Origin: Bacillus sp. REN16
GTDB taxonomy: Bacteria; Bacillota; Bacilli; Bacillales; Bacillaceae_L
Length of the DNA: 64,000 nucleotides
Assembly (NCBI RefSeq): GCF_020731355.1
Contig: NZ_JAJFZK010000008.1
Location: 1 to 64,000, forward strand
Reading direction: 5' to 3'
How positions within the stretch are numbered: position 1 is the first letter of the stretch; the number at the start of each line of letters is the position of its first letter. Below the pieces are notes generated by a model. That model made no database searches. It was not told the origin of the DNA and saw only the letters and a program-made list of their open reading frames with translations. Below, in pieces: positions 1-64,000 of the stretch. A program made the position numbers and the translations under genes.

Positions 1-108
1 GGGTTTCCGTCAAAATGAGGACAAAATATCTCGTCATTTTCTGGACATTTCATGATGTCATTAACAAAGTACATTATGAAGCTAATATAAAGTAAAAGGG
101 TGAATAAA

Positions 109-957
109 ATGATTAAATCGTTTTTAATGTTAGGACAGTCAAACATGGCGGGACGCGGGTTTATCCATGAAGTCCCCCCGATTTTTAATGAAAGAATCCA
201 GATGTTGCGTAATGGCAGATGGCAAATGATGACGGAGCCGATCAATTATGATCGTCCTGTTTCAGGAATAAGTCTAGCCGGTTCATTTGCAGATGCATGG
301 TGTCGTCAAAATCAAGAAGATACGATTGGTTTAATACCTTGTGCAGAAGGTGGAAGCACGCTGGATGAATGGGCGGTAGATCAAGTACTTTTTAGACATG
401 CAATAACGGAAGCGAAATTTGCTATGCAGAATAGTGAATTAACAGGAATTCTATGGCATCAGGGTGAAAGTGATAGTATAAATGGTAACTATAAAGTCTA
501 TTACAAAAAATTACTTTCAATTATTGAGGCGCTTAGAAAGGAATTGAATGCTCCAGATATTCCTCTCATTATCGGTGGTTTGGGGGATTTTTTAGGCAAA
601 GAGGGATTCGGAAAAAACTGTACAGAATATAACCTTATTAATCAAGAGTTGCAAAAATTTGCATTTGAACAGGACAATTGCTATTTTGTCACAGCCGAAG
701 GTTTAACATCTAATCCTGATGGAATACATATTGATGCAATATCTCAAAGGAAATTTGGTTTGCGCTACTATGAAGCCTTTTCTAATAAGCAGCATGTATT
801 GAAGCCGCTAATAAATGAAAATGAGTTGCTCAATCTCATTCCCTCAAGAAATCATTCAAAATCGGAAATGATATATATGAAGATTTTAGATTTGTCGTTA
901 GGAAATATATCATATGAAGAATTTGAATCTCAGCTTATGCAAATCAATGAAGGGTAA
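109..957 (+). CDS. SGNH/sialate O-acetylesterase-like hydrolase
   Basis: A protein of about 282 residues starting with block I of the SGNH/sialate O-acetylesterase (DUF303, SASA) family: MLGQSNMAGRG holds the candidate nucleophile Ser. A central HQGESD block and a C-terminal DGIHID block (candidate catalytic Asp-His) complete the expected triad. Such enzymes remove acetyl groups from sugars or act on related esters. There is no signal peptide, so it is probably cytoplasmic. ATG at 109 is preferred over an in-frame GTG at 100 because AAAGGG at 95-100 lies about 8 bases upstream of it. The natural substrate cannot be read from context; it stands alone ahead of truA. Confidence 0.8.
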   Translation: MIKSFLMLGQSNMAGRGFIHEVPPIFNERIQMLRNGRWQMMTEPINYDRPVSGISLAGSFADAWCRQNQEDTIGLIPCAEGGSTLDEWAVDQVLFRHAITEAKFAMQNSELTGILWHQGESDSINGNYKVYYKKLLSIIEALRKELNAPDIPLIIGGLGDFLGKEGFGKNCTEYNLINQELQKFAFEQDNCYFVTAEGLTSNPDGIHIDAISQRKFGLRYYEAFSNKQHVLKPLINENELLNLIPSRNHSKSEMIYMKILDLSLGNISYEEFESQLMQINEG

Positions 958-998
958 CTTTTGTATTCTAAATTAAGATCTCTAACAAGGAGAAAGCA

Positions 999-1736
999 AT
1001 GAACAATTATAAATTAACCATTCAGTATGATGGTGGCCGTTACAAGGGTTGGCAGCGACTTGGTGATGGTGACATTTCCATTCAAGGGAAAATTGAAAAT
1101 GTATTAACAGAGCTGGCAGGAGAAAAGATTGAAATCATTGGATCTGGACGTACGGATGCAGGTGTACATGCTCTTGCGCAAATCGCTAATTTTAAAATGA
1201 GTAAGAATGCAACAGAAGATGAAGTGATGCATTATTTAAACCGATATCTTCCTAATGATATTAGCGTTGTGGATGTTACGATCATTCATGATCGTTTTCA
1301 TGCGCGCTATAATGCGAAAGATAAAACCTATTTGTATAAGATTTGGAACATGCCATATCCACATCCTTTCATGAGAAAGTACAGTATGCATGTGGAGGAA
1401 AAGCTTGATATCGAAAAAATGAGAAAGGCAGCTCACTATTTTCTAGGTAAGCATGATTTTACTTCGTATTCCAACGCAAAGTCGAAGAAAAAATCCATGG
1501 TGCGTGAAATATACTCACTTGATATAAATGAAAATGCGGGCTTTATTGAAATCAAAGTGAGAGGCAATGGCTTCCTATACAATATGGTGAGAAAAATTGT
1601 CGGAACGCTAATTGAAGTTGGATTAGGAGAAAAAGATGCAGCTGCAATCCCAAGTATTCTCGAATCAAAAGAAAGAATTCAAACAGGCCGCATGGCGGAT
1701 GCAGAAGGATTATATTTGGAGAGGGTTGGGTTTTAA
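999..1736 (+). CDS. truA: tRNA pseudouridine(38-40) synthase TruA
   Basis: 245 residues, the usual length for TruA, which isomerises uridines 38-40 in the anticodon stem of many tRNAs. The catalytic Asp sits at about residue 53 in GSGRTDAGVHA, and the N-terminal YDGGRYKGWQ and the later GNGFLYNMVRKIVGTLIEVG blocks are family hallmarks. A good Shine-Dalgarno (AAGGAG) precedes the ATG. In many Bacillaceae a truA copy lies in the ribosomal-protein/ecf region; here it is separate and follows an esterase gene, so it may be a second truA-like paralogue. Family is certain; paralogue status is inference. Confidence 0.93.
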   Translation: MNNYKLTIQYDGGRYKGWQRLGDGDISIQGKIENVLTELAGEKIEIIGSGRTDAGVHALAQIANFKMSKNATEDEVMHYLNRYLPNDISVVDVTIIHDRFHARYNAKDKTYLYKIWNMPYPHPFMRKYSMHVEEKLDIEKMRKAAHYFLGKHDFTSYSNAKSKKKSMVREIYSLDINENAGFIEIKVRGNGFLYNMVRKIVGTLIEVGLGEKDAAAIPSILESKERIQTGRMADAEGLYLERVGF

Positions 1737-2150
1737 ACTATCACCTTATATTTTATACCAACAATTACTTTTGAAAATAGTAATAACGCGAAAATTGGAA
1801 GAGTTATACTATCAGGAATTAGAAGAATCTGAGGAGTATTTTGCGGAAAGCATTAGCATGCAGCGAAAAGAAGCGTCCAAAAAGTCTGAACTATTTTTAT
1901 TACTCCAGGTAGTATTGCCGCTTGCTTAGATGGCATTAAGGTTAAATTTTGGATGTTGGTTTATAATTAATATAAAACCCATAATTTCATAAAATTTAAT
2001 TCTGGTGCCTGTCACTCAGTTAACCCCTGTGTTGCCAGGCACAATCCGGACATGTTGAGTATATAGCCGATCGACAATAAAATGATTATTGTTAGTGTAA
2101 TAATAAGGAAAATAAATAATGTTAATATCTGGATAGCTTTTGTGAAAGCG
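1737..2150. other. Gene-free stretch after truA
   Basis: No convincing coding sequence. Open frames here are short and overlap the truA end out of frame. The stretch contains one degenerate copy of the dispersed GGTGCC-type palindrome (2004-2042) and AT-rich sequence leading into the promoter of the next gene. Confidence 0.5.
2004..2042 (+). repeat. Degenerate GGTGCC...GGCAC palindrome
   Basis: GGTGCCTGTCAC opens and GTTGCCAGGCAC closes this hairpin-forming element. It belongs to the dispersed palindrome family also seen at 3019, 15052, 22243, 22984, 41181 and 42030, but it lacks the terminal T-run, so it is a poor terminator. Confidence 0.5.
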
Positions 2151-2159
2151 TGATATAAT
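2151..2159 (+). promoter_or_regulatory. Extended -10 promoter element
   Basis: TGATATAAT (TGn plus a perfect TATAAT) lies 33 bases upstream of the ATG at 2192. No good -35 is seen at 17 bases, which fits an extended -10 promoter for the 2192/2412 gene pair. Confidence 0.5.
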
Positions 2160-2191
2160 CAGTGTAGGATAAATTTAAAGGTGTGGTTACG

Positions 2192-2425
2192 ATGAGAAAA
2201 ATGGATTTTTCCGAGTTAAATGAAACAATTTTTGAGAAGAAAAGTGAAGTTGAGCGGACCATTTTACGTACCAAATCTTCTGATAGACTATTTAGAACAA
2301 GACCTCGAGATGAGGGTGAGGCTAAGATATTAGATGAGTTATGCATACAACGTTGGAAAAAGGCTGAAGAGGAAGGGAAGATAAAATATATCAGTAAGCG
2401 GATGTGGGACTATGAACTCGATTAA
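2192..2425 (+). CDS. Small charged protein upstream of nucleotidyltransferase
   Basis: A 77-residue, highly charged protein rich in Glu, Lys and Arg, predicted soluble, with no motif I recognise. The ATG at 2192 has AAAGGTG 8 bases upstream, better than the in-frame GTG at 2183. Its end overlaps the start of the next gene by 14 bases, so the two are translationally coupled and probably work together. A small regulator or antitoxin partner of the nucleotidyltransferase is a reasonable guess from size and position only; a plain hypothetical protein is equally possible. Confidence 0.6.
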   Translation: MRKMDFSELNETIFEKKSEVERTILRTKSSDRLFRTRPRDEGEAKILDELCIQRWKKAEEEGKIKYISKRMWDYELD

Positions 2426-2978
2426 TGATGCAAAACAAAAGATCATTGAATTGGAATCTAAAAGTAATTTTGAAAAAATGGTGCAAGTAGCTGCCATTCT
2501 TACAAAAGTCTTGGAAGAAAAACACATCCGCCCAGTAATTGTCGGCGGTTTGGCAGTAGAAATCTACACTCGTAGCGACTACACAACGGTCGATATTGAT
2601 ATGATTATTAGTGATCGTGAGCTTGCGGGGGAAATTTTAGTGCAACTGGGGTTCAGTGTTGAAGGTAGACACTGGTATCATGATAAATTAATGGTCAGTA
2701 TTGAAATTCCAAATGATATTTTAGAAGATGCCGATGATAGAAAAATTACTAAATTGCGTATTAGTGAAAATTACTGCGTGTATGTTATTGGAATAGAAGA
2801 TATCATTTTGGACCGTTTAAGAGCATGCATACATTGGAAATCAAGTTCTGATTGTGAATGGGGAAAAAGAATGTTCCTCCTTCACTATGACCGTATTGAT
2901 ATTAAATATATGAAGGAAGTTTCTGAAAAAGATTTAACTAGAAAAATGTTAGACAAATGGATAGAAGAATCTAAATGA
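2412..2978 (+). CDS. Nucleotidyltransferase-fold protein (DUF6036/AbiEii-like)
   Basis: 188 residues. After a helical N-terminus, IVGGLAVEIY (about 43-52) and TTVDIDMI (about 58-65) form the GG...DxD signature of minimal nucleotidyltransferases such as DUF6036 and AbiEii-type proteins, which transfer a nucleotide to protein or RNA targets. No membrane or export signal is visible. It overlaps the preceding small gene by 14 bases. Families with this fold include type IV toxin-antitoxin toxins, but antibiotic-type nucleotidyltransferases and uncharacterised household members also exist; the toxin reading is inference. Confidence 0.65.
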   Translation: MNSINDAKQKIIELESKSNFEKMVQVAAILTKVLEEKHIRPVIVGGLAVEIYTRSDYTTVDIDMIISDRELAGEILVQLGFSVEGRHWYHDKLMVSIEIPNDILEDADDRKITKLRISENYCVYVIGIEDIILDRLRACIHWKSSSDCEWGKRMFLLHYDRIDIKYMKEVSEKDLTRKMLDKWIEESK

Positions 2979-3018
2979 ATTTGTGAATTTTCACAAAGTA
3001 CAATGTTTTTATAGAAAG

Positions 3019-3075
3019 AGGGCCTGCCCCCAGCGGATTAATGCGAAACCGCGACTTGGGGTCAGGCCCTTTTAG
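3019..3075 (+). terminator. Palindromic repeat copy acting as terminator
   Basis: AGGGCCTGCCCCCA pairs with TGGGGTCAGGCCCT across a loop and is followed by TTTTAG. It is a member of the dispersed palindrome family and the likely terminator of the nucleotidyltransferase transcript that ends at 2978. Confidence 0.7.
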
Positions 3076-3305
3076 TTTCATCATTCAGCTCTTTTGGTAT
3101 TCTATCAAACTAATTGGTTATAATATTATTATACATAACCAAATATTGAGGGATAGATATGAATGAATATGAACGACTGCGAAAAGATATGTCAATTATG
3201 AAACATATTAAATAAATCAAGGATTGATACCATTTTATGTTAAAATATATTTGAATATTCAGAATCTCTGGTAAACCTTGTAGTGGAAAAGATAGGGGGA
3301 TATAT

Positions 3306-4074
3306 ATGGAGAGTCAAAAACAAAAAATCAAAAAAAATATTCGAAAAAACCACGAAAAACAAACAAATACATGAATCTGTGCTACTTATAGAAAACTCTA
3401 ATGGAGATTTTTCATACCAACTTGAGTATGGAGGTAAGAAGACAGATTCCCCCATCCTAACGGCAAGTATTACAAAGCTGTTCACAACCACTTGTATTCT
3501 TATTTTGAGAGAGCAAGAAAAACTGTCACTAGACGACAAAATAGCAAAATACTTTGAAGAAGATACGTTGAGTAGCCTTCATATATACAAGGGGCACGAA
3601 TATTCCATGGACCTTACGCTTTCTCATTTATTATTTCATACTAGTGGATTGCCTGATGCCATAGAGGAAGGCAGTAATAAGGCAAAAAAACGTGCTATCT
3701 ATAAGGATAGGCAAATTAGTATTGATGAAACCATCCTGAAAACGAAACAATTGAAACCACATTTTGAACCGGATATGGGAAAAAGAGCCCATTATGCAAA
3801 TGTAAACTTTGATTTACTAGGAAAAATAATTGAAATAGTTACTGATTCAACCTTAGAAGATGTTTATAAGCAATTTATTTTCGAGCCTTTAGGACTTCAA
3901 AATACATACCTTCCGATAGAAAATGATGATTTTGTTCCCAATGTTTACTATAAGGACACCCCCTTCTATCTTCCGAAAATGATTAGAAGTATTCGCGCCA
4001 GTGGCGGTTGTATTTCTACGGCTCGTGAATTAATGATATTTATCAAGGCCAGGAATGAGTTCAACTCACCATGA
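3306..4074 (+). pseudogene. Broken class C beta-lactamase-like serine hydrolase
   Basis: The readable frame carries the SxxK motif (ASITKLFT), LSHLLFHTSGLPD and a YAN motif (HYANVNFD), all typical of the beta-lactamase/penicillin-binding-protein-like serine hydrolases (PF00144). The natural start appears to be ATG 3306, placed after GGGGG at 3296-3300, but that frame stops after 22 codons. The homologous frame is entered only through a frameshift in the A-rich tract near 3330-3355. The 3' end also stops about 70 or more residues short of family length, before the third catalytic motif. It is a decayed gene with two lesions; the sequence otherwise remains well conserved, so the decay is probably recent. 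Confidence 0.75.
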
Positions 4075-4142
4075 ACAAGTGATTGTATACGAGGTATTTA
4101 CATCTTTCATAAAAATTAGAAAGTTGGATAAATGACTTTAAA

Positions 4143-4158
4143 TTGACGTTAGCGTCAA
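4143..4158 (+). promoter_or_regulatory. Inverted repeat, candidate MerR operator
   Basis: TTGACG-TTAG-CGTCAA is a perfect 6-4-6 dyad, followed at 4162 by TATACT, a good -10. MerR-family regulators bind such dyads at their target promoters, and the MerR gene starts 33 bases downstream, so autoregulation of the operon is likely. This is inference from position and symmetry. Confidence 0.5.
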
Positions 4159-4190
4159 TGTTATACTTGGGAAAACGGAGGGATACTCAA

Positions 4191-4574
4191 ATGAAATCTA
4201 TTAAAGTAATAGCAAAAGAATATGGGCTTTCTACACGTGCGTTACGCTATTATGAGGAGCTCGGTATATTAAGTTCGCACCGGGTAGATAATGGTATCCG
4301 ACATTTTTCAAAAAGGGAGGAGGCAAAGTTGAAACTGATTCTTAGGGGAAAAACGTATGGATTTTCACTTGAGGAAATTAAAGAGATGGTATTGCTGTTT
4401 GATTATGACCGCTCCGGAAAGAAGCAACTAGAGAAGACGATCGAATTCGGCCAACAAAAGTTAAAGGAAATTGACAGTAAAATTGAAGAACTTTTAGAGA
4501 TTCGCGAGGAAATTGTGAAAACGGACCGTTTATTTCGAGAAAAATTACAGTTGTTAATGGAGGATGAAAAATGA
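4191..4574 (+). CDS. MerR-family transcriptional regulator
   Basis: 127 residues. The N-terminal winged-helix has the MerR signature VIAKEYGLSTRALRYYEELG, followed by a FSKREEAKLKLI wing region and a C-terminal coiled-coil dimerisation helix (about 80-115). No effector-binding domain or metal-binding cysteine is present, as in small MerR proteins of the LiuR type. ATG 4191 is preceded by GGAGG at 4178-4182. The stop overlaps the start of the acyl-CoA ligase gene (ATGA), so it is the first gene of a three-gene fatty-acid or organic-acid catabolic operon, which it probably controls. The inducer is likely an acyl-CoA, by analogy with LiuR. Confidence 0.85.
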   Translation: MKSIKVIAKEYGLSTRALRYYEELGILSSHRVDNGIRHFSKREEAKLKLILRGKTYGFSLEEIKEMVLLFDYDRSGKKQLEKTIEFGQQKLKEIDSKIEELLEIREEIVKTDRLFREKLQLLMEDEK

Positions 4575-6088
4575 ATATTTCAAATTTATTATCTCGACAT
4601 GCGAGAAAGTATCCACATAACATTGCCGTGATCAGTATGGAACATGAAACAACCTATCAAGCGTTAGATGAAGAAGCGAATCGATTAGGGAATGTTTTAC
4701 TTGAAGCACATATTTCAAAAGGTGATAAAGTGGCCATTTTTATGCCAAATGTTCGTGAGTTTGCGGCACTTTATTTCGCCATTCAACGAGTTGGCGCCAT
4801 TGTAGTTCCGGTAAATGCAAAGTTTGTAACGAGTGAACTTGAGTATGTTCTTTCACATAGTGATGCAAAAGCCCTTTTCGTTCATGAGTTGTTAATGGAA
4901 CAAGCAAAAAAGGTCCAATTTACTGGATTAAAAGTAAAAACTGGGAAGGAAATGGCTGATTGGCAAAGTTATGGTGAACTTGTAGAGAAGGCAAATAATG
5001 ATGCAGTACGATGCAATCTTGTAGAGGATGATGATTCAACATTACTTTACACATCTGGCACGACAGGCAATCCCAAGGGTGTGTTACTGACAAACCGTAA
5101 TGTGTTAACCGTATCACATATGATTGCGATTGAGATGGAGGTAAAACCTGAAAGCCGATTACTCATTATGATGCCACTTACCCATTCAGCACCATTAAAT
5201 TTATTTTTCGTGACAGCCATTTTAGTTGGCGCAACGGCTGTATTCACACCGACATTTACACCAAATTTATTTATTGACACGATTGAAAAGTATCGAACGA
5301 CACATTTCTTCGGAGCACCGGTAGCCTATTTATTAACGGCTTCTAATGAAAAAATGAAAACAGCAGATTTATCCTCGATGAAATATTGGGTTTATGGCGG
5401 GGCTCCATTATCGAAACAGGAAGTTGCTTATATCCAAAAGCAATTCCAAACAGATCGCCTCGTTTGCGTCTATGGTTTAACGGAAGCGGGTCCAAGCGGT
5501 ACGATTTTGCATGCAGAAGAGCATTTAGAGAAGCCAGGCTCTATTGGCCGTCGCGCTCCATTCGGTACGGAAATCCGGATTATTAATGAGGATAATGAAG
5601 ACCTTGCACCAGGTGAAATTGGTGAAATCATCTTATATGGTGAAGGAAATATGAAGGAATACTATAAAAATCCTGAGGAAACGAGCAAGGTATTTATTGA
5701 TGGCTGGATACGCTCGGGCGATTTGGCTTTCATGGATGAGGATGGTTATTACTACATTGTCGACCGTAAGAAAGATGTGATCATTTCTGGCGGTGTAAAT
5801 ATTTATCCAAAGGAAATTGAGGATATCGTTTTGCTGCATCCTGCTATAATTGAAACCGCTGTTATAGGTATTCCGCATCCAGAATGGGGCGAAACGGTGA
5901 AAGTAATTTATGCGGCGAATACTGAGCTACCAGAACAGGAAGTACGAACGTTTTTACAAGATAAATTAGCAGCCTATAAAATCCCTAAAATTTACGAGCA
6001 GGTAGAGTCATTGCCACGTAACGCATCTGGCAAAATTTTAAAGCAGCATCTAAGGGAGGAACAAGCGCATGCAAGTGTTGGCGAATAA
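4571..6088 (+). CDS. Acyl-CoA synthetase (AMP-forming), class I adenylate-forming
   Basis: 505 residues, the normal length for fatty-acid-CoA ligases. YTSGTTGNPKG is the AMP-binding P-loop (about residue 159), GWIRSGDLAFMDEDGYYYIV holds the conserved Asp, DRKKDVI the hinge, and NASGKILK the C-terminal catalytic Lys. It activates a carboxylic acid with ATP and CoA in the cytoplasm. The start overlaps the MerR stop by 4 bases and the end overlaps the dehydrogenase start by 20, showing tight coupling. Chain-length preference cannot be told; medium or long acyl chains, or aryl acids, are all possible. Confidence 0.9.
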   Translation: MNISNLLSRHARKYPHNIAVISMEHETTYQALDEEANRLGNVLLEAHISKGDKVAIFMPNVREFAALYFAIQRVGAIVVPVNAKFVTSELEYVLSHSDAKALFVHELLMEQAKKVQFTGLKVKTGKEMADWQSYGELVEKANNDAVRCNLVEDDDSTLLYTSGTTGNPKGVLLTNRNVLTVSHMIAIEMEVKPESRLLIMMPLTHSAPLNLFFVTAILVGATAVFTPTFTPNLFIDTIEKYRTTHFFGAPVAYLLTASNEKMKTADLSSMKYWVYGGAPLSKQEVAYIQKQFQTDRLVCVYGLTEAGPSGTILHAEEHLEKPGSIGRRAPFGTEIRIINEDNEDLAPGEIGEIILYGEGNMKEYYKNPEETSKVFIDGWIRSGDLAFMDEDGYYYIVDRKKDVIISGGVNIYPKEIEDIVLLHPAIIETAVIGIPHPEWGETVKVIYAANTELPEQEVRTFLQDKLAAYKIPKIYEQVESLPRNASGKILKQHLREEQAHASVGE

Positions 6089-7706
6089 ACAACAAAAGAA
6101 AAATAATTTTTATGAAAGTGACGAAACGCTACATCAGATTTTAAAGCAAAAGCTTTCACCAGCGTTTTTTCAGTTTGCTGATCAGGAGCTTCTGAAGTTC
6201 GGTGAGCGTTGTGCGGGTCCAATCGATCAGCGTGCGAAGGTAACAGATCGAGAAGGTGAACCGAGACTGCAGCGCTATGATGAATACGGAGAAGAAGTGA
6301 GCCGGGTCATTGTAAATGAAGGCTATTTGCAAACGGTTAAAGAAACGTATGAAACAGGCATTGTTGGTTATGTGCATAAAGACATTCCGGCTCTGAATCA
6401 GAAGGGGAATTATGTGTATAGCTTTGCACAAGGCTATTTATTATCGCATGCAGAGCCTGGCTTTTATTGTCCTGTAACCTTAACAATGGCAACGGCATTT
6501 TTGTTAGATCATTATGCGAGTGACGAGCTCAAGCAACGGTTTTTACCACATGTCATTGCAACAGGAGATGTAGAGCTTTATGAAGGGGCAACCTTTTTAA
6601 CTGAACGTCAAGGAGGTTCAGATGTTGGAGCGAACACATTAGAGGCAAGATGGGAAGATGGTCAGTGGCGCCTATATGGCGAAAAATATTTTGCTTCCAA
6701 TGCAGGAATGTGCGGTGTGGCAATGGTACTCGCTCGAAAACAAGGTGCACCAAGCGGCTCAAAAGGGCTGACACTATTTGCGGTTCCGTGGCATACGGAA
6801 GATGGCGCACTTAATCATTTACGCATTCGTCGATTAAAAGATAAATTAGGGGTAAAGGCTGTTCCATCAGGAGAAGTGGAATTTGAAGGGGCGATTGCTT
6901 ACGTAGTGGGTGATCCAGATAACGGACTTTACTATATGCTTGAAGCATTAAATTTATCTCGTATTTGTAATGCAGCTGCGTCTCTAGGCATCATGAAGCG
7001 TACTTTAGATGAAGCACTCCATTATACAAGTGGTCGCACGGCATTTGGTTATACACTCACAGATTATCCGATGGTGAAAGAAACGCTCTCAACACTAAAG
7101 GCAAAGTGGCATGCTTCTCTAATTGGGTTGTTTGATTTGATTGAACGATATGATAGAGTGACTAAGGGTACAGCTAGCAAAGAGGAACAGCTTGTGGTAC
7201 GCCTATTAATTGCTCTGCTGAAAAAGGAAACAGCAGAACATGCCATTCATTTCGCGCATGAATCGATTGAGCTACACGGTGGAAATGGATTTATCGAGGA
7301 TTTTGTATTAGCACGAATGCTTCGTGATGCACAAGTATTAACGGTGTGGGAAGGGCCAGCCAATATTTTGGCACATGAGCTAATCAGATTATCAAAAAAA
7401 AATGCCCATCAAACATTACTCACACAGCTAGGTAGTACGTCTCACCCGTTATTAAAGCAACGTGTGGCTGCGTTACAGCAAAAGTTTGAAACGTTTGTAA
7501 ACTTACCAGAGGCAATTCAAACACTTGAAGCCAAACCTTTAATGGTCGAGCTTACTCAGTTGTTTGAAGCGGTATGTGCAGTTAGACACGGTGAATTACA
7601 TGGTAAACGTGAGCAAAAGTTAGCTGAAATTTATATTGAACAGTTTTTAGAAAAGCATTCGTTTGGAGAAGTACCACTAGCTGTTAAGTATTATTCACAA
7701 GTTTAA
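6069..7706 (+). CDS. AidB-like acyl-CoA dehydrogenase
   Basis: 545 residues, clearly longer than the roughly 380 of common acyl-CoA dehydrogenases and matching the AidB-like subgroup. TERQGGSDVGANTLEA is the flavin-contacting signature, LKDKLGVKAVPSGEVEFEGA is the middle beta-domain, and HGGNGFIEDFVLARMLRDAQ plus TVWEGPANILAHELI are the C-terminal FAD and substrate blocks. It probably oxidises the acyl-CoA made by the preceding ligase, using FAD and an electron-transfer flavoprotein. GGGAGG at 6054-6059 precedes ATG 6069. E. coli AidB relates to alkylation response, but the operon context here points to catabolism. Confidence 0.88.
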   Translation: MQVLANKQQKKNNFYESDETLHQILKQKLSPAFFQFADQELLKFGERCAGPIDQRAKVTDREGEPRLQRYDEYGEEVSRVIVNEGYLQTVKETYETGIVGYVHKDIPALNQKGNYVYSFAQGYLLSHAEPGFYCPVTLTMATAFLLDHYASDELKQRFLPHVIATGDVELYEGATFLTERQGGSDVGANTLEARWEDGQWRLYGEKYFASNAGMCGVAMVLARKQGAPSGSKGLTLFAVPWHTEDGALNHLRIRRLKDKLGVKAVPSGEVEFEGAIAYVVGDPDNGLYYMLEALNLSRICNAAASLGIMKRTLDEALHYTSGRTAFGYTLTDYPMVKETLSTLKAKWHASLIGLFDLIERYDRVTKGTASKEEQLVVRLLIALLKKETAEHAIHFAHESIELHGGNGFIEDFVLARMLRDAQVLTVWEGPANILAHELIRLSKKNAHQTLLTQLGSTSHPLLKQRVAALQQKFETFVNLPEAIQTLEAKPLMVELTQLFEAVCAVRHGELHGKREQKLAEIYIEQFLEKHSFGEVPLAVKYYSQV

Positions 7707-7743
7707 TATCTAGATAAGTATATTAAGTTATAACTAAACATTA

Positions 7744-7791
7744 AAGCAGATGATTTAGACGGACATACAATGGAGTCTAAGTCGTCTGCTT
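7744..7791 (+). terminator. Hairpin terminator after acyl-CoA operon
   Basis: AAGCAGATGATTTAGAC pairs with GTCTAAGTCGTCTGCTT around a short loop, 40 bases after the dehydrogenase stop. The T-tract is weak (TATTGC), so termination may be assisted by the second hairpin downstream. Confidence 0.6.
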
Positions 7792-7830
7792 ATTGCTGGT
7801 TCTTTAACACAGTAATGAAGAAAATTTGCA

Positions 7831-7882
7831 AGCCTAAAATATGCAGGTTTTATACATAACTTGCATATTTCGGCCTTTTTAC
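7831..7882 (+). terminator. Second hairpin with T-run
   Basis: GCCTAAAATATGCAGGTT pairs with AACTTGCATATTTCGGC and is followed by CTTTTT. It sits in the gap 7707-8055, which otherwise shows no gene. Confidence 0.6.
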
Positions 7883-8055
7883 ATTTATAAAACATACTGC
7901 AATATATAGCATTACAGGGAGTTTTTTAATTTTTGTCTAAGCTTTAATCGCTTCTTCACCACTTTTTCTTTGGCTTTTGAAGTCAGTAAAAAAGGTAATG
8001 AATGAATTGAGTGTATTCAAATTGAGGAGCACGGTTTTTCTTGTGGAGGGACTGT

Positions 8056-8556
8056 TTAATATACTACTCTTGAAGCTGGCACAACCTCAATACCCCGATC
8101 TAGTACTATCAGGTTAGCAAGAATTTGGTTATGATGCTTAATAATTTGGGTTGCAGACAATTCACCCTCATGCGTCGTATATCCATCCTCGACTAAGGTT
8201 ACATGGTAACCAAGGGACAATGCCGCCCGGCAGGTAGTATCCACACAATACTCGGTTCTGAAACCAACGACAACGAGGTGTTCGATGCCAAGTTGCTGCA
8301 GTTTTTCAGCCAAGTTTGTACCGTAAAAAGAATCTGCCGCTTGTTTGGGAATAATGACGTCCTCGGCTCGAGGATTGATCCCTGGAGCAAACTTCCAAAA
8401 TTGTGTTCCATTTCTAAGCATACCCTCATCCTCAAATTGAACATAAAAAATGTGCGTGCCCTCCATTTCTGCCTTGGCAGTCAATTGTTTAATCACTGAT
8501 AAAGTTTCTTCTTTCTTATGTGTGCCCCAAGATGGTCCTAAGGGTTGACGATCTGC
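8056..8556 (-). pseudogene. N-terminally truncated isochorismatase-like cysteine hydrolase
   Basis: Reading leftward, the frame encodes the C-terminal two thirds of an isochorismatase-family hydrolase. GFRTEYCVDTTCRAALSLGY holds the catalytic Cys, and the helical and strand blocks after it are intact. The frame stays open upstream of the apparent GTG/ATG starts (through GPSWGTHKKEETLSV) until a TAA at 8557-8559, but the N-terminal strand with the catalytic Asp (hhhhDxQ) is absent and no Shine-Dalgarno is found. The gene has lost its 5' end and is probably non-functional. Confidence 0.7.
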
Positions 8557-8616
8557 TTACTCTAACATCCGAACGTGAAAGAGCGGCTGTTTTTAAATTA
8601 AGGAGAGTGCTTTAAT

Positions 8617-9102
8617 ATGCGTATGAAATGTTTGTGTGTAACCACCAATGGTAACGTATATGAGATTCCAATTAAACAAATTGATGCGAATAAGGTCGTA
8701 AAAGAAGAGATATCTAATCAAATGGTTTTAATGGTAACACTTGCATATGAAACAGAAAATAGAAAGCCATATCAGTTAGGTCCTATTTGGTTTGAACGTG
8801 TGGTCTTTGATGAGAATGGTGTTTATGATTTTTCAGATGATCATTTATCAGAAAAGAATCATGTACTTCTTGAATATGCAATGTCAGGTATTACAACAGG
8901 TGAGAACAGTCCATTACCAATACCTCCAGCGCCAATTATTCCTTCTGAGAATGAATCTCAGGCTATCAAAACTTACCTTAATAAAAAATATCCATTATTA
9001 TTAAAGAATTCCCCGGATGCCATCAATAATAGTATTCGAAGAAGCAAACAGATTCATGAAGAAAATATAAAGAAATTAAAAAAATCTCATAAATCTACCT
9101 AG
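8617..9102 (+). CDS. Hypothetical protein, 161 residues
   Basis: A soluble protein with no family I recognise. The N-terminal half looks beta-rich (CLCVTTNGNVYEIPIKQI, LGPIWFERVVFDENGVYDFS), a Pro-rich linker PLPIPPAPIIPSE lies near residue 110, and the C-terminus is helical and strongly basic (Lys-rich tail). AAGGAG precedes the ATG at good spacing, supporting expression. It stands alone between the truncated hydrolase and a repeat element, so context says nothing about its job. Confidence 0.6.
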   Translation: MRMKCLCVTTNGNVYEIPIKQIDANKVVKEEISNQMVLMVTLAYETENRKPYQLGPIWFERVVFDENGVYDFSDDHLSEKNHVLLEYAMSGITTGENSPLPIPPAPIIPSENESQAIKTYLNKKYPLLLKNSPDAINNSIRRSKQIHEENIKKLKKSHKST

Positions 9103-9116
9103 TAATCACTTTGTAT

Positions 9117-9175
9117 AGGTGCCAAACTCTTAGTAAAGTTAAACGTTAATGCAATGGGAATATGGCATCATTTTT
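9117..9175 (+). repeat. Degenerate copy of dispersed palindrome
   Basis: AGGTGCC...AACGTTAATGC...TATGGCATCATTTTT keeps the outline of the palindrome family, including the TTAAT core and final T-run, but with many mismatches. It may still act as the terminator of the 8617 gene. Confidence 0.5.
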
Positions 9176-9223
9176 GGAAACTAAAAAAGTAATTAACAAT
9201 AATGATAAATTAGGGAATGTATG

Positions 9224-9439
9224 ATGGCAATGATGGATGAAAAAAGAAAAGAATTGCATGATCTAATAACTGCTGCTCCATCGGAAAAACTAAAGGAACT
9301 TGAAGGGCTTATTAGAATTCTTACATTAATTCCGGAAGAAAAACCAACTGAAGAAGAAATGAAGATTATAGAGCAGGCTGAAAAAGAATTTGAAAATGGT
9401 GAAACCTATTCTTTTGAAGCAGTCTTTAGAGACGAATAA
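9224..9439 (+). CDS. Small acidic hypothetical protein
   Basis: 71 residues, helical, very Glu-rich, ending NGETYSFEAVFRDE. AGGGA at 9212-9216 supports the ATG at 9224 (another in-frame ATG lies at 9221). The shape, an N-terminal helix pair plus an acidic tail, resembles small antitoxins or prevent-host-death-like companions, but no toxin gene follows. Downstream sequence to 9680 holds only short open frames. The function is unknown. Confidence 0.5.
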   Translation: MAMMDEKRKELHDLITAAPSEKLKELEGLIRILTLIPEEKPTEEEMKIIEQAEKEFENGETYSFEAVFRDE

Positions 9440-9680
9440 TAATCGGGCTAGAATAGGAAATACGGAGTCCTTTTAAGATCATAGACGATAAACTTGTCGT
9501 GGATGATGTTGTAAGTAGGGCTAAGTATACAAAAGAATATAATTAATGACAAAGCATAAATAGTGCGGAATGTGTTAAAAGTGCAAAAATAAATGAAGAA
9601 AGACAGATGTGTTTATTTCTCGAATTATTTGCATGTGGTATTATGTGATTAAACATACTCTAGGTGAGTGGGGGATTGCC

Positions 9681-10157
9681 ATGGAGATAAAATGGGAAGA
9701 AGTTAGCTGAACAAATTTTGAGGCGTTTATGTTCCATGCTTTGGGACAGGCTGGGTTTAGAAACAGAGAATGGCATGGAGAAGGCGGAAGTGACAGAGGA
9801 CGGGATATTGTTGCTTATACATATGAAGAATTACCATTTAAACTGGGCTATGAAAGAAAATGGGTTTTCCAGTGTAAAAAGCGGAAGAAAATGCCAAGTT
9901 TAACCGAAATCACCAATGATATGATAAAAGCTGCTAGTCATAAGCCTGACTTTTGGGTATTGGCTTTATCTTTCAATCCAACATCAAATCAAATGGATAC
10001 AATATATTCAAATGCTGGATTGTACCTTGATAAAACCAAGTGTCGAATAATGATTTTAGCTGAAATAGAAGAAATCATTAATAGTAATCCCAATTTAATT
10101 AATGTTTTATATCACGGTAAACTAAAAAAAAGGGATGATAATGATGCCAATCTTTGA
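9681..10157 (+). pseudogene. Mrr-type restriction endonuclease-like gene with in-frame TGA
   Basis: From ATG 9681 the frame reads MEIKWEEVS, then TGA at 9708-9710, then continues in the same frame through TNFEAFMFHALGQAGF. The body contains GGSDRGRDIVAY and WVFQCKKRKK, the D...QxK catalytic core of Mrr_cat nucleases (PF04471). A TGG Trp codon is the simplest ancestral state at the stop. A start at ATG 9729 would leave a 142-residue protein that still has the catalytic core, but that ATG has no clear Shine-Dalgarno. The 3' end overlaps the next gene. Interrupted gene, or a truncated product through internal initiation. Confidence 0.65.
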
Positions 10158-10656
10158 TATACGCTATAATTCGAAATTGGAAGAAGTAGAGTTAGTTTAT
10201 CCAAATGGAAAAACTGATGTTTTAGCTACGGACTCACCAACAGAACCAATAAAATCTCCAGATAAAACTAAAGCGGTATATATTTCCCCTTTAGAGTGGG
10301 AAGCACCGGGTAGTTTATATCTTGTGGATCTAAAAATAGGTGAACAGGAAGAACTAGTTGTTCCCGAGGATGGTTATATACCCAAGAACGTAATATGGCA
10401 GGATGACGAACATGTTTTGGTGATAATTGGTTTTGGTGATGGCACAGTTGCCGTTGGTGGTAATATATACAGTGTGAACATAAAAACGAAGGATAGAGCA
10501 CCAATAACAGAGTATGATGATAATGTTCAAATTTCAGACTTACATTTGGAAGATGGTGTACTTCATTATCGAGGTATTAAGTACAATGATGAAAACTTCA
10601 TGAAATCGGAAATATATACAAACAAAATTGTACTAGATTCTTTAAAAGCCTATTGA
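10144..10656 (+). CDS. DUF4652-like hypothetical protein
   Basis: About 170 residues, beta-rich, with repeated strand-turn units (SPDKTKAVYISPLEWEAPGS, LYLVDLKIGE, VIWQDDEHVLVIIGFGDGT) resembling a partial beta-propeller. The pattern fits DUF4652 proteins of Bacilli, as far as I can tell from memory. There is no signal peptide. ATGs occur at 10135, 10141 and 10144; AAAGGG at 10129-10133 favours 10141 or 10144. The gene overlaps the end of the Mrr-like frame by about 14 bases, suggesting cotranscription. Confidence 0.55.
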   Translation: MPIFDIRYNSKLEEVELVYPNGKTDVLATDSPTEPIKSPDKTKAVYISPLEWEAPGSLYLVDLKIGEQEELVVPEDGYIPKNVIWQDDEHVLVIIGFGDGTVAVGGNIYSVNIKTKDRAPITEYDDNVQISDLHLEDGVLHYRGIKYNDENFMKSEIYTNKIVLDSLKAY

Positions 10657-10673
10657 TTAATCAATAGGCTTTT
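10644..10673 (+). terminator. Intrinsic terminator, perfect 14-bp stem
   Basis: AAAAGCCTATTGAT, TA, ATCAATAGGCTTTT is a perfect inverted repeat overlapping the stop codon of the preceding gene. Symmetry with A-run and T-run means it can work in both directions. Confidence 0.75.
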
Positions 10674-10717
10674 GCGGTTCATGGACTCAATTATTTCTTC
10701 ATTATAAGATTTATCTT

Positions 10718-10758
10718 GGGTACAGAGAATAAATCCATTCATGTACCCTTTTATTTTT
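10718..10758 (+). terminator. Hairpin with T-rich tail
   Basis: GGGTACA pairs with TGTACCC and is followed by TTTTATTTTT. It lies 60 bases after the previous terminator and probably acts as a backup. Confidence 0.5.
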
Positions 10759-10936
10759 CCTTCTTATTGATTTCGTACATCTTTCGCGCTAATTCCTCCA
10801 GGATAATAAGAAAGTAATAATAAATGAGCAATCGAGTGTGAGGTTGTATCAATCCCTATATTTCTATGCATACTTGGTAAAGTGATGATAGTATTGATTA
10901 TAGCTATTCATTTTATTAAAAGGAAGGTTTATCCAT

Positions 10937-11747
10937 ATGATATATTTAAAAAGCTTTAAACTTTCCCCTCACACAGTCAAGAATCCAAATGCCTATCCCA
11001 TACAATGTGTTTAGAAAAATAAGTAGAGAAGTGTTTGTCTTTAATAACATTACAGTTTTGTATGGTAATAATGGTTCCGGCAAATCCACGCTGTTAAATT
11101 TAATAGCAAACAAGCTGAATATTATAGGGGCTGAGGGACTTACGAATAATGCTTATAACCATTACCTGCTAGATTACATGTCGGCTTGTTCATACAGCTT
11201 AGGTGAATATAAGAGTGACGGGGAGTCAGAACGAATACCGGATAATAGTCAGTACATCAAAAGCGAAGATATCTTATATGAGATCAAGAAGATTCAGCAG
11301 GAGGCCGTTCTTAAGGAAGGTTACCTGTATCAACACTCTAAATTGGGGTATACGAAAGGGCAGCTGGAAGAGTTGAAGCATTCTTCACAGATGTACAAAC
11401 AAATCGAGATTATGAAGTTTGCCAATGAAAAGTATTCCAACGGAGAGACATCCATGCAGTTATTTGATGAGTATCTTGCCCCAAATGGATTATACCTGCT
11501 CGATGAACCTGAAACATCTCTTTCACCGACAAATCAAATTCAGTTGGCGGAAGAAATCAATAATCTGGCAAGATTTTTTAACTGTCAGTTTATTATAGCG
11601 ACACATTCTCCGTTTATGTTGGGAATACTGGATGCTAAGATTTATAATCTTGACGCTTCCCTTTTAAGAACATATAGATGGGCTGAACTTGAAAATGTAA
11701 GATTTTTCTACAACTTTTTCAAAGATCGTAAGAAAGAATTTGAATAA
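10937..11747 (+). pseudogene. AAA-family ATPase (SMC/ABC-like) with 1-base frameshift
   Basis: ATG 10937 follows AGGAAGG at 10921-10927 and reads MIYLKSFKLSPHTVKNPNAY before running out of frame to a TAG. The remaining 250 codons continue in the +1 frame with Walker A (LYGNNGSGKSTLLN), Walker B (LYLLDEPETSLSP) and the switch His (IIATHSPFML). Removing one C from CCC at 10997-10999 joins the two frames and gives a full-length protein of about 270 residues. ATG 10989 would start the second frame but has no Shine-Dalgarno. Such small AAA_21 ATPases often sit in defence or accessory loci. Broken gene unless the frameshift is a sequencing error. Confidence 0.75.
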
Positions 11748-12089
11748 TTAACAGAAACAGCTTTGGGCCTTCAGAGTGTAAATTGGCTCAAAGTAAAGAT
11801 AGGAGCTCACCAGCACCCAACGTGTTGCCACATACACTAGGCGCATGTTGAGACGGTATCACAGAAAGGTTTACTATAAGCAGCAGGTCCATAATGTGGA
11901 TTCCTGCTGCTTATATTAAATGGATTCAAAATGCACATTCCGTTGACATGATTCCACGCGCTGATTGGCATTTTTAGCTTGTTATTTATCTGTGGAACAA
12001 ATTGTGAAACAAGAAAATTCGGGTCGTCACTGTGACGTACATGGGCACTCCCACCCACATCCATTGCCAAAATCCAAAAGATGCAAATA
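11748..12089. other. Gene-free stretch with hairpin and protein-like minus-strand frame
   Basis: Contains a strong hairpin (11875-11915) and a minus-strand open frame (11837-12070, 77 codons) whose first 50 codons look protein-like but have no recognised family. No Shine-Dalgarno or start is convincing, so it is not called as a gene. Confidence 0.4.
11875..11915. terminator. 13-bp hairpin, weak terminator
   Basis: TATAAGCAGCAGG pairs with CCTGCTGCTTATA, with an inner TCCA/TGGA pairing in the loop. The tail is only TTAAAT, so termination is uncertain. Confidence 0.45.
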
Positions 12090-12098
12090 TGATATAAT
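12090..12098 (+). promoter_or_regulatory. Extended -10 promoter element
   Basis: TGATATAAT lies 33 bases upstream of the transporter start at 12132. No well-spaced -35 is visible. Confidence 0.45.
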
Positions 12099-12131
12099 TA
12101 TATGTTGATAGATTTTTTAGGAGTTGACATC

Positions 12132-13085
12132 ATGAGATGGATTTTTCAGAAGAAATGGTCAGTTATTGGGATTGCGATTTTTTGTTCGCTCTTGTGGGGA
12201 AGTGCGTTTCCTGTTTTAAAGGTAAGCTATGAAGAGCTGCAAATGTCCCTCGATGATGTGATAGCAAAGGTTGTATTTGCGGGAATACGCTTTTTGCTTG
12301 CAGGTTTGTTGGTCTTAGGATTTTTATTATTTATAAAGCCGAAAAGAGTATTGGTTTCGAAGAGGAATTTTCTGATTCTCCTTTTGCTGGGTGTGATTCA
12401 AACAGCCCTCCAATATTTTTTCTTCTATAATGGATTAGCAAAAGTGTCGGGGATGCAGGGGGCGATTTTATCGACGGTTGGAACCTTTTTCACTGTTATA
12501 CTCGCTCACTATTATTATAAGAATGATAGATTAAATTGGAAGAAATCAATTGGACTATTTGCTGGTTTCGCTGGAATTGTGGTAGCAAACTGGGGGCAAG
12601 AGCTTAAAATGAGTTTTCAATGGGATGGCGAAGGATATATGATTCTAGCGGGACTCACTGGTGCGATTGCAACAATCATGGCCAAGGAACTGTCAACTGG
12701 GATTGATCCATTTGCGATTACCGGATGGCAGTTGAGCCTTGGTGGACTTGTCATGCTTATTATTGGTCTGCCGATGATGGATACAGGATCAATTACGTTT
12801 ACACCATTTGGATGGGGACTATTAATCTACTCTGCTGTACTCTCAGCAGTTGCGTTTGGTCTTTGGTACACGTTGTTAAAATATAATCATGCTGGGGAAA
12901 TTACCATTTATAAGTTTATTGTGCCGGTTTCTGGAACAATCCTGTCAGCCATTTTCATACCGGGTGAAAAATTGAATTTGTTTATTCTAGTGGCTATTGC
13001 CATGGTAGCAATCGGTATTATTGTACTGAATTATCGTGGAAAAGGGAATAAAGTTAGTAAGACAGCGAAAAGAAATGTTTCATGA
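12132..13085 (+). CDS. EamA/DMT-family membrane transporter
   Basis: 317 residues with about ten hydrophobic helices arranged as two EamA repeats. LLWGSAFPVLKVSYEEL in repeat 1 is the typical DMT opening, and QMSLDDVIAKVVFAGIRFLLAG follows. These inner-membrane carriers usually export amino acids or other metabolites. Start ATG 12132 is preceded by AGGAG at 12119-12123; an upstream in-frame ATG at 12102 lacks a binding site. It has its own extended -10 promoter. The substrate is unknown. Confidence 0.85.
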   Translation: MRWIFQKKWSVIGIAIFCSLLWGSAFPVLKVSYEELQMSLDDVIAKVVFAGIRFLLAGLLVLGFLLFIKPKRVLVSKRNFLILLLLGVIQTALQYFFFYNGLAKVSGMQGAILSTVGTFFTVILAHYYYKNDRLNWKKSIGLFAGFAGIVVANWGQELKMSFQWDGEGYMILAGLTGAIATIMAKELSTGIDPFAITGWQLSLGGLVMLIIGLPMMDTGSITFTPFGWGLLIYSAVLSAVAFGLWYTLLKYNHAGEITIYKFIVPVSGTILSAIFIPGEKLNLFILVAIAMVAIGIIVLNYRGKGNKVSKTAKRNVS

Positions 13086-13115
13086 CTAATTTTTGAAAAA
13101 AGGGGAGCTCAAATC

Positions 13116-13616
13116 ATGGATAACAACGATATATTAATTCGGTTAAGATATGCTTTGGAGTTAAAAAATAAAGAAATGGTCGAGATCTTTAATTTTGGTG
13201 GCGTGGAAGTAACGGTACCAGAGGTGATAAAGATCCTTACAAAGACTTACGATGATGATGAAATTGAGAATGAAGACCAAATAAAATGCACTCACAGTAT
13301 GCTGGACTCCTTTTTAAATGGGCTTATTATTTACAAAAGAGGGAAGCAAGAGCCGAAACCAGGACAGCCTAATCCTCCAGAACCTACGCTAAAGACAAGC
13401 GGAAACGTCAATAATCTTCTATTAAAGAAAGTCAAAATTGCACTGGCTTTAACAACTGAAGATATGCTCGATATATTTGATTATGCAGGGTTGCGGGTAA
13501 CAAAAGGGGAACTAGGTGCTTTATTACGAAAAGAAGGGCATAAAAACTATAAAGAATGCGGAGATAATTTCGCTAGAAACTTCTTAAAAGGGCTAGCGGT
13601 CAAATATAGGGGATAG
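13116..13616 (+). CDS. DUF1456 family protein (YehS-like)
   Basis: 166 residues made of two related units: MDNNDILIRLRYALELKNKE... and NLLLKKVKIALALTTEDMLD..., each ending in a helix with xxFLNGL or xxFLKGL. This duplicated layout is diagnostic of DUF1456/YehS. The linker is Pro-rich (KPGQPNPPEP). It is probably a soluble cytoplasmic protein of unknown function. AGGGGAGC precedes the ATG. It lies 30 bases after the transporter gene and may be cotranscribed with it; a terminator follows. Confidence 0.85.
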   Translation: MDNNDILIRLRYALELKNKEMVEIFNFGGVEVTVPEVIKILTKTYDDDEIENEDQIKCTHSMLDSFLNGLIIYKRGKQEPKPGQPNPPEPTLKTSGNVNNLLLKKVKIALALTTEDMLDIFDYAGLRVTKGELGALLRKEGHKNYKECGDNFARNFLKGLAVKYRG

Positions 13617-13636
13617 CGCTGTTAAAGGATGGGAAG

Positions 13637-13677
13637 AGGGAGTCAGGTACTGTTAAATAGTATCTGACTCCCTTTTT
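13637..13677 (+). terminator. Intrinsic terminator
   Basis: AGGGAGTCAGGTACT pairs with AGTATCTGACTCCCT and is followed by TTTTT. It is a typical rho-independent terminator for the DUF1456 gene. Confidence 0.85.
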
Positions 13678-13787
13678 AAATTATTGATTTGAAGAAATAT
13701 GCAATAAAAATATTATTTGGTTTAATAAATATTTATTGAAAAACAATAAAAATTATATTAAAATCAGTATTTAAAGGAGGTATAATT

Positions 13788-15035
13788 ATGGACATTAGCA
13801 ATTTGATTATTGAAAATATTTCTAACCCTCATGAACTGGAGATACTGTATAGAAAGGACCCGAAAGGTTTTAAAAAGTCATTTTCACACGTATGGGAACA
13901 AAATCCTGATTCTAAAGTTCTTGGTGTTTGGCATGAAAGATTGAATTTCAAGGAAACGGCAAATACAGAGAAATCTTCCTTGCTTCAAGAAGGTTTTTTA
14001 TTTATGGGCATTTTAGCCGTTCTGGCCGGGATAAGCACAAGGATCATTTTCCATTTTGTCGAACAGGAAGCCATTGCTCCAATTAACCTGGCTTTTGGTA
14101 TTATTCCCTTTATTGCAGCTTTTTTTGTTTACAATAATACTCCAAAAAAAAGTATTATTTATTGCCTTTTAGTGTTGTTCCTAATTTCCGGGTTTTATCT
14201 TAATACGTTGCCATTAAATTATAAAGACAGTATTATCCTTGTTTATTTACACCTTCCTATATTCTTATGGGTATTGGTGGGGCTCGCATTTACAGGAAAT
14301 GAATATTCAAAAGGCAGTTCAAGATTAGCCTATATTAAATTTAATGTGGAATATTGTATTCTCTACGCAAGTATGGCCGTTAGCGGTATGGTACTAGCCG
14401 CATTAACCATGCAGTTATTTAGCTTTGTTGGCTTAGATATAGAAGACTTCTATTTTAGCAATGTCGTTTTATTTGGTGCTGCCGCGCTCGCTATTGTGGC
14501 TGCATACCTGGTTTCTATGAATCTTAAGCTTGCTAAGAATATTACACCATATATCGCTAAAATTTTTAGTCCTCTTGTCTTGGTCACATTGCTGGTCTAT
14601 CTAATAACGGTTATATGGGTCGGAAAAAATCCATTCTTGGATCGCAATTTCCTGATAGCCTTCAATGGTATACTTCTAGGTGTATTGGTCGTTACCATAT
14701 TTTCCATTATCGAGAGCGACGCAGACGAGAAAAAGAGCATTTCAGATTATATAAATTTTGCCTTAATTGTTCTTGCGCTTATCATTGACAGTGTGGCTTT
14801 GTCAGCCATCGTGTTTAGACTTTCTTCTTATGGGATTACGCCGAATAGAATTGCGGTTTTAGGAGTAAACATACTTATCTGGGCAAATTTAATTTGGATT
14901 ATGCTATCCTATCTGCGTTTTCTGCAAAACAAATCCGGACCTGCAACGATCCAAGATGCCGTCACTAAGTATTTGCCTGTCTACGGACTTTGGGCAGCCT
15001 TCGTTACATTTACCTTTCCTATACTTTTTAAGTAG
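13788..15035 (+). CDS. Multi-pass membrane protein (DUF4153-like)
   Basis: 415 residues. A soluble N-terminus of about 65 residues (NPHELEILYRKDPKGFKKSF) is followed by about 11 hydrophobic helices. The C-terminal FRLSSYGITPNRIAVLGVN block resembles DUF4153 membrane proteins. AAAGGAGG sits just upstream of the ATG, one of the strongest ribosome sites in the window. There is no operon partner. The family assignment rests on that C-terminal block; the function is unknown. Confidence 0.65.
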   Translation: MDISNLIIENISNPHELEILYRKDPKGFKKSFSHVWEQNPDSKVLGVWHERLNFKETANTEKSSLLQEGFLFMGILAVLAGISTRIIFHFVEQEAIAPINLAFGIIPFIAAFFVYNNTPKKSIIYCLLVLFLISGFYLNTLPLNYKDSIILVYLHLPIFLWVLVGLAFTGNEYSKGSSRLAYIKFNVEYCILYASMAVSGMVLAALTMQLFSFVGLDIEDFYFSNVVLFGAAALAIVAAYLVSMNLKLAKNITPYIAKIFSPLVLVTLLVYLITVIWVGKNPFLDRNFLIAFNGILLGVLVVTIFSIIESDADEKKSISDYINFALIVLALIIDSVALSAIVFRLSSYGITPNRIAVLGVNILIWANLIWIMLSYLRFLQNKSGPATIQDAVTKYLPVYGLWAAFVTFTFPILFK

Positions 15036-15051
15036 AAAGGGACTAGTTCTC

Positions 15052-15107
15052 GGAGCCTGACCCCCAGTGGAGTAAAGCTTTAATATGCTGAGATGAGGCG
15101 CCTTTTT
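15052..15107 (+). repeat. Degenerate palindromic repeat copy
   Basis: GGAGCCTGACCCCCAGT...AAAGCTTTAAT...GGCGCCTTTTT matches the dispersed palindrome family in its left arm and core, but the right arm has diverged. It may serve as the terminator of the 13788 gene. Confidence 0.6.
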
Positions 15108-15124
15108 GATGATGTTAAATAAGA

Positions 15125-15312
15125 GGAATTTTTTCCGTTAACTGCAGAATACAGGGTGTTCTGGTTGAAATTAGAGTAGATTTTCCGGTTAATCTAAGAA
15201 AAAACGTTCATTTTCAATTCTTTTGATTAAATAACGGAAATTTTTCCGTCTATTTAAGTACTTTTCAGTTCTATCTCCGAATTAGAAGAAATTTTTCCGC
15301 TTATTTATCAAG
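15125..15312. repeat. Four-unit AATTTTTCCG repeat array
   Basis: Four imperfect units near 15125, 15178, 15236 and 15287 share the form GGAAATTTTTCCG followed by TTA/TCTATTTA, spaced 50-60 bases apart. Each GGAAATTTTTCC is itself a small palindrome. Nothing coding is seen here. It resembles an intergenic repeat of the kind scattered in Bacillaceae genomes. Confidence 0.55.
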
Positions 15313-15396
15313 GGTTTAGTTAATATACCTAGTGAGGGCTGTTCAACCCTAGATAATTTGAACCGCAAAGCTAATAAAAGTTAAAAAACAAACCAA

Positions 15397-15451
15397 AATG
15401 GCCTGTTCCTATTGCACACGTTAGAGTGTACACAAGAGGAACAGGCCAAAA
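15397..15451. terminator. Bidirectional terminator
   Basis: TGGCCTGTTCCT pairs with AGGAACAGGCCA; on the minus strand it is followed by TTTTGG and on the plus strand by AAAATTATT. It lies 8 bases beyond the stop of the minus-strand ATPase gene and ends that transcript. Confidence 0.75.
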
Positions 15452-15454
15452 TTA

Positions 15455-17176
15455 TTATACCAACACAAAATGCCCAGGCTTTATTTCCTGCATTTCATTT
15501 TGACTGAAATCAAAACGAGGCATTTCCGGCATTTCTTGCTTTAGTTTAATCGTCTCGACTGCTGGGTCCGGAACGGGAATGGTCGCGATCAGCGATTTCG
15601 TGTACGGATGAAGCGGGTCGCTGTAAAGCTCTTCACTTTCGGCAAGTTCAATAATTTTTCCCGAATTCATAACTGCCACCCGGTCGCTGATGTGTTTGAC
15701 CATTGAAAGATCATGAGCGATAAATAAGTAGGTTAGCCCTAACTTTTTCTGCAAATCTTTTAATAAGTCCACGATTTGAGCCTGCAAGGATACATCCAAT
15801 GCAGATAACGGTTCATCACATACAATGAATTTCGGGTTCACTGCAAGCGCCCGAGCGATTCCGATCCGTTGTCGTTGACCGCCTGAAAATTCATGAGGGA
15901 ATCGGTCCGCATGTTCTTTTTCTAAACCTACAAGCTCTAATAACTCCTCAACCCGAGCCTTCCGTTCTGCTTTGCTTTTCACTAATTTATGAATATCCAA
16001 GGAATGTCCGATAATGTCCAGTACCTTCATACGCGGGTTTAGTGAAGCATAAGGATCTTGGAAAATAATTTGAATTTCTTTGCGCAATTGTTTCAGTTGT
16101 TTCTTATTTAAACGATTAATCGCCATTCCCTTATAAAGAATTTCGCCTTCAGTTGCATCTTGCAACCGCAATAGCAATCTTCCTGTTGTCGATTTTCCGG
16201 ATCCGGATTCGCCAACGAGCCCAAGTGTTTCACCTGGCTGTATCGAAAAACTAATCGAGTCTACAGCCTTTAATGTTTTTCCGCCGCCGAGCGGATAGAC
16301 TTGTCTTAATTTCCTAACCTCAATTAACGGACGGTCCGGATTGATATCTTCTGGCAGGTCAATCTCACCCTTAGGCGGTTTCTTTTCATCTAACCGAGGC
16401 AGGGCGTTCAAAAGCTTCTTTGTATAGGGATGAGTTGGTGAGGAGAAAATCTTCTCCGTGGTATTTCTTTCGACGATTTCGCCTTTTTTCATGACCACAA
16501 CCCGGTCACACATCCCAGCAACGACGCCTAAATCATGGGTGATTAAGATAATGGATGTGCCGAATTGCTTTTGCATTTTTTTCATTAAACGTAAAATCTG
16601 CGCCTGAATTGTTACGTCGAGTGCAGTCGTCGGTTCATCGGCAATCAATAGCTTTGGCCGGCATGCGAGTGCCATGGCAATCATGGCCCGTTGCCTCATT
16701 CCCCCTGAAAACTCATGCGGGTATTGATTGTATCGCTCTCCGGGATTTTTTATCCCGACTAATTGCAACATTTCAATCGACTCTTGTTTGGCCTCTTTTG
16801 CTGAAAGACCTTGATGTTTGATTAAAACTTCATCGATTTGTTTCCCGACTTTAATCGTCGGATTTAATGAAGACATCGGATCCTGGAAAATCATACTGAT
16901 TTCTTTTCCGCGGATTTTTTCCATTTCACTATCTGTAAAAGTAGAGATCGGTTTGCCATCAAATTCAATGGAGCCTTCTGTCATTAATGCGGGTGGAGAA
17001 GGGAGCAGCTGCATGATCGACCTTGCAGTTACACTTTTCCCGGAACCGGATTCTCCCACAATACCAAGTGTTTCCCCTTTGCGAACATCAAATGTAACTC
17101 CTTTGACGGCTTCGAATACTTCATTATTAGATAGGAAAGAGATATGCACATTGTTGACTGTTAATAATTTTTCCAT
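15455..17176 (-). CDS. Fused double ATP-binding subunit of peptide-type ABC importer
   Basis: 573 residues containing two complete ABC domains in one chain, equal to a DppD-DppF fusion. Each has Walker A (GESGSGKSVTA and GESGSGKSTTG), a signature motif (FSGGMRQRAMIA and [12 protein letters not shown]) and Walker B ([12 protein letters not shown] and FIVCDEPLSALD). It powers import by the permeases encoded divergently at 17334-20270. The start ATG at 17174-17176 has GAGG about 8 bases upstream. The gene is transcribed away from the rest of the transporter, sharing a 157-base intergenic region. It is shorter than the fused ATPase at 32981, lacking the Cys-rich oligopeptide C-terminal extensions. 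Confidence 0.92.
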   Translation of the reverse strand: MEKLLTVNNVHISFLSNNEVFEAVKGVTFDVRKGETLGIVGESGSGKSVTARSIMQLLPSPPALMTEGSIEFDGKPISTFTDSEMEKIRGKEISMIFQDPMSSLNPTIKVGKQIDEVLIKHQGLSAKEAKQESIEMLQLVGIKNPGERYNQYPHEFSGGMRQRAMIAMALACRPKLLIADEPTTALDVTIQAQILRLMKKMQKQFGTSIILITHDLGVVAGMCDRVVVMKKGEIVERNTTEKIFSSPTHPYTKKLLNALPRLDEKKPPKGEIDLPEDINPDRPLIEVRKLRQVYPLGGGKTLKAVDSISFSIQPGETLGLVGESGSGKSTTGRLLLRLQDATEGEILYKGMAINRLNKKQLKQLRKEIQIIFQDPYASLNPRMKVLDIIGHSLDIHKLVKSKAERKARVEELLELVGLEKEHADRFPHEFSGGQRQRIGIARALAVNPKFIVCDEPLSALDVSLQAQIVDLLKDLQKKLGLTYLFIAHDLSMVKHISDRVAVMNSGKIIELAESEELYSDPLHPYTKSLIATIPVPDPAVETIKLKQEMPEMPRFDFSQNEMQEIKPGHFVLV

Positions 17177-17223
17177 ATTGAATAGCCTCTATTTCTAGTA
17201 AAAATATATTCAAATTTTATAAG

Positions 17224-17252
17224 TTGACATCTAGTAATTTCATCACTATACT
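17224..17252 (+). promoter_or_regulatory. Sigma-A promoter for permease/lipoprotein operon
   Basis: TTGACA (17224-17229), a 17-base spacer, then TATACT (17247-17252): near-consensus sigma-A elements about 80 bases upstream of the TTG start at 17334, in the divergent intergenic region. Confidence 0.75.
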
Positions 17253-17333
17253 TTATTTTTGTTACAGGTTTTAATATACACTAAACCACTAGGATTAATC
17301 AATGATAAAGATTTCCGAAGAGGGGGGGATTAT

Positions 17334-18764
17334 TTGCTTTCAGAAAAGGTTCAAACAAATGAACAAACACGGTTTAGTTTTGAAAAATATTATCTTGGAA
17401 TTATTACCCAACCTTCATTAAAGTACGTATTTATCTTACTGGGACTTCCTGTTCATTTGGTGACATGGCTATTTTATCAATTTAAATATAAAAATTCATC
17501 CTATAAGCAGCACCTCCAAAAGGAGAAAGAAGCGATTCAACAATCATCTGTATACGGTACATGGACCCGGCGTTATGAAGATCAATACAAAAGCAAAATG
17601 CACTATTTTAATAAACCAATAGTTGAAAAAGAGATGCGTGACGAGGCTAGTAAGCTTGCAGATGAACAAGCTGAGGAAATGGCTAAAGCTTCTTTGTCAG
17701 AGAAAAACATCAAAGATTCTACGTATCTGCAATTCTTTGGCGAGTGTTTACATAAACCAACCTTTGTTTGGTTTAGTTTTATTCCGGGTATTCTGATGTA
17801 TTTGTTCCTATGGATCTATTCCAAAATGATTCTTCGCTATATCTTTGAACGGCTGGTGATGACGATTTTCGTTATTGTATCAGTAGCAATCTTCGTCTTT
17901 ACAATCTTATATTTTTCACCATCAGACCCGGCTGCGAACATTTTAGGTGAAGCCGCTACGATGGAACAGCGAGCTGAATTTAATCATCAATATGGTTTAG
18001 ATCAGCCGTATTTGGTACAGCTTGCAAATGCTGTAAAAGGAATTATCACCTTTGATTTAGGATTTTCCTATACAGGTAATGAAGATATCGCAGCAAGTAT
18101 TGCGAATAAATTCCCGATTACTTTAATAATTGCTGTATTCTCCTTGGTGATGGCTATCGTCTTGGCGATACCAATCGGAATTATTTCTGCCGCGAAACGG
18201 AATTCCATCTGGGATTATAGTTTTATGTTTATCGCACTAATTGGTTTGTCGATTCCTAACTTCTGGCAAGGTTTAGTTTTTATACTGAACTTCTCCATTA
18301 AATGGAACTTGTTGCCGGCAACCTATTCACCGGGAGATTGGCTATCTGTTATTATGCCGGTGATTGTCCTTGGTACAGGATTGACGGCATCGATTGCTCG
18401 GATGACACGTTCATCGATACTTGAAGTGATTAATGAAGACTACATTGTGACAGCGAAGGCGAAGGGGCTTAGCCCTAGAAAAATTCTAATCCAGCATGCT
18501 CTAAGGAATGCAATGATACCCATCATTACTGTGATGGGTTTACAGTTTGGCGGAATGCTCGGCGGCGCTGCTGTTACTGAGAAGGTCTTCAATATTAGCG
18601 GTCTAGGAAGCTATATCGTTGATAAACAATTTGTTCCGGACATTCCATCGATTTTAGGTGGGGTTGTCTACATTGCCATTACCATTTCTCTTGTAAACCT
18701 TGTGGTTGATATTATCTATGCATTATTGAATCCGAGAATTCGTTCTCAAATGAAAAGTTCTTAA
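17334..18764 (+). CDS. ABC importer permease 1 (DppB-type) with N-terminal extension
   Basis: About 476 residues from TTG 17334, preceded by AGAGGGGGGG at 17319-17328; an in-frame frame opening at 17259 lies at the promoter and is rejected. Residues 166-476 match DppB/OppB permeases, including the EAA-type loop TAKAKGLSPRKILIQHALRN. Residues 1-165 are additional: one membrane segment (about 31-50), a charged helical soluble part (about 55-140, DEASKLADEQAEEMAK), and a second membrane segment (about 144-164). The canonical homologue at 31099 has no such part. It forms the membrane channel with the next gene product, 12 bases downstream. Confidence 0.88.
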   Translation: MLSEKVQTNEQTRFSFEKYYLGIITQPSLKYVFILLGLPVHLVTWLFYQFKYKNSSYKQHLQKEKEAIQQSSVYGTWTRRYEDQYKSKMHYFNKPIVEKEMRDEASKLADEQAEEMAKASLSEKNIKDSTYLQFFGECLHKPTFVWFSFIPGILMYLFLWIYSKMILRYIFERLVMTIFVIVSVAIFVFTILYFSPSDPAANILGEAATMEQRAEFNHQYGLDQPYLVQLANAVKGIITFDLGFSYTGNEDIAASIANKFPITLIIAVFSLVMAIVLAIPIGIISAAKRNSIWDYSFMFIALIGLSIPNFWQGLVFILNFSIKWNLLPATYSPGDWLSVIMPVIVLGTGLTASIARMTRSSILEVINEDYIVTAKAKGLSPRKILIQHALRNAMIPIITVMGLQFGGMLGGAAVTEKVFNISGLGSYIVDKQFVPDIPSILGGVVYIAITISLVNLVVDIIYALLNPRIRSQMKSS

Positions 18765-18776
18765 GAGGTGTTTGAA

Positions 18777-20270
18777 ATGACGACACAACAGGAGTTTGCA
18801 CTAAAACAATCACAAGTATTTAAGAATGCTAGTTTTTCCTTGTTTCTTTCGTTCGCATTATCAATCATCTTTTTCTTTAATGCTTATGATTTCGCGGAAG
18901 GGACCTGGAGTTTAATCTGGGGAATCGTAACGGCTGCCTATTTCTTTACCTCAATCTTACAAGGAGCCATTGTTCTTCTTATAAAAAAAGATTTATTGAC
19001 TTTTGGGGCGATACAGAAACGCACAAGACTCTTGAGCGGTGTTCAGCTGATAAGTTTATTTGCGGGTAATGTATTTACCGCTGCATTTGCCTTCCGAATG
19101 TTGAAAAAGAGGGATTCGATTGAGTACACCCTTGCGTACTATATGTTCTTGACGCAGTTTGTTATTTTTGCTATTTCCTTGTTCAATTTGTTTAAGCCAT
19201 ATGTGTCCAATCTATTCATCCCTTCTATGACCCTATTAATCCTGGCGATGGTCATTGAATTCATTTTAATCATTATCCTTTCGCGTACAGATGTTGAGCA
19301 GGGTGTGAAGCCACTATTGAAATGGCTAGGGGTTATTATCTTTTTGATTGGATTCACCGGTAACTTTTTTGGTTTGATTTTGGGGTATAGCTTAGTGATG
19401 AAGTCAATCAGCAGCAATGCTTCGACGATTGATAAATGGAATAAGTTCTGGATAAGCATGACGAACAATTTTACGGCTATGCTCGGATTTTTATTCGTAT
19501 TTTTGATGTTTGCTCTATCGATTGCTAGCTACGGAACTTTTGTTAGTTCCTTTTCCACAGATAACGACTATAACGCACTGCTTTTAGAGCCAAGCCTTGC
19601 ACATCCATTTGGTACCGATAATTTCGGGAGAGATGTCTTTTCTCGAATCGTTTTCGGTGCACGGATATCCTTGATTGTCGGCTTGCTTACGACATTGATT
19701 CCCCTTGTAATTGGCGGATTTTTAGGAGCAATCTCGGGGTACTATCAAAAATCGGTTGATAACATCATCATGCGTTTACTTGATGTGTTATATGCCGTGC
19801 CAGGTATCTTGCTGGCAATTGCAATCATTGCAGCATTTGGTTCAAGTACATTTAACTTAATCCTCGCGTTAAGTGTAGGATCGATACCAACCTATGCAAG
19901 AACAATGAGGGCGAATGTATTGATGGTTTCAAATTTGGAATATGTGGAGGCTGCCAAAGCATTAGGGGAAAATGAATGGAAAATTATTTTTAAACAGATT
20001 GTTCCGAATGCATTTGCCCCAATGATTGTGAAAGCTTCGTTAACCATCGGTGGTGCGGTTATTGCAACAAGCTCGTTAAGCTTCTTAGGCTTAGGTGTGG
20101 AACCGCATATTCCTGAATGGGGAAATATTTTAAAGATCGGCAGTATGTACTTAGAAACCAATCCGTATTTAGCCATTTTCCCGGGGATAGCCATTATTCT
20201 TTTGGTTCTTTCCTTTAACTTCCTGGGGGATGGTTTACGAGATGCATTGGATCCGAAGTTAGATGTGTAG
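18777..20270 (+). CDS. ABC importer permease 2 (DppC-type) with long membrane extension
   Basis: About 497 residues from ATG 18777 (AAGAGGTG lies 8 bases upstream). Residues from about 230 on match DppC/OppC permeases: HPFGTDNFGRDVFSRIVFGAR and the EAA loop EAAKALGENEWKIIFKQI. Residues 1-225 are extra and contain roughly six or seven hydrophobic segments (about 20-36, 43-70, 90-106, 117-137, 146-168, 183-208), nearly doubling the membrane domain. The canonical DppC homologue at 32066 has only 298 residues. The extension may form an accessory membrane domain; I do not recognise it as a named family. Confidence 0.88.
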   Translation: MTTQQEFALKQSQVFKNASFSLFLSFALSIIFFFNAYDFAEGTWSLIWGIVTAAYFFTSILQGAIVLLIKKDLLTFGAIQKRTRLLSGVQLISLFAGNVFTAAFAFRMLKKRDSIEYTLAYYMFLTQFVIFAISLFNLFKPYVSNLFIPSMTLLILAMVIEFILIIILSRTDVEQGVKPLLKWLGVIIFLIGFTGNFFGLILGYSLVMKSISSNASTIDKWNKFWISMTNNFTAMLGFLFVFLMFALSIASYGTFVSSFSTDNDYNALLLEPSLAHPFGTDNFGRDVFSRIVFGARISLIVGLLTTLIPLVIGGFLGAISGYYQKSVDNIIMRLLDVLYAVPGILLAIAIIAAFGSSTFNLILALSVGSIPTYARTMRANVLMVSNLEYVEAAKALGENEWKIIFKQIVPNAFAPMIVKASLTIGGAVIATSSLSFLGLGVEPHIPEWGNILKIGSMYLETNPYLAIFPGIAIILLVLSFNFLGDGLRDALDPKLDV

Positions 20271-20324
20271 ATTTTTCTTTTTTTAAATATTACATCATAA
20301 TGAATAAACGGAGGTTGAAAGGAA

Positions 20325-22118
20325 ATGAAGAAATTAGGTATTTTACTTGTAGCATTGATGTTTTTTGTTACAGGCTGTGTTCAAACTGAAAAAGATGTTA
20401 AAGATGATGCTACATCAGATCCAAAAGCGAAAGCACCAACGATTGAAATTTTAGGAATGGCTACTGGCGAAGATAGTATGAACATCTTACGCGACCAGCT
20501 GACTAAAAATGGTTTTGAAGTAAAACTAAATATCCAACCAGATTACGGCAGCTTTACAGCTCAAAAAGAAGCGGGTAACTACGATCTATCTGTAAATAGC
20601 TGGACAACTGTAACAGGAAACCCTGATTACGCTGTTCGTTCATTATTTACTACTGACGGTGACAATAGCTTATTTGCTGATGAAAAGGCTGACGAATTGG
20701 TTGAAAAAGCTGCTACACAATTACCTGAAGAATATCAAGAAACATACAAAGAATTAGAACAACACGTAGTTTTAGACAATGCGTATATCGTACCGCTATT
20801 CACTTCATATAAAGCGCAAGCAGTGAACAGCCAGGTAGTGGATGAATCAACTGTCCGCTTACCAAAATCAAGAGCACAAGTTTGGGAAAAATATGACTTC
20901 GTGGACCAATCCAAACGCGATAGCCAGCCATTGATTGTTCATCAGTCCATAAGTTCTTTAACATCTTTAGATCCAATCAAAGGGAATGACGGTTCAATTA
21001 ATACGTTAAATACAAATATGTATGTTCGTTTAGTTAACTTAACTGACGATGACAAGGTTGTTTCTGATGGTTCACTATCTTTAAATCACGCAATTGCTGA
21101 AGGAAGCGAAGACTACTACTTCTTACTGCGCGATGATATTCATTTCGCGTCTGTTACCGACAACCAAGCAGTGGATACAGGTGAACTTGTTGGTGCAGAA
21201 GATGTTGTATTCTCACTAAATCGTGCGAAGGATGCAAAATCTGTTCCAGACCATCGTACTTACAGTCTTCATGAAAACATGGAATCTATCTCAATCGTTA
21301 GTGATTTAAGCGAACTAGATGGTAAAACAGCAGATGGTAAAACCATTCTTGAGGCATTAGAAAATGGTATTGACGGAGAAATTAAAGAATTAGCTACTGA
21401 TAAAACAAAAGTAAATAATGATTCTGGTACGTACCAAGTCGTTAAAATAACAACTGTGAACCCATTCCCGCAAGTATTGAACTATCTGGCTCACCAATCT
21501 GCTGGTATTGTTTCACAAAAACAAGTGGAAAGCATCAATACGTATGATGTAGCAAGCTTTGATATTAATAAAGATATCCCTTATGGTGATCAAAGAACTG
21601 TAACAGAAGGTGCAACATACGACAATCACCTTTTTGCAAGCGGGCCATATATTTTAACGTATAAAAATGATTATGAAGCTCATTTTGTAAAAAATCCTGC
21701 TTACATGACAGGTACTGAAAATGAACCAAAGGTTTCTGAAATTGTAGTGAAATTCATCCAAGATGCGGACAGTGCATTATCTGCTTTACGTAACGGCGAA
21801 ATCCATATCTTGAATGGTGTTCCTGAAACTAAATATGATCTTGTAAATGAAGACGAAAAATTAACGCTTCAACAAAACGAGAGTAACGGGGTTTCATATC
21901 TTGCCTTCAACATGAATGGACGCGAAGTTTCTAAGAGTGCGGAATTACGTAAATCCATTCTATTCTCTGTAAATCAAGATGAATTCATTAGCTTCTACCA
22001 AGGAAACAAAATGAAGGCTGTTTCAACTGTCAGTCCTTTAGTAGACACTGGATTAGAAGTAGTTGCAGACAGTGCAAAAGCGAAAGAATTCCTAAATGAA
22101 TATTTGAGCAATAAATAA
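20325..22118 (+). CDS. Circularly permuted family 5 substrate-binding lipoprotein
   Basis: 597 residues with a lipoprotein signal (lipobox VTGC, Cys at 18). Residues 38-190 match the part of family 5 peptide-binding proteins that normally comes last: PTIEILGMATGEDSMNIL, GNYDLSVNSW, GNPDYAVRSLFTTDGDNS, DNAYIVPLF. Residues 200-597 match the part that normally comes first: SISSLTSLDPIKGND, LVGAEDVVFSLNRAKDAKS, then FASGPYILTYKNDYEAHFVKN, ending at ADSAKAKEFLNEYL, exactly where canonical proteins continue into the segment found here at the N-terminus. It is tethered outside the cell and delivers a peptide-like ligand to the extended permeases. Confidence 0.85.
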   Translation: MKKLGILLVALMFFVTGCVQTEKDVKDDATSDPKAKAPTIEILGMATGEDSMNILRDQLTKNGFEVKLNIQPDYGSFTAQKEAGNYDLSVNSWTTVTGNPDYAVRSLFTTDGDNSLFADEKADELVEKAATQLPEEYQETYKELEQHVVLDNAYIVPLFTSYKAQAVNSQVVDESTVRLPKSRAQVWEKYDFVDQSKRDSQPLIVHQSISSLTSLDPIKGNDGSINTLNTNMYVRLVNLTDDDKVVSDGSLSLNHAIAEGSEDYYFLLRDDIHFASVTDNQAVDTGELVGAEDVVFSLNRAKDAKSVPDHRTYSLHENMESISIVSDLSELDGKTADGKTILEALENGIDGEIKELATDKTKVNNDSGTYQVVKITTVNPFPQVLNYLAHQSAGIVSQKQVESINTYDVASFDINKDIPYGDQRTVTEGATYDNHLFASGPYILTYKNDYEAHFVKNPAYMTGTENEPKVSEIVVKFIQDADSALSALRNGEIHILNGVPETKYDLVNEDEKLTLQQNESNGVSYLAFNMNGREVSKSAELRKSILFSVNQDEFISFYQGNKMKAVSTVSPLVDTGLEVVADSAKAKEFLNEYLSNK

Positions 22119-22131
22119 TGTGAAAATCGAT

Positions 22132-22176
22132 AAGGTGTCTATCTCATAGCTTGGCTAAGAGGCAGGCACCTTTTTT
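22132..22176 (+). terminator. Intrinsic terminator
   Basis: AAGGTGTCTATCTC pairs with GAGGCAGGCACCTT, then TTTTT. It ends the importer operon. Its arms share the AAGGTG...CAGGCACCTT ends of the dispersed palindrome family but not the core. Confidence 0.8.
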
Positions 22177-22242
22177 CTGTATCAAGGTACATTGGCTAAA
22201 TGTTTTTAATGGGAAGCATTTCTTATAAGTCATTAAGGTAAT

Positions 22243-22298
22243 GGTGCCAGACCCCCAGTAAACTAAAGCGCTAATACGTTTGGGTCAGGCACATTTTT
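22243..22298 (+). repeat. Dispersed palindrome copy (left of toxin-antitoxin pair)
   Basis: GGTGCCAGACCCCCAGTAA, core CTAAAGCGCTAAT, then GGGTCAGGCACATTTTT. It is a well-preserved member of the repeat family, with a T-run that fits terminator activity. Confidence 0.75.
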
Positions 22299-22398
22299 AT
22301 TTTACAGTTTATGATTTTTCGCTGTAAATTAACATGTATATTTGCATTGTTATTTTTCAGCATATAACATATACTACTTACATAAGGGGATGATGACT

Positions 22399-22644
22399 TT
22401 GACAAATATTAAACCGGTTTCCGATTTAAGAAATTATACAGAAGTGCTTAATGAAGTTGCAGAGGGGAGTCCAGTTTATTTAACCAGAAATGGACGAGGA
22501 GAATATGCAATAGTAAAACTTGAAGAATTAGATAAATTGAAAGCGGCAGTCAATTTGTTGGCAAAATTGGAAGTTGGGGAGAAATTAGCTAGAGAACAAG
22601 GATGGTTGTCGGCAAATGATGTTGAAGATAGGTTAGGGTTATAA
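22399..22644 (+). CDS. Phd/YefM-family antitoxin
   Basis: About 81 residues, reading MTNIKPVSDLRNYTEVL, the standard Phd/YefM N-terminus that binds DNA, followed by VYLTRNGRGEYAIVKLEEL. The start is probably TTG 22399, because AAGGGG (22384-22389) lies 9 bases upstream; the ATGs at 22390 and 22393 would be too close to it. The C-terminal third is the toxin-neutralising tail. It is followed after 3 bases by the toxin gene, and such antitoxins repress their own operon. Confidence 0.85.
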   Translation: MTNIKPVSDLRNYTEVLNEVAEGSPVYLTRNGRGEYAIVKLEELDKLKAAVNLLAKLEVGEKLAREQGWLSANDVEDRLGL

Positions 22645-22647
22645 ATT

Positions 22648-22977
22648 ATGCTAAAGGTTAAATACTCCCCGGCAGCACTAGAAGATTTACAACAGATCCG
22701 GGATTATATATTGGATAATTGGGGAGAAAGTGTTGCAACTAAGGTATTGAAAAAGATTACATCTGATATTAGAAGACTAGAACAATATCCTTTATCAGGC
22801 GTTGATTTAGGAAAGATTATTGATGTTCCAACAGAATACCGGTACTTATTTTCTGAAAAGAATTATGTTTTTTTTCGTATTGAGTTGGATATCATTCGAA
22901 TTGTACGTGTGCTAAATGAACGGCAGAATTACATGCAACAATTGTTTGGAATTAGTTCCGAATCTAAAGATAATTAA
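22648..22977 (+). CDS. RelE/ParE-family toxin
   Basis: 109 residues with the ParE/RelE pattern: YSPAALEDLQQIRDYI helix, then TEYRYLFSEKNYVFFRIE and IIRIVRVLNERQNYM strands. The proteins act as mRNA interferases (RelE) or gyrase poisons (ParE); the long helix with LEDLQQIRDYI favours the ParE side but does not settle it. It is translationally coupled to the antitoxin (3-base gap). The pair is flanked on both sides by copies of the same palindromic repeat, which end transcription around it. Confidence 0.85.
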   Translation: MLKVKYSPAALEDLQQIRDYILDNWGESVATKVLKKITSDIRRLEQYPLSGVDLGKIIDVPTEYRYLFSEKNYVFFRIELDIIRIVRVLNERQNYMQQLFGISSESKDN

Positions 22978-22983
22978 GGTACA

Positions 22984-23039
22984 GGTGCCAGCCCTTAGTA
23001 ACTAAAGCATTAATGTGCTTGGGGTATGGCATCTTTTTT
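22984..23039 (+). repeat. Dispersed palindrome copy (right of toxin-antitoxin pair)
   Basis: GGTGCCAGCCCTTAGTAACTAAAGCATTAATGTGCTTGGGG is followed by TATGGCATCTTTTTT (written here in parts: left arm GGTGCCAGCCC, core CTAAAGCATTAAT, right arm GGGGTATGGCATC, T-run). It is an imperfect copy and likely terminator of the toxin-antitoxin transcript. Confidence 0.7.
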
Positions 23040-23282
23040 CGTTTTAACACCATCATTAAAATGTTGATGCGTTAAATCCCAATTAACTGAACCATAATGT
23101 CTCCAGCTTTCTTAAATGGTATTAACTTGTTTATTGTTTGCCGTTTTACTATCGTTATTGTAATCATTCTTTATGAGACATTTAAATTGTTTAATAAAAC
23201 AATTTAAACCATAATAAACTATATCTACATGGAAATGGATACAACCCAAAGATCGAATGCGGAATTCGGAGGATGAAAAATA
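23040..23282. other. Leader region upstream of speG
   Basis: AT-rich, with no coding frame of note. It includes AAATTGTTTAATAAAACAATTT, an inverted repeat (AAATTGTTT/AAACAATTT) near 23186-23208 that could be a regulatory dyad for the acetyltransferase gene. Confidence 0.4.
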
Positions 23283-23798
23283 ATGAAGGATGTAAAATTA
23301 AGGCCTTTAGAAAGAGTTGACCTCGGATTTGTCCATAAATTAAATATTAATGCAAATATTATGTCTTATTGGTTTGAGGAGCCCTATGAGTCATTTGTTG
23401 AATTACAGGATTTGTATGATAAACATATCCATGACCAAGGTGAACGAAGATTTATCGTACAAAAAGGCGATGAAATGGTGGGACTTGTTGAATTAGTAGA
23501 GATTGATTATATTCATCGCAGGGTTGAATTTCAAATTATAATTGATCCGAATCATCAAGGACACGGATATGCAAAGTCTGCAACATACCTCGCAATGGAC
23601 TATGCATTTTCTGTATTAAATATGTATAAATTATATTTAATTGTTGATAAAACGAACGAAAAGGCGATTCATATTTATAACACACTTGGTTTTCAGTTCG
23701 AAGGCGAATTAATCGATGAGTTCTTTGTTGGCGGCGAATATCACAATGCAATAAGAATGTGTATGTTCCAGCATCAGTATTTTAACAGGAGCACTTGA
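23283..23798 (+). CDS. speG: Spermidine N-acetyltransferase SpeG-like
   Basis: 171 residues, matching SpeG across its length: [39 protein letters not shown], and the acetyl-CoA loop of the GNAT fold ([13 protein letters not shown]), ending [15 protein letters not shown]. SpeG transfers acetyl from acetyl-CoA to spermidine or spermine, reducing polyamine toxicity. It is cytoplasmic and normally a dodecamer. GGAGG lies 10 bases before the ATG. It stands alone with a terminator behind it. Confidence 0.92.
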
Positions 23799-23887
23799 AA
23801 TAGTTTATTTCAGTTGACTTTAATAAACGAAAAATTTATAATAACATTTAATTAAAATTGGAAAATTCAATATTTAGTACTGACCGG

Positions 23888-23940
23888 ACAACCGGAAATA
23901 CATTCTTTTTTAGGTGAAGTATTTCAGGTTGTTTTTTTTC
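23888..23940 (+). terminator. Intrinsic terminator after speG
   Basis: ACAACCGGAAATACATTC pairs with GTGAAGTATTTCAGGTTGT and is followed by a run of eight T. Confidence 0.8.
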
Positions 23941-24013
23941 ATTTCTGATAAGCTGAGTTAATTTCTATTATTTCGCCTAATCCACATTTTTAATGAAGGG
24001 CGGATATTTTCAT

Positions 24014-24355
24014 ATGCAGAAATTAAAGAATCATAATGTTTTGGAATCTAAAAGGCAATCCGATGTTTTAAGGAAAAGCTCCTATCTCAATTTGCCTGAT
24101 TTACAGTTTTTTAATTGGTGCAATCAACAACATGGGCTGAATAAGGGAGTTTACAATACGATAGATAACTGGTTTTTTGAGTGCGGGATGGTCAATATTC
24201 ATAATCGACGCATTAATATTCTAGCATTCTTAGATTTTTTGAGTGATGATAGACCAGCACAAAATCAACATAGATATATTCGTTTTGGTCCTGGTGGGCT
24301 TAAAATGAAATTTCAGGAGTTTGCAAAGGAATGTAAAATTTTTGAAGGGAATTAA
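24014..24355 (+). CDS. Hypothetical protein, about 113 residues
   Basis: I do not recognise the family. It is soluble, rich in aromatic residues and Asn (LPDLQFFNWCNQQHGLN, TIDNWFFECGMVN), with a basic C-terminus. The ATG at 24014 has AAGGGCGG about 10 bases upstream; an in-frame ATG at 23993 overlaps that site and is less likely. It is an orphan gene between a terminator and the SAM riboswitch promoter. Confidence 0.5.
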   Translation: MQKLKNHNVLESKRQSDVLRKSSYLNLPDLQFFNWCNQQHGLNKGVYNTIDNWFFECGMVNIHNRRINILAFLDFLSDDRPAQNQHRYIRFGPGGLKMKFQEFAKECKIFEGN

Positions 24356-24396
24356 TAGCGGGATAAAAATATTCGCATAGTGTAAATAAAAAAAAT

Positions 24397-24425
24397 TTGA
24401 CATTAACGCATTAGTCTGATAAATT
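24397..24425 (+). promoter_or_regulatory. Sigma-A promoter of the S-box operon
   Basis: TTGACA at 24397-24402, a 17-base spacer, then TAAATT at 24420-24425, about 60 bases ahead of the riboswitch. A second TATAAT at 24439-24444 lacks a matching -35. Confidence 0.55.
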
Positions 24426-24483
24426 CTAATTACTGAATTATAATAAAAGTAATGAATTGCATAAAAACCATATAGTTTTACTT

Positions 24484-24655
24484 TCTTATCAAGAGAAGTG
24501 GAGGGACTGGCCCTTTGAAGCTTCGGCAACAGGCTTTTTTTTAAAGTACTGTGCTAATTCCAACAAGCATGTTAATTGCTTGGAAGATAAGGAGAGAAAT
24601 GGACTAATTTCGTTCTTAACCTCTTCTTATTTTAAAGAAGAGGTTTTTGTTTGTT
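24484..24655 (+). promoter_or_regulatory. SAM-I (S-box) riboswitch with terminator
   Basis: The aptamer follows the S-box consensus: TCTTATCAAGAG at the 5' side of P1, GTGGAGGGACTGGCCC, GAAGCTTCGGCAACAGGC, GTGCTAATTCCAACAAGCA, and GGAAGATAAGGAGAG closing P1 (24583-24595). The expression platform is the terminator AACCTCTTCTT / AAGAAGAGGTT (24618-24645) with TTTGTTTGTTTTT. When SAM is bound, the terminator forms and the downstream sulfur/methionine genes are silenced. It lies 150 bases before the sulfhydrylase gene. Confidence 0.95.
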
Positions 24656-24686
24656 TTTATTTAAATATTAAAGCCGATTAGACGAC

Positions 24687-24733
24687 TAAAGGCAGCTATT
24701 CACCAAATGATTGGGGAATGCTGTCTTTTTTTG
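24687..24733 (+). terminator. Second leader hairpin with T-run
   Basis: AAAGGCAGCTATTC pairs with GAATGCTGTCTTT, followed by TTTTTG. It lies between the riboswitch terminator and the gene, and may be a second attenuator or a backup. Confidence 0.6.
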
Positions 24734-24804
24734 TTGAAAAGGGGGGAGATCAAAAGGTTGAAGGCTTGGTTTTCTAATAAAAGTAGGTAAAGGAGTATAA
24801 GAAA

Positions 24805-26121
24805 ATGACGAATAATGAGCATTTGAATGAGTTTGGATTTAATACAGTTTCTCTTCACGGGGGACAAAAGCCTGACCCAGTTACACGATCTAGAGCAGTT
24901 CCAATCTACCAGACAACATCGTATGTGTTCGATGATACAGATCATGCTGCCGCCCTGTTCAAGATGCAGGGGGAAGGGTACATCTATTCAAGAAATGCTA
25001 ATCCGACAAATTCTGTGTTCGAAGAAAGAATAGCTCAACTTGAAGGAGGAGTGGGAGCCTTTGCTGTCTCATCAGGGCAAGCTGCTGTAACCATTGCATT
25101 ACTTACATTAGCGAAAGCAGGAGATGAAATCGTAGCGACAAGTGCATTGTATGGGGGGACCTATACATTATTCTCAGAGACCTTTCGAAACTTTGGAGTT
25201 ACCGTACATTTTATTGACGGAAGAAGCTTTGAAAAAATCGAGCAGACAATAAATGCAAATACGAAAGCCATCTTCACAGAATCGATTGGAAATCCAAACT
25301 TAGAAATTGCTGATTTAGAGAAGCTAAGCGAGATTGCTCATAGAAACGGTATTCCATTGGTAGTCGATAATACATTTGCGACTCCCGTATTACTAAAACC
25401 GATTGAGTATGGTGCAGATATTGTTGTTCATTCCGCTACAAAATATATCGGTGGTCATGGGACCTCCATTGGGGGTGTGATTATAGATGCCGGAAAATTC
25501 CCTTGGGGAAATGGAAGATTTACTGATTTTACGAAGGTAAAACCCACTTTAAATAATCGTTCCTTTGTTGAAGCAGCCCAAGAGAAAGCATATATTGCAA
25601 AAGTCCGGTTTGAACTTGGTCATGATTTAGGAGCAACGCTTTCCCCTTTTAACAGCTGGCTGTTTATTCAAGGATTAGAATCTTTGCCGGTAAGAATGGA
25701 GAAACATGTTCGTAATGCACAAAAGGTTGCAGAATATTTATCTAATCATGAATTAGTGGACTGGGTGAACTTCCCAAGCTTTCCCCATGATCCTCAATAT
25801 GGGCTGGCAACAAAATATTTACCAAATGGGATAGGGGCAATTTTTACATTTGGTGTAGAGGGTGGTTTGGAAGTTGCAAAGGTATTTATCAATTCCTTAA
25901 AGTTACTTTCACATGTAGCGAATATCGGTGACTCCAAAACACTCATTATTCACCCTGCAAGCACAACACATTCAAGATTATCTCCTGAGGAACAGCTGCA
26001 AGCGGGGGTTACTCCAGAGTTGATCCGTATATCGATTGGATTAGAGGATGTACAGGATATTTTTGCCGATATTGATCAAGCATTGCAAATTAGCAGTCGA
26101 TTAACAAGTGTCCAAAGGTAA
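24805..26121 (+). CDS. metY: O-acetylhomoserine sulfhydrylase (MetY type)
   Basis: 438 residues, the usual size of O-acetylhomoserine aminocarboxypropyltransferase, a PLP enzyme that makes homocysteine from O-acetylhomoserine and sulfide. HSATKYIGGHGTSIGG contains the PLP Lys, YSRNANPTNSVFEERIAQLEGG and AVSSGQAAVT the cofactor pocket, and the C-terminal SKTLIIHPASTTHSRLSPEEQ block is typical of the family. AAAGGAG lies 11 bases upstream of the ATG. The gene is the first behind the SAM riboswitch and is therefore off when SAM is plentiful. Confidence 0.93.
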   Translation: MTNNEHLNEFGFNTVSLHGGQKPDPVTRSRAVPIYQTTSYVFDDTDHAAALFKMQGEGYIYSRNANPTNSVFEERIAQLEGGVGAFAVSSGQAAVTIALLTLAKAGDEIVATSALYGGTYTLFSETFRNFGVTVHFIDGRSFEKIEQTINANTKAIFTESIGNPNLEIADLEKLSEIAHRNGIPLVVDNTFATPVLLKPIEYGADIVVHSATKYIGGHGTSIGGVIIDAGKFPWGNGRFTDFTKVKPTLNNRSFVEAAQEKAYIAKVRFELGHDLGATLSPFNSWLFIQGLESLPVRMEKHVRNAQKVAEYLSNHELVDWVNFPSFPHDPQYGLATKYLPNGIGAIFTFGVEGGLEVAKVFINSLKLLSHVANIGDSKTLIIHPASTTHSRLSPEEQLQAGVTPELIRISIGLEDVQDIFADIDQALQISSRLTSVQR

Positions 26122-26183
26122 GATTTTTTAGATATAACCAAGTAAATCTATGTGAATAAAAATGAAAATGAAGGAGAGTTAAA

Positions 26184-26549
26184 ATGCTAATAGCCGTTGT
26201 TATTGACAAAACAGAAAATATTGTCCCGATTGTAGAGGGCCAGAAAGTTAGAATCTACAATACGGAAACGAGTGAGTATCAGGAATTTCCAAATCCAGCT
26301 CTTGAATTACAAGAAGGACGAAGGGGGGCTGCCTTAAAATTTGCCGAACAAAAAGGTGCTGCCGCATTTGCTGCACCACCTCAGACATTTTGTGAATTGT
26401 CTTATGAAAAAGCGTTAGCGAATCAAATAAAGTTTTTCCACTTACCTTCTGTTATTTCATTTAGTCAGTTTACAGAGCAAGTAAATAAGAGGGTAATTGA
26501 AGTTCAGGAAACACTTCCTAGCGATGAGATTGCACCTAGTTTTGTTTAA
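26184..26549 (+). CDS. Small protein of the sulfur operon, unknown family
   Basis: 121 residues, soluble, opening MLIAVVIDKTENIVPIVEG with EGQKVRIYNTET, a beta-strand pattern that recalls the NifX/NifB-type cofactor-binding fold, but no diagnostic Cys or His cluster is present (one Cys, in TFCELSYEKAL). AAGGAGAG precedes the ATG. It sits between the sulfhydrylase and two flavin monooxygenases under the same riboswitch, so a role in sulfur handling is likely from context only. Confidence 0.65.
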   Translation: MLIAVVIDKTENIVPIVEGQKVRIYNTETSEYQEFPNPALELQEGRRGAALKFAEQKGAAAFAAPPQTFCELSYEKALANQIKFFHLPSVISFSQFTEQVNKRVIEVQETLPSDEIAPSFV

Positions 26550-26592
26550 GTAGAAAAAAGTAACCTGCATAGTTAAAAGGAGTGATTATCAA

Positions 26593-27924
26593 TTGAGTTT
26601 ACAAAAAATGAATTTGGGACTTTTCTTAATGGGTACGGGTCATCATATAGTTTCATGGAGACATCAAAATGTACCCGGAAAATCTGCTATAAGTATTAAG
26701 TTTTATCAGGAAATAGCAAGCATTGCGGAGAAGGGTAAGTTGGATATGCTTTTCTTGAGTGATGGATTATCGTTTGACAAACATTCACATCCTGCGGAGC
26801 TAGTAAGATTTGAACCATTCACTTTGCTGGGAGCATTATCTGTCGTGACCAAACATATAGGTTTGGCTGCGACAGCAACCACAACGTATAATGAACCCTT
26901 TCATATCGCACGAAAGTTTCTATCTCTTGATCACCTGAGTGAAGGGAGATCAGCATGGAATGTGGTTACCTCTTATTATCAAACAGAAGCAAGAAACTTT
27001 ACTAAGAAGCAGCATCTTGATCACAGTATCCGATATAAGCGAGCAGAGGAATTTGTGAATGTAGTGAAGGGCCTTTGGGATAGCTGGGAAGAGGATGCAT
27101 TCCTATCTGATAAGGAATCAGGACAATACTTTGATGATAGTAAGTTGCATGGATTACATCATCATGGTGAGTTCTTCTCGGTAGAGGGACCATTAAATTC
27201 ATCCCGTTCGCCACAAGGAAGGCCAGTTATCATTCAAGCGGGATCATCAGAAGAGGGTATTAATCTCGCAGCGAAAACAGCTGATGTCATATTTACAGCA
27301 CAACAAACACTTGAGGGTGCACAGGATTTCTATAAAAAGGTAAAGGAAAAGGCTATTCAATATGGGCGCTCTTCAGAGGATATAAAAATCATGCCGGGAC
27401 TATCAATTTATACAGGAAGAACAAGGGAAGAAGCGGAAGGAAAGTATCATCAACTTCAGGATTTAATCACTCCAGAAGTGGGGTTACAAATCCTTTCTGA
27501 ATACCTAGGGGACTTTGATTTATCGCCTTACCCATTAGATGGTCCATTGCCGTCAAATATTCCTGAAACAAATATGAACAAGAGTAGAAGAAAGCTGTTA
27601 ATCGAGCTCGCTGAAAGAGAAAGTATGACGATTAGAGAATTGTCTAAACATGTAGCTGGTTCTAGAGGTCATCGAATTATATTTGGGGACCCACAGCAAA
27701 TTGCAGACCAAATGGAGGAATGGTTTGTAAATAAAGCAGCAGATGGATTCAACCTGATGCTGTCACAATTCCCTGATAGCCTAACAGATTTCGTTGAATT
27801 AGTGGTTCCAGAACTTCAGAAACGAGGATTGTTTAGAGAAGAATATGAAGGTGTGACTTTAAGGGAGAATCTTGGATTGCGGGAGCCGGAATATCGATAT
27901 GCGAGAAGTGGCGTAGAGGTTTAG
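26593..27924 (+). CDS. FMN-dependent monooxygenase, NtaA/SnaA/DszA family (1)
   Basis: 443 residues of the bacterial luciferase-like (LLM) superfamily. FLMGTGHHIVSWRH, SLDHLSEGRSAWNVVTSY and GRPVIIQAGSSEEGINLAA are subgroup hallmarks for FMNH2-dependent enzymes related to DszA and NtaA that oxidise sulfur- or nitrogen-containing organics. TTG 26593 is chosen because AAAGGAG lies 9-10 bases upstream; no ATG does better. It needs a separate flavin reductase, which is not encoded nearby. Context (S-box control, ABC importer) suggests release of sulfite or sulfur from an organosulfur compound. Confidence 0.88.
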   Translation: MSLQKMNLGLFLMGTGHHIVSWRHQNVPGKSAISIKFYQEIASIAEKGKLDMLFLSDGLSFDKHSHPAELVRFEPFTLLGALSVVTKHIGLAATATTTYNEPFHIARKFLSLDHLSEGRSAWNVVTSYYQTEARNFTKKQHLDHSIRYKRAEEFVNVVKGLWDSWEEDAFLSDKESGQYFDDSKLHGLHHHGEFFSVEGPLNSSRSPQGRPVIIQAGSSEEGINLAAKTADVIFTAQQTLEGAQDFYKKVKEKAIQYGRSSEDIKIMPGLSIYTGRTREEAEGKYHQLQDLITPEVGLQILSEYLGDFDLSPYPLDGPLPSNIPETNMNKSRRKLLIELAERESMTIRELSKHVAGSRGHRIIFGDPQQIADQMEEWFVNKAADGFNLMLSQFPDSLTDFVELVVPELQKRGLFREEYEGVTLRENLGLREPEYRYARSGVEV

Positions 27925-28033
27925 GTCGTACTAAAAGGAAACACTTTAACATGATAGCCAAGTATTTAGATGCGAATAATTTAAATTTGCTAATTGTTGA
28001 TAAAGCAATTTCATAAATAGAGGAGGAGTTTCA

Positions 28034-29368
28034 ATGACTAAGGAAAGAAAATTAAAGTTGGGAGCTTGGATACACGGAGTTGGAGGTGGATGGGGAGATT
28101 GGAGGCATCCTGATTCCTTACCAAATGCAAGCACCAATTTTGAGTTCTATAAGCAACAGGCTCAAAAGGCCGAAGAAGGAAAGTTAGACTTTGTTTTTAT
28201 TGCTGACAGTGTTTCTATTAATGAAAATTCCAGTCCGCATTATTTGAATAGATTTGAACCAGTTACCGTTTTGTCTTCTCTTGCAGCCGTAACAAATCAC
28301 ATCGGGTTAGTAGGCACTATTACTACGAGTTACAGCGAACCTTATACCGTTACTAGACAGCTTGCTTCTCTTGATCATATTAGCCATGGTAGGGCAGGCT
28401 GGAATGTAGTCACATCATGGCTTTCAGGAACTTCTGACAATTACAATAAGAAACCACATCCTCCTCATGATTTGCGTTACAAAATGGCACAGGAATACCT
28501 AGAAGTAGCTAAAGGGTTATGGGATTCGTGGGAAGATGATGCTTTTGTCTATGATAAAGAGTCTGGAGTCTTTTTTGACAAAGAGAAACTTCATACGTTA
28601 AATCATGAGGGAGAGTTCTTTTCAGTTAAAGGACCATTAAATATCGCACGTTCCAAACAAGGTCAGCCTGTTATTTTCCAAGCCGGTAAATCAGAAGTAG
28701 GAAGAGATTTTGCAGCACGAAACGCAAATGTGATTTTTGCAGGGGAAGGAACGGATATTGAGGAATCCAAAGAATATTTTGCCGATGTAAAACAAAGGGC
28801 TCGTGGGTTTGGAAGAAATCCAAACCAGGTTTCCCTTCTGCCAGGGATTATTCCGATTATTGGTGATACGCAGGAAGAAGCGGATCGCAAGCATCAAGAA
28901 ATTGCAAATCTAGTCTCTATAGATAAAGCACTTAATGCACTAGGTAGACCATTTGATGATCATGATTTTACTCAATATCCACTTGATGAGCCATTTCCTG
29001 ATCTAGGGAGTTTAGGAAGCAATAGTCATCAAGGTATGTCCGACATAATTAAAAGAAATGCGAAGGAGAAAAATTTAACGTTGCGTCAAGTGGCACTGGA
29101 CTTTGCTACACCGAAGGGAAGATTTGTTGGAACTCCGGAAAAAGTAGCAGATCTTATCCAGCGATGGTTTGAGGAAGAAGCATCTGATGGATTTATCATT
29201 GGGGCAGCAACACCGAAAGGACTGCCTGAGTTCGTAGATCGTGTTGTGCCTATTTTGCAAGAACGTGGAATATATAGAACAGAGTATGAGCATGACACTT
29301 TAAGAGGAAATTTAGGATTAGAAATACCTGAAAATCGGAACGCTAGAAAGCCAGTTCAACAGTTGTGA
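28034..29368 (+). CDS. FMN-dependent monooxygenase, NtaA/SnaA/DszA family (2)
   Basis: 444 residues, clearly a paralogue of the preceding enzyme: [41 protein letters not shown] and [19 protein letters not shown] align block by block. The two may act on successive intermediates, or on different substrates, or form a heteromer; the sequence does not decide. AGAGGAGG precedes the ATG. It is followed by a binding-lipoprotein gene, making the pair part of an uptake-and-oxidation unit. Confidence 0.88.
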
Positions 29369-29434
29369 GCAAAGTAAGTAAGATAGAACATTACGTACTT
29401 TAGACAAAGCTAGTATAGAGAAGAGGGAAATTTT

Positions 29435-31075
29435 GTGAAGAAGTTATATATACAAATATTTATCATTTTAATCGCATTTAGTGTTCTTCTAGCAGGATGT
29501 TCGAATACTGAATCAAATAATGATGAAGCTAGTGGAGCGGCTGCTGAGGGTGAGATAACACCCGGGGGAGAATTGAAATGGGCACTTGCTGGTACCGTAA
29601 CACAAGACAATCTTGATGCTCATAAATCATTGAATGCACAAAATGGTCGGGTTATGAGATCACTTTATGATAGTTTGGTAGTTGAACTAGAGGATGGAAC
29701 CATTAAACCATGGCTGGCTACCTCATGGGAGATTTCAGCCGATAACAAAAGCTATTTATTCAAGCTTCGAGAAGATGTAACTTTCCATGATGGGACGCCA
29801 TTCAATGCTGAAGCAGTTAAATTTAATTTTGAAAGAATTAAAGATCCGGCAACAAAATCTACTAATTCATTAAATGCGATCGGTCCTTTTGAGTCGGCAG
29901 AAGTAATTGATGAGTTTACAGTGAAAATTAATTTTTCTACACCCTTTGCACCATTTTTAAGTAATGCTGCTAAGGCCGATTTAGGAATGGTATCCCCTGC
30001 TGCAGTTGAAAAATTTGGTGACGCCTTTCCACAAAATCCAGTAGGTACAGGTCCATTTAAATTAGAAAAATTCACTCTAGGAACACAGGTTGAACTAGTA
30101 AAAAATGAGGACTATAATTGGGCACCCGAAAATGCTGGACATCAGGGACCAGCATATCTTGATAAAATTACCATTCAATTTGTACCAGAAGAAGCGACTC
30201 GTGTTGGGGTCTTACAAAGCAAACAAGTACACGTGGCTGATATTATTCCACCTCAAAATTTAGTTGCACTAAAAAAGGATAATCAATTTAATGTTATTGA
30301 AACTGAATTGAAACAAATAAATTTTTCATTATATTTAAATCCAAGTAGAAAACCATGGGATGACGTAAAAGTGAGGAAAGCGGTACGATCAGCTCTTAAT
30401 ATTAAATCCGCAGTAGACACTATATATTTAGGCACTTCAGAACAGGCTTGGTCACCGCTTACAAAAACAATGTTTTCTTACACTGAAACTGTAGAAAACT
30501 CTTGGAAACAAGATTTAGAAGAAACAAGCAAACTACTCCAGGAAACAGGCTGGAAAAAAGGGTCTGATGGTTTATGGGAAAAAGATGGAAAACCTTTAAC
30601 CATAGATTTAATTGATACTCAAGGTAACCGTGAAAAACGAATTGATTTAATCACAGTGTTTCAACAGCAGCTAAAACAAGCAGGTATTCAATTAAACATC
30701 GTTTCATTATCAGCAGGTGCTTATGATGAACGAAGATTTAATGGTGAATACGATATGTTTGCTTCCAGTCAATTTTACGGGGATCCAGATGTTATGAGAT
30801 CGATCTTTTCAACAAAAGGGCCTTATGGGTTAGCAACACCTTCACGAGTTAACGTACCTGAACTCGATGAATGGTTAGAACAGGGGTATTTAGAACAGGA
30901 TCCAGAAAAACGCAAAGAAATATATACAAAAGTACAAGAATATATCATTGAAAATGTATATTCTATCCCTACTTATTTATTCCAGTACTCAATTGCAACA
31001 GTAAAAGAAGTAAAAGGAATTCGATTCCATTCTCCAGCATTTCCTGATTTTTATGATGCTTGGATTCAACAATAA
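29435..31075 (+). CDS. Family 5 substrate-binding lipoprotein (canonical order)
   Basis: 546 residues with a lipoprotein signal (LLAGC, Cys about residue 22). Domain order is the normal one: LKWALAGTVTQDNLDAHKSL and FHDGTPFNAEAVKFNFERIK at the N-terminus, NPVGTGPFKLEKF in the middle, EYDMFASSQFYGDPDVMRS near the end. It starts with GTG 29435 after AGAGGGA. It binds the substrate, probably a peptide- or organosulfur-type compound given the monooxygenase neighbours, outside the membrane. It is the useful in-window reference for the permuted protein at 20325. Confidence 0.92.
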   Translation: MKKLYIQIFIILIAFSVLLAGCSNTESNNDEASGAAAEGEITPGGELKWALAGTVTQDNLDAHKSLNAQNGRVMRSLYDSLVVELEDGTIKPWLATSWEISADNKSYLFKLREDVTFHDGTPFNAEAVKFNFERIKDPATKSTNSLNAIGPFESAEVIDEFTVKINFSTPFAPFLSNAAKADLGMVSPAAVEKFGDAFPQNPVGTGPFKLEKFTLGTQVELVKNEDYNWAPENAGHQGPAYLDKITIQFVPEEATRVGVLQSKQVHVADIIPPQNLVALKKDNQFNVIETELKQINFSLYLNPSRKPWDDVKVRKAVRSALNIKSAVDTIYLGTSEQAWSPLTKTMFSYTETVENSWKQDLEETSKLLQETGWKKGSDGLWEKDGKPLTIDLIDTQGNREKRIDLITVFQQQLKQAGIQLNIVSLSAGAYDERRFNGEYDMFASSQFYGDPDVMRSIFSTKGPYGLATPSRVNVPELDEWLEQGYLEQDPEKRKEIYTKVQEYIIENVYSIPTYLFQYSIATVKEVKGIRFHSPAFPDFYDAWIQQ

Positions 31076-31098
31076 CAATCACTAAAGGAGTCTTAGGT

Positions 31099-32028
31099 AT
31101 GCTTAAATTTGTATTAAGAAGAATATTAGTATCCCTTCTTGTCGTCCTGGGCTCAGTAACATTAGTATTTTTTCTCCTCCATATATTACCGGGTGATTCT
31201 GCCCGGATGGTTGGAGGAGAAAATATGAGCGAAGAGAGAGTTGCCGAATTACAGACAAGATTGGGCTTAGACCGCCCAGTTAATGAGCAATATGCTGATT
31301 ATATAAAAGGTTTGGTGACTTTCAATTTAGGTGAGTCATTTGTGGATAATCAGCCAGTGATTAATAAGCTTATGGTGAATATTCCCGCCACTATATCTTT
31401 AACTCTAGGAAGTGGGTTTATAGCAATAATTATAGGTGTCGTATTTGGAGTACTATCAGCTATTTACCAAAATCGATGGCTGGATTATATTGTTCGAGTT
31501 ATAGGGCTTTTTAGCATTTCTATGCCGACATTTTGGCTTGGAATACTTCTTATACTTATCTTTTCCATTAATTTAAATTGGTTTCCAGCTATTGGGAATG
31601 GTAGTTTTAAACAGTTAGTTTTGCCAGCCCTCTGTTTGGGTATAACCCAATCTGGTTTATTAACAAGAATCATACGGAATAGTGTTCTAGAAATTATTAA
31701 TGAACAGTTTGTCTCAACACTTAGGGCCAAAGGTTTATCGGAAAAAATAGTTATGTATAAGCATGTCTTACGCAATGCACTTTTACCAGGAATAACAGTT
31801 CTAGGAATTTTAATTGGGGATTTACTCGCTGGCTCTGTCGTGACAGAAACTGTTTTTTCTAGACAAGGAATTGGAAGAGTTGTAGTTGATGCAATCAATC
31901 AAAAAGATATTCCTATGATTCAAGGTGTTATTTTAGTTGCGGCAATTATGTACGTTCTTGTTAATTTCATTGTTGATCTTTCTTATGCCTACATCGATCC
32001 TAGATTACGAAAATCTACTATTAAATAA
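31099..32028 (+). CDS. ABC importer permease, DppB type
   Basis: 309 residues from ATG 31099, with AAAGGAG about 8 bases upstream; an earlier in-frame TTG at 31060 overlaps the lipoprotein gene and is rejected. Six membrane segments and the conserved features LGLDRPVNEQYADYIKGLVT, SMPTFWLGILLILIF and the EAA loop STLRAKGLSEKIVMYKHVLRN identify it as DppB/OppB. It pairs with the next gene product. Standard family length, unlike the 476-residue homologue at 17334. Confidence 0.92.
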   Translation: MLKFVLRRILVSLLVVLGSVTLVFFLLHILPGDSARMVGGENMSEERVAELQTRLGLDRPVNEQYADYIKGLVTFNLGESFVDNQPVINKLMVNIPATISLTLGSGFIAIIIGVVFGVLSAIYQNRWLDYIVRVIGLFSISMPTFWLGILLILIFSINLNWFPAIGNGSFKQLVLPALCLGITQSGLLTRIIRNSVLEIINEQFVSTLRAKGLSEKIVMYKHVLRNALLPGITVLGILIGDLLAGSVVTETVFSRQGIGRVVVDAINQKDIPMIQGVILVAAIMYVLVNFIVDLSYAYIDPRLRKSTIK

Positions 32029-32065
32029 ATCTTGGAAAATATAAAACGTGTGAGGTGGTAATTGA

Positions 32066-32962
32066 ATGATTTCAAATTCGGGCACTGTTAGGGAGACTCT
32101 AACCCAGACTCTAAAAGAAAAGGATATTGGTTATAGAGCAAGACGTATAAAATGGTCAAAGGTAATCCTAATACTGTCCACGTTAATCATTGCCTTTATT
32201 GTTAGTTGTGCTCTATTTCCTCAATGGATTGCACCATACTCGCCCACTCAGATGAATACTCAATCCGTCATGCAGCCACCTAGTTTGTCCTATGTCTTGG
32301 GAACGGATCAATTTGGTCGTGACATTTTTAGTTTAATTGTTTATGGAGCAAGGCAGTCATTATTAACAGGTGTAGCATCCGTTGCATTAGGTGGTTTAGC
32401 AGGAACGATCATCGGCTTAATTGCCGGATATGCTGGTGGTATTATTGACACCATCTTTATGAGATTTATAGATATTCTGATGACTATTCCCAATATACTG
32501 TTAGCCATAGCTATTTCTTCAGCACTTGGTGCAAGTTTAGGAAATATCATTTTAGCAATTAGTGTTGCTTCCATTCCTGGATATTCTAGGGTTATAAGAA
32601 GCCAGGTTATTGCAGTAAAAAGCCGCCCTTTTGTTGATGCCTCCCGATCAATAGGAACATCACATTTAAACATTTTGTTCCGTCATATTTTTCCGAATTG
32701 TATTTCTCCATTACTTGTGATGGCTACAATAGGGGTCGGAACGAGCATTCTAATCGGAACAGGTCTTAGTTTTCTGGGACTAGGAGTAATCCAGGAAATA
32801 CCAGACTGGGGCTATATGCTTTCTCAAGGTCGAAGCTATATAACAGTAGCTTGGTGGATTGTTACATTTCCTGGGTTAGCCATTACCATTCTAGTTATTG
32901 CAGTGAATCTAATCGGAGATGAACTACGAAATCAACTAGATCCAAAGCATTCCAAAAATTAA
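32066..32962 (+). CDS. ABC importer permease, DppC type
   Basis: 298 residues of DppC/OppC type: LGTDQFGRDIFSLIVYGARQ, MRFIDILMTIPNILLAIAIS, and the EAA loop DASRSIGTSHLNILFRHIFPN. A soluble N-terminus of about 35 residues precedes the first membrane segment. GAGGTGG is 7 bases or more upstream of the ATG. It forms the transport channel with the 31099 product and is energised by the fused ATPase directly downstream. Confidence 0.92.
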   Translation: MISNSGTVRETLTQTLKEKDIGYRARRIKWSKVILILSTLIIAFIVSCALFPQWIAPYSPTQMNTQSVMQPPSLSYVLGTDQFGRDIFSLIVYGARQSLLTGVASVALGGLAGTIIGLIAGYAGGIIDTIFMRFIDILMTIPNILLAIAISSALGASLGNIILAISVASIPGYSRVIRSQVIAVKSRPFVDASRSIGTSHLNILFRHIFPNCISPLLVMATIGVGTSILIGTGLSFLGLGVIQEIPDWGYMLSQGRSYITVAWWIVTFPGLAITILVIAVNLIGDELRNQLDPKHSKN

Positions 32963-32986
32963 GAATTACGGGGAGGTGGGTTGGAA

Positions 32987-35005
32987 TTGAAACCACTCTT
33001 AAATGTTCAAGAACTATCGGTTGGATTTAAAACACAAAATGAAATGTTGAATGCTGTTAACAAGGTCAATTTGCAAGTAAATAAAGGTGAGATTGTTTGT
33101 TTGGTTGGTGAATCCGGAAGTGGAAAGACGATTACTTCTCTTTCCATCATGCGTCTAATTGATTTTAATAACGGAATTATTACTAATGGAGAAATCTTGT
33201 TGGAAGGGCAAAGCTTGGTTGGGATATCGCAGAAAAAAATGAGTGAGTTTCGGGGTAAAAAAATAGCAATGGTATTTCAAGAGCCTATGTCAGCCTTAGA
33301 TCCAGTGTTCACGATTGGTCATCAAATAACCGAGGTAATGCTTCATCATAACGGGGTGAGTAAGGAAGAAGCAACTGAAAAAGCAATAGAATTATTGCGA
33401 AGAGTTGGAATTCCTGAGCCAGAATTAAGAATGAAACAATATCCTTATGAATTATCAGGGGGAATGCTTCAGCGCGTTATGATTGCAATCGCACTAGCTT
33501 GCGGTCCTGAATTACTTATTGCAGATGAACCTACTACGGCACTAGATGTAACCACACAAGCACAAATTCTTGCATTGCTTCAGGAGTTAAAAGAGGAATT
33601 TAACATGTCCATTTTACTCATCACACATGACTTAGGAATTGCTGCTGAAATGGCTGATCGAATTGTTGTAATGTATTCTGCACAGGTTGTCGAGGAAGGA
33701 TCTGTTTTTCAGTTATTCGAACTTCCGCGTCATCCTTATACAAAGGGTTTGCTGCAATCCATTGTACCTTTAGATAGTGTACAAAGAAGCCGTTTGTACT
33801 CGATTGATGGTTCCATCCCGGCATTAGATAGTATACCAACTGGCTGTAGATTTCACCCTCGTTGTCCATATGCTACGGAAAAGTGTGCAATTGAAGAACC
33901 TCCATTAGTGGAGTATGAAGGTCATAAAGTCGCATGTTGGCATACTGAGAAAGTTGAATTATCAAAACCAAATAATGTAACCTCTGTTTCAGAAAATAAA
34001 AGCGAGTATAAAACATTGAGAGTACAAAATAACTCAGATGAAGATTCACTCATTGAAATTAAGGATCTTAAGAAGTACTTTCCAATTGAAAAAGGATTAT
34101 TAAATAGAAAGAAAAAATTTGTTCGTGCTGTAGATGATGTATCCTTCACCATTAAACAAGGGGAAACTTTCGGACTTGTTGGAGAATCTGGCTGTGGAAA
34201 ATCTACTTTAGGCCGTGTCATTTTGCAATTGGAAAAAGCTACAAACGGAAAAGTATTGTTCCAAGGTAGGAACTTGCTTGAATTAAATAAATCAGAATCA
34301 AAAAAAGCAAAGGCTGATATGCAAGTTGTTTTTCAAGATCCATATGGTTCAATCAATCCAAGATGGAAAGTTGGAGATGTAATAGGCGAACCACTTTGGG
34401 TACATCAATCATTGAAAGAGAAAGAAAAAAAAGAAAAAGTATTAGAAATCATGAAGTTAGTAGGACTTAATTCAAGCTGGTATGACAGGTTTCCAAATGA
34501 ATTCTCAGGTGGACAGAGGCAACGGATTGGAATTGCACGAGCGATCTCTTTAAATCCACAATTTATTGTTGCAGATGAGGCAGTTTCTGCACTGGATGTA
34601 TCTGTACAATCGCAAATAATTAATCTATTTCAAGAGCTCCAAGATAATCTTGGTTTAACCTATTTATTTATTGGTCACGGTTTAAATGTTGTCCGTCATA
34701 TTTCAAATAGGATTGGGGTTATGTATTTAGGGAAACTGGTAGAAATTGCACCAGCAGATGCGTTGTTTCTTCGTCCGGCACATCATTATACAAAGGCACT
34801 GTTAAACGCTATTCCAATTGCTGACCCAACGAAAAGAAGAGAAAGGATTACAATTAAGGGTGAAGTCCCATCCCCGGCCAATCCGCCATCTGGATGCCGT
34901 TTTCATCCTCGCTGTCCTGCTGCGACAGCACTTTGCAAGGAAATAGTACCAGAATTAAAAGTGATTAATTCGGAACATTTTGTTGCATGCCATTATCCAG
35001 TATAA
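32987..35005 (+). CDS. Fused DppD-DppF ATP-binding protein
   Basis: About 672 residues with two ABC domains: Walker [12 protein letters not shown] and [11 protein letters not shown], signatures [12 protein letters not shown] and [12 protein letters not shown], Walker [13 protein letters not shown] and [12 protein letters not shown]. Each half ends with the oligopeptide/dipeptide extension that carries a Cys cluster ([14 protein letters not shown] and [14 protein letters not shown]), typical of DppD/DppF with an iron-sulfur or structural role. The second Walker B reads ADEAVSALD and the switch region has GHGLN rather than the usual THDL, a conspicuous deviation. Start is TTG 32987 or 32981 after GGGGAGGTGG. 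Confidence 0.9.
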
Positions 35006-35181
35006 GTAGACGAAAAGAAGTTAAAAAAGGATGAAAATGTTTTATTTTGATGCACTTGCAAGTGAGTTTCCATTTGCAAGATAAGGAGAAAGATGTTGCG
35101 ATTTCCAATTGGAAAAGTCTTCTTCTATATAGTAGGCTTTTAACTTTTTTCGAGGATTTTATGACGACTAGGGGAGTGAAA

Positions 35182-37065
35182 ATGAGTTTACTAGAAAAGT
35201 TAGAGTCAGAAATTGTAATTGGCGATGGGGCAATGGGGACGCTGCTTTATTCCTACGGTGCTAGTAGTTGTTTTGAAGAACTGAATCTGTCGCAATCAGA
35301 GCAAATTCAGAACATACACAGGGCCTATATGGACGCAGGAGCGGGTGTGATTCAAACCAATACATATGCCGCGAATTATTTGAAACTTGGCAGGTATGGT
35401 CTCGAGGACTCTGTAAAAAGCATCAACAGTGCTGCAGTCCGTCATGCGAAAAAGGCTGTGCAAGCACATATGCAGAATCAGTATCAAAAACAGATTTATG
35501 TATTGGGGACATTAGGCGGGAACCGAGGAGTGAAAGCAGGCTCTATTAAAATGGAAGAAATTAAGCGAAGTTTCCGTGAGCAGTTATATTGTCTTTTGTT
35601 GGAAGGAGTGGATGGGCTGCTGCTAGAGACGTTCTGGGATTTAGAGGAGCTCGAAACAGTCCTGACAATTGCGAGAAAGGAAACGAAACTGCCGATTATT
35701 GCCCAAGTGTCCCATCAGGAGCCCGGCATATTGCAGGATCGCACCCCGGTAAATGAGGCTATCCGAAGACTTGAAGGACATGGAGCAGATGTGGTGGGCT
35801 TAAATTGCAGATTAGGCCCACACCATATGCTGACGGCACTTGAACAAATTGAACTACCCAATCATGCCTATCTTTCTGCCTATCCAAATGCTAGTCTGCC
35901 AGCCTATACAGACGGGAAATTCCATTATGGAGGAGATACCGGCTATTTTGGAAAAGCAGCCCTTGAATTCCGAAAGCAAGGGGTACGGCTGCTTGGTGGC
36001 TGCTGCGGCACAACGCCTGAGCATATCCAGGCGTTTGCCACTGCTTTAAACAACTGCTCGCCTATTACCGAAAAAACAGTTAAAGCAACACCGAAGCAAG
36101 TTATCATATCAAATCATTCTGGTATAAGGGACCTCCCGCCACTCCAGGAAATTGTGAGAGAACGACCATCCGTGATTGTCGAATTAGACCCGCCACGCAA
36201 ACTCGATACAACTAAATTTTTCGAAGGGGCACGTGCACTTAAGAATGCAGGTATTGATGCGGTTACTTTAGCTGATAACTCCCTGGCTCAGGTAAGAATT
36301 GCAAATGATTCACTTGGCTACCTAGTAAAACGGGATCTTGGCATGAGGCCGCTTATTCATATCGCCTGTCGGGACCGGAATATCATTGGTCTTCAATCCC
36401 ATCTCATGGGACTGCATACCCTCGGCTTGCATGATATATTGGTGATAACTGGGGACCCGGCCCGCGTCGGGGATTTTCCCGGAGCTTCTTCGGTTTATGA
36501 TATGGCTTCATTTGAATTAATTCAAATGGTCAAAGGGCTAAATGAAGGTATGTCCTATTCTGGAAAAGATCTAGGCTCAAAGACAGCATTTAGCATTGCG
36601 GGTGCTTTTAATCCGAATGTAAGGTCTTTAGAAAATGCCGTCAAAAGGATGGAGAAAAAGATTACCTGCGGAGCTAATTATTTCATTACTCAACCGGTCT
36701 TTTCAGAGGAAAAGCTACTTGAAATCTATGAACATACGAAACACATAAAGGCACCGATTTACATTGGCTTGATGCCACTTTTAAATCATAAAAATACAGA
36801 ATTCTTGCACAATGAAGTACCAGGAATCAAAATTGCTGATTCTATCCGAGACCGGATGGAATTTTTAAAAAGCGACCCTGTTCAATCGGCTCAAGAAGGG
36901 ATTGACATCACTAAATCACTTATTGACGCCGCTTTAGATTTATTCAATGGAATCTACTTAATTACACCATTTCTGCGTTATGAGCTGACGGTCGAGCTGG
37001 CACAATATGCCCGCCGGCGTGCGAGGGAAATAAGGGGGGATCACTATGCCAAAGCAACCAATTAG
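35182..37065 (+). CDS. yitJ: Bifunctional homocysteine S-methyltransferase/methylenetetrahydrofolate reductase (YitJ)
   Basis: About 627 residues from ATG 35182 (AGGGGAG upstream). The N-terminal 290 residues are an Hcy-methyltransferase domain with GDGAMGTLLYSYG and the zinc site GGCCGTTPEHI; the C-terminal 300 are an FAD-dependent methylenetetrahydrofolate reductase with VELDPPRKLD, LVITGDPARVGD and FITQPVFSEEKL. Together they make methyl-tetrahydrofolate and methylate homocysteine. The next gene, metH, starts 20 bases before this stop. In B. subtilis yitJ is S-box controlled; here the only S-box is at 24484. Confidence 0.93.
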   Translation: MSLLEKLESEIVIGDGAMGTLLYSYGASSCFEELNLSQSEQIQNIHRAYMDAGAGVIQTNTYAANYLKLGRYGLEDSVKSINSAAVRHAKKAVQAHMQNQYQKQIYVLGTLGGNRGVKAGSIKMEEIKRSFREQLYCLLLEGVDGLLLETFWDLEELETVLTIARKETKLPIIAQVSHQEPGILQDRTPVNEAIRRLEGHGADVVGLNCRLGPHHMLTALEQIELPNHAYLSAYPNASLPAYTDGKFHYGGDTGYFGKAALEFRKQGVRLLGGCCGTTPEHIQAFATALNNCSPITEKTVKATPKQVIISNHSGIRDLPPLQEIVRERPSVIVELDPPRKLDTTKFFEGARALKNAGIDAVTLADNSLAQVRIANDSLGYLVKRDLGMRPLIHIACRDRNIIGLQSHLMGLHTLGLHDILVITGDPARVGDFPGASSVYDMASFELIQMVKGLNEGMSYSGKDLGSKTAFSIAGAFNPNVRSLENAVKRMEKKITCGANYFITQPVFSEEKLLEIYEHTKHIKAPIYIGLMPLLNHKNTEFLHNEVPGIKIADSIRDRMEFLKSDPVQSAQEGIDITKSLIDAALDLFNGIYLITPFLRYELTVELAQYARRRAREIRGDHYAKATN

Positions 37066-40000
37066 TGAACAATTCAAGAAGCAAATCCTTGTAATGGACG
37101 GGGCAATGGGGACGATGCTTCAAAATGCGGATCTGACACCCGAGGATTTTGGTGGTGAGGAATATGATGGCTGTAATGAACATCTTGTGTTAACCGCCCC
37201 AGCGGTGATTTCGAGAATTCACCGTGAGTATTTGGAGGCTGGGGCTGATATTATTGAAACAAATACCTTTGGTGCGACAAGTCTCGTCCTTGATGAATAT
37301 AATCTCGGGTATAAAGCCTATGAAATTAATAAAATTGCAGCTCAACTCGCGATCAAGGAGGCAAAGAAAGCATCCACTCAAGACTGGCCTCGCTATGTCG
37401 CAGGTTCAATCGGACCTACAACGAAAACACTAAGTGTTACCGGGGGCACCACTTTTGATGCATTATCCGCTAGTTATGAGGAGCAAATAATCGGATTGAT
37501 TGATGGTGGCGTAGAACTCTTACTTCTTGAAACAAGTCAGGATTTGCTGAATGTGAAGGCTGCATATGTCGGCATTCAGCGTGCTTTTGGACAAACGGGA
37601 AAAACCATACCGCTCATTGTTTCCGGTACGATTGAACCGATGGGGACAACGCTTGCGGGGCAGACGATTGATTCCTTTTACATTTCGATTGAGCATATGA
37701 ATCCTCTAGCTGTTGGACTAAACTGCGCCACCGGTCCGGAATTCATGCAGGACCATATTCGCTCACTGTCTGGACTTGCTTCAACTGCAGTCAGCTGTTA
37801 CCCGAATGCTGGGCTTCCCGATGAGGAAGGGAATTATCATGAAACACCCGAGATGCTTGCTAAGAAGCTTGGTGAGTTTGCAGCACAAGGCTGGCTGAAT
37901 ATCGTCGGTGGGTGCTGTGGAACAACACCAGAACATATTCGGGCAATTACCAAAGAGATGAGAAAGCATCAACCTCGGAAATTTAACTCACACTCCCTGC
38001 ATATGGTGTCTGGAATTGAACCGTTTATTTATGATGATCCAACACTCAGGCCAATCATGGTTGGGGAACGGACAAATGTTATCGGTTCACGGAAGTTCAA
38101 ACGATTAATTAGGGAAGGAAAAATCGAAGAGGCAGCCGAAATTGCGCGCGCACAAGTGAAGGGCGGGGCCCATGTAATCGATCTTTGCCTTGCTGACCCT
38201 GACCGTGACGAGCTTGCTGATATGGAGAATTTTATCAAAGAAGTCGTGAAAAAGGTTAAAGTACCGCTTGTCATTGACTCCACAGATGAAAAAGTGATCG
38301 AGAGGGCACTCAAATACTCGCAAGGAAAAGCCATTATCAATTCCATTAACCTTGAGGATGGGGAAGAGCGCTTTGAGGCGGTTCTTCCACTGATCCATCG
38401 ATATGGTGCTGCGGCTGTTGTCGGGACGATTGATGAAGAGGGAATGGGAGTAACCGCCGAACGAAAGCTTGAAATTGCCGAACGTTCTTATGACCTCCTA
38501 GTGAATAAATATAAGTTGAAACCACAGGATATCATCTTTGATCCATTGGTCTTCCCAGTTGGAACGGGTGATGAGCAATACATCGGCTCAGCAAAGGCAA
38601 CCGTTGATGGAATTCGAATGATAAAAGAAAAGTTTCCTGAGGTCCAAACCATCCTTGGGGTAAGTAATGTGTCTTTTGGTCTTCCGCCGGTCGGTCGTGA
38701 GGTCTTAAATTCAGTTTTTCTCTACCACTGCACACAGGCTGGCCTTGATTACGCAATTGTGAATACAGAGAAGCTAGAGCGATTTGCGTCGATTTCAAAG
38801 GAGGAGATTCAGTTAGCGGAGAATCTTTTATTTAAAACGACCGATGAAGCATTAGCGGTATTCACTGATTTTTACAGGGATAAGAAAAAAGAGGATAAGA
38901 GCGCCGTTCTTGATATGAGTCTAGCTGAAAGGTTAGCGTACTATATTGTAGAAGGAACGAAGGAAGGGCTAATTCCTGACCTCGAGCAGGCGCTTGCGGA
39001 ATATCCTGCCCCTCTTGATATAATCAATGGTCCCTTAATGGATGGGATGAAGGAGGTTGGGCGATTATTTAATGATAATCAGTTGATTGTAGCTGAGGTT
39101 TTGCAAAGCGCCGAGGTAATGAAGGCATCTGTTTCGTATTTGGAGTCATTTATGGAAAAAGGGGATGTCTCTACTTCAAAGGGGAAGATTGTTCTCGCTA
39201 CGGTCAAGGGTGATGTTCATGATATTGGAAAGAATCTTGTCGACATTATTCTTAGCAATAATGGCTATGATGTGCTTGATTTAGGGATTAAGGTGGCACC
39301 AGCCGAATTGATAAAAGTAATCCGTGAAGAAAAACCGGATATGGTTGGCCTCTCTGGCCTTTTGGTAAAATCAGCTCAGCAAATGGTTATAACGGCACAA
39401 GATATGAAGGCGGCAGGAATATCTTTACCGATCTTAGTAGGAGGAGCCGCGCTTTCTCGAAAATTCACGGATTCAAAAATTTCCAAGGAGTATGATGGAC
39501 TTGTCCTCTATGCAAAGGATGCGATGTCAGGGCTGTCACTTGCAAATTCCTTAGAATCAGCTGAGGAGCGGGAACGACTTTTTTCGATTAAAGAAGAAAA
39601 ATTAGCGGCCAAACCTGTCGTGATGGACCTTCCAAGAAAGACAACGACATCATTAGCGGTAAAGCCGCGTGTATCAACAGATGTGCCGGTTTTTGTTCCT
39701 CAGGATACAAGACGACATGTGTTGCGATCCTATTCGATTTCACATATCGAGCCATACATTAATATGCAAATGCTGCTTGGCCATCACCTTGGTGTGAAAG
39801 GTAAAATAGCAAACCTACTTGAGAACAAGGATGAAAAAGCGGTAAAGGTGAGGGAAATGGTGGACCGTCTTCTACTACAAGCAAAAAGCAATCAGTGGAT
39901 TACACCAGCTGCTGTCTATCAATTCTTTCCAGCTCAATCAGATGGGGATAAAGTCTACATTTATGATCCGAACAATTTGGGAAAAACGATTGAAACATTT

Positions 40001-40489
40001 AAATTTCCGCGTCAGGATTCGGCACCCTATCTTTGTTTAGCAGATTATTTAAAACCGGTTGACAGCGGATTGATGGACTACGTTGGATTCTTCACCGTTA
40101 CAGCGGGCCGTGGGATCCGAGAGATTGCCGATCAGTTGAAGAAGGAAGGACGATTTCTAGAATGTCACGCACTTCAGTCGTTGGCACTTGAAAGCGCAGA
40201 AGGATTCGCCGAATTAATTCACCGGCAAATGCGAGACCGTTGGGGCTTTCCAGACCCGGTTGATTTTACCATGCAGGAACGATTTGCCGCTCGCTACCCA
40301 GGTCAGCGCTTCTCATTCGGCTACCCAGCCTGCCCTGACCTAGAGGATCAGAAAAAACTATTTGGTCTCATCGAGCCAGAAGAAATAGGTGTTCACTTAA
40401 CGGAAGGGTGTATGATGGAACCAGAAGCATCTGTCTCTGCTATGGTTTTCGCCCATCCAGAAGCTAGATACTTCAACGTGATGAGATAG
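37046..40489 (+). CDS. metH: Cobalamin-dependent methionine synthase MetH
   Basis: 1147 residues with the four MetH modules in order: homocysteine domain (MDGAMGTMLQNADLTPEDF and GGCCGTTPEHIRA), pterin domain (MVGERTNVIGSRKFKRLI), cobalamin domain with DVHDIGKNL (D-x-H-x-x-G, the Co-ligating His), and the SAM-binding activation domain (C-terminal HLTEGCMMEPEASVSAMVF). It transfers methyl from methyl-tetrahydrofolate to homocysteine. AAGGGGGG precedes the ATG; overlap with yitJ shows coupling. No cobalamin riboswitch is seen nearby, so control probably comes from upstream. Confidence 0.96.
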   Translation: MPKQPISEQFKKQILVMDGAMGTMLQNADLTPEDFGGEEYDGCNEHLVLTAPAVISRIHREYLEAGADIIETNTFGATSLVLDEYNLGYKAYEINKIAAQLAIKEAKKASTQDWPRYVAGSIGPTTKTLSVTGGTTFDALSASYEEQIIGLIDGGVELLLLETSQDLLNVKAAYVGIQRAFGQTGKTIPLIVSGTIEPMGTTLAGQTIDSFYISIEHMNPLAVGLNCATGPEFMQDHIRSLSGLASTAVSCYPNAGLPDEEGNYHETPEMLAKKLGEFAAQGWLNIVGGCCGTTPEHIRAITKEMRKHQPRKFNSHSLHMVSGIEPFIYDDPTLRPIMVGERTNVIGSRKFKRLIREGKIEEAAEIARAQVKGGAHVIDLCLADPDRDELADMENFIKEVVKKVKVPLVIDSTDEKVIERALKYSQGKAIINSINLEDGEERFEAVLPLIHRYGAAAVVGTIDEEGMGVTAERKLEIAERSYDLLVNKYKLKPQDIIFDPLVFPVGTGDEQYIGSAKATVDGIRMIKEKFPEVQTILGVSNVSFGLPPVGREVLNSVFLYHCTQAGLDYAIVNTEKLERFASISKEEIQLAENLLFKTTDEALAVFTDFYRDKKKEDKSAVLDMSLAERLAYYIVEGTKEGLIPDLEQALAEYPAPLDIINGPLMDGMKEVGRLFNDNQLIVAEVLQSAEVMKASVSYLESFMEKGDVSTSKGKIVLATVKGDVHDIGKNLVDIILSNNGYDVLDLGIKVAPAELIKVIREEKPDMVGLSGLLVKSAQQMVITAQDMKAAGISLPILVGGAALSRKFTDSKISKEYDGLVLYAKDAMSGLSLANSLESAEERERLFSIKEEKLAAKPVVMDLPRKTTTSLAVKPRVSTDVPVFVPQDTRRHVLRSYSISHIEPYINMQMLLGHHLGVKGKIANLLENKDEKAVKVREMVDRLLLQAKSNQWITPAAVYQFFPAQSDGDKVYIYDPNNLGKTIETFKFPRQDSAPYLCLADYLKPVDSGLMDYVGFFTVTAGRGIREIADQLKKEGRFLECHALQSLALESAEGFAELIHRQMRDRWGFPDPVDFTMQERFAARYPGQRFSFGYPACPDLEDQKKLFGLIEPEEIGVHLTEGCMMEPEASVSAMVFAHPEARYFNVMR

Positions 40490-40604
40490 GAGAAAGGGTA
40501 GGGCTAAATAAAATTAAAGTTTGTATAATCTAAGTCTATATGCTGTGTCTCCTGTCATCTTTTTATATAATAGAATGTATTATAAAAAAAAGAGAGGGAT
40601 TCAC

Positions 40605-41174
40605 ATTAATATTCTATGGGATTTTGACGGAACTTTGTTTAACACCTATCCTGCCTTGGTTAAGGGTTTTATCCATCTAAGCGGCAAGGATTTGGATCCA
40701 AAAGAAGTACTTAAGTGGCTCAAGGTCAACTCGAAAGTGGCCTTTCAGCATTATGAAATCGATGAAAGTAAGCGTCAGGAATACATCAAATTATACAATA
40801 AGTATTCTTTTGACAGCCAGCCGTTTGAACATTTAGAAGAGGTTCTGCAAGTTGCAGATGACAATTTCATCGTCACGCACCGCGATAAGGAATCTACACT
40901 ATTCCTTCTGGAAAAATTTAAATTATTACACTACTTCAAGGTGATAGTTTCGGTAGAGGAAGATGGCTTTAATCGGAAACCTCATGCAGCTTCCTATCAG
41001 CATGTAGTCAAAGATCATCCAATAGATTTAGTGATTGGCGATCGCGAACTGGATTTAATTCCTGCTAGAGAACTTGGAATCAAAACCGTTGCCTTTGAAA
41101 ATCCGGATATTGAGGCAGACTTTCATCTTGATAACTATGGTGACTTTAGAACGAAGGTCCTTCCTTATGTATAA
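40605..41174 (+). CDS. HAD-superfamily phosphatase (possible ATT start)
   Basis: 189 residues of HAD subfamily I: motif I WDFDGTLFNTYPALV, motif II THRDKES, the Lys region FNRKPHAAS and motif III VIGDRELDL. These hydrolyse small phosphate esters such as phosphoglycolate. The protein N-terminus of this kind usually reads MNILWDFDGT; here the corresponding codon is ATT (40605), with AGAGAGGG at 40591-40598 six bases upstream. An in-frame ATG at 40575 would add ten residues but overlaps a probable -10 (TATAAT, 40566-40571) and has no binding site. Confidence 0.75.
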   Translation: MNILWDFDGTLFNTYPALVKGFIHLSGKDLDPKEVLKWLKVNSKVAFQHYEIDESKRQEYIKLYNKYSFDSQPFEHLEEVLQVADDNFIVTHRDKESTLFLLEKFKLLHYFKVIVSVEEDGFNRKPHAASYQHVVKDHPIDLVIGDRELDLIPARELGIKTVAFENPDIEADFHLDNYGDFRTKVLPYV

Positions 41175-41180
41175 ATAGTA

Positions 41181-41240
41181 AAGGTGCCAGACCCCCGATA
41201 AGCTAAAGCGTAATGTGCTTGGGGTCAGGCACCTTTTTTT
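41181..41240 (+). terminator. Palindromic repeat copy acting as terminator
   Basis: AAGGTGCCAGACCCCCGATA, core CTAAAGCGTAAT, then GGGGTCAGGCACCTTTTTTT. A near-perfect stem and T-run follow the HAD gene stop by about ten bases. Confidence 0.85.
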
Positions 41241-41270
41241 AAATCCGCGTTAACAGGTTACTCGGTCCAA

Positions 41271-41912
41271 TTAAATTTGTTCATTTTTGGTCCCCAGCAT
41301 ACTGGTCTCCTGCGACCGCGGCATATACCAGTAGGAGTTCATGCCCGAAAGTTGTTGAAGCGATCCTTTCGGCATTTGAAGAATCGCATTAAATATATTC
41401 AGATAATCCCCAATACCAAACATCAAACTAATAAATGCAAATGAAAAAACAATTTCAGTTATCACTAAGCCTTGAGGAAGAAAAATCCAGATAAGCAGTG
41501 GAATGAACCCAAAAATTAGATTGGGTAACATAGATAAAAAAATAAATCGGCTTTTCGAAATTGGTGCGGTGGAAATAACGAAAGCAACAAGAGACTTCGG
41601 ACTAAACCATAATTCCACTTCTTTCTCTTTCGGAAAAACGATTGCATGCAATAATTCATGGGGCAGTATCATTAAAAATGCCAAAACAATTCCCCATACA
41701 TTAAAGAAGCTCATTTCCACACTTCCAGATAAAAGTGATTTTAAAATTACTGCTAAGGCTATTAATAGAAGTACAGGTATGATAAACAGAGACGCGACTA
41801 GATTAAGCATCAGCATTGAATTAGGCTCTTTAAACTTCACAGCATGATCAGGCAGTTGTCCAACTGGCAGCTGATCCAAATCTTTGTAAATTCCTTTCCA
41901 GACTAACTTCAT
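41271..41912 (-). CDS. DUF3267 membrane protein (M50-like)
   Basis: 213 residues on the minus strand, with about four hydrophobic segments and a PHELLHAIVF motif (HExxH) between membrane segments 2 and 3, as in DUF3267 proteins, which resemble integral-membrane metalloproteases. GDYLNIFNAI near the C-terminus may provide a further metal ligand Asp. It is predicted inner-membrane; substrate unknown. AAAGGAGTT lies 7 bases upstream of the ATG on that strand. The gene is enclosed between two copies of the palindromic repeat. Confidence 0.85.
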   Translation of the reverse strand: MKLVWKGIYKDLDQLPVGQLPDHAVKFKEPNSMLMLNLVASLFIIPVLLLIALAVILKSLLSGSVEMSFFNVWGIVLAFLMILPHELLHAIVFPKEKEVELWFSPKSLVAFVISTAPISKSRFIFLSMLPNLIFGFIPLLIWIFLPQGLVITEIVFSFAFISLMFGIGDYLNIFNAILQMPKGSLQQLSGMNSYWYMPRSQETSMLGTKNEQI

Positions 41913-42029
41913 AGTACAACTCCTTTACGAAATTCTTCCATAACCATATATTTTAACATAATAATCCAAAAACCTTAGTAGTCGCAGCTTAATTCTCATA
42001 CTAAATCATAATAAATTTCACGCCTGGTA

Positions 42030-42090
42030 AAGGTGCCTGACCCCCAGTAAGCTAAAGCGTTAATTCGCTCGGGGTCAGGCACCTTTTTTC
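42030..42090 (+). repeat. Dispersed palindrome copy
   Basis: AAGGTGCCTGACCCCCAGTA, core CTAAAGCGTTAAT, right arm GGGGTCAGGCACCTTTTTT. The cleanest copy of the family in the window; about 120 bases upstream of the DUF3267 start, so on the plus strand it terminates nothing obvious. Confidence 0.8.
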
Positions 42091-42184
42091 GAAGTTTTTC
42101 GCCTTTTGGAGGTCCTTTTTTAGTTGTCTAGAGAGAACAAAACTTCATTTTACCTTACAAGAAAATGTGTTGTCAATAACAAAT

Positions 42185-42213
42185 TTGTATTATTTTTCAA
42201 AAAGTGTTATAAT
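42185..42213 (+). promoter_or_regulatory. Sigma-A promoter
   Basis: TTGTAT (42185-42190), a 17-base spacer, then a perfect TATAAT (42208-42213). It gives a transcript with a leader of about 180 bases before the gene at 42400. Confidence 0.7.
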
Positions 42214-42232
42214 AATCTTATAATTTTTTTAA

Positions 42233-42276
42233 TCGTATTCCGCTGCAGATAGAATGATGGATACGTTTTTTTAATG
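42233..42276 (+). terminator. Leader hairpin with T-run (possible attenuator)
   Basis: CGTATTCC and GGATACG flank a loop of about 20 bases and are followed by TTTTTTT. The hairpin starts about 15 bases after the predicted transcription start, so it could terminate most transcripts early. Confidence 0.5.
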
Positions 42277-42399
42277 CCCTTTTTTAAACCTAATAATTCG
42301 AACAGTCGTGTGAGCTTTAAAGAAAGTTAGTCGAATAAAATGATCCATGTACTATTTAATAGTAACCAGAGTTTTTATTCTACAAGGAGGACTAGATGA

Positions 42400-43254
42400 A
42401 TGAATCTAATCAATAAGAAAGTTACACACAAGCGTTTTGGCACGGGAAGCATTGTTAACCATAATGAATCTAGTATTGAAATTCATTTCGCTACGGACAC
42501 TAAAAAATTTGTTTTCCCCGATGTATTTGGAGAGCACCTAAAACTACATGATCAAAATGCTGCTAATTCACTCGAAAAAATTATACAAAAAAAGGAAACG
42601 GAACGAAAAGAGGAAGAATGGAAGAAGGAAGCGGAAAAAAAGCTGCATCGAGAAAAACAGGAACTTCGCTTGAAGCATGAAAAATTTATGAAAAATCATA
42701 AACTTCATCCCGAATCACAAATGGTTTTTTGGTGTGACCCGGAAGAACGGAATAGTTCCCTTTTAGAGTGGAAGGTTTTTTCAGGTGTAATTAAAAGTGG
42801 TATTAATAAGGGGAATCCAAACAAACCCATCCGCTTACACCAAAATAGCGCCGTCGTGTTAACTGCATTAGATCCCGGCATGCCTGAAAAAGATAGACGT
42901 ATCTTAGGAATCTATATGGTGAAAGAAGGTTTTATCGGAAAGCTTTGTGAAGACGGATATATTCCTGCCCATTCAAAATACAGAATACAACTTACAGAAC
43001 AGGAATCGGATCAGATGCTTTTCTGGAAGTATTATGTAAATGAAAAATTCCCCCACAGAATGTCATGGAATACTGGAAAATACCGTTATTTTGATAATTC
43101 ATGGATGGCGCAAATTTTGCTTGATATCGTTTCGTTGAAAAGTGACGAACAGGAACGAGAGCTGGCACAACAATTCTTTGATCATTTCTGTAAAATGAAT
43201 TTGATTACAGAGCAAGAGTTGCCCAAGCCAAATGGTGCATTATTACGTATCTAG
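42400..43254 (+). CDS. Hypothetical protein with N-terminal Tudor/SH3-like domain
   Basis: 284 residues. Residues 1-50 (VTHKRFGTGSIVNHNESSIEIHF) resemble the Tudor-like barrel at the C-terminus of UvrD/PcrA helicases. A long charged helix follows (about 60-110, Lys/Glu-rich), then a C-terminal domain I do not recognise (WCDPEERNSSLLEWKVFSGVIKSG is its start, shown here as the first part only). It is probably a soluble protein with nucleic-acid or RNA-polymerase contacts via the barrel, but this is inference. AAGGAGG precedes the ATG. Confidence 0.6.
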   Translation: MNLINKKVTHKRFGTGSIVNHNESSIEIHFATDTKKFVFPDVFGEHLKLHDQNAANSLEKIIQKKETERKEEEWKKEAEKKLHREKQELRLKHEKFMKNHKLHPESQMVFWCDPEERNSSLLEWKVFSGVIKSGINKGNPNKPIRLHQNSAVVLTALDPGMPEKDRRILGIYMVKEGFIGKLCEDGYIPAHSKYRIQLTEQESDQMLFWKYYVNEKFPHRMSWNTGKYRYFDNSWMAQILLDIVSLKSDEQERELAQQFFDHFCKMNLITEQELPKPNGALLRI

Positions 43255-43286
43255 ACGTTAGCCCGTAAGATAATAGTTGAATTTAT

Positions 43287-43333
43287 GACCTGGTCCCCAA
43301 AGTGTCTACGATACTGGGATCAGGTCCTTTTTC
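43287..43333 (+). terminator. Intrinsic terminator, palindrome-family-like
   Basis: GACCTGGTCCCC pairs with GGGATCAGGTC and is followed by CTTTTT. The arms resemble the dispersed palindrome family, with a different core. Confidence 0.75.
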
Positions 43334-43357
43334 GGATTGTGTTTCAATAACTTAAGA

Positions 43358-43510
43358 TTACCCTTTGCTTTGCAAATATTCTTGAATGACGTTGACAATC
43401 ATTGCATGATCAAATCGTGTGCTAGCCCTGATACAGTCATTGCACCGACGACCCCGTTGATTTTTTTAACACCTGCTCCTTGCTGTTTTTTTATATTTTC
43501 TATGATTGCG
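43358..43510 (-). pseudogene. C-terminal remnant of UPF0303 (heme-degrading-domain-like) gene
   Basis: On the minus strand two frames read KKINGVVGAMTVSGLAHD and then DHAMIVNVIQEYLQSKG, joined by restoring one T in the run after GAT. The pattern GVVGxxTVSGL...DH..VV..IxEYL is typical of the C-terminus of UPF0303 proteins. The N-terminal two thirds are missing and there is no start. It is a gene relic in the gap before the dihydrouridine synthase. Confidence 0.6.
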
Positions 43511-43572
43511 TTATCATAATCTTATAAGTTAGAAAACAAGTGTTATTTACTTTTGATAAGCGAAAACAGCAT

Positions 43573-43602
43573 TTGATAAAATGTGTTCAAACATGGTATA
43601 AG
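43573..43602 (+). promoter_or_regulatory. Sigma-A promoter
   Basis: TTGATA (43573-43578), an 18-base spacer and TATAAG (43597-43602), about 78 bases upstream of the dihydrouridine synthase start. Confidence 0.55.
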
Positions 43603-43680
43603 TGTAAAGGAAGCAATATTTTTGCTTTTTATTTTGGGACAAGAATTGGATCCAGAGTCCCATAATGAGAGGAACTGAGT

Positions 43681-44667
43681 TTGATTATGAGTGATAATTT
43701 TTGGCGTGATTTACCACGGCCGTTTTTTATACTAGCACCAATGGAAGATGTGACGGATGTTGTTTTCCGACATGTAGTGAGTAAAGCAGCAAGACCAGAT
43801 GTGTTTTTCACAGAGTTTACAAACACAGTGAGTTATTGTCATCCAGACGGGAACCAAAGTGTTCGTGGGCGTTTGACTTTTACAGAAGATGAACAACCGA
43901 TTGTGGCTCATATATGGGGGGATCAGCCGGAATACTTTCGACAAATGAGTATTGGCATGGCTGAACTAGGATTTAAGGGTATCGATATCAATATGGGGTG
44001 TCCTGTACCTAATGTGGCATCGAAAGGGAAGGGATCCGGTTTGATTCTCCGTCCGGAAGTTGCTGCTGATATAATACAAGCGGCAAAAGCGGGAGGATTG
44101 CCTGTTAGTGTGAAAACAAGGCTTGGTTACACGGAACTAGAAGAATGGCGTGACTGGCTGACACATGTATTGAAACAAGACATTGCGAATCTTTCCATCC
44201 ATCTGCGTACGAGAAAGGAAATGAGTAAAGTAGATGCGCATTGGGAGATGATTCCGGCGATCAAAGAACTTCGTGACGAGATCGCACCAGATACACTTTT
44301 AACGATTAATGGAGATATTCCTGACCGTCAAAAAGGCTTGGAGCTTGTTGAACAATATGGTGTTGATGGAATTATGATTGGGCGCGGTATTTTTAAAAAT
44401 CCATTTGCCTTTGAAAAAGAGCCAAAAGAGCATAGCAGTATGGAATTGCTCGATCTTTTAAGACTGCAGCTTGATCTCCATGATCAATATTCAGAATTGG
44501 AGTCACGTTCATTTAAACCTCTTCATCGCTTTTTTAAGATTTATGTTAAAGGGTTTCGTGGGGCGAGTGAACTTAGAAATCAAATGATGAATACAAAGTC
44601 GACAGATGAAGTGCGTGCACTACTTGATAACTTTGTGTTTGAGGATGTTGAGGGGACGTTGGAATAG
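43681..44667 (+). CDS. tRNA-dihydrouridine synthase
   Basis: 328 residues of the Dus family, which reduce uridines in tRNA using FMN and [22 protein letters not shown] opens the FMN barrel, [20 protein letters not shown] contains the catalytic Cys, SVKTRLGY and [10 protein letters not shown] the substrate sites, and [16 protein letters not shown] the phosphate-binding loop. GAGAGGAA lies 6 bases before TTG 43681 and 12 before the in-frame ATG 43687; TTG is slightly preferred. The exact target position on tRNA is unknown. Confidence 0.9.
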
Positions 44668-44873
44668 TGGATGTTCCTTAAAATAGAATTGGCTGGTGTG
44701 ATTGCGGTATTGGACCGAACTCATACCGGCCAATTTTTAGTTTATTCGTTTGTTGTTTTGGGAGCATCATTTATCATTAATAAAATGTTATGCATAATAG
44801 ATAAAGGGATTCACTTTAATGTTCGGGTAGTCACTGTGACACTTAAATCGAGTAATAAAGAGAGGGATTTAAC

Positions 44874-45779
44874 ATGATAAAAATAGGAGTTATTGGACTT
44901 GGAGATATTGCGCAAAAGGCTTATCTTCCAGTATATAGCGAATTAAAGGAGATTGAGTTTCATTTTTACACAAGAAATCAAGAAAAGTTACGAACGATTG
45001 CCAGCCAGTATCGATTTGAACATATACACTCTGATCTCGAATCTCTGGTTAATAGCGGCATTACAGGAGCATTCGTCCATTCATCGACATCCTCTCATGA
45101 AGAAATTGTTGAGTGGATCCTACAACGCGGAATTCATGTGTTTGTGGACAAACCAATTACGGATCATTATGAAGGTGCAAAACGGCTTGTTGAACTGGCG
45201 GATGACCGCGGACTTATATTAATGGCAGGATTTAATCGCAGATATGCCCCTTCGTATGTAAAATTGAAGGAAGTTGAGCAGCCAAATATGGTAGTCGTCC
45301 AAAAAAATCGCAAAAATCTTCCTGGTGAACCGAGGACTTTTATTTTTGATGATTTCATCCATGTTGTAGATACGATGAGATATTTATTTCCTCACCCGAT
45401 AGAAGAACTACTTGTGAACGGCCGCATGGAAAATGGAGCTTTATACCACGTTGTGATTCAATTTATTTCTAAAGGCGGTACGGCAATTGGTATCATGAAT
45501 CGGGATAATGGAACAACCGAGGAAATTGCAGAAGTTATGGGTCCGTTGGAGAAGCGGACGGTGACAAATGTGTCCACCTTAGTCATTTCGAAAGGTATGG
45601 AAAATATTGAGGTTCGAAGCAGTGACTGGGAATCCACCTTGTTGAAAAGAGGGTTTGAGCAAATGGTTAAAGATTTTATCCATGCAGTCCGCACAAATTC
45701 AGAACCTAAAATTTCAGCTTGGGATGCTCTGGAAACTCATGAAATTTGCGGAAAAATACTTATGAAACTGACGGAATAG
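44874..45779 (+). CDS. Gfo/Idh/MocA family oxidoreductase
   Basis: 301 residues. The N-terminal Rossmann fold begins IGVIGLGDIAQKAYLPV (GxGxxA), followed by HSSTSSHEEIVEWILQRGIHV and VDKPITDHYEGA, with Lys-Pro conserved in this family. The middle GFNRRYAPSYVKLKE and C-terminal domain bind a sugar or related substrate. The enzyme uses NAD(P) to oxidise or reduce a hydroxy compound. AGAGAGGG precedes the ATG. There is a 200-base gap after the Dus gene in which a 68-codon frame exists but looks non-coding. The substrate is unknown. Confidence 0.87.
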   Translation: MIKIGVIGLGDIAQKAYLPVYSELKEIEFHFYTRNQEKLRTIASQYRFEHIHSDLESLVNSGITGAFVHSSTSSHEEIVEWILQRGIHVFVDKPITDHYEGAKRLVELADDRGLILMAGFNRRYAPSYVKLKEVEQPNMVVVQKNRKNLPGEPRTFIFDDFIHVVDTMRYLFPHPIEELLVNGRMENGALYHVVIQFISKGGTAIGIMNRDNGTTEEIAEVMGPLEKRTVTNVSTLVISKGMENIEVRSSDWESTLLKRGFEQMVKDFIHAVRTNSEPKISAWDALETHEICGKILMKLTE

Positions 45780-45815
45780 AAGCTAAACTGGTTTATTTCT
45801 AAATTAATTAATAAA

Positions 45816-45868
45816 AAAGGCCTGCCCCAAATGTACTAAAGTATGACAGTACTGAGGGCAGGTCTTTA
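45816..45868 (+). terminator. Palindrome-type terminator
   Basis: AAAGGCCTGCCCC pairs with GAGGGCAGGTCTTT, with an inner AGTACTGA/TGTACTA pairing. It follows the oxidoreductase gene by about 35 bases. Confidence 0.75.
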
Positions 45869-46006
45869 CTTTTAGAAGAAAAATCCATTTACCTCTACTT
45901 CATTAACTGGTTTATAATTAAAAGATATCCTTATTGGATAATAGAGTTCTATTCCTTTGTAAGGCTCTTTTCTAAAAGATTGTTGCTATTGAATAAAATA
46001 ATCCTA

Positions 46007-46130
46007 TTGATTGTAGCGGAAGGTGGCGACTCCAGCGGGAAAAGCGTGAGACTTGAGACCCCGCAGGAGCGAAGCGACGAGGAGGCTCAAGCCACGCCCG
46101 CGGAAAGCGTCCACCTGGAGCGGAAATCAA
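46007..46130. repeat. GC-rich Bacillaceae-type intergenic repeat
   Basis: A 124-base element far richer in G and C than its surroundings, bounded by TTGATT and AATCAA inverted ends. It contains GTAGCGGAAGGTGG, CCCCGCAGGAGCGAAGCGAC, GAGGAGGCTC and CCACCTGGAGCGGAAATCAA, and can fold on itself (GAAGGTGG with CCACCTGG; GAGACC with GGAGGCTC). I recognise it as a dispersed element common in Bacillaceae genomes, of unknown function. It lies 40 bases before the Wadjet operon. Confidence 0.75.
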
Positions 46131-46169
46131 CAAAGCAAAAATAGCTTATGAAAAAGTAGAAGCAAGTAG

Positions 46170-47243
46170 GTGAGTACAATTAATATAATTGAAGCAAGGG
46201 TGAGGGGTTTTATCGAGGATATTCAGCACCCAAAGCAGAAAAAGAAGATTAATATAAACGATCTAGAGTTTCAGTTACGTAAGCTTTTGGATGATTATTT
46301 TGAAATGGACGGGTATTCCTTGTTCTACCAATCAATTGAAGCCTTACAGGCTGAAGGGGTACTGACCCCCATTCAAAACAAACAATTAAATGGAAGAACA
46401 CCGGCACTTTCCTTATATTACTGGGTGAATATCAAAACTCAGGAAGACAAATGGGATCGCCTTGACATGATGAAATTAAGCGATCTATTCGATTTTTCCT
46501 TTTATGAACGTCATCCCGAATGGCAATCGAAAGAGGAATGGATGCGAATCCAACATGTATATACATTTCTAAAGTCTGTTTTTGAACGGGAAACTGTATC
46601 CGTTGAGGAAAGGAGCCTCGAACTCTTTGGACATGAAAAATTTCTTCTAGACGCTGAGAGTTTTCCTGATGGAAAAGGCTTTTTAGCGAGAATAGGCATT
46701 TCAGAAGAACAGTTAAAAATGGTAAATTACGGGGAGCCATTTGTTTTTTGGATGAAGCAGGGGAAAGAAATGAGTGAGATTCGAAGAGTCCTCATTGTTG
46801 AAAATCTATCTTTCTTTCATACCTCCATTAAGCTATTGGAATCAAATCTGCTGGACTATGAACCGGAATTGATTATTTACGGAGAAGGAACAAAAATTGA
46901 ACGGAGCTTTTCCTATTTCTTTCAAATGTTTCCGGCTAAGCCCTATTTATTTTATTATGCTGGTGATTTAGATGCAGCAGGGTATGGAATTCTCATTAGA
47001 TTGATTGAAAAATATCCCGATTGCTCCATCCAACCGGCCTTGAAGCTGTACCGCAAAATGCTAGATTGCTTCGAACAAAAGAATGACCAAAAACAAGGCC
47101 AGACTCAAAACCTCAAATACCGTGATGCATTTTTTCGATGGTTTACAGTTGAAGAGCAAGCACTGTTACTTCAGTTATGGGAGGAAAATAAGCGGATTCC
47201 GCAGGAAGTACTAACAAGCGAAACATGGAGGAGATGGATGTGA
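46170..47243 (+). CDS. jetD: Wadjet subunit JetD (Toprim nuclease)
   Basis: 357 residues. The C-terminal half carries a Toprim-like core: IVENLSFFHTSI with the catalytic Glu, and LFYYAGDLDAAGYGIL with the DxD metal site. JetD is the nuclease that cleaves plasmid DNA after the SMC complex of the Wadjet system has extruded it. The N-terminal half is helical (DUF3322-like arm). Start GTG 46170 has a weak AGTAGG upstream. Its TGA overlaps the GTG of the next gene by 4 bases. It comes first here (order D-A-B-C) rather than last. Confidence 0.85.
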   Translation: MSTINIIEARVRGFIEDIQHPKQKKKININDLEFQLRKLLDDYFEMDGYSLFYQSIEALQAEGVLTPIQNKQLNGRTPALSLYYWVNIKTQEDKWDRLDMMKLSDLFDFSFYERHPEWQSKEEWMRIQHVYTFLKSVFERETVSVEERSLELFGHEKFLLDAESFPDGKGFLARIGISEEQLKMVNYGEPFVFWMKQGKEMSEIRRVLIVENLSFFHTSIKLLESNLLDYEPELIIYGEGTKIERSFSYFFQMFPAKPYLFYYAGDLDAAGYGILIRLIEKYPDCSIQPALKLYRKMLDCFEQKNDQKQGQTQNLKYRDAFFRWFTVEEQALLLQLWEENKRIPQEVLTSETWRRWM

Positions 47244-48745
47244 ACGAGTCATGGGATGGATTTGCCCAACGAATGCAGCGATTAAATCCTCTATTTGAGC
47301 TTGGAAGGGGTATGGATGTAGGGGAGTTGAAGCCACATATCCAGACTATACTTATGCAGGTGCTCCTTACCATTTTTTATCGAGAATTAAATGATGATGA
47401 CAGTCGACGAAAATCGGATATTAAGTATATGGTTGAAGATTCGATTAAGGAAATGCAGCTTTTAGCAGACGAAAAGCAACTCGATCGGATTACGAGCGGT
47501 CTCTTGTATCAAGGAAAAGAAGAGTTTAGTAAACCTTTTGAAGCGTTATATTACGATGAAATAAGAGGATCGTGGGAGACGCAAACATTCCGTTATGTCA
47601 CCATGGATGAACTATATACAAATTTAGAAATAGGCGGCTCTATTGTTTATAAACTTACGGAGGTTGCACAGGAAATGATCTTTATGAGCAGGGAGATGGC
47701 AGAGGAATTCTCAATCACCATTGAGCAGCTTTACAGTATGCAGCTTATTAAAAATGGGAATTTCAGAAAAGCTATTCGAAACCTCGATCACCTCATTTCG
47801 CGAGTGAACCGTTTAATGGCAAGGGAGTTTTCTTTTCAGAAGGAAATGATTAACAATCCCAAAATCCTTTTACTTGAAGAGGAATGGCAAAGGGCTGACA
47901 ATCGTGAAGAAATCGAAAATCAATTTGAAGAGGAAAAAAATCATTTCCGTACGATTACAAATATGATTGAAAAATCGAAACGAAGGAACGAAGAAGATGA
48001 TTATATTCAGAAAGAACTGATTGTTCTTCAGGAAAAAATTGGCCATACACGGCAATTGCATGATCGTTTTGCGAAACTCGTGATTCAAAATATATCCTAT
48101 GAGATGAAGCTGAAAGTAGAAAACCCTTCGTTGTTTTGGGAAAATAGCCTCGTTTCATTCCGAGAGCATTACTATGAAAATTGGTTCATGAAGGAAGGCT
48201 TTTATCGCTTCCGGGAAATTGAAAATGTTCTCTCCCCTTTATTCTCACCGAAGAATGAGTTCATTTTGCCTCTTGATTGGATTTGGGGTGAACAAGAATT
48301 TGATGAAAAGCACCAATCGGATGCAGTTGAGGAAGAGGAGCCAAAGGAAAGCATCATGACCCAGCGTGTGACGAACTGGGATTCAGTTATTAAGGCTTGG
48401 AGCTATGTTTTTCAATATCTGCAAACATACCGTGAGTTTTCTCTAGCGGATTTAGCAGATTTGCCATTAGAGGTGCAGGATTTGTGGTTAGAGGAATCGG
48501 AAACGATTGATTTATGGATGATGTTTGATAAAAAGCCGCTAAAAATTCAAGTGATGCATCGGAAAGAAGAAACATTAAGTGATGAACGGGAAATCCTTCT
48601 TTTTAAATTAATGAAGGAATATCCCCAATTTCAACTATTTGAGGGCATGAAGATTTTTACAGAATTTGACACCCTAGCAGAACCGCTTCTGTGGCATCGA
48701 ATGAAAATAACCCCTTTTAAAATTTGTGTACAGGAGGAAAAGTGA
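47240..48745 (+). CDS. jetA: Wadjet subunit JetA (kleisin-like)
   Basis: About 501 residues. The kleisin-type JetA of Wadjet bridges the SMC heads, with helical domains at both ends: N-terminal FAQRMQRLNPLFELGRG and IQTILMQVLLTIFYREL, a long central charged coiled coil (about 190-290), and a C-terminal winged-helix-like region. GTG 47240 is preferred over ATGs 47225 and 47234 because GGAGGAG (47227-47233) is correctly spaced only for it, and it gives a 4-base GTGA overlap with jetD. Confidence 0.82.
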   Translation: MNESWDGFAQRMQRLNPLFELGRGMDVGELKPHIQTILMQVLLTIFYRELNDDDSRRKSDIKYMVEDSIKEMQLLADEKQLDRITSGLLYQGKEEFSKPFEALYYDEIRGSWETQTFRYVTMDELYTNLEIGGSIVYKLTEVAQEMIFMSREMAEEFSITIEQLYSMQLIKNGNFRKAIRNLDHLISRVNRLMAREFSFQKEMINNPKILLLEEEWQRADNREEIENQFEEEKNHFRTITNMIEKSKRRNEEDDYIQKELIVLQEKIGHTRQLHDRFAKLVIQNISYEMKLKVENPSLFWENSLVSFREHYYENWFMKEGFYRFREIENVLSPLFSPKNEFILPLDWIWGEQEFDEKHQSDAVEEEEPKESIMTQRVTNWDSVIKAWSYVFQYLQTYREFSLADLADLPLEVQDLWLEESETIDLWMMFDKKPLKIQVMHRKEETLSDEREILLFKLMKEYPQFQLFEGMKIFTEFDTLAEPLLWHRMKITPFKICVQEEK

Positions 48746-49491
48746 TGAACGCAGAAACAATCAAAAAAGCATCAGCTGTTTACTTTACTCTCTTAAAAGA
48801 GAAAGTGATTGACGAAAATAGTGAACACTTCCAAACCTACTTTGACCCTGAAGTAAGGCAAACGGTCCTTTTATTAGCAGATGAATCGGGTACATATATT
48901 ATTGAAGCGCCTAAGCGTATTCACTTAGTTGTCCAGCCAACAGGTTCTGTCTTCGCGACAAATTTTACCCATATGAAAGATAAGCATCGGCAAGTTGAAA
49001 CGAAAAAACACTTCCATCTTATGAGCATCATTATTATGTCCTTTTTAGCAAGCATCGACCGAAACCAAGCTGCTAAAGTTCGTACGAAGCGGGAAGGGAT
49101 TAGTTATTACGCATTAGAACGACAAGTTAACGACCTCATGATGAATTGGGATAGCATTCTGAAAGGGAACCCACGTTTCGGGGAAGACGAACGAATTGAT
49201 ATGAAGGATGCTGTTACAGTCTGGAAGTATATGGAGGTCGACACGGACGATTATGGCATGAAGAAGGGGAATCGTCGTACAAGAATTGGTCTAATTGCGA
49301 GTAGCATGCGGTTATTAGAGACTGAAGGGTTGATTGTCATTCTAGATCGGGATGATATTCCAAAGGTGATTCCTAAGAATGAGCTATTTGAGCGCATCGA
49401 GTATCTATATCACGATTATGACCGCTATGAAATGTTTAAAAAATTGGTAACAGGAGAGGAGGATGAGCATGCCGAAAATTCATCGAATTAG
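48745..49491 (+). CDS. jetB: Wadjet subunit JetB (DUF6063, MukE-like)
   Basis: About 248 residues of the DUF6063 type: YFTLLKEKVIDENSEHFQTYF, LLADESGTYIIEAPKRIHLV, and FATNFTHMKDKHRQVETKKHF. JetB proteins resemble MukE/KITE winged-helix subunits that bind the kleisin. ATG 48745 lies in a TGATG overlap with the jetA stop, with AGGAGG at 48732-48737. The C-terminal KVIPKNELFERIEYLYHDYD block matches DUF6063 as I know it. Confidence 0.82.
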   Translation: MNAETIKKASAVYFTLLKEKVIDENSEHFQTYFDPEVRQTVLLLADESGTYIIEAPKRIHLVVQPTGSVFATNFTHMKDKHRQVETKKHFHLMSIIIMSFLASIDRNQAAKVRTKREGISYYALERQVNDLMMNWDSILKGNPRFGEDERIDMKDAVTVWKYMEVDTDDYGMKKGNRRTRIGLIASSMRLLETEGLIVILDRDDIPKVIPKNELFERIEYLYHDYDRYEMFKKLVTGEEDEHAENSSN

Positions 49492-52400
49492 AATTGTTGG
49501 CCTCAAGTATGATGGCATGCAAAAGCAATATAAGGATACTACATTCAATTTCCATAATGAGAAAACATCATCAAATGGCCTTATTGCGATGATGAACGGC
49601 GGCGGAAAAGGGGTGTTCCTGCAAACAATCTTCCAAATCATCAAGCCGGGAACCTCTTGGGGAAAACAAAACAATCGTTATTATCAGCAGTTCTTTTTTA
49701 ATATTAAAGAGCAATTTATTCCTTATACCTTTCATGTTGCTATGGAGTGGGAGTTAGATGGTTCTGACCGAAGACATCTGATCACAGGAGGAATGTTCTC
49801 GGCAGAACAACGGATTTCCATGAGTGATGATGGTGAAATCGAAAGGAAGTCCTTGGAGCAAGAAGCGAAGATCCTTCCGAATATTACCTTTTACACAAGA
49901 GAGTTTGAACGAAATGAAGTAGCAGCCCTTGAACATATTCCGCTTTATGAAAACGACGAAGTGGCGGAGACGGAAGAATTGAAGGATTATTTAAAATGGA
50001 ATGGCTACGATGTTTACCGGGATACGAAGAAGCATTATCGCATCCTTGATACATACGGAATTAACCGTAAAGACTGGGATATTATGAAGGATATCAATAA
50101 AGATGAAGGCGGAGTTGGAAAATACTTTGAAGGAGCAGAGGATGACCATTCCTTATTCCAAAAGAGAATCATTCCGACGGTTAATCAGGTGCTGCATCGA
50201 ACTGAGCATCAAAAGAACGATCTCGTGGAAATCTTCAAAAGTCAGGCAAGTATCGCGAAGGATCTGCCTGTTCTTTTAAAAAGAGAGCAAGCCCACAAGG
50301 AGTTCCTAGAGGATATTGTCCCATTTGAGGAGCACTTGGCAAAAGGAATCGAACATAAGGAAATTGTCGAAGAGAGTATTAAAGTGGGAAGACAATTTCT
50401 TGGAGCGTTAGAGCATTTGAAGCAAACGGAAGAAGGAACACAGCTTGCTTTAGAGAAGGAAAAGGAAATATTAACAGTTAAGCAAGACGATTTACGCTTT
50501 CAAAAAGACAATTTGGAGTATGCAAAAGCCCATCGAGAGGTTCTAGTTTGGGAAAAAAGGCTAGTTGAAGAAAAGGAGAAGCATACAACCTTAGAGGAAG
50601 TTGTTCTAGAAAAGCAGGAACGAAAAGAGAAGCTTTCCTTTCAACTTCTTTTGAAAGAGTGGCATGAATTTGAACAAACCATTCGCTCTCTTTCACAGCA
50701 GATTGCAACACTTGAACAAAATAGTGGGTTAGAGCAAGTGAATGAAAGAATGGACGAGATTAAGAAGGAAGTATCAGCGGAATGGGAGCAAGCGTATCAA
50801 AAATTACAAGAAGCTGTAAAACAGCATTTTGGCTATCAAAAGTTCCTAAAGAAGAAAGGATTGGAGCTTTCACGGCAGGACAAACGATTGACAACAGAAA
50901 TTGCTCAAGTTTCAACGGAAATTGATTTCCTTTATACGCAAATTCATGCCTTTGAGACGAAAGAAGAGGCACTTGTTGAAGAATATGGTGACCGCGTTAC
51001 CTATGATTTAAAGGGTTTTATCGAAAGTCTAATGAAACAAAAAGAAGAAAAACAGTCTCGATTCTTAGAGCTGCAAGCAGAGGATAAAGCATTAATCGAA
51101 AGGCAAAATCAACTTGCCGAAACACATGGAACACTTGTCCAATCGATTCAGCATTCAGAGGAAAAGTGGGAAGAATTAAAGGCAGCAAATGAGGCGCAGA
51201 AGCAAAAGGAAGCTAAGCTTTACGATAAGCTTCATGGGCTGTTAGCAGATGTCTCAGTACCGTTTACAAACTCTCTTTTATCAAATTATTCCGTGCAGCT
51301 AGAAGAAATGCTTGAACAAAACAGGCAAGAAGGAGAACAAATCAAAAAAGAGCTTTGGGAAACCCAGCTTGACCATACTTTAAATGATGAACCGTTTTGG
51401 ATTGCGAATAAAGATGTGAAGGAATTAAAAGAATGGATTGATGAAAAAACAGGTATTGATGTGTTTTATGGTTCGCAATTTCTTCAGTCACTAAGTACCG
51501 AGGAAATGGCAAACCATCTGCTGGCGTACCCGTTTCTTCCGTATGGATTAGTCGTCAATCAGCATCAATGGCAAAAAATAAATCAACAGGTTCTTTCAGT
51601 AAGAATGTTCAACAGTCCTGTTCCAATATTTTTGCGTGAGGAAATGAACAGAAACGAAAATGTGCAGAGTTCCTTTGTGTTGATAAATGGTACCGAAAGA
51701 GAGCTATTAACGGATAAAAATCAATTCACCAATTGGAAAATAAAGATTGCCAAACAAATAGAAGATAAGAAAGATACACTTAGTGAGATCGAAAAAACGG
51801 AAAACTCGCTGCGTCGTATATTAAAAGAAATAGATCGATTTTTATCAAATGATCTTTCGATTGATTTGGAAAAAGCGATTAATCAGGAACAGAACACCAT
51901 TCAATTAAAGAAGGTAAATTTAAAGGACATCGCGAAACAAGCGGGAAAAGAAAAAGAGTTACAGCTTCAACTTAAGGAACAGCTGGAGAAAGCTTTAAAA
52001 AAGATCGATAAACTTTCAAAGGATGTTGAAGTGTTAGAGAGTTTTAAGTTGGAAAAAGTCGTTCATGAGGAAAACAAACGGGTCAAGACGGAGAAGGAGA
52101 AACAAAAAGAAGTAACTATTGTCAAACAACAGGAAATCAGTCATGAGCTTGAAACGATTGTCCGACTTGAGGCCCAATGGCACCAAACGTATTTGGAATG
52201 GAAGCTGAAAACGGAACAAAATATAAAAGAGATTGCCGTTTTTATAGAGGGAGCAACTTTTCCTGCTGAGGAAAAAGCAGACCAAAACGATGAGATTCCT
52301 AGCCTATCTCCTTATCTATTAGAAAAGATTAACTCAAGTATGGACGAGCTAAAACAGCTTCAAAAATCAAAGGAAGAGCAGGCGAGAGAATTACTCATTA

Positions 52401-53932
52401 TTCAGGCTAAGAAAGACTCTGAACAAAAGCAGCAAAAAAAATTAGAGAAAAAGCTGAATGCACAAGGACAGGATTGGAATGAGGCTCCAGAACCGAGTGA
52501 ACCAATTAGTATATTAGAAACGATGCTACAAACAGCACAGAAGGAAGCAAAGCTAGCAGAAAAGGAAGAACGTGAACAGGGAACAGCTGTAACGAAAGCA
52601 GAAACGACCCTAGAGCATGAAAAGCAACAGCGTGACAAGGCGAGCAAAAAAGTGACTAAGCACGAAAAACAGCCACAAGAATGGGCGGACCTTGACTTAA
52701 AAGTAAAAGAAGTTGAAATTAAAGACCAAACGAAGAAAACAATTGAGAGAATCAAGCAAACTGAGAAACTTCAAAAAGAAACAGAAGCCAATATTGCCGG
52801 CTTTGAAGGTGATTTGTTAACTCTATCTGTTATTCTCAAAGAGGAAGCAGCCACATTCACAGATCATGAGATAGAAAAGATTAAGAGTCAAGGCAAAGCT
52901 TGTATCTTAGCTTGGTGTGAAGAGCATCAAGCCATTCAAGAGGAAGGCCAGGAAAAGCATGCGAAAATTGAGCAATCATTAAGGAATGCAAAACTGACGA
53001 TTGAAGGCAAGGATTGGGAGATTCGTTTCAAAAATGAAGTATTATCGACACTCGATCATTTGGATACAAGGTATTATACCCATATTCAAAGCATCGTAAA
53101 AAATATGAAACTTTTTTCACAAAGCGGTTTGGAGCAATTAGAGCGGGACAAAGAAAGAGCGGAGAAGGCTCAAAGCTTCTGGGCGAGTCGTGCCAGCATG
53201 AAGGTTATGAGCATTTCAGAGGCGATCCGTTCGATGATTGCAAAAATGAAGCTGAAAAATGAGCGCGGATCATTCCCGCTTGTTCAACTAAAAGAGGATA
53301 TATTACCGAAAAGGCCTGAAGATGTCGAACCATTATTAAAACAGCATTTCGTATCGTCCATTAACAAAATTACGAAGCAATTTGATATGATTGATGACAA
53401 TAACCGAGCGCTAGATCAAGAAATAAAAGAACTCATTAGTGATGAACAGATTTTATTTGTATCCCTCCGGAACCGATTTCCAGAGTTACTCGTTTATAAC
53501 ATGAGAACGGATAATGCTTTTATGTACGGGAAACCGCAAAAGGAGCATTACTCAACATGGCAAACGATTAATCAAGGCTCGAAGACGAAATCAGACGGCA
53601 GTGGCGGACAAAAACTATCAGCCCGTATGGTGATGATGATGATGTTATTATCGGTAAAAAGTGAAACGGACCAGAGTTGGGTTCCGCTTGTCTGTGATAA
53701 TCCATTCGGACAAGCAGCATCCGCCCATGTCCTTGACCCGATATTCGCCGTTGCCGAAAAGCTGAAATTCCAATTCATTGTCGTTACTCCACCAGAGCTG
53801 GTGAAAACGGAGATCAGCCAAAGATTCGATGCCTATTACAAACTCGATTTCATTCGTGAAAGAGGAAAAGAAATTGTTTCCGACACAATTGTTCCCGCTT
53901 TTCGGATTTATCAAGGGGAGACAGTGGTTTAA
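49469..53932 (+). CDS. jetC: Wadjet subunit JetC (SMC-like ATPase)
   Basis: 1487 residues from ATG 49469, with GGAGG 6 bases upstream. The N-terminal P-loop reads MMNGGGKGVFL, with Gly instead of the usual Ser/Thr after the Lys. Two long coiled coils (about 250-700 and 780-1250) surround a hinge region. The C-terminal head has the signature SGGQKLSAR (about residue 1378) and Walker B VPLVCDNPFGQAA (about 1410), with Asn in place of the catalytic Glu. The subunit extrudes DNA loops; circular plasmid DNA is then cut by JetD. It overlaps jetB by 23 bases. Confidence 0.85.
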   Translation: MPKIHRIRIVGLKYDGMQKQYKDTTFNFHNEKTSSNGLIAMMNGGGKGVFLQTIFQIIKPGTSWGKQNNRYYQQFFFNIKEQFIPYTFHVAMEWELDGSDRRHLITGGMFSAEQRISMSDDGEIERKSLEQEAKILPNITFYTREFERNEVAALEHIPLYENDEVAETEELKDYLKWNGYDVYRDTKKHYRILDTYGINRKDWDIMKDINKDEGGVGKYFEGAEDDHSLFQKRIIPTVNQVLHRTEHQKNDLVEIFKSQASIAKDLPVLLKREQAHKEFLEDIVPFEEHLAKGIEHKEIVEESIKVGRQFLGALEHLKQTEEGTQLALEKEKEILTVKQDDLRFQKDNLEYAKAHREVLVWEKRLVEEKEKHTTLEEVVLEKQERKEKLSFQLLLKEWHEFEQTIRSLSQQIATLEQNSGLEQVNERMDEIKKEVSAEWEQAYQKLQEAVKQHFGYQKFLKKKGLELSRQDKRLTTEIAQVSTEIDFLYTQIHAFETKEEALVEEYGDRVTYDLKGFIESLMKQKEEKQSRFLELQAEDKALIERQNQLAETHGTLVQSIQHSEEKWEELKAANEAQKQKEAKLYDKLHGLLADVSVPFTNSLLSNYSVQLEEMLEQNRQEGEQIKKELWETQLDHTLNDEPFWIANKDVKELKEWIDEKTGIDVFYGSQFLQSLSTEEMANHLLAYPFLPYGLVVNQHQWQKINQQVLSVRMFNSPVPIFLREEMNRNENVQSSFVLINGTERELLTDKNQFTNWKIKIAKQIEDKKDTLSEIEKTENSLRRILKEIDRFLSNDLSIDLEKAINQEQNTIQLKKVNLKDIAKQAGKEKELQLQLKEQLEKALKKIDKLSKDVEVLESFKLEKVVHEENKRVKTEKEKQKEVTIVKQQEISHELETIVRLEAQWHQTYLEWKLKTEQNIKEIAVFIEGATFPAEEKADQNDEIPSLSPYLLEKINSSMDELKQLQKSKEEQARELLIIQAKKDSEQKQQKKLEKKLNAQGQDWNEAPEPSEPISILETMLQTAQKEAKLAEKEEREQGTAVTKAETTLEHEKQQRDKASKKVTKHEKQPQEWADLDLKVKEVEIKDQTKKTIERIKQTEKLQKETEANIAGFEGDLLTLSVILKEEAATFTDHEIEKIKSQGKACILAWCEEHQAIQEEGQEKHAKIEQSLRNAKLTIEGKDWEIRFKNEVLSTLDHLDTRYYTHIQSIVKNMKLFSQSGLEQLERDKERAEKAQSFWASRASMKVMSISEAIRSMIAKMKLKNERGSFPLVQLKEDILPKRPEDVEPLLKQHFVSSINKITKQFDMIDDNNRALDQEIKELISDEQILFVSLRNRFPELLVYNMRTDNAFMYGKPQKEHYSTWQTINQGSKTKSDGSGGQKLSARMVMMMMLLSVKSETDQSWVPLVCDNPFGQAASAHVLDPIFAVAEKLKFQFIVVTPPELVKTEISQRFDAYYKLDFIRERGKEIVSDTIVPAFRIYQGETVV

Positions 53933-53969
53933 TAAAGCAGCGATAAAATCAGAAAGAGAGGATAGCAAA

Positions 53970-56228
53970 ATGTCAGATATAAAAGATGAGATCATTTTAA
54001 GAGGGCTTAAAGAACATAATTTAAAAAATATCGATTTAAACATACCGAAAAGAAAAATCATCGTTTTTACTGGTATTTCAGGGTCAGGTAAGAGCTCGGT
54101 CGTATTTGATACATTAGCAACAGAAAGCAGAAGACAAATGACATTGAACTATCCTCTCTATGTCAGAAATCAAATGCCAAGGTATGAAAGACCACATGCC
54201 GATCTACTGAAAAACCTAAGCCCAGTGATAGTAGTAGAACAAAGACAAATCGGCGGCAATTCTCGTTCGACCGTAGGTACCTATATGGATATCAATCCAT
54301 TAATTAGACTTTTGTTTTCACGAATTGGAAATCCATCAATTGGTTCTGCCAATGATTTTTCAAGCCAAAGTTCCTTTGGCAGATGTCCGGAATGTGGCGG
54401 ATTTGGAGAGGTAATCGCACCAGCCCTAAATAAGATCATCGATTTCGAGAAATCACTACGGGAGTATGCAGTTAAATTTAAGCCATTATCCCCGTCTGGT
54501 TGGCAAGGAAGATGGATGATAACCGGCGGATTATTTGATCCGGATATACCAATCAAAGACTACTCAGAGGAAAAACTCCAGCTTCTATTATTTGGTCCCA
54601 AAGAAGGAGAACGAGTCTTTGCGCCGTTTCACACGAAAAACGGACCTCAACCACATGAATGGGACGGGTTATTGCCTAGGTTTACAAGGCTTTATATCAA
54701 TCGGGATGTTGCAAAGCTAAAAGAAGTATCCCAGGATGACGTCCTGGCAGTTTCAACACACACATTATGCCCAACCTGCGAAGGTTCTGGCCTAAATCCA
54801 AAGGTATTAGAATGTAGAATAAATGGTGTCAATATTGCAGAATATGATCAATTAGAGTTTCCTGAATTACTGGAAGAACTAAAGAATATTAGCGATCCTA
54901 TGGGCAAATCCATAGCACAGCAAGCAATCCCGCAGGTAAGGCAGTTAGTTGATATGGGACTAGGATATTTGAGTCTGTCCAGAAAAATGGGCACCTTGTC
55001 GAGCGGCGAAGCTCAACGAGTAAAAATAGCTCAACATTTAGGAAGCAGCCTAAACAATATTACATATATTTTTGATGAACCAAGTGCAGGACTTCATCCA
55101 GAAGAAGTCGATATGTTAATCCAAATGCTAAAAAGGCTAAAAGACCAGTATAATACGGTAATCGTAATCGAACATAATCTTTCCGTCATAAAAGTAGCGG
55201 ATGAAATCATAGAAATGGGCCCAGGAGCCGGTGTAAATGGAGGGGAAGTTGTCTTTCAAGGAAAAGTAGAGTACCTGAAAAACTCTCCCACTGCTACCGC
55301 CTTAAACCACAAGCTAAACATAAATAAAAATACGCGAGATATAAAAAGCTATTTTACAATAAACAGTGCTAATAACAATAATTTAAAAAACATCAACGTA
55401 GATATTCCTAAAAATGTATTGGTCTCTATTTGTGGGGTATCAGGCTCGGGTAAAAGCTCCTTAATGTTGGAAGCATTCGCAGAAAAGTATCCGGAATCGA
55501 TCATGGTAGGACAAGGCAGCATCGGAATTTCCAGCCGTTCGACTCTAGCAACATATATGGGAATAATGGACGATATTCGAACACTATTTTCAAAAGTAAC
55601 AGGACAACCAGCAGGTTTGTTCAGCTTTAACTCTTTAGGAGCCTGTCCGATCTGCAAGGGAAAAGGGATCCTCACACCAGAAGTAGCATTTGCTGATCCG
55701 GTGACAATCCCCTGTGAAGCATGTGGCGGTACGAGATATTCAGACGAGGCACTTGTGTATCGATTTCAAGATAAAAATATAGTAGAGATATTAGATTTGA
55801 CAATAGACGAGGCTATGAATTATTTTAAAATACCAAAAGTCATCAAAAGAGTGCAGACGCTAAAAGACGTAGGGTTAGGGTATCTGACCCTAGGGCAGAC
55901 AACAAGTTCTCTAAGTGGAGGAGAAATCCAACGTCTAAAACTCGCAAGCCACTTACAAAATGAAGGACAAATCTATCTATTGGATGAGCCATCCTTAGGA
56001 CTGCACACGGAAGATAATGGCAAGCTCTTAGATGTCTTTCAAAATCTCGTAAACAGAGGTAATTCTGTCATCATCATTGAACATAATCTACACTTCATAG
56101 CGTCTAGCGACTGGGTCATAGAATTGGGCCCGGGAGGAGGAAAACAAGGCGGACAAATTATATTTGAAGGTACACCGGAGGAAATGTTACATGCAGAGAC
56201 ATTGACAGCAAAATGGATAAAGATGTAA
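53970..56228 (+). CDS. UvrA-like ABC ATPase (short class)
   Basis: About 752 residues from ATG 53970 (GAGAGG upstream); standard UvrA is about 950. Two ABC modules are present: FTGISGSGKSSVVFDTL with LSSGEAQRVKIA and TYIFDEPSAGLHP, and SICGVSGSGKSSLMLEA with LSGGEIQRLKLA and IYLLDEPSLGLHT. Zinc motifs CPECGGFG, CPTCEGSG and CPICKGKG...CEACGG survive. The missing region corresponds to the UvrB/DNA insertion domains, as in UvrA2-like paralogues linked to drug resistance. It begins 37 bases after jetC with no terminator between, so it is probably cotranscribed with the Wadjet genes. Confidence 0.88.
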   Translation: MSDIKDEIILRGLKEHNLKNIDLNIPKRKIIVFTGISGSGKSSVVFDTLATESRRQMTLNYPLYVRNQMPRYERPHADLLKNLSPVIVVEQRQIGGNSRSTVGTYMDINPLIRLLFSRIGNPSIGSANDFSSQSSFGRCPECGGFGEVIAPALNKIIDFEKSLREYAVKFKPLSPSGWQGRWMITGGLFDPDIPIKDYSEEKLQLLLFGPKEGERVFAPFHTKNGPQPHEWDGLLPRFTRLYINRDVAKLKEVSQDDVLAVSTHTLCPTCEGSGLNPKVLECRINGVNIAEYDQLEFPELLEELKNISDPMGKSIAQQAIPQVRQLVDMGLGYLSLSRKMGTLSSGEAQRVKIAQHLGSSLNNITYIFDEPSAGLHPEEVDMLIQMLKRLKDQYNTVIVIEHNLSVIKVADEIIEMGPGAGVNGGEVVFQGKVEYLKNSPTATALNHKLNINKNTRDIKSYFTINSANNNNLKNINVDIPKNVLVSICGVSGSGKSSLMLEAFAEKYPESIMVGQGSIGISSRSTLATYMGIMDDIRTLFSKVTGQPAGLFSFNSLGACPICKGKGILTPEVAFADPVTIPCEACGGTRYSDEALVYRFQDKNIVEILDLTIDEAMNYFKIPKVIKRVQTLKDVGLGYLTLGQTTSSLSGGEIQRLKLASHLQNEGQIYLLDEPSLGLHTEDNGKLLDVFQNLVNRGNSVIIIEHNLHFIASSDWVIELGPGGGKQGGQIIFEGTPEEMLHAETLTAKWIKM

Positions 56229-56233
56229 ATTGA

Positions 56234-56276
56234 TGGGCCTGACTGCTATCGTACACGTGGATCAGGCCTTGTTTTT
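56234..56276 (+). terminator. Intrinsic terminator after UvrA-like gene
   Basis: GGGCCTGACTGC and GGATCAGGCCT flank a short loop and are followed by TGTTTTTT. It closes the 46.2-56.2 kb transcription unit. Confidence 0.8.
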
Positions 56277-56284
56277 TGAAAAAA

Positions 56285-56298
56285 TTGACCTAGGTCAA
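56285..56298. promoter_or_regulatory. Perfect 14-bp palindrome TTGACCTAGGTCAA
   Basis: Self-complementary sequence in the doxX upstream region, 134 bases before the ATG. TTGACC could also serve as a -35 element. Candidate operator for an unidentified regulator. Confidence 0.4.
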
Positions 56299-56380
56299 AT
56301 AAAATAATATGTGATCCTCTTAAAATAAATGTATCGATAAAGATGAAGTTGCAGCGCATCTATACATTTTTTTAATCATA

Positions 56381-56400
56381 ATTGTGAAGAGATTCACAAT
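56381..56400. promoter_or_regulatory. Rex-type operator upstream of doxX
   Basis: ATTGTGAAGAGATTCACAAT is a perfect 8-4-8 inverted repeat that contains TTGTGA-N6-TCACAA, the consensus of the NADH-sensing repressor Rex. It also fits the Fnr/Crp half-site spacing TGTGA-N6-TCACA. It ends just before the doxX Shine-Dalgarno, so binding would block transcription. Confidence 0.65.
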
Positions 56401-56418
56401 GGGAAGGGGCAATTTATT

Positions 56419-56925
56419 ATGAAAAAATTATTAAATGGAACAATAATGGCAATCGTATGGACAATCGTACGTATTTGGTTAGGACTTCAATGGATAGAAC
56501 AGGGTTTTTATAAAATTTCCCAAGGCTTTGATGCAGGTGGATTTATCAAAGCGGCAATTGCAAACGCCAATGGAGATTCTCCAACAGTTCAAGGCTGGTA
56601 TGCCAGCTTCCTTGAAAAGGTTGCGTTACCCAATATTGATTTATTTAACATCCTTGTCCCATGGGGTGAATTCCTTGTTGGCCTAGGATTAATTCTAGGG
56701 TTAGCAACAGTTCCAGCCTTGATTGGCGGCGCCTTAATGAATGCTAACTTTATAATGGCGGGGGTTGGATTATCTGGCCTTGATTCGAAGTTTTTCGTAG
56801 TAGCAATGATTCTATTATTTGTTGGAAAGACTAGATATTACTTTGGACTTGATCGATTTGCCATCCGATATATCAAATTACATTTCTACAAGAATGCTGC
56901 AAACGAAATTAAAGCTTCCGCTTAA
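56419..56925 (+). CDS. DoxX-family membrane protein
   Basis: 168 residues with four hydrophobic segments and the DoxX pattern: WTIVRIWLGLQWIEQGFYKI at the N-terminus and LVPWGEFLVGLGLILGLAT in the middle, with the conserved Glu in WGEFLVG. DoxX proteins are membrane components linked to quinone or thiol oxidation (first described with thiosulfate:quinone oxidoreductase). GGAAGGGG lies 10 bases upstream of the ATG. It lies 80 bases ahead of nadX and both are probably controlled by the Rex-type site. Confidence 0.85.
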   Translation: MKKLLNGTIMAIVWTIVRIWLGLQWIEQGFYKISQGFDAGGFIKAAIANANGDSPTVQGWYASFLEKVALPNIDLFNILVPWGEFLVGLGLILGLATVPALIGGALMNANFIMAGVGLSGLDSKFFVVAMILLFVGKTRYYFGLDRFAIRYIKLHFYKNAANEIKASA

Positions 56926-57006
56926 ATAAAAGCTGTTAACTGCATATGATAGAATAATAACAGATGATTTTTCCAGTACGTCTCACCATAAGCAAGGAGG
57001 CTAACA

Positions 57007-57786
57007 ATGAATATTGGGTTAATAGGTGCAGGAGCCATTGCACATTTTTTGCTGAAAGAAATCAATCAAAAACACCATGAAGATTTACAGATTACAAGTA
57101 TTTTAGTACGGAATAAAGAGAAATACCAGTTGTTGGAGCCAAAGTTTGGGGTGAAATTGTTTACGGATCTTAACGCATTTCTCGATTCAGAAATCGATAT
57201 TGTGGTGGAGGCAGCGAACATACATGCAGTGAAAACCTTGCTGCCATCTGTTATTAAGAAAAAGGATGCAGTGTTAATTAGTATTGGCGCACTTGCAGAT
57301 GAAGCACTTCTAACAGAAATTAGTATTCTTGTTAATAAGTATAAACACTCTGTTTACTTGCCGTCTGGTGCAATAGGAGGTTTAGACTTATTGCAGAATG
57401 CACACGCCCTTGGCACGGTTTCCAGCGTTTCTTTGACAACTCGAAAACCTGCCGGGTCGCTGATAGAGGAAGCCATTGATGAAGCAAAGGTTGTTTTTGA
57501 GGGGAAAGCGATTGAAGCAATTAAGCAGTTTCCCAAAAATATGAATGTCTCCATTGTCCTGTCACTAGCTGGACTAGGGATAGAGAAGACGACCGTGAGT
57601 CTCGTGGCTGATCCACATATTGAAAAGAACATCCATCAAGTCGACATAACAGGTGATTTCGGAGAAGCAACATTTACCATTACAAACAATCCACTTCCTG
57701 AAAATCCAAAGACGAGTTATTTAGCTGCGATGAGTATTCTAGGGACCCTACAAAGAATGAACGGGAAACTTAGAGTCGGAGGGTAA
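57007..57786 (+). CDS. nadX: L-aspartate dehydrogenase (NadX type)
   Basis: 259 residues. The Rossmann fold begins NIGLIGAGAIAHFLLKEI; DIVVEAANIHAVKTLLP, YLPSGAIGGLDLLQNA and TTRKPAGSL are characteristic blocks of the DUF108/aspartate dehydrogenase family, and the C-terminal FTITNNPLPENPKTSYLAAM completes it. The enzyme oxidises aspartate to iminoaspartate with NAD(P), the first step of NAD synthesis where NadB is missing. GCAAGGAGG precedes the ATG. No nadA or nadC is near. A related catabolic dehydrogenase role cannot be excluded. Confidence 0.87.
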   Translation: MNIGLIGAGAIAHFLLKEINQKHHEDLQITSILVRNKEKYQLLEPKFGVKLFTDLNAFLDSEIDIVVEAANIHAVKTLLPSVIKKKDAVLISIGALADEALLTEISILVNKYKHSVYLPSGAIGGLDLLQNAHALGTVSSVSLTTRKPAGSLIEEAIDEAKVVFEGKAIEAIKQFPKNMNVSIVLSLAGLGIEKTTVSLVADPHIEKNIHQVDITGDFGEATFTITNNPLPENPKTSYLAAMSILGTLQRMNGKLRVGG

Positions 57787-57809
57787 CTTACTTTTTAGGT
57801 ATATTAAAA

Positions 57810-57841
57810 AAAGGCGACTAACCTCTGGGAAGTTGCCTTTA
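57810..57841 (+). terminator. Intrinsic terminator after nadX
   Basis: AAAGGCGACT pairs with AGTTGCCTTT across an 11-base loop, 24 bases after the stop. The A and T ends are short, so it is moderately strong and usable in both directions. Confidence 0.7.
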
Positions 57842-57842
57842 A

Positions 57843-58222
57843 ACCTCTTGAAATAGATTACCAGATTTTCATTGGAACGTAATTTAAGGTATTCGAACTT
57901 TGTCGAAATATAAGGTATTGACATTTTTGAAAGATTATGAAAATATTAAATTAATTATTACACTCTCCTATAAGATTTACCCCTATATATTTTTTCGACT
58001 TACATATTAAACTGTTCAAGACTGAGACAACTAGTATTTCCAATTAATCCTTTAATGAATCTTCATGTTAACTTTCCTACCCCAACTATACTTTTTTTAT
58101 CCAACAATTATTTAAAAGTAAAGACTGAAAGGAGTGATAACACGTGTAATCTATTATTATAGGCACTTTACGATTTAGCAAATTGTTTCTAGTCATTTAC
58201 ATTACATTGAAGGAGGAAAACG
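57843..58222. other. Gene-free leader before the small protein gene
   Basis: AT-rich, with no convincing frame. TTGACA occurs at 57918-57923 but no good -10 follows at 17 bases. Two TAAGGTATT direct repeats lie at 57882 and 57910. AAAGGAGTGATAACACGTG at 58126-58144 looks like a ribosome site followed by GTG, but the frame stops at once. Confidence 0.4.
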
Positions 58223-58552
58223 ATGGGTCACGATATTTCAGGTTACAATAAGGCAGGAGAAGAGATTGCTTATGCACGTTTTGGTATGAGCAACTATAAC
58301 TCTACGTTCCTGTACAGTTTTTTAGATGCTGATGAATATTATGCAGGAGTTAGCGGTACAGGCGGCGGTACTACCTTCTCGACAGAACAAATTGAAAAGG
58401 CTTTATATTCCTACGAGCAATTTTTTGGTAGTGGAGAAGTCCAGTTGGAAAGTAATGGAGCAAATTGGGATCAAAAACAAATACAAGATTTTATCCTAAA
58501 TTGTTTAATAACAGCTCAAAAAGAAGGGAGTGTAAAAGTGTTATTTGGTTAA
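58223..58552 (+). CDS. Small hypothetical protein, 109 residues
   Basis: Soluble, rich in Tyr, Gly and Ser, opening MGHDISGYNKAGEEIAYARF, with a GTGGGTTFS loop near residue 45 and an acidic helix after it. I do not recognise a named family, though proteins of this sort are annotated as hypothetical in Bacillus and phage contexts. AAGGAGGAAA lies just upstream of the ATG, a strong site, which supports real translation. It has no operon partner. Confidence 0.65.
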   Translation: MGHDISGYNKAGEEIAYARFGMSNYNSTFLYSFLDADEYYAGVSGTGGGTTFSTEQIEKALYSYEQFFGSGEVQLESNGANWDQKQIQDFILNCLITAQKEGSVKVLFG

Positions 58553-58799
58553 TATGATTCGGATTGATTTCTGAATTCTTCTATTTCGATTCATGTCTTA
58601 GTGGTATTTCATTCATTTCAATTGTCTTCCATCCTCAATTTCTCTTTTAAATCCCTTTTAAACCAACATCAAAACATCATACTTGAGCTAACTTTATCCC
58701 GATGAAATAATAGTGGTTATTGAGTAATTTAAGGATTTATGGCCAATTCTTGTGAAAAATATTAATTATAGTTGTATTAGATTTGTGAGTAAAATCATA
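58553..58799. other. Gene-free stretch
   Basis: AT-rich, with no coding frame, repeat or promoter that I can support. It ends at a terminator hairpin (58800-58840). Confidence 0.4.
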
Positions 58800-58840
58800 A
58801 AAGCAGTGTAGTTCACACAAATTTGCACTGCTTTATATTT
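58800..58840. terminator. Hairpin between convergent genes
   Basis: AAAGCAGTG pairs with CACTGCTTT, followed by ATATTTTT. It lies between the plus-strand small gene and the minus-strand DUF2935 remnant and may serve both. Confidence 0.6.
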
Positions 58841-58861
58841 TTAAATGCAGTGCTAGATCCA

Positions 58862-59380
58862 CTACCTTGATTGACGATTTATGCTTGTGAGGTGAGCATC
58901 AAACATATCAATTATTTCTAGGAATCTATCAGCTTCCCGGAAAACATGGTCCGCTAATAACGGATGAATGATACTCTTTATTTTACATTGTTCGATTAGA
59001 TCACGCGCAGTTTTCTTGAAGTCCCGAAGTGATGCGACAGACACACGATTTTGATCCAGAAATTGATCTAAAAGCGGAACCGTTTGAGATTGTGGCTTCA
59101 ATAAGAATTAATCCTAATACTTTTCGTTTAAATGCAAAAATACCAGTTGCGGCTTGCTGTACTTCTGAATTAAATTTTCTTATTTGTTCGGGGTCGGTTT
59201 GATTGGAGAGGGAATGAGCCATTTGTTCGATGCGTTCAAAAATCCGGTAAAATTGGTTGGCTTCTTGAATTAGTTGAGTGTCCTCTGCCCTAAAACCTAA
59301 TCGGAGAAATAAAGAATGTTCCTTCATGATCCTAGACCAAAAACGAATTTCATTTAAAGATGCTCTACAAACAGTCCTGA
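58862..59380 (-). pseudogene. Decayed DUF2935 gene
   Basis: The minus strand reads NEIRFWSRIMKEHSLFLRLGF ... FAFKRKVLGLILIEA in one frame, then LRDFKKTARDLIEQCKIKSI and PLLADHVFREADRFLEI in another. These match the start of the N-half and the end of the C-half of DUF2935, a two-repeat helical family of Bacilli. The middle of the protein (about 80-100 residues) and the natural start are missing, so both an internal deletion and a frame change occurred. Its former function is unknown. Confidence 0.7.
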
Positions 59381-59559
59381 AGTGACACCAGTATCAGCAT
59401 GCAAATCTTTATTTCTATTTATTCCAATCCCTCCATTAATCGTAACATCTCCGTAAATCATATGTAGTAAGCAATCTGAATATACTGCAATTTGATTAGG
59501 GTTATCTATGCTAAACGTATTATTATGGGGAGGATGTTAACCGATTAGCATAACATGAA

Positions 59560-60450
59560 TCAATTCATCATTAACGTTTCATCCCTAACCGGCTCAACAT
59601 GCACATGAACATCGAATATGTTATGTTGCTTAATTAGGGCACTCTCTACCTTTGATGATATTTCATGTGCCTCTGTAATATCTAAAGTATTTGAAACCGA
59701 AATCACGACATCTACTACATTGCTATTTCCGTATGTTCGTCCTTTAATGTCTTTTACTTCTAAAACCCCGTTTACATTCAAAATGGTTTGTTTATATTCT
59801 TCTAAATCCTCTAGATCAAAGCCATCTGTTAAATAATGTGAGGATTCTCGGAAAATGTCCCACCCCGTTTTACAGATTAATAAACCGACAACAAAAGCAG
59901 TTACTGGGTCAAGCCAAGGTATACCAAGCTGAGAGCCTAAAATACCTATTGCCGTACCAATACTAACCCATGCATCAGAAAGATTATCTTTTGCGGCAGC
60001 CATTACTGCGTGACTTTTTACTTTATTAGCCAGATTTTTATTATATCGATATACTAATATCATGATAAAAGCGGAAATGAACCCTGTCCATGCTGCGATC
60101 ATATCGGGTGACTCATGTTTACCAATAAAGACAGAAGATGCTGCGCCATATAAAACTTGAACACCAACAATCATCATGATTAATGATGCAATTAACGAAG
60201 AAACTGTTTCGGCTTTCCAATGTCCATACGGGTGATCGTCGTCTGCTGGTTTTTGAGAGAGTTTTAAACCAATCAAAACTGCAACAGAAGCAACTATATC
60301 AGTGGTATTATTTAACCCATCGGCTTTTAAAGCTTCTGAACCGGCTATATACCCTATGAGTAATTTCAAGATCGATAAGAAGATATAAACGGCAATGCTT
60401 AGAATCGCACCACGTTCCCCTAACTTCAAATCCTGATACCTCTGCTCCAT
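59560..60450 (-). CDS. CDF-family divalent cation exporter
   Basis: 296 residues on the minus strand. About six membrane segments include GSEALKADGLNNTTDIVASVA and KDNLSDAWVSIGTAIG, where the paired Asp/Asn-Asp residues form the metal site, and the HPYGHWKAETV loop is typical. A C-terminal soluble domain (about 205-296) with HEISSKVESALIKQH and HVHVEP binds metal and dimerises. It exports Zn, Co, Mn or Fe in exchange for protons. The start is at 60450, where GGAGG lies 8 bases upstream; a longer frame to 60474 has no such site. Confidence 0.9.
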   Translation of the reverse strand: MEQRYQDLKLGERGAILSIAVYIFLSILKLLIGYIAGSEALKADGLNNTTDIVASVAVLIGLKLSQKPADDDHPYGHWKAETVSSLIASLIMMIVGVQVLYGAASSVFIGKHESPDMIAAWTGFISAFIMILVYRYNKNLANKVKSHAVMAAAKDNLSDAWVSIGTAIGILGSQLGIPWLDPVTAFVVGLLICKTGWDIFRESSHYLTDGFDLEDLEEYKQTILNVNGVLEVKDIKGRTYGNSNVVDVVISVSNTLDITEAHEISSKVESALIKQHNIFDVHVHVEPVRDETLMMN

Positions 60451-60706
60451 TTCGCTTCCTCCAAAAATTAACATTGAATCTTATTGTAACAAAGGGGTTT
60501 CGTGTTAGTCTACGGCAACGTTTTTGTGGAATAGCAACAAAATAACTTGTTAGGAAAGAGTTTTTACCTGGGGAAAAATTAGGATGGGCTGCCCCCGCCG
60601 TTATCGCAATGAGTGCAGGTCCTACTTTTCCGTTATTCGTTTGAACAGTAAAAGTTGAGGTATACTAAAAAATGAAAGTAAGGATGAAGAATGAGAGTGA
60701 GTAGGT

Positions 60707-61477
60707 TTGATTGATATTAGCAAAATTATTCAAGGGAAAAATTTAACGGAATTAGATATTCAAATCATTCAATATATCATTGATAACATTGATAATGTTT
60801 TACAAAAGGGAGTTCGTGTAATAGCAAAAGAAAATTTCACATCTCCTGCAACTGTGATACGTTTGTCGAAAAAGCTGGGCTACACAGGATTTGTTGATAT
60901 GTATTATCAGCTCTTACCAATGATTAAGAAAGTAGAAATACCGCAAAATACGGATATAGAGGACTTTTTACAGATAAATCAAACGGATTTTTTAACCCTT
61001 AATACAAGGAAAGATATAGAAATGTTTATTAGCCGAGTGTTAAATCTGGAGCAAAAATATATTTTTATTTATGCAACTGGATTTTCAGCCATTGCGGCGG
61101 AGTATTTTTATAAAAAACTATTAGTGCTTGGCCGTAAAACGATTATAGCGAGCGCAACGGATTCTGTTGGTATATTTGAAAATAATCTTGAGGATATCGG
61201 AGCGTTAGTCGTTATCTCAAAATCAGGTGAGACACAGACAGTAATTGATAAATTGCATGCGGCAAAAGAACATCACATCTTTACAGCGTCCTTCACAAAG
61301 GAAACGAAAAATCGGATTGCAGAGCTGTCAGATATAAATTTTAAGATCCTGGATTCTAATAAACTGGATGACCGAAATATGCTTCCAAATAGCTTCTTTC
61401 CTAAGATGCTTTTACTGTTTGAGTTCATTCTTAAGCAGTATGTGGAGAATTTAGGCGCAAAAAATAGCAAAAAATGA
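60707..61477 (+). CDS. MurR/RpiR-family transcriptional regulator
   Basis: 256 residues. The N-terminal helix-turn-helix domain reads NVLQKGVRVIAKENFTSPAT and VIRLSKKLGYTGFVDMYYQL, and the C-terminal SIS sugar-phosphate domain includes IFIYATGFSAIAAEYFYKKL and LVVISKSGETQTVIDKLHAA. The start is TTG 60707 with a weak GTAGG upstream. It lies directly before the PTS and 6-phospho-glucosidase genes and probably senses the phosphorylated disaccharide, activating the operon as MalR does in B. subtilis. Confidence 0.85.
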   Translation: MIDISKIIQGKNLTELDIQIIQYIIDNIDNVLQKGVRVIAKENFTSPATVIRLSKKLGYTGFVDMYYQLLPMIKKVEIPQNTDIEDFLQINQTDFLTLNTRKDIEMFISRVLNLEQKYIFIYATGFSAIAAEYFYKKLLVLGRKTIIASATDSVGIFENNLEDIGALVVISKSGETQTVIDKLHAAKEHHIFTASFTKETKNRIAELSDINFKILDSNKLDDRNMLPNSFFPKMLLLFEFILKQYVENLGAKNSKK

Positions 61478-61509
61478 AACGTGTTTCAATCTCTGAAACA
61501 CGTTTTTAA
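61477..61509 (+). terminator. Hairpin between regulator and PTS gene
   Basis: AAACGTGTTTCA pairs with TGAAACACGTTT around a 5-base loop and is followed by TTAATC. It overlaps the regulator stop codon and would separate or attenuate transcription into the PTS gene. Confidence 0.65.
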
Positions 61510-61593
61510 TCATGTTAAATCTATCGACTATTAAACGCTTCCATTGTATTCTAAACGAGTCGAAAAAATAATGGAATGTAGGAGGTGCGGCAA

Positions 61594-64000
<2,407 letters not shown>

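Follow-up and report, generated by a model that had tools for sequence, protein, structure and literature searches.

A Probable Natural Circular Permutant of the Cluster C Binding-Protein Fold among GisD-like Lipoproteins of Bacilli

To our knowledge, whole receptors that are circularly permuted in nature are uncommon. Among the binding proteins of ABC transporters, such a permutation has been described in MglB-2 (Tp0684) of Treponema pallidum, coined "Cluster Bc", and the authors of its structure raised the possibility that this kind of topology is adaptive for tethering (PMC4990184). A search of the open-access literature for natural circular permutation in binding proteins, including SBP_bac_5/cluster C, returned only this cluster B case; permutation in cluster C is likely unreported, though this is not proven. 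In Staphylococcus aureus, GisABCD-Ggt (SAUSA300_0200-0204) has been characterized as a glutathione import system with a divergent gisA, and the use of both glutathione and glutathione disulfide by this organism depends on GisABCD (PMC10355420). Permutation is not mentioned in the GisABCD papers (PMC10355420; PMC12510641). For the canonical cluster C receptor DppA, residues R383 and D436 are known to bind the dipeptide termini, with D436 holding the amino group (PMC12136057).

The window, by which we mean the whole stretch of 64,000 nucleotides from Bacillus sp. REN16 that was analysed, carries an open reading frame of 597 codons at 20325-22118, opening with ATG at 20325 and preceded by GGAGG. 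The initial annotation, made from the letters alone, had proposed that the encoded lipoprotein is circularly permuted. Its features are as follows.

20325-22118, plus strand: permuted SBP_bac_5 lipoprotein (GisD-like), 597 aa, identified by Pfam, rotation, hhalign and orthologues.
20325-20378, plus strand: signal peptide and lipobox FVTG-C18, with C18 invariant in 49 sequences.
20439-20834, plus strand: residues 39-170, the counterpart of the canonical C-terminal part, which here comes first (PF00496 299-367; hhalign; VIA-align).
20835-20930, plus strand: joining stretch between the former termini, roughly residues 171-202, of constant length.
20931-22115, plus strand: residues 203-597, the counterpart of the canonical N-terminal and middle part, which here comes last (PF00496 19-275).

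PF00496 (SBP_bac_5) is the only Pfam family above cut-off for this protein, scoring 127.3 bits (E 1e-36) against a curated cut-off of 32.4 bits, which meets the similarity expected of an SBP_bac_5 protein; no Pfam match to a cluster B (sugar-binding) domain occurs in it. Residues 264-592 correspond to positions 19-275 of the PF00496 profile and residues 46-114 to positions 299-367, i.e., the order is reversed, and the two segments match separately with E values of 7e-31 for the C-terminal and 6.6e-7 for the N-terminal one. The paralogue at 29435-31075, which had been called canonical, indeed matches PF00496 1-359 in the normal order. When the permuted protein is artificially rotated, the two matches merge into a single stretch (residues 69-480 to profile 19-367) and the score rises to 137.8 bits compared with 127.3 for the native chain. 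The same behavior was seen in a control in which 33 canonical SBPs were compared with family profiles in native and in rotated order, where the native profile gave two main blocks in reversed order in all 33, and the rotated profile gave one block spanning the join in all 33, with a higher total score every time. The reversed PF00496 order is well above chance level.

In a profile-profile comparison with 28 canonical SBPs, hhalign matched residues 39-171 to canonical columns 384-523 at E 2.7e-17, and the C-terminal segment to columns 73-376 at E 4.8e-35. The breakpoint hence falls between columns 376 and 384, and since only about 7 columns separate the mapped blocks, nothing notable has been lost or duplicated. 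Homology to SBP_bac_5 covers nearly the whole chain (columns 73-376 plus 384-523 of 550), and because the parts do not stand in the order that SBP_bac_5/cluster C proteins have, we class the 597-aa protein as a permuted variant and not as an ordinary member. A phmmer search against solved structures gives the same reversal on Bacillus anthracis 5u4o, with residues 429-550 on 191-309 and residues 53-158 on 380-489. As for the boundaries, the initial annotation had assigned residues 38-190 to the C-terminal-type segment and put the start of the normal N-terminal lobe at about 205; the order stands, while the former segment extends from 39 only to about 170 and the lobe that is now last begins at about residue 200.

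Since no solved structure of any permuted-family member was found in the copy of the PDB that we searched, the connectivity of the fold rests on prediction and homology. An AlphaFold2 model of the full chain, built from an input alignment of only 49 orthologue rows, all at least 61% identical, reached pLDDT 83.2 and pTM 0.80. In structural alignments residues 201-597 of this model equal DppA 1-342 and residues 189-597 equal OppA 1-355, with Z about 20-21 (VIA-align aligned the C-terminal segment with SBP residues 1-343, Z about 21). The predicted joining stretch has pLDDT 80-97, and the spacing from P157 to T213, which brackets it, is 57 residues in 48 of 49 orthologues. Because Foldseek aligns chains sequentially, it recovers the fold only in part (TM about 0.45).

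The first segment deserves separate consideration, for it could in principle be an unrelated extra domain of 170 residues placed before a truncated SBP, and it does fold poorly when modelled alone (pLDDT 62, pTM 0.42). Within the whole chain it is predicted to be well folded, as expected of a part of one fold. Taken alone, it aligns weakly by VIA-align with DppA 343-477 (through residues 37-162) and OppA 358-484 (best Z 6.8, high rmsd), starting where the DppA and OppA alignments of the C-terminal segment end, and all 50 matches listed are C-terminal halves of SBPs of the same fold class. By themselves, with their high rmsd and low Z, these predicted-structure matches would be weak support; the hhalign match to exactly those canonical columns that would otherwise be missing and the phmmer match to 5u4o 380-489 leave the extra-domain reading with hardly any credence.

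The arrangement is not restricted to one genome. Orthologues number at least 80, counted as loci taken from genome contigs, and the 80 loci that were fetched, from more than 20 Bacillales genera, all code for an essentially full-length protein with the same order. Carriers include Fredinandcohnia, Neobacillus, Oceanobacillus, Viridibacillus, Psychrobacillus, Sporosarcina, Lysinibacillus, Ureibacillus, Kurthia, Saccharibacillus, the B. pumilus group, and others. One record titled Arthrobacter beigongshangensis (L066, NZ_JADHDX010000017.1) holds a typical Bacillales module with an SBP 67% identical, and is likely a misnomer, a contamination or a transfer. In an alignment of 49 rows, mean column identity is 71% and well over 100 invariant columns are spread across both parts. 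A misassembly, a frameshift fusion or a normal-order protein misread by us would have to recur in 80 independent genomes, with the Pfam order reversed and invariant columns on both sides of the join, and as nothing was found in its favor, we regard such an artefact as practically ruled out. The initial annotation had named three outcomes that would overturn it, namely a normal order on PF00496, a first segment unrelated to the C-terminal lobe, and the lack of orthologues of the same order together with evidence of misassembly; the reversed order, the hhalign and SBP C-terminal-half matches, and the at least 80 orthologues dispose of them in turn.

In phylogenetic trees the permuted SBPs form one clade with support 100/100 on a long branch, and a single ancient origin may therefore be offered as the simplest reading of the sequences. 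Presence is patchy even within the genus of the window (3 of 9). Among 399 Bacilli genomes searched with the rotated profile, intact family members scored 330-790 bits and no close sister of canonical order appeared above about 100 bits. Outside Bacilli, none was found in a 398-genome phylum sample, which is a sample only and does not prove absence. Genome G478 contains a decaying locus (L185, 6186-6830), in which only a C-terminal remnant of the permuted SBP of about 215 codons remains, without the permease C extension that is described below.

How such a protein arose is less certain. Tandem duplication of one gene followed by fusion and trimming would yield a strict permutation; alternatively, two neighboring paralogues could have been joined, so that the C-terminal part of one SBP was fused to the N-terminal part of a different one. 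The latter draws on a crosswise pattern of scores, in which the first segment reaches 51-56 bits versus the GsiB-like canonical group and 14-30 versus the DppA-like group, and the second segment 20-34 and 56-79 bits, respectively, and on the tandem canonical SBP genes that relatives carry on one strand. However, when each segment was given its own tree, the permuted clade stood apart from every sampled canonical group on a long branch in both, so that different ancestries are not demonstrated, and the first-segment scores could stem from a shared WTTVTG motif through ligand-site convergence. We consider a chimera of two paralogues unlikely and keep strict permutation as the default origin. Two open frames of more than 1,000 aa that looked like fused SBP intermediates proved to be adjacent separate canonical genes.

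The gene for the permuted SBP stands beside those of a complete transporter.

15455-17176, minus strand: fused double ATPase, GisA/OppDF-like, 573 aa, divergent (two ABC_tran and oligo_HPY; 49% to the GisA-like protein of L177, see below).
17334-18764, plus strand: permease B, GisB/OppB-like, about 476 aa (PF00528 and PF19300; syntenic in nearly all 80 loci).
18768-20270, plus strand: permease C, GisC/OppC-like, 500 aa, with a long N-terminal membrane extension (PF00528 at 316-499; 47% to the GisC-like protein of L177).
18768-19457, plus strand: hydrophobic extension at the N-terminus of permease C, about 230 aa, with the motif LNLFKPYVSD (alignment and genome profile matches).

The start codon of permease B is uncertain, its reading frame opening at 17259. 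The divergent double ATPase and permeases B and C adjoin the SBP in nearly all 80 loci, with L111 as an exception in which no separate permease B was seen, and no general conserved neighbor was found beyond these four genes in the orthologue loci. In locus L179 (8272-10232, genome G513), the ATPase is encoded by two genes that belong to the operon itself (B, C, D, F, SBP), in place of a fused divergent one. The extension of permease C precedes the usual domain and comprises several hydrophobic segments and a conserved motif, LNLFKPYV; the staphylococcal type has a shorter version. Pfam does not recognize the extension, PF00528 being the sole match in the window protein. A profile of this extension matches 34 of the 399 Bacilli genomes, and the intact permuted SBP is present in the same 34 and no others; one further genome, G478, has only the SBP remnant. 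This co-occurrence is complete in the sample but may reflect common descent of one operon, not function.

No regulatory RNA was found upstream of these genes, and scans for promoters and terminators gave sites no more frequent than in shuffled sequence. A Phd/YefM antitoxin and ParE toxin pair (22342-22977) lies directly downstream of the permuted SBP gene. The only riboswitch is elsewhere in the window, a SAM riboswitch (RF00162, 96.7 bits) at 24483-24593, upstream of a MetC/O-acetylhomoserine sulfhydrylase-like gene at 24805-26121, which is followed by two luciferase-like monooxygenases and then by a canonical SBP_bac_5 transporter at 29435-35005. The region 24483-35005 looks like a cluster for the uptake and use of sulfur compounds.

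The relation to the staphylococcal system can be followed gene by gene. An S. aureus record (L175, NZ_CP077929.1) contains the divergent fused ATPase, the two permeases and the start of a permuted SBP, 41% identical, which is cut after about 220 residues and begins with the C-terminal-type segment. The record, "plasmid unnamed2", is an inverted-repeat contig whose two arms carry the same genes; it is probably an artefact of chromosome assembly that was deposited as a plasmid. In a related genome (L177), the ATPase, permeases B and C, a full-length permuted SBP with two PF00496 stretches and the middle part last, and a 669-aa gamma-glutamyltranspeptidase follow in a row, and a second relative (L178) has the same row. 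L177 is 73-78% identical to S. aureus for ATPase and permeases and 75% for the SBP fragment, and 40-49% identical to the four proteins of the window, with 40% over 599 aligned positions for the SBP. The arrangement in L177 and L178 is that of gisABCD-ggt (PMC10355420). The window accordingly has the four orthologous transporter genes with a divergent gisA, and its permuted protein is, as judged from sequence, an orthologue of S. aureus GisD. As ggt is absent from the operon and from the entire window, the window system is termed GisABCD-like and not a full Gis-Ggt system.

What the receptor binds can only be inferred. The most likely ligand is glutathione, glutathione disulfide, or a related peptide that carries sulfur or a gamma-glutamyl group, given the orthology of all four genes to GisABCD at 40-49% in the same divergent arrangement. 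The genes SA0198-SA0201 are presumably those of the S. aureus gis operon. They are tabulated among the S. aureus genes that respond to sulfide stress (PMC5480029). None of the 80 non-staphylococcal loci, however, has ggt beside the permuted-SBP genes, and glutathione as a substrate outside Staphylococcus is therefore an extrapolation; the single PF01019 gene (ggt) of the window's own genome is unlinked, and an SBP identity of 40% is low enough for specificity to have changed. An ordinary oligopeptide or some other compound could thus be the ligand here, which we find conceivable but rather doubt. By phmmer alignment the counterpart of DppA D436, the dipeptide-binding Asp, is V96, which is invariant in 49 orthologues and is Val in the staphylococcal type too. 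Val at this position also occurs in some canonical SBPs; V96 would argue against DppA-like dipeptide capture, but it does not show glutathione binding.

Taken together, we think it highly probable that the protein is a naturally occurring circular permutant of the cluster C fold and an orthologue of GisD, with its anchor on the other lobe and a glutathione-type ligand. The sequence data demonstrate the reversed order, the single clade, the conservation, the conserved module of four genes and the orthology to GisD, whereas fold connectivity, the geometry of the anchor, the ligand and docking are inferences. Both chain ends of a canonical SBP lie in the N-lobe, and DppA 342/343 is in the C-lobe. 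In the ordinary order the chain thus starts and finishes in one lobe; in the permutant a short, conserved piece would bridge the former termini, and the new termini would lie in the other lobe, near DppA 342/343. With the breakpoint in the C-lobe and the canonical ends in the N-lobe, the lipid anchor is inferred to have moved, so that the exported protein, lipidated at C18, would be tethered on the lobe opposite to that of its ordinary relatives. Apart from connectivity, the predicted model is that of a normal Venus-flytrap receptor, whose lobes would close on the ligand; the receptor would dock on the two permeases, B and C, with import powered by the double ATPase. A further proposal, that a permuted class of cluster C binding proteins ("Cluster Cc") and the extended permease originated together, a single time, within Bacilli and are functionally linked through the moved anchor, and that the topology of GisD has gone unnoticed, is tentative, and we place it slightly short of an even chance. 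If true, the anchor shift alters the presentation of the receptor to the extended permease or its docking on it, and the best-studied member of "Cluster Cc" is the S. aureus glutathione receptor GisD.

The family adds an independent case of permutation, kept across many genera, in a very large family of peptide receptors, and one of its members, from a major pathogen, is under study as a nutrient receptor. It opens to testing the existing idea that a permutation shifts the position of the membrane anchor in tethered binding proteins. For GisD-like proteins, profile annotation and linear homology modelling can mislead, and the same proteins offer a natural template for permuted biosensors designed from the cluster C fold.

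In comparison with known systems, GisD of S. aureus shares with the window system the permuted order, the gene set and the divergent ATPase, and the difference from GisABCD-Ggt is that the window genes lack an adjacent ggt. The taxonomic spread found here is much wider than in the earlier survey, which required Ggt first (PMC10355420). The canonical proteins E. coli DppA (1dpe/1dpp), GsiB (1uqw) and OppA (1ola) and B. anthracis 5u4o are homologous over nearly the whole chain, including the predicted lobes; against these cluster C SBPs, the window family has its two parts in the other order, an insertion between the mapped blocks of about 70 residues beyond the PF00496 span, and, compared with DppA, the invariant V96 in place of D436. 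MglB-2, like the window protein, is a tethered lipoprotein with relatives in Gram-positive bacteria (PMC4990184). Unlike the window protein, it has a cluster B sugar-binding fold whose first strands have moved to the C-terminus, which is the opposite move, and its permuted part is only 13% identical to its counterpart (PMC4990184), whereas both parts of the window protein align significantly. MglB-2 is thus the closest precedent, though in a different fold class, and the window family is a second, independent case of a tethered permuted receptor.
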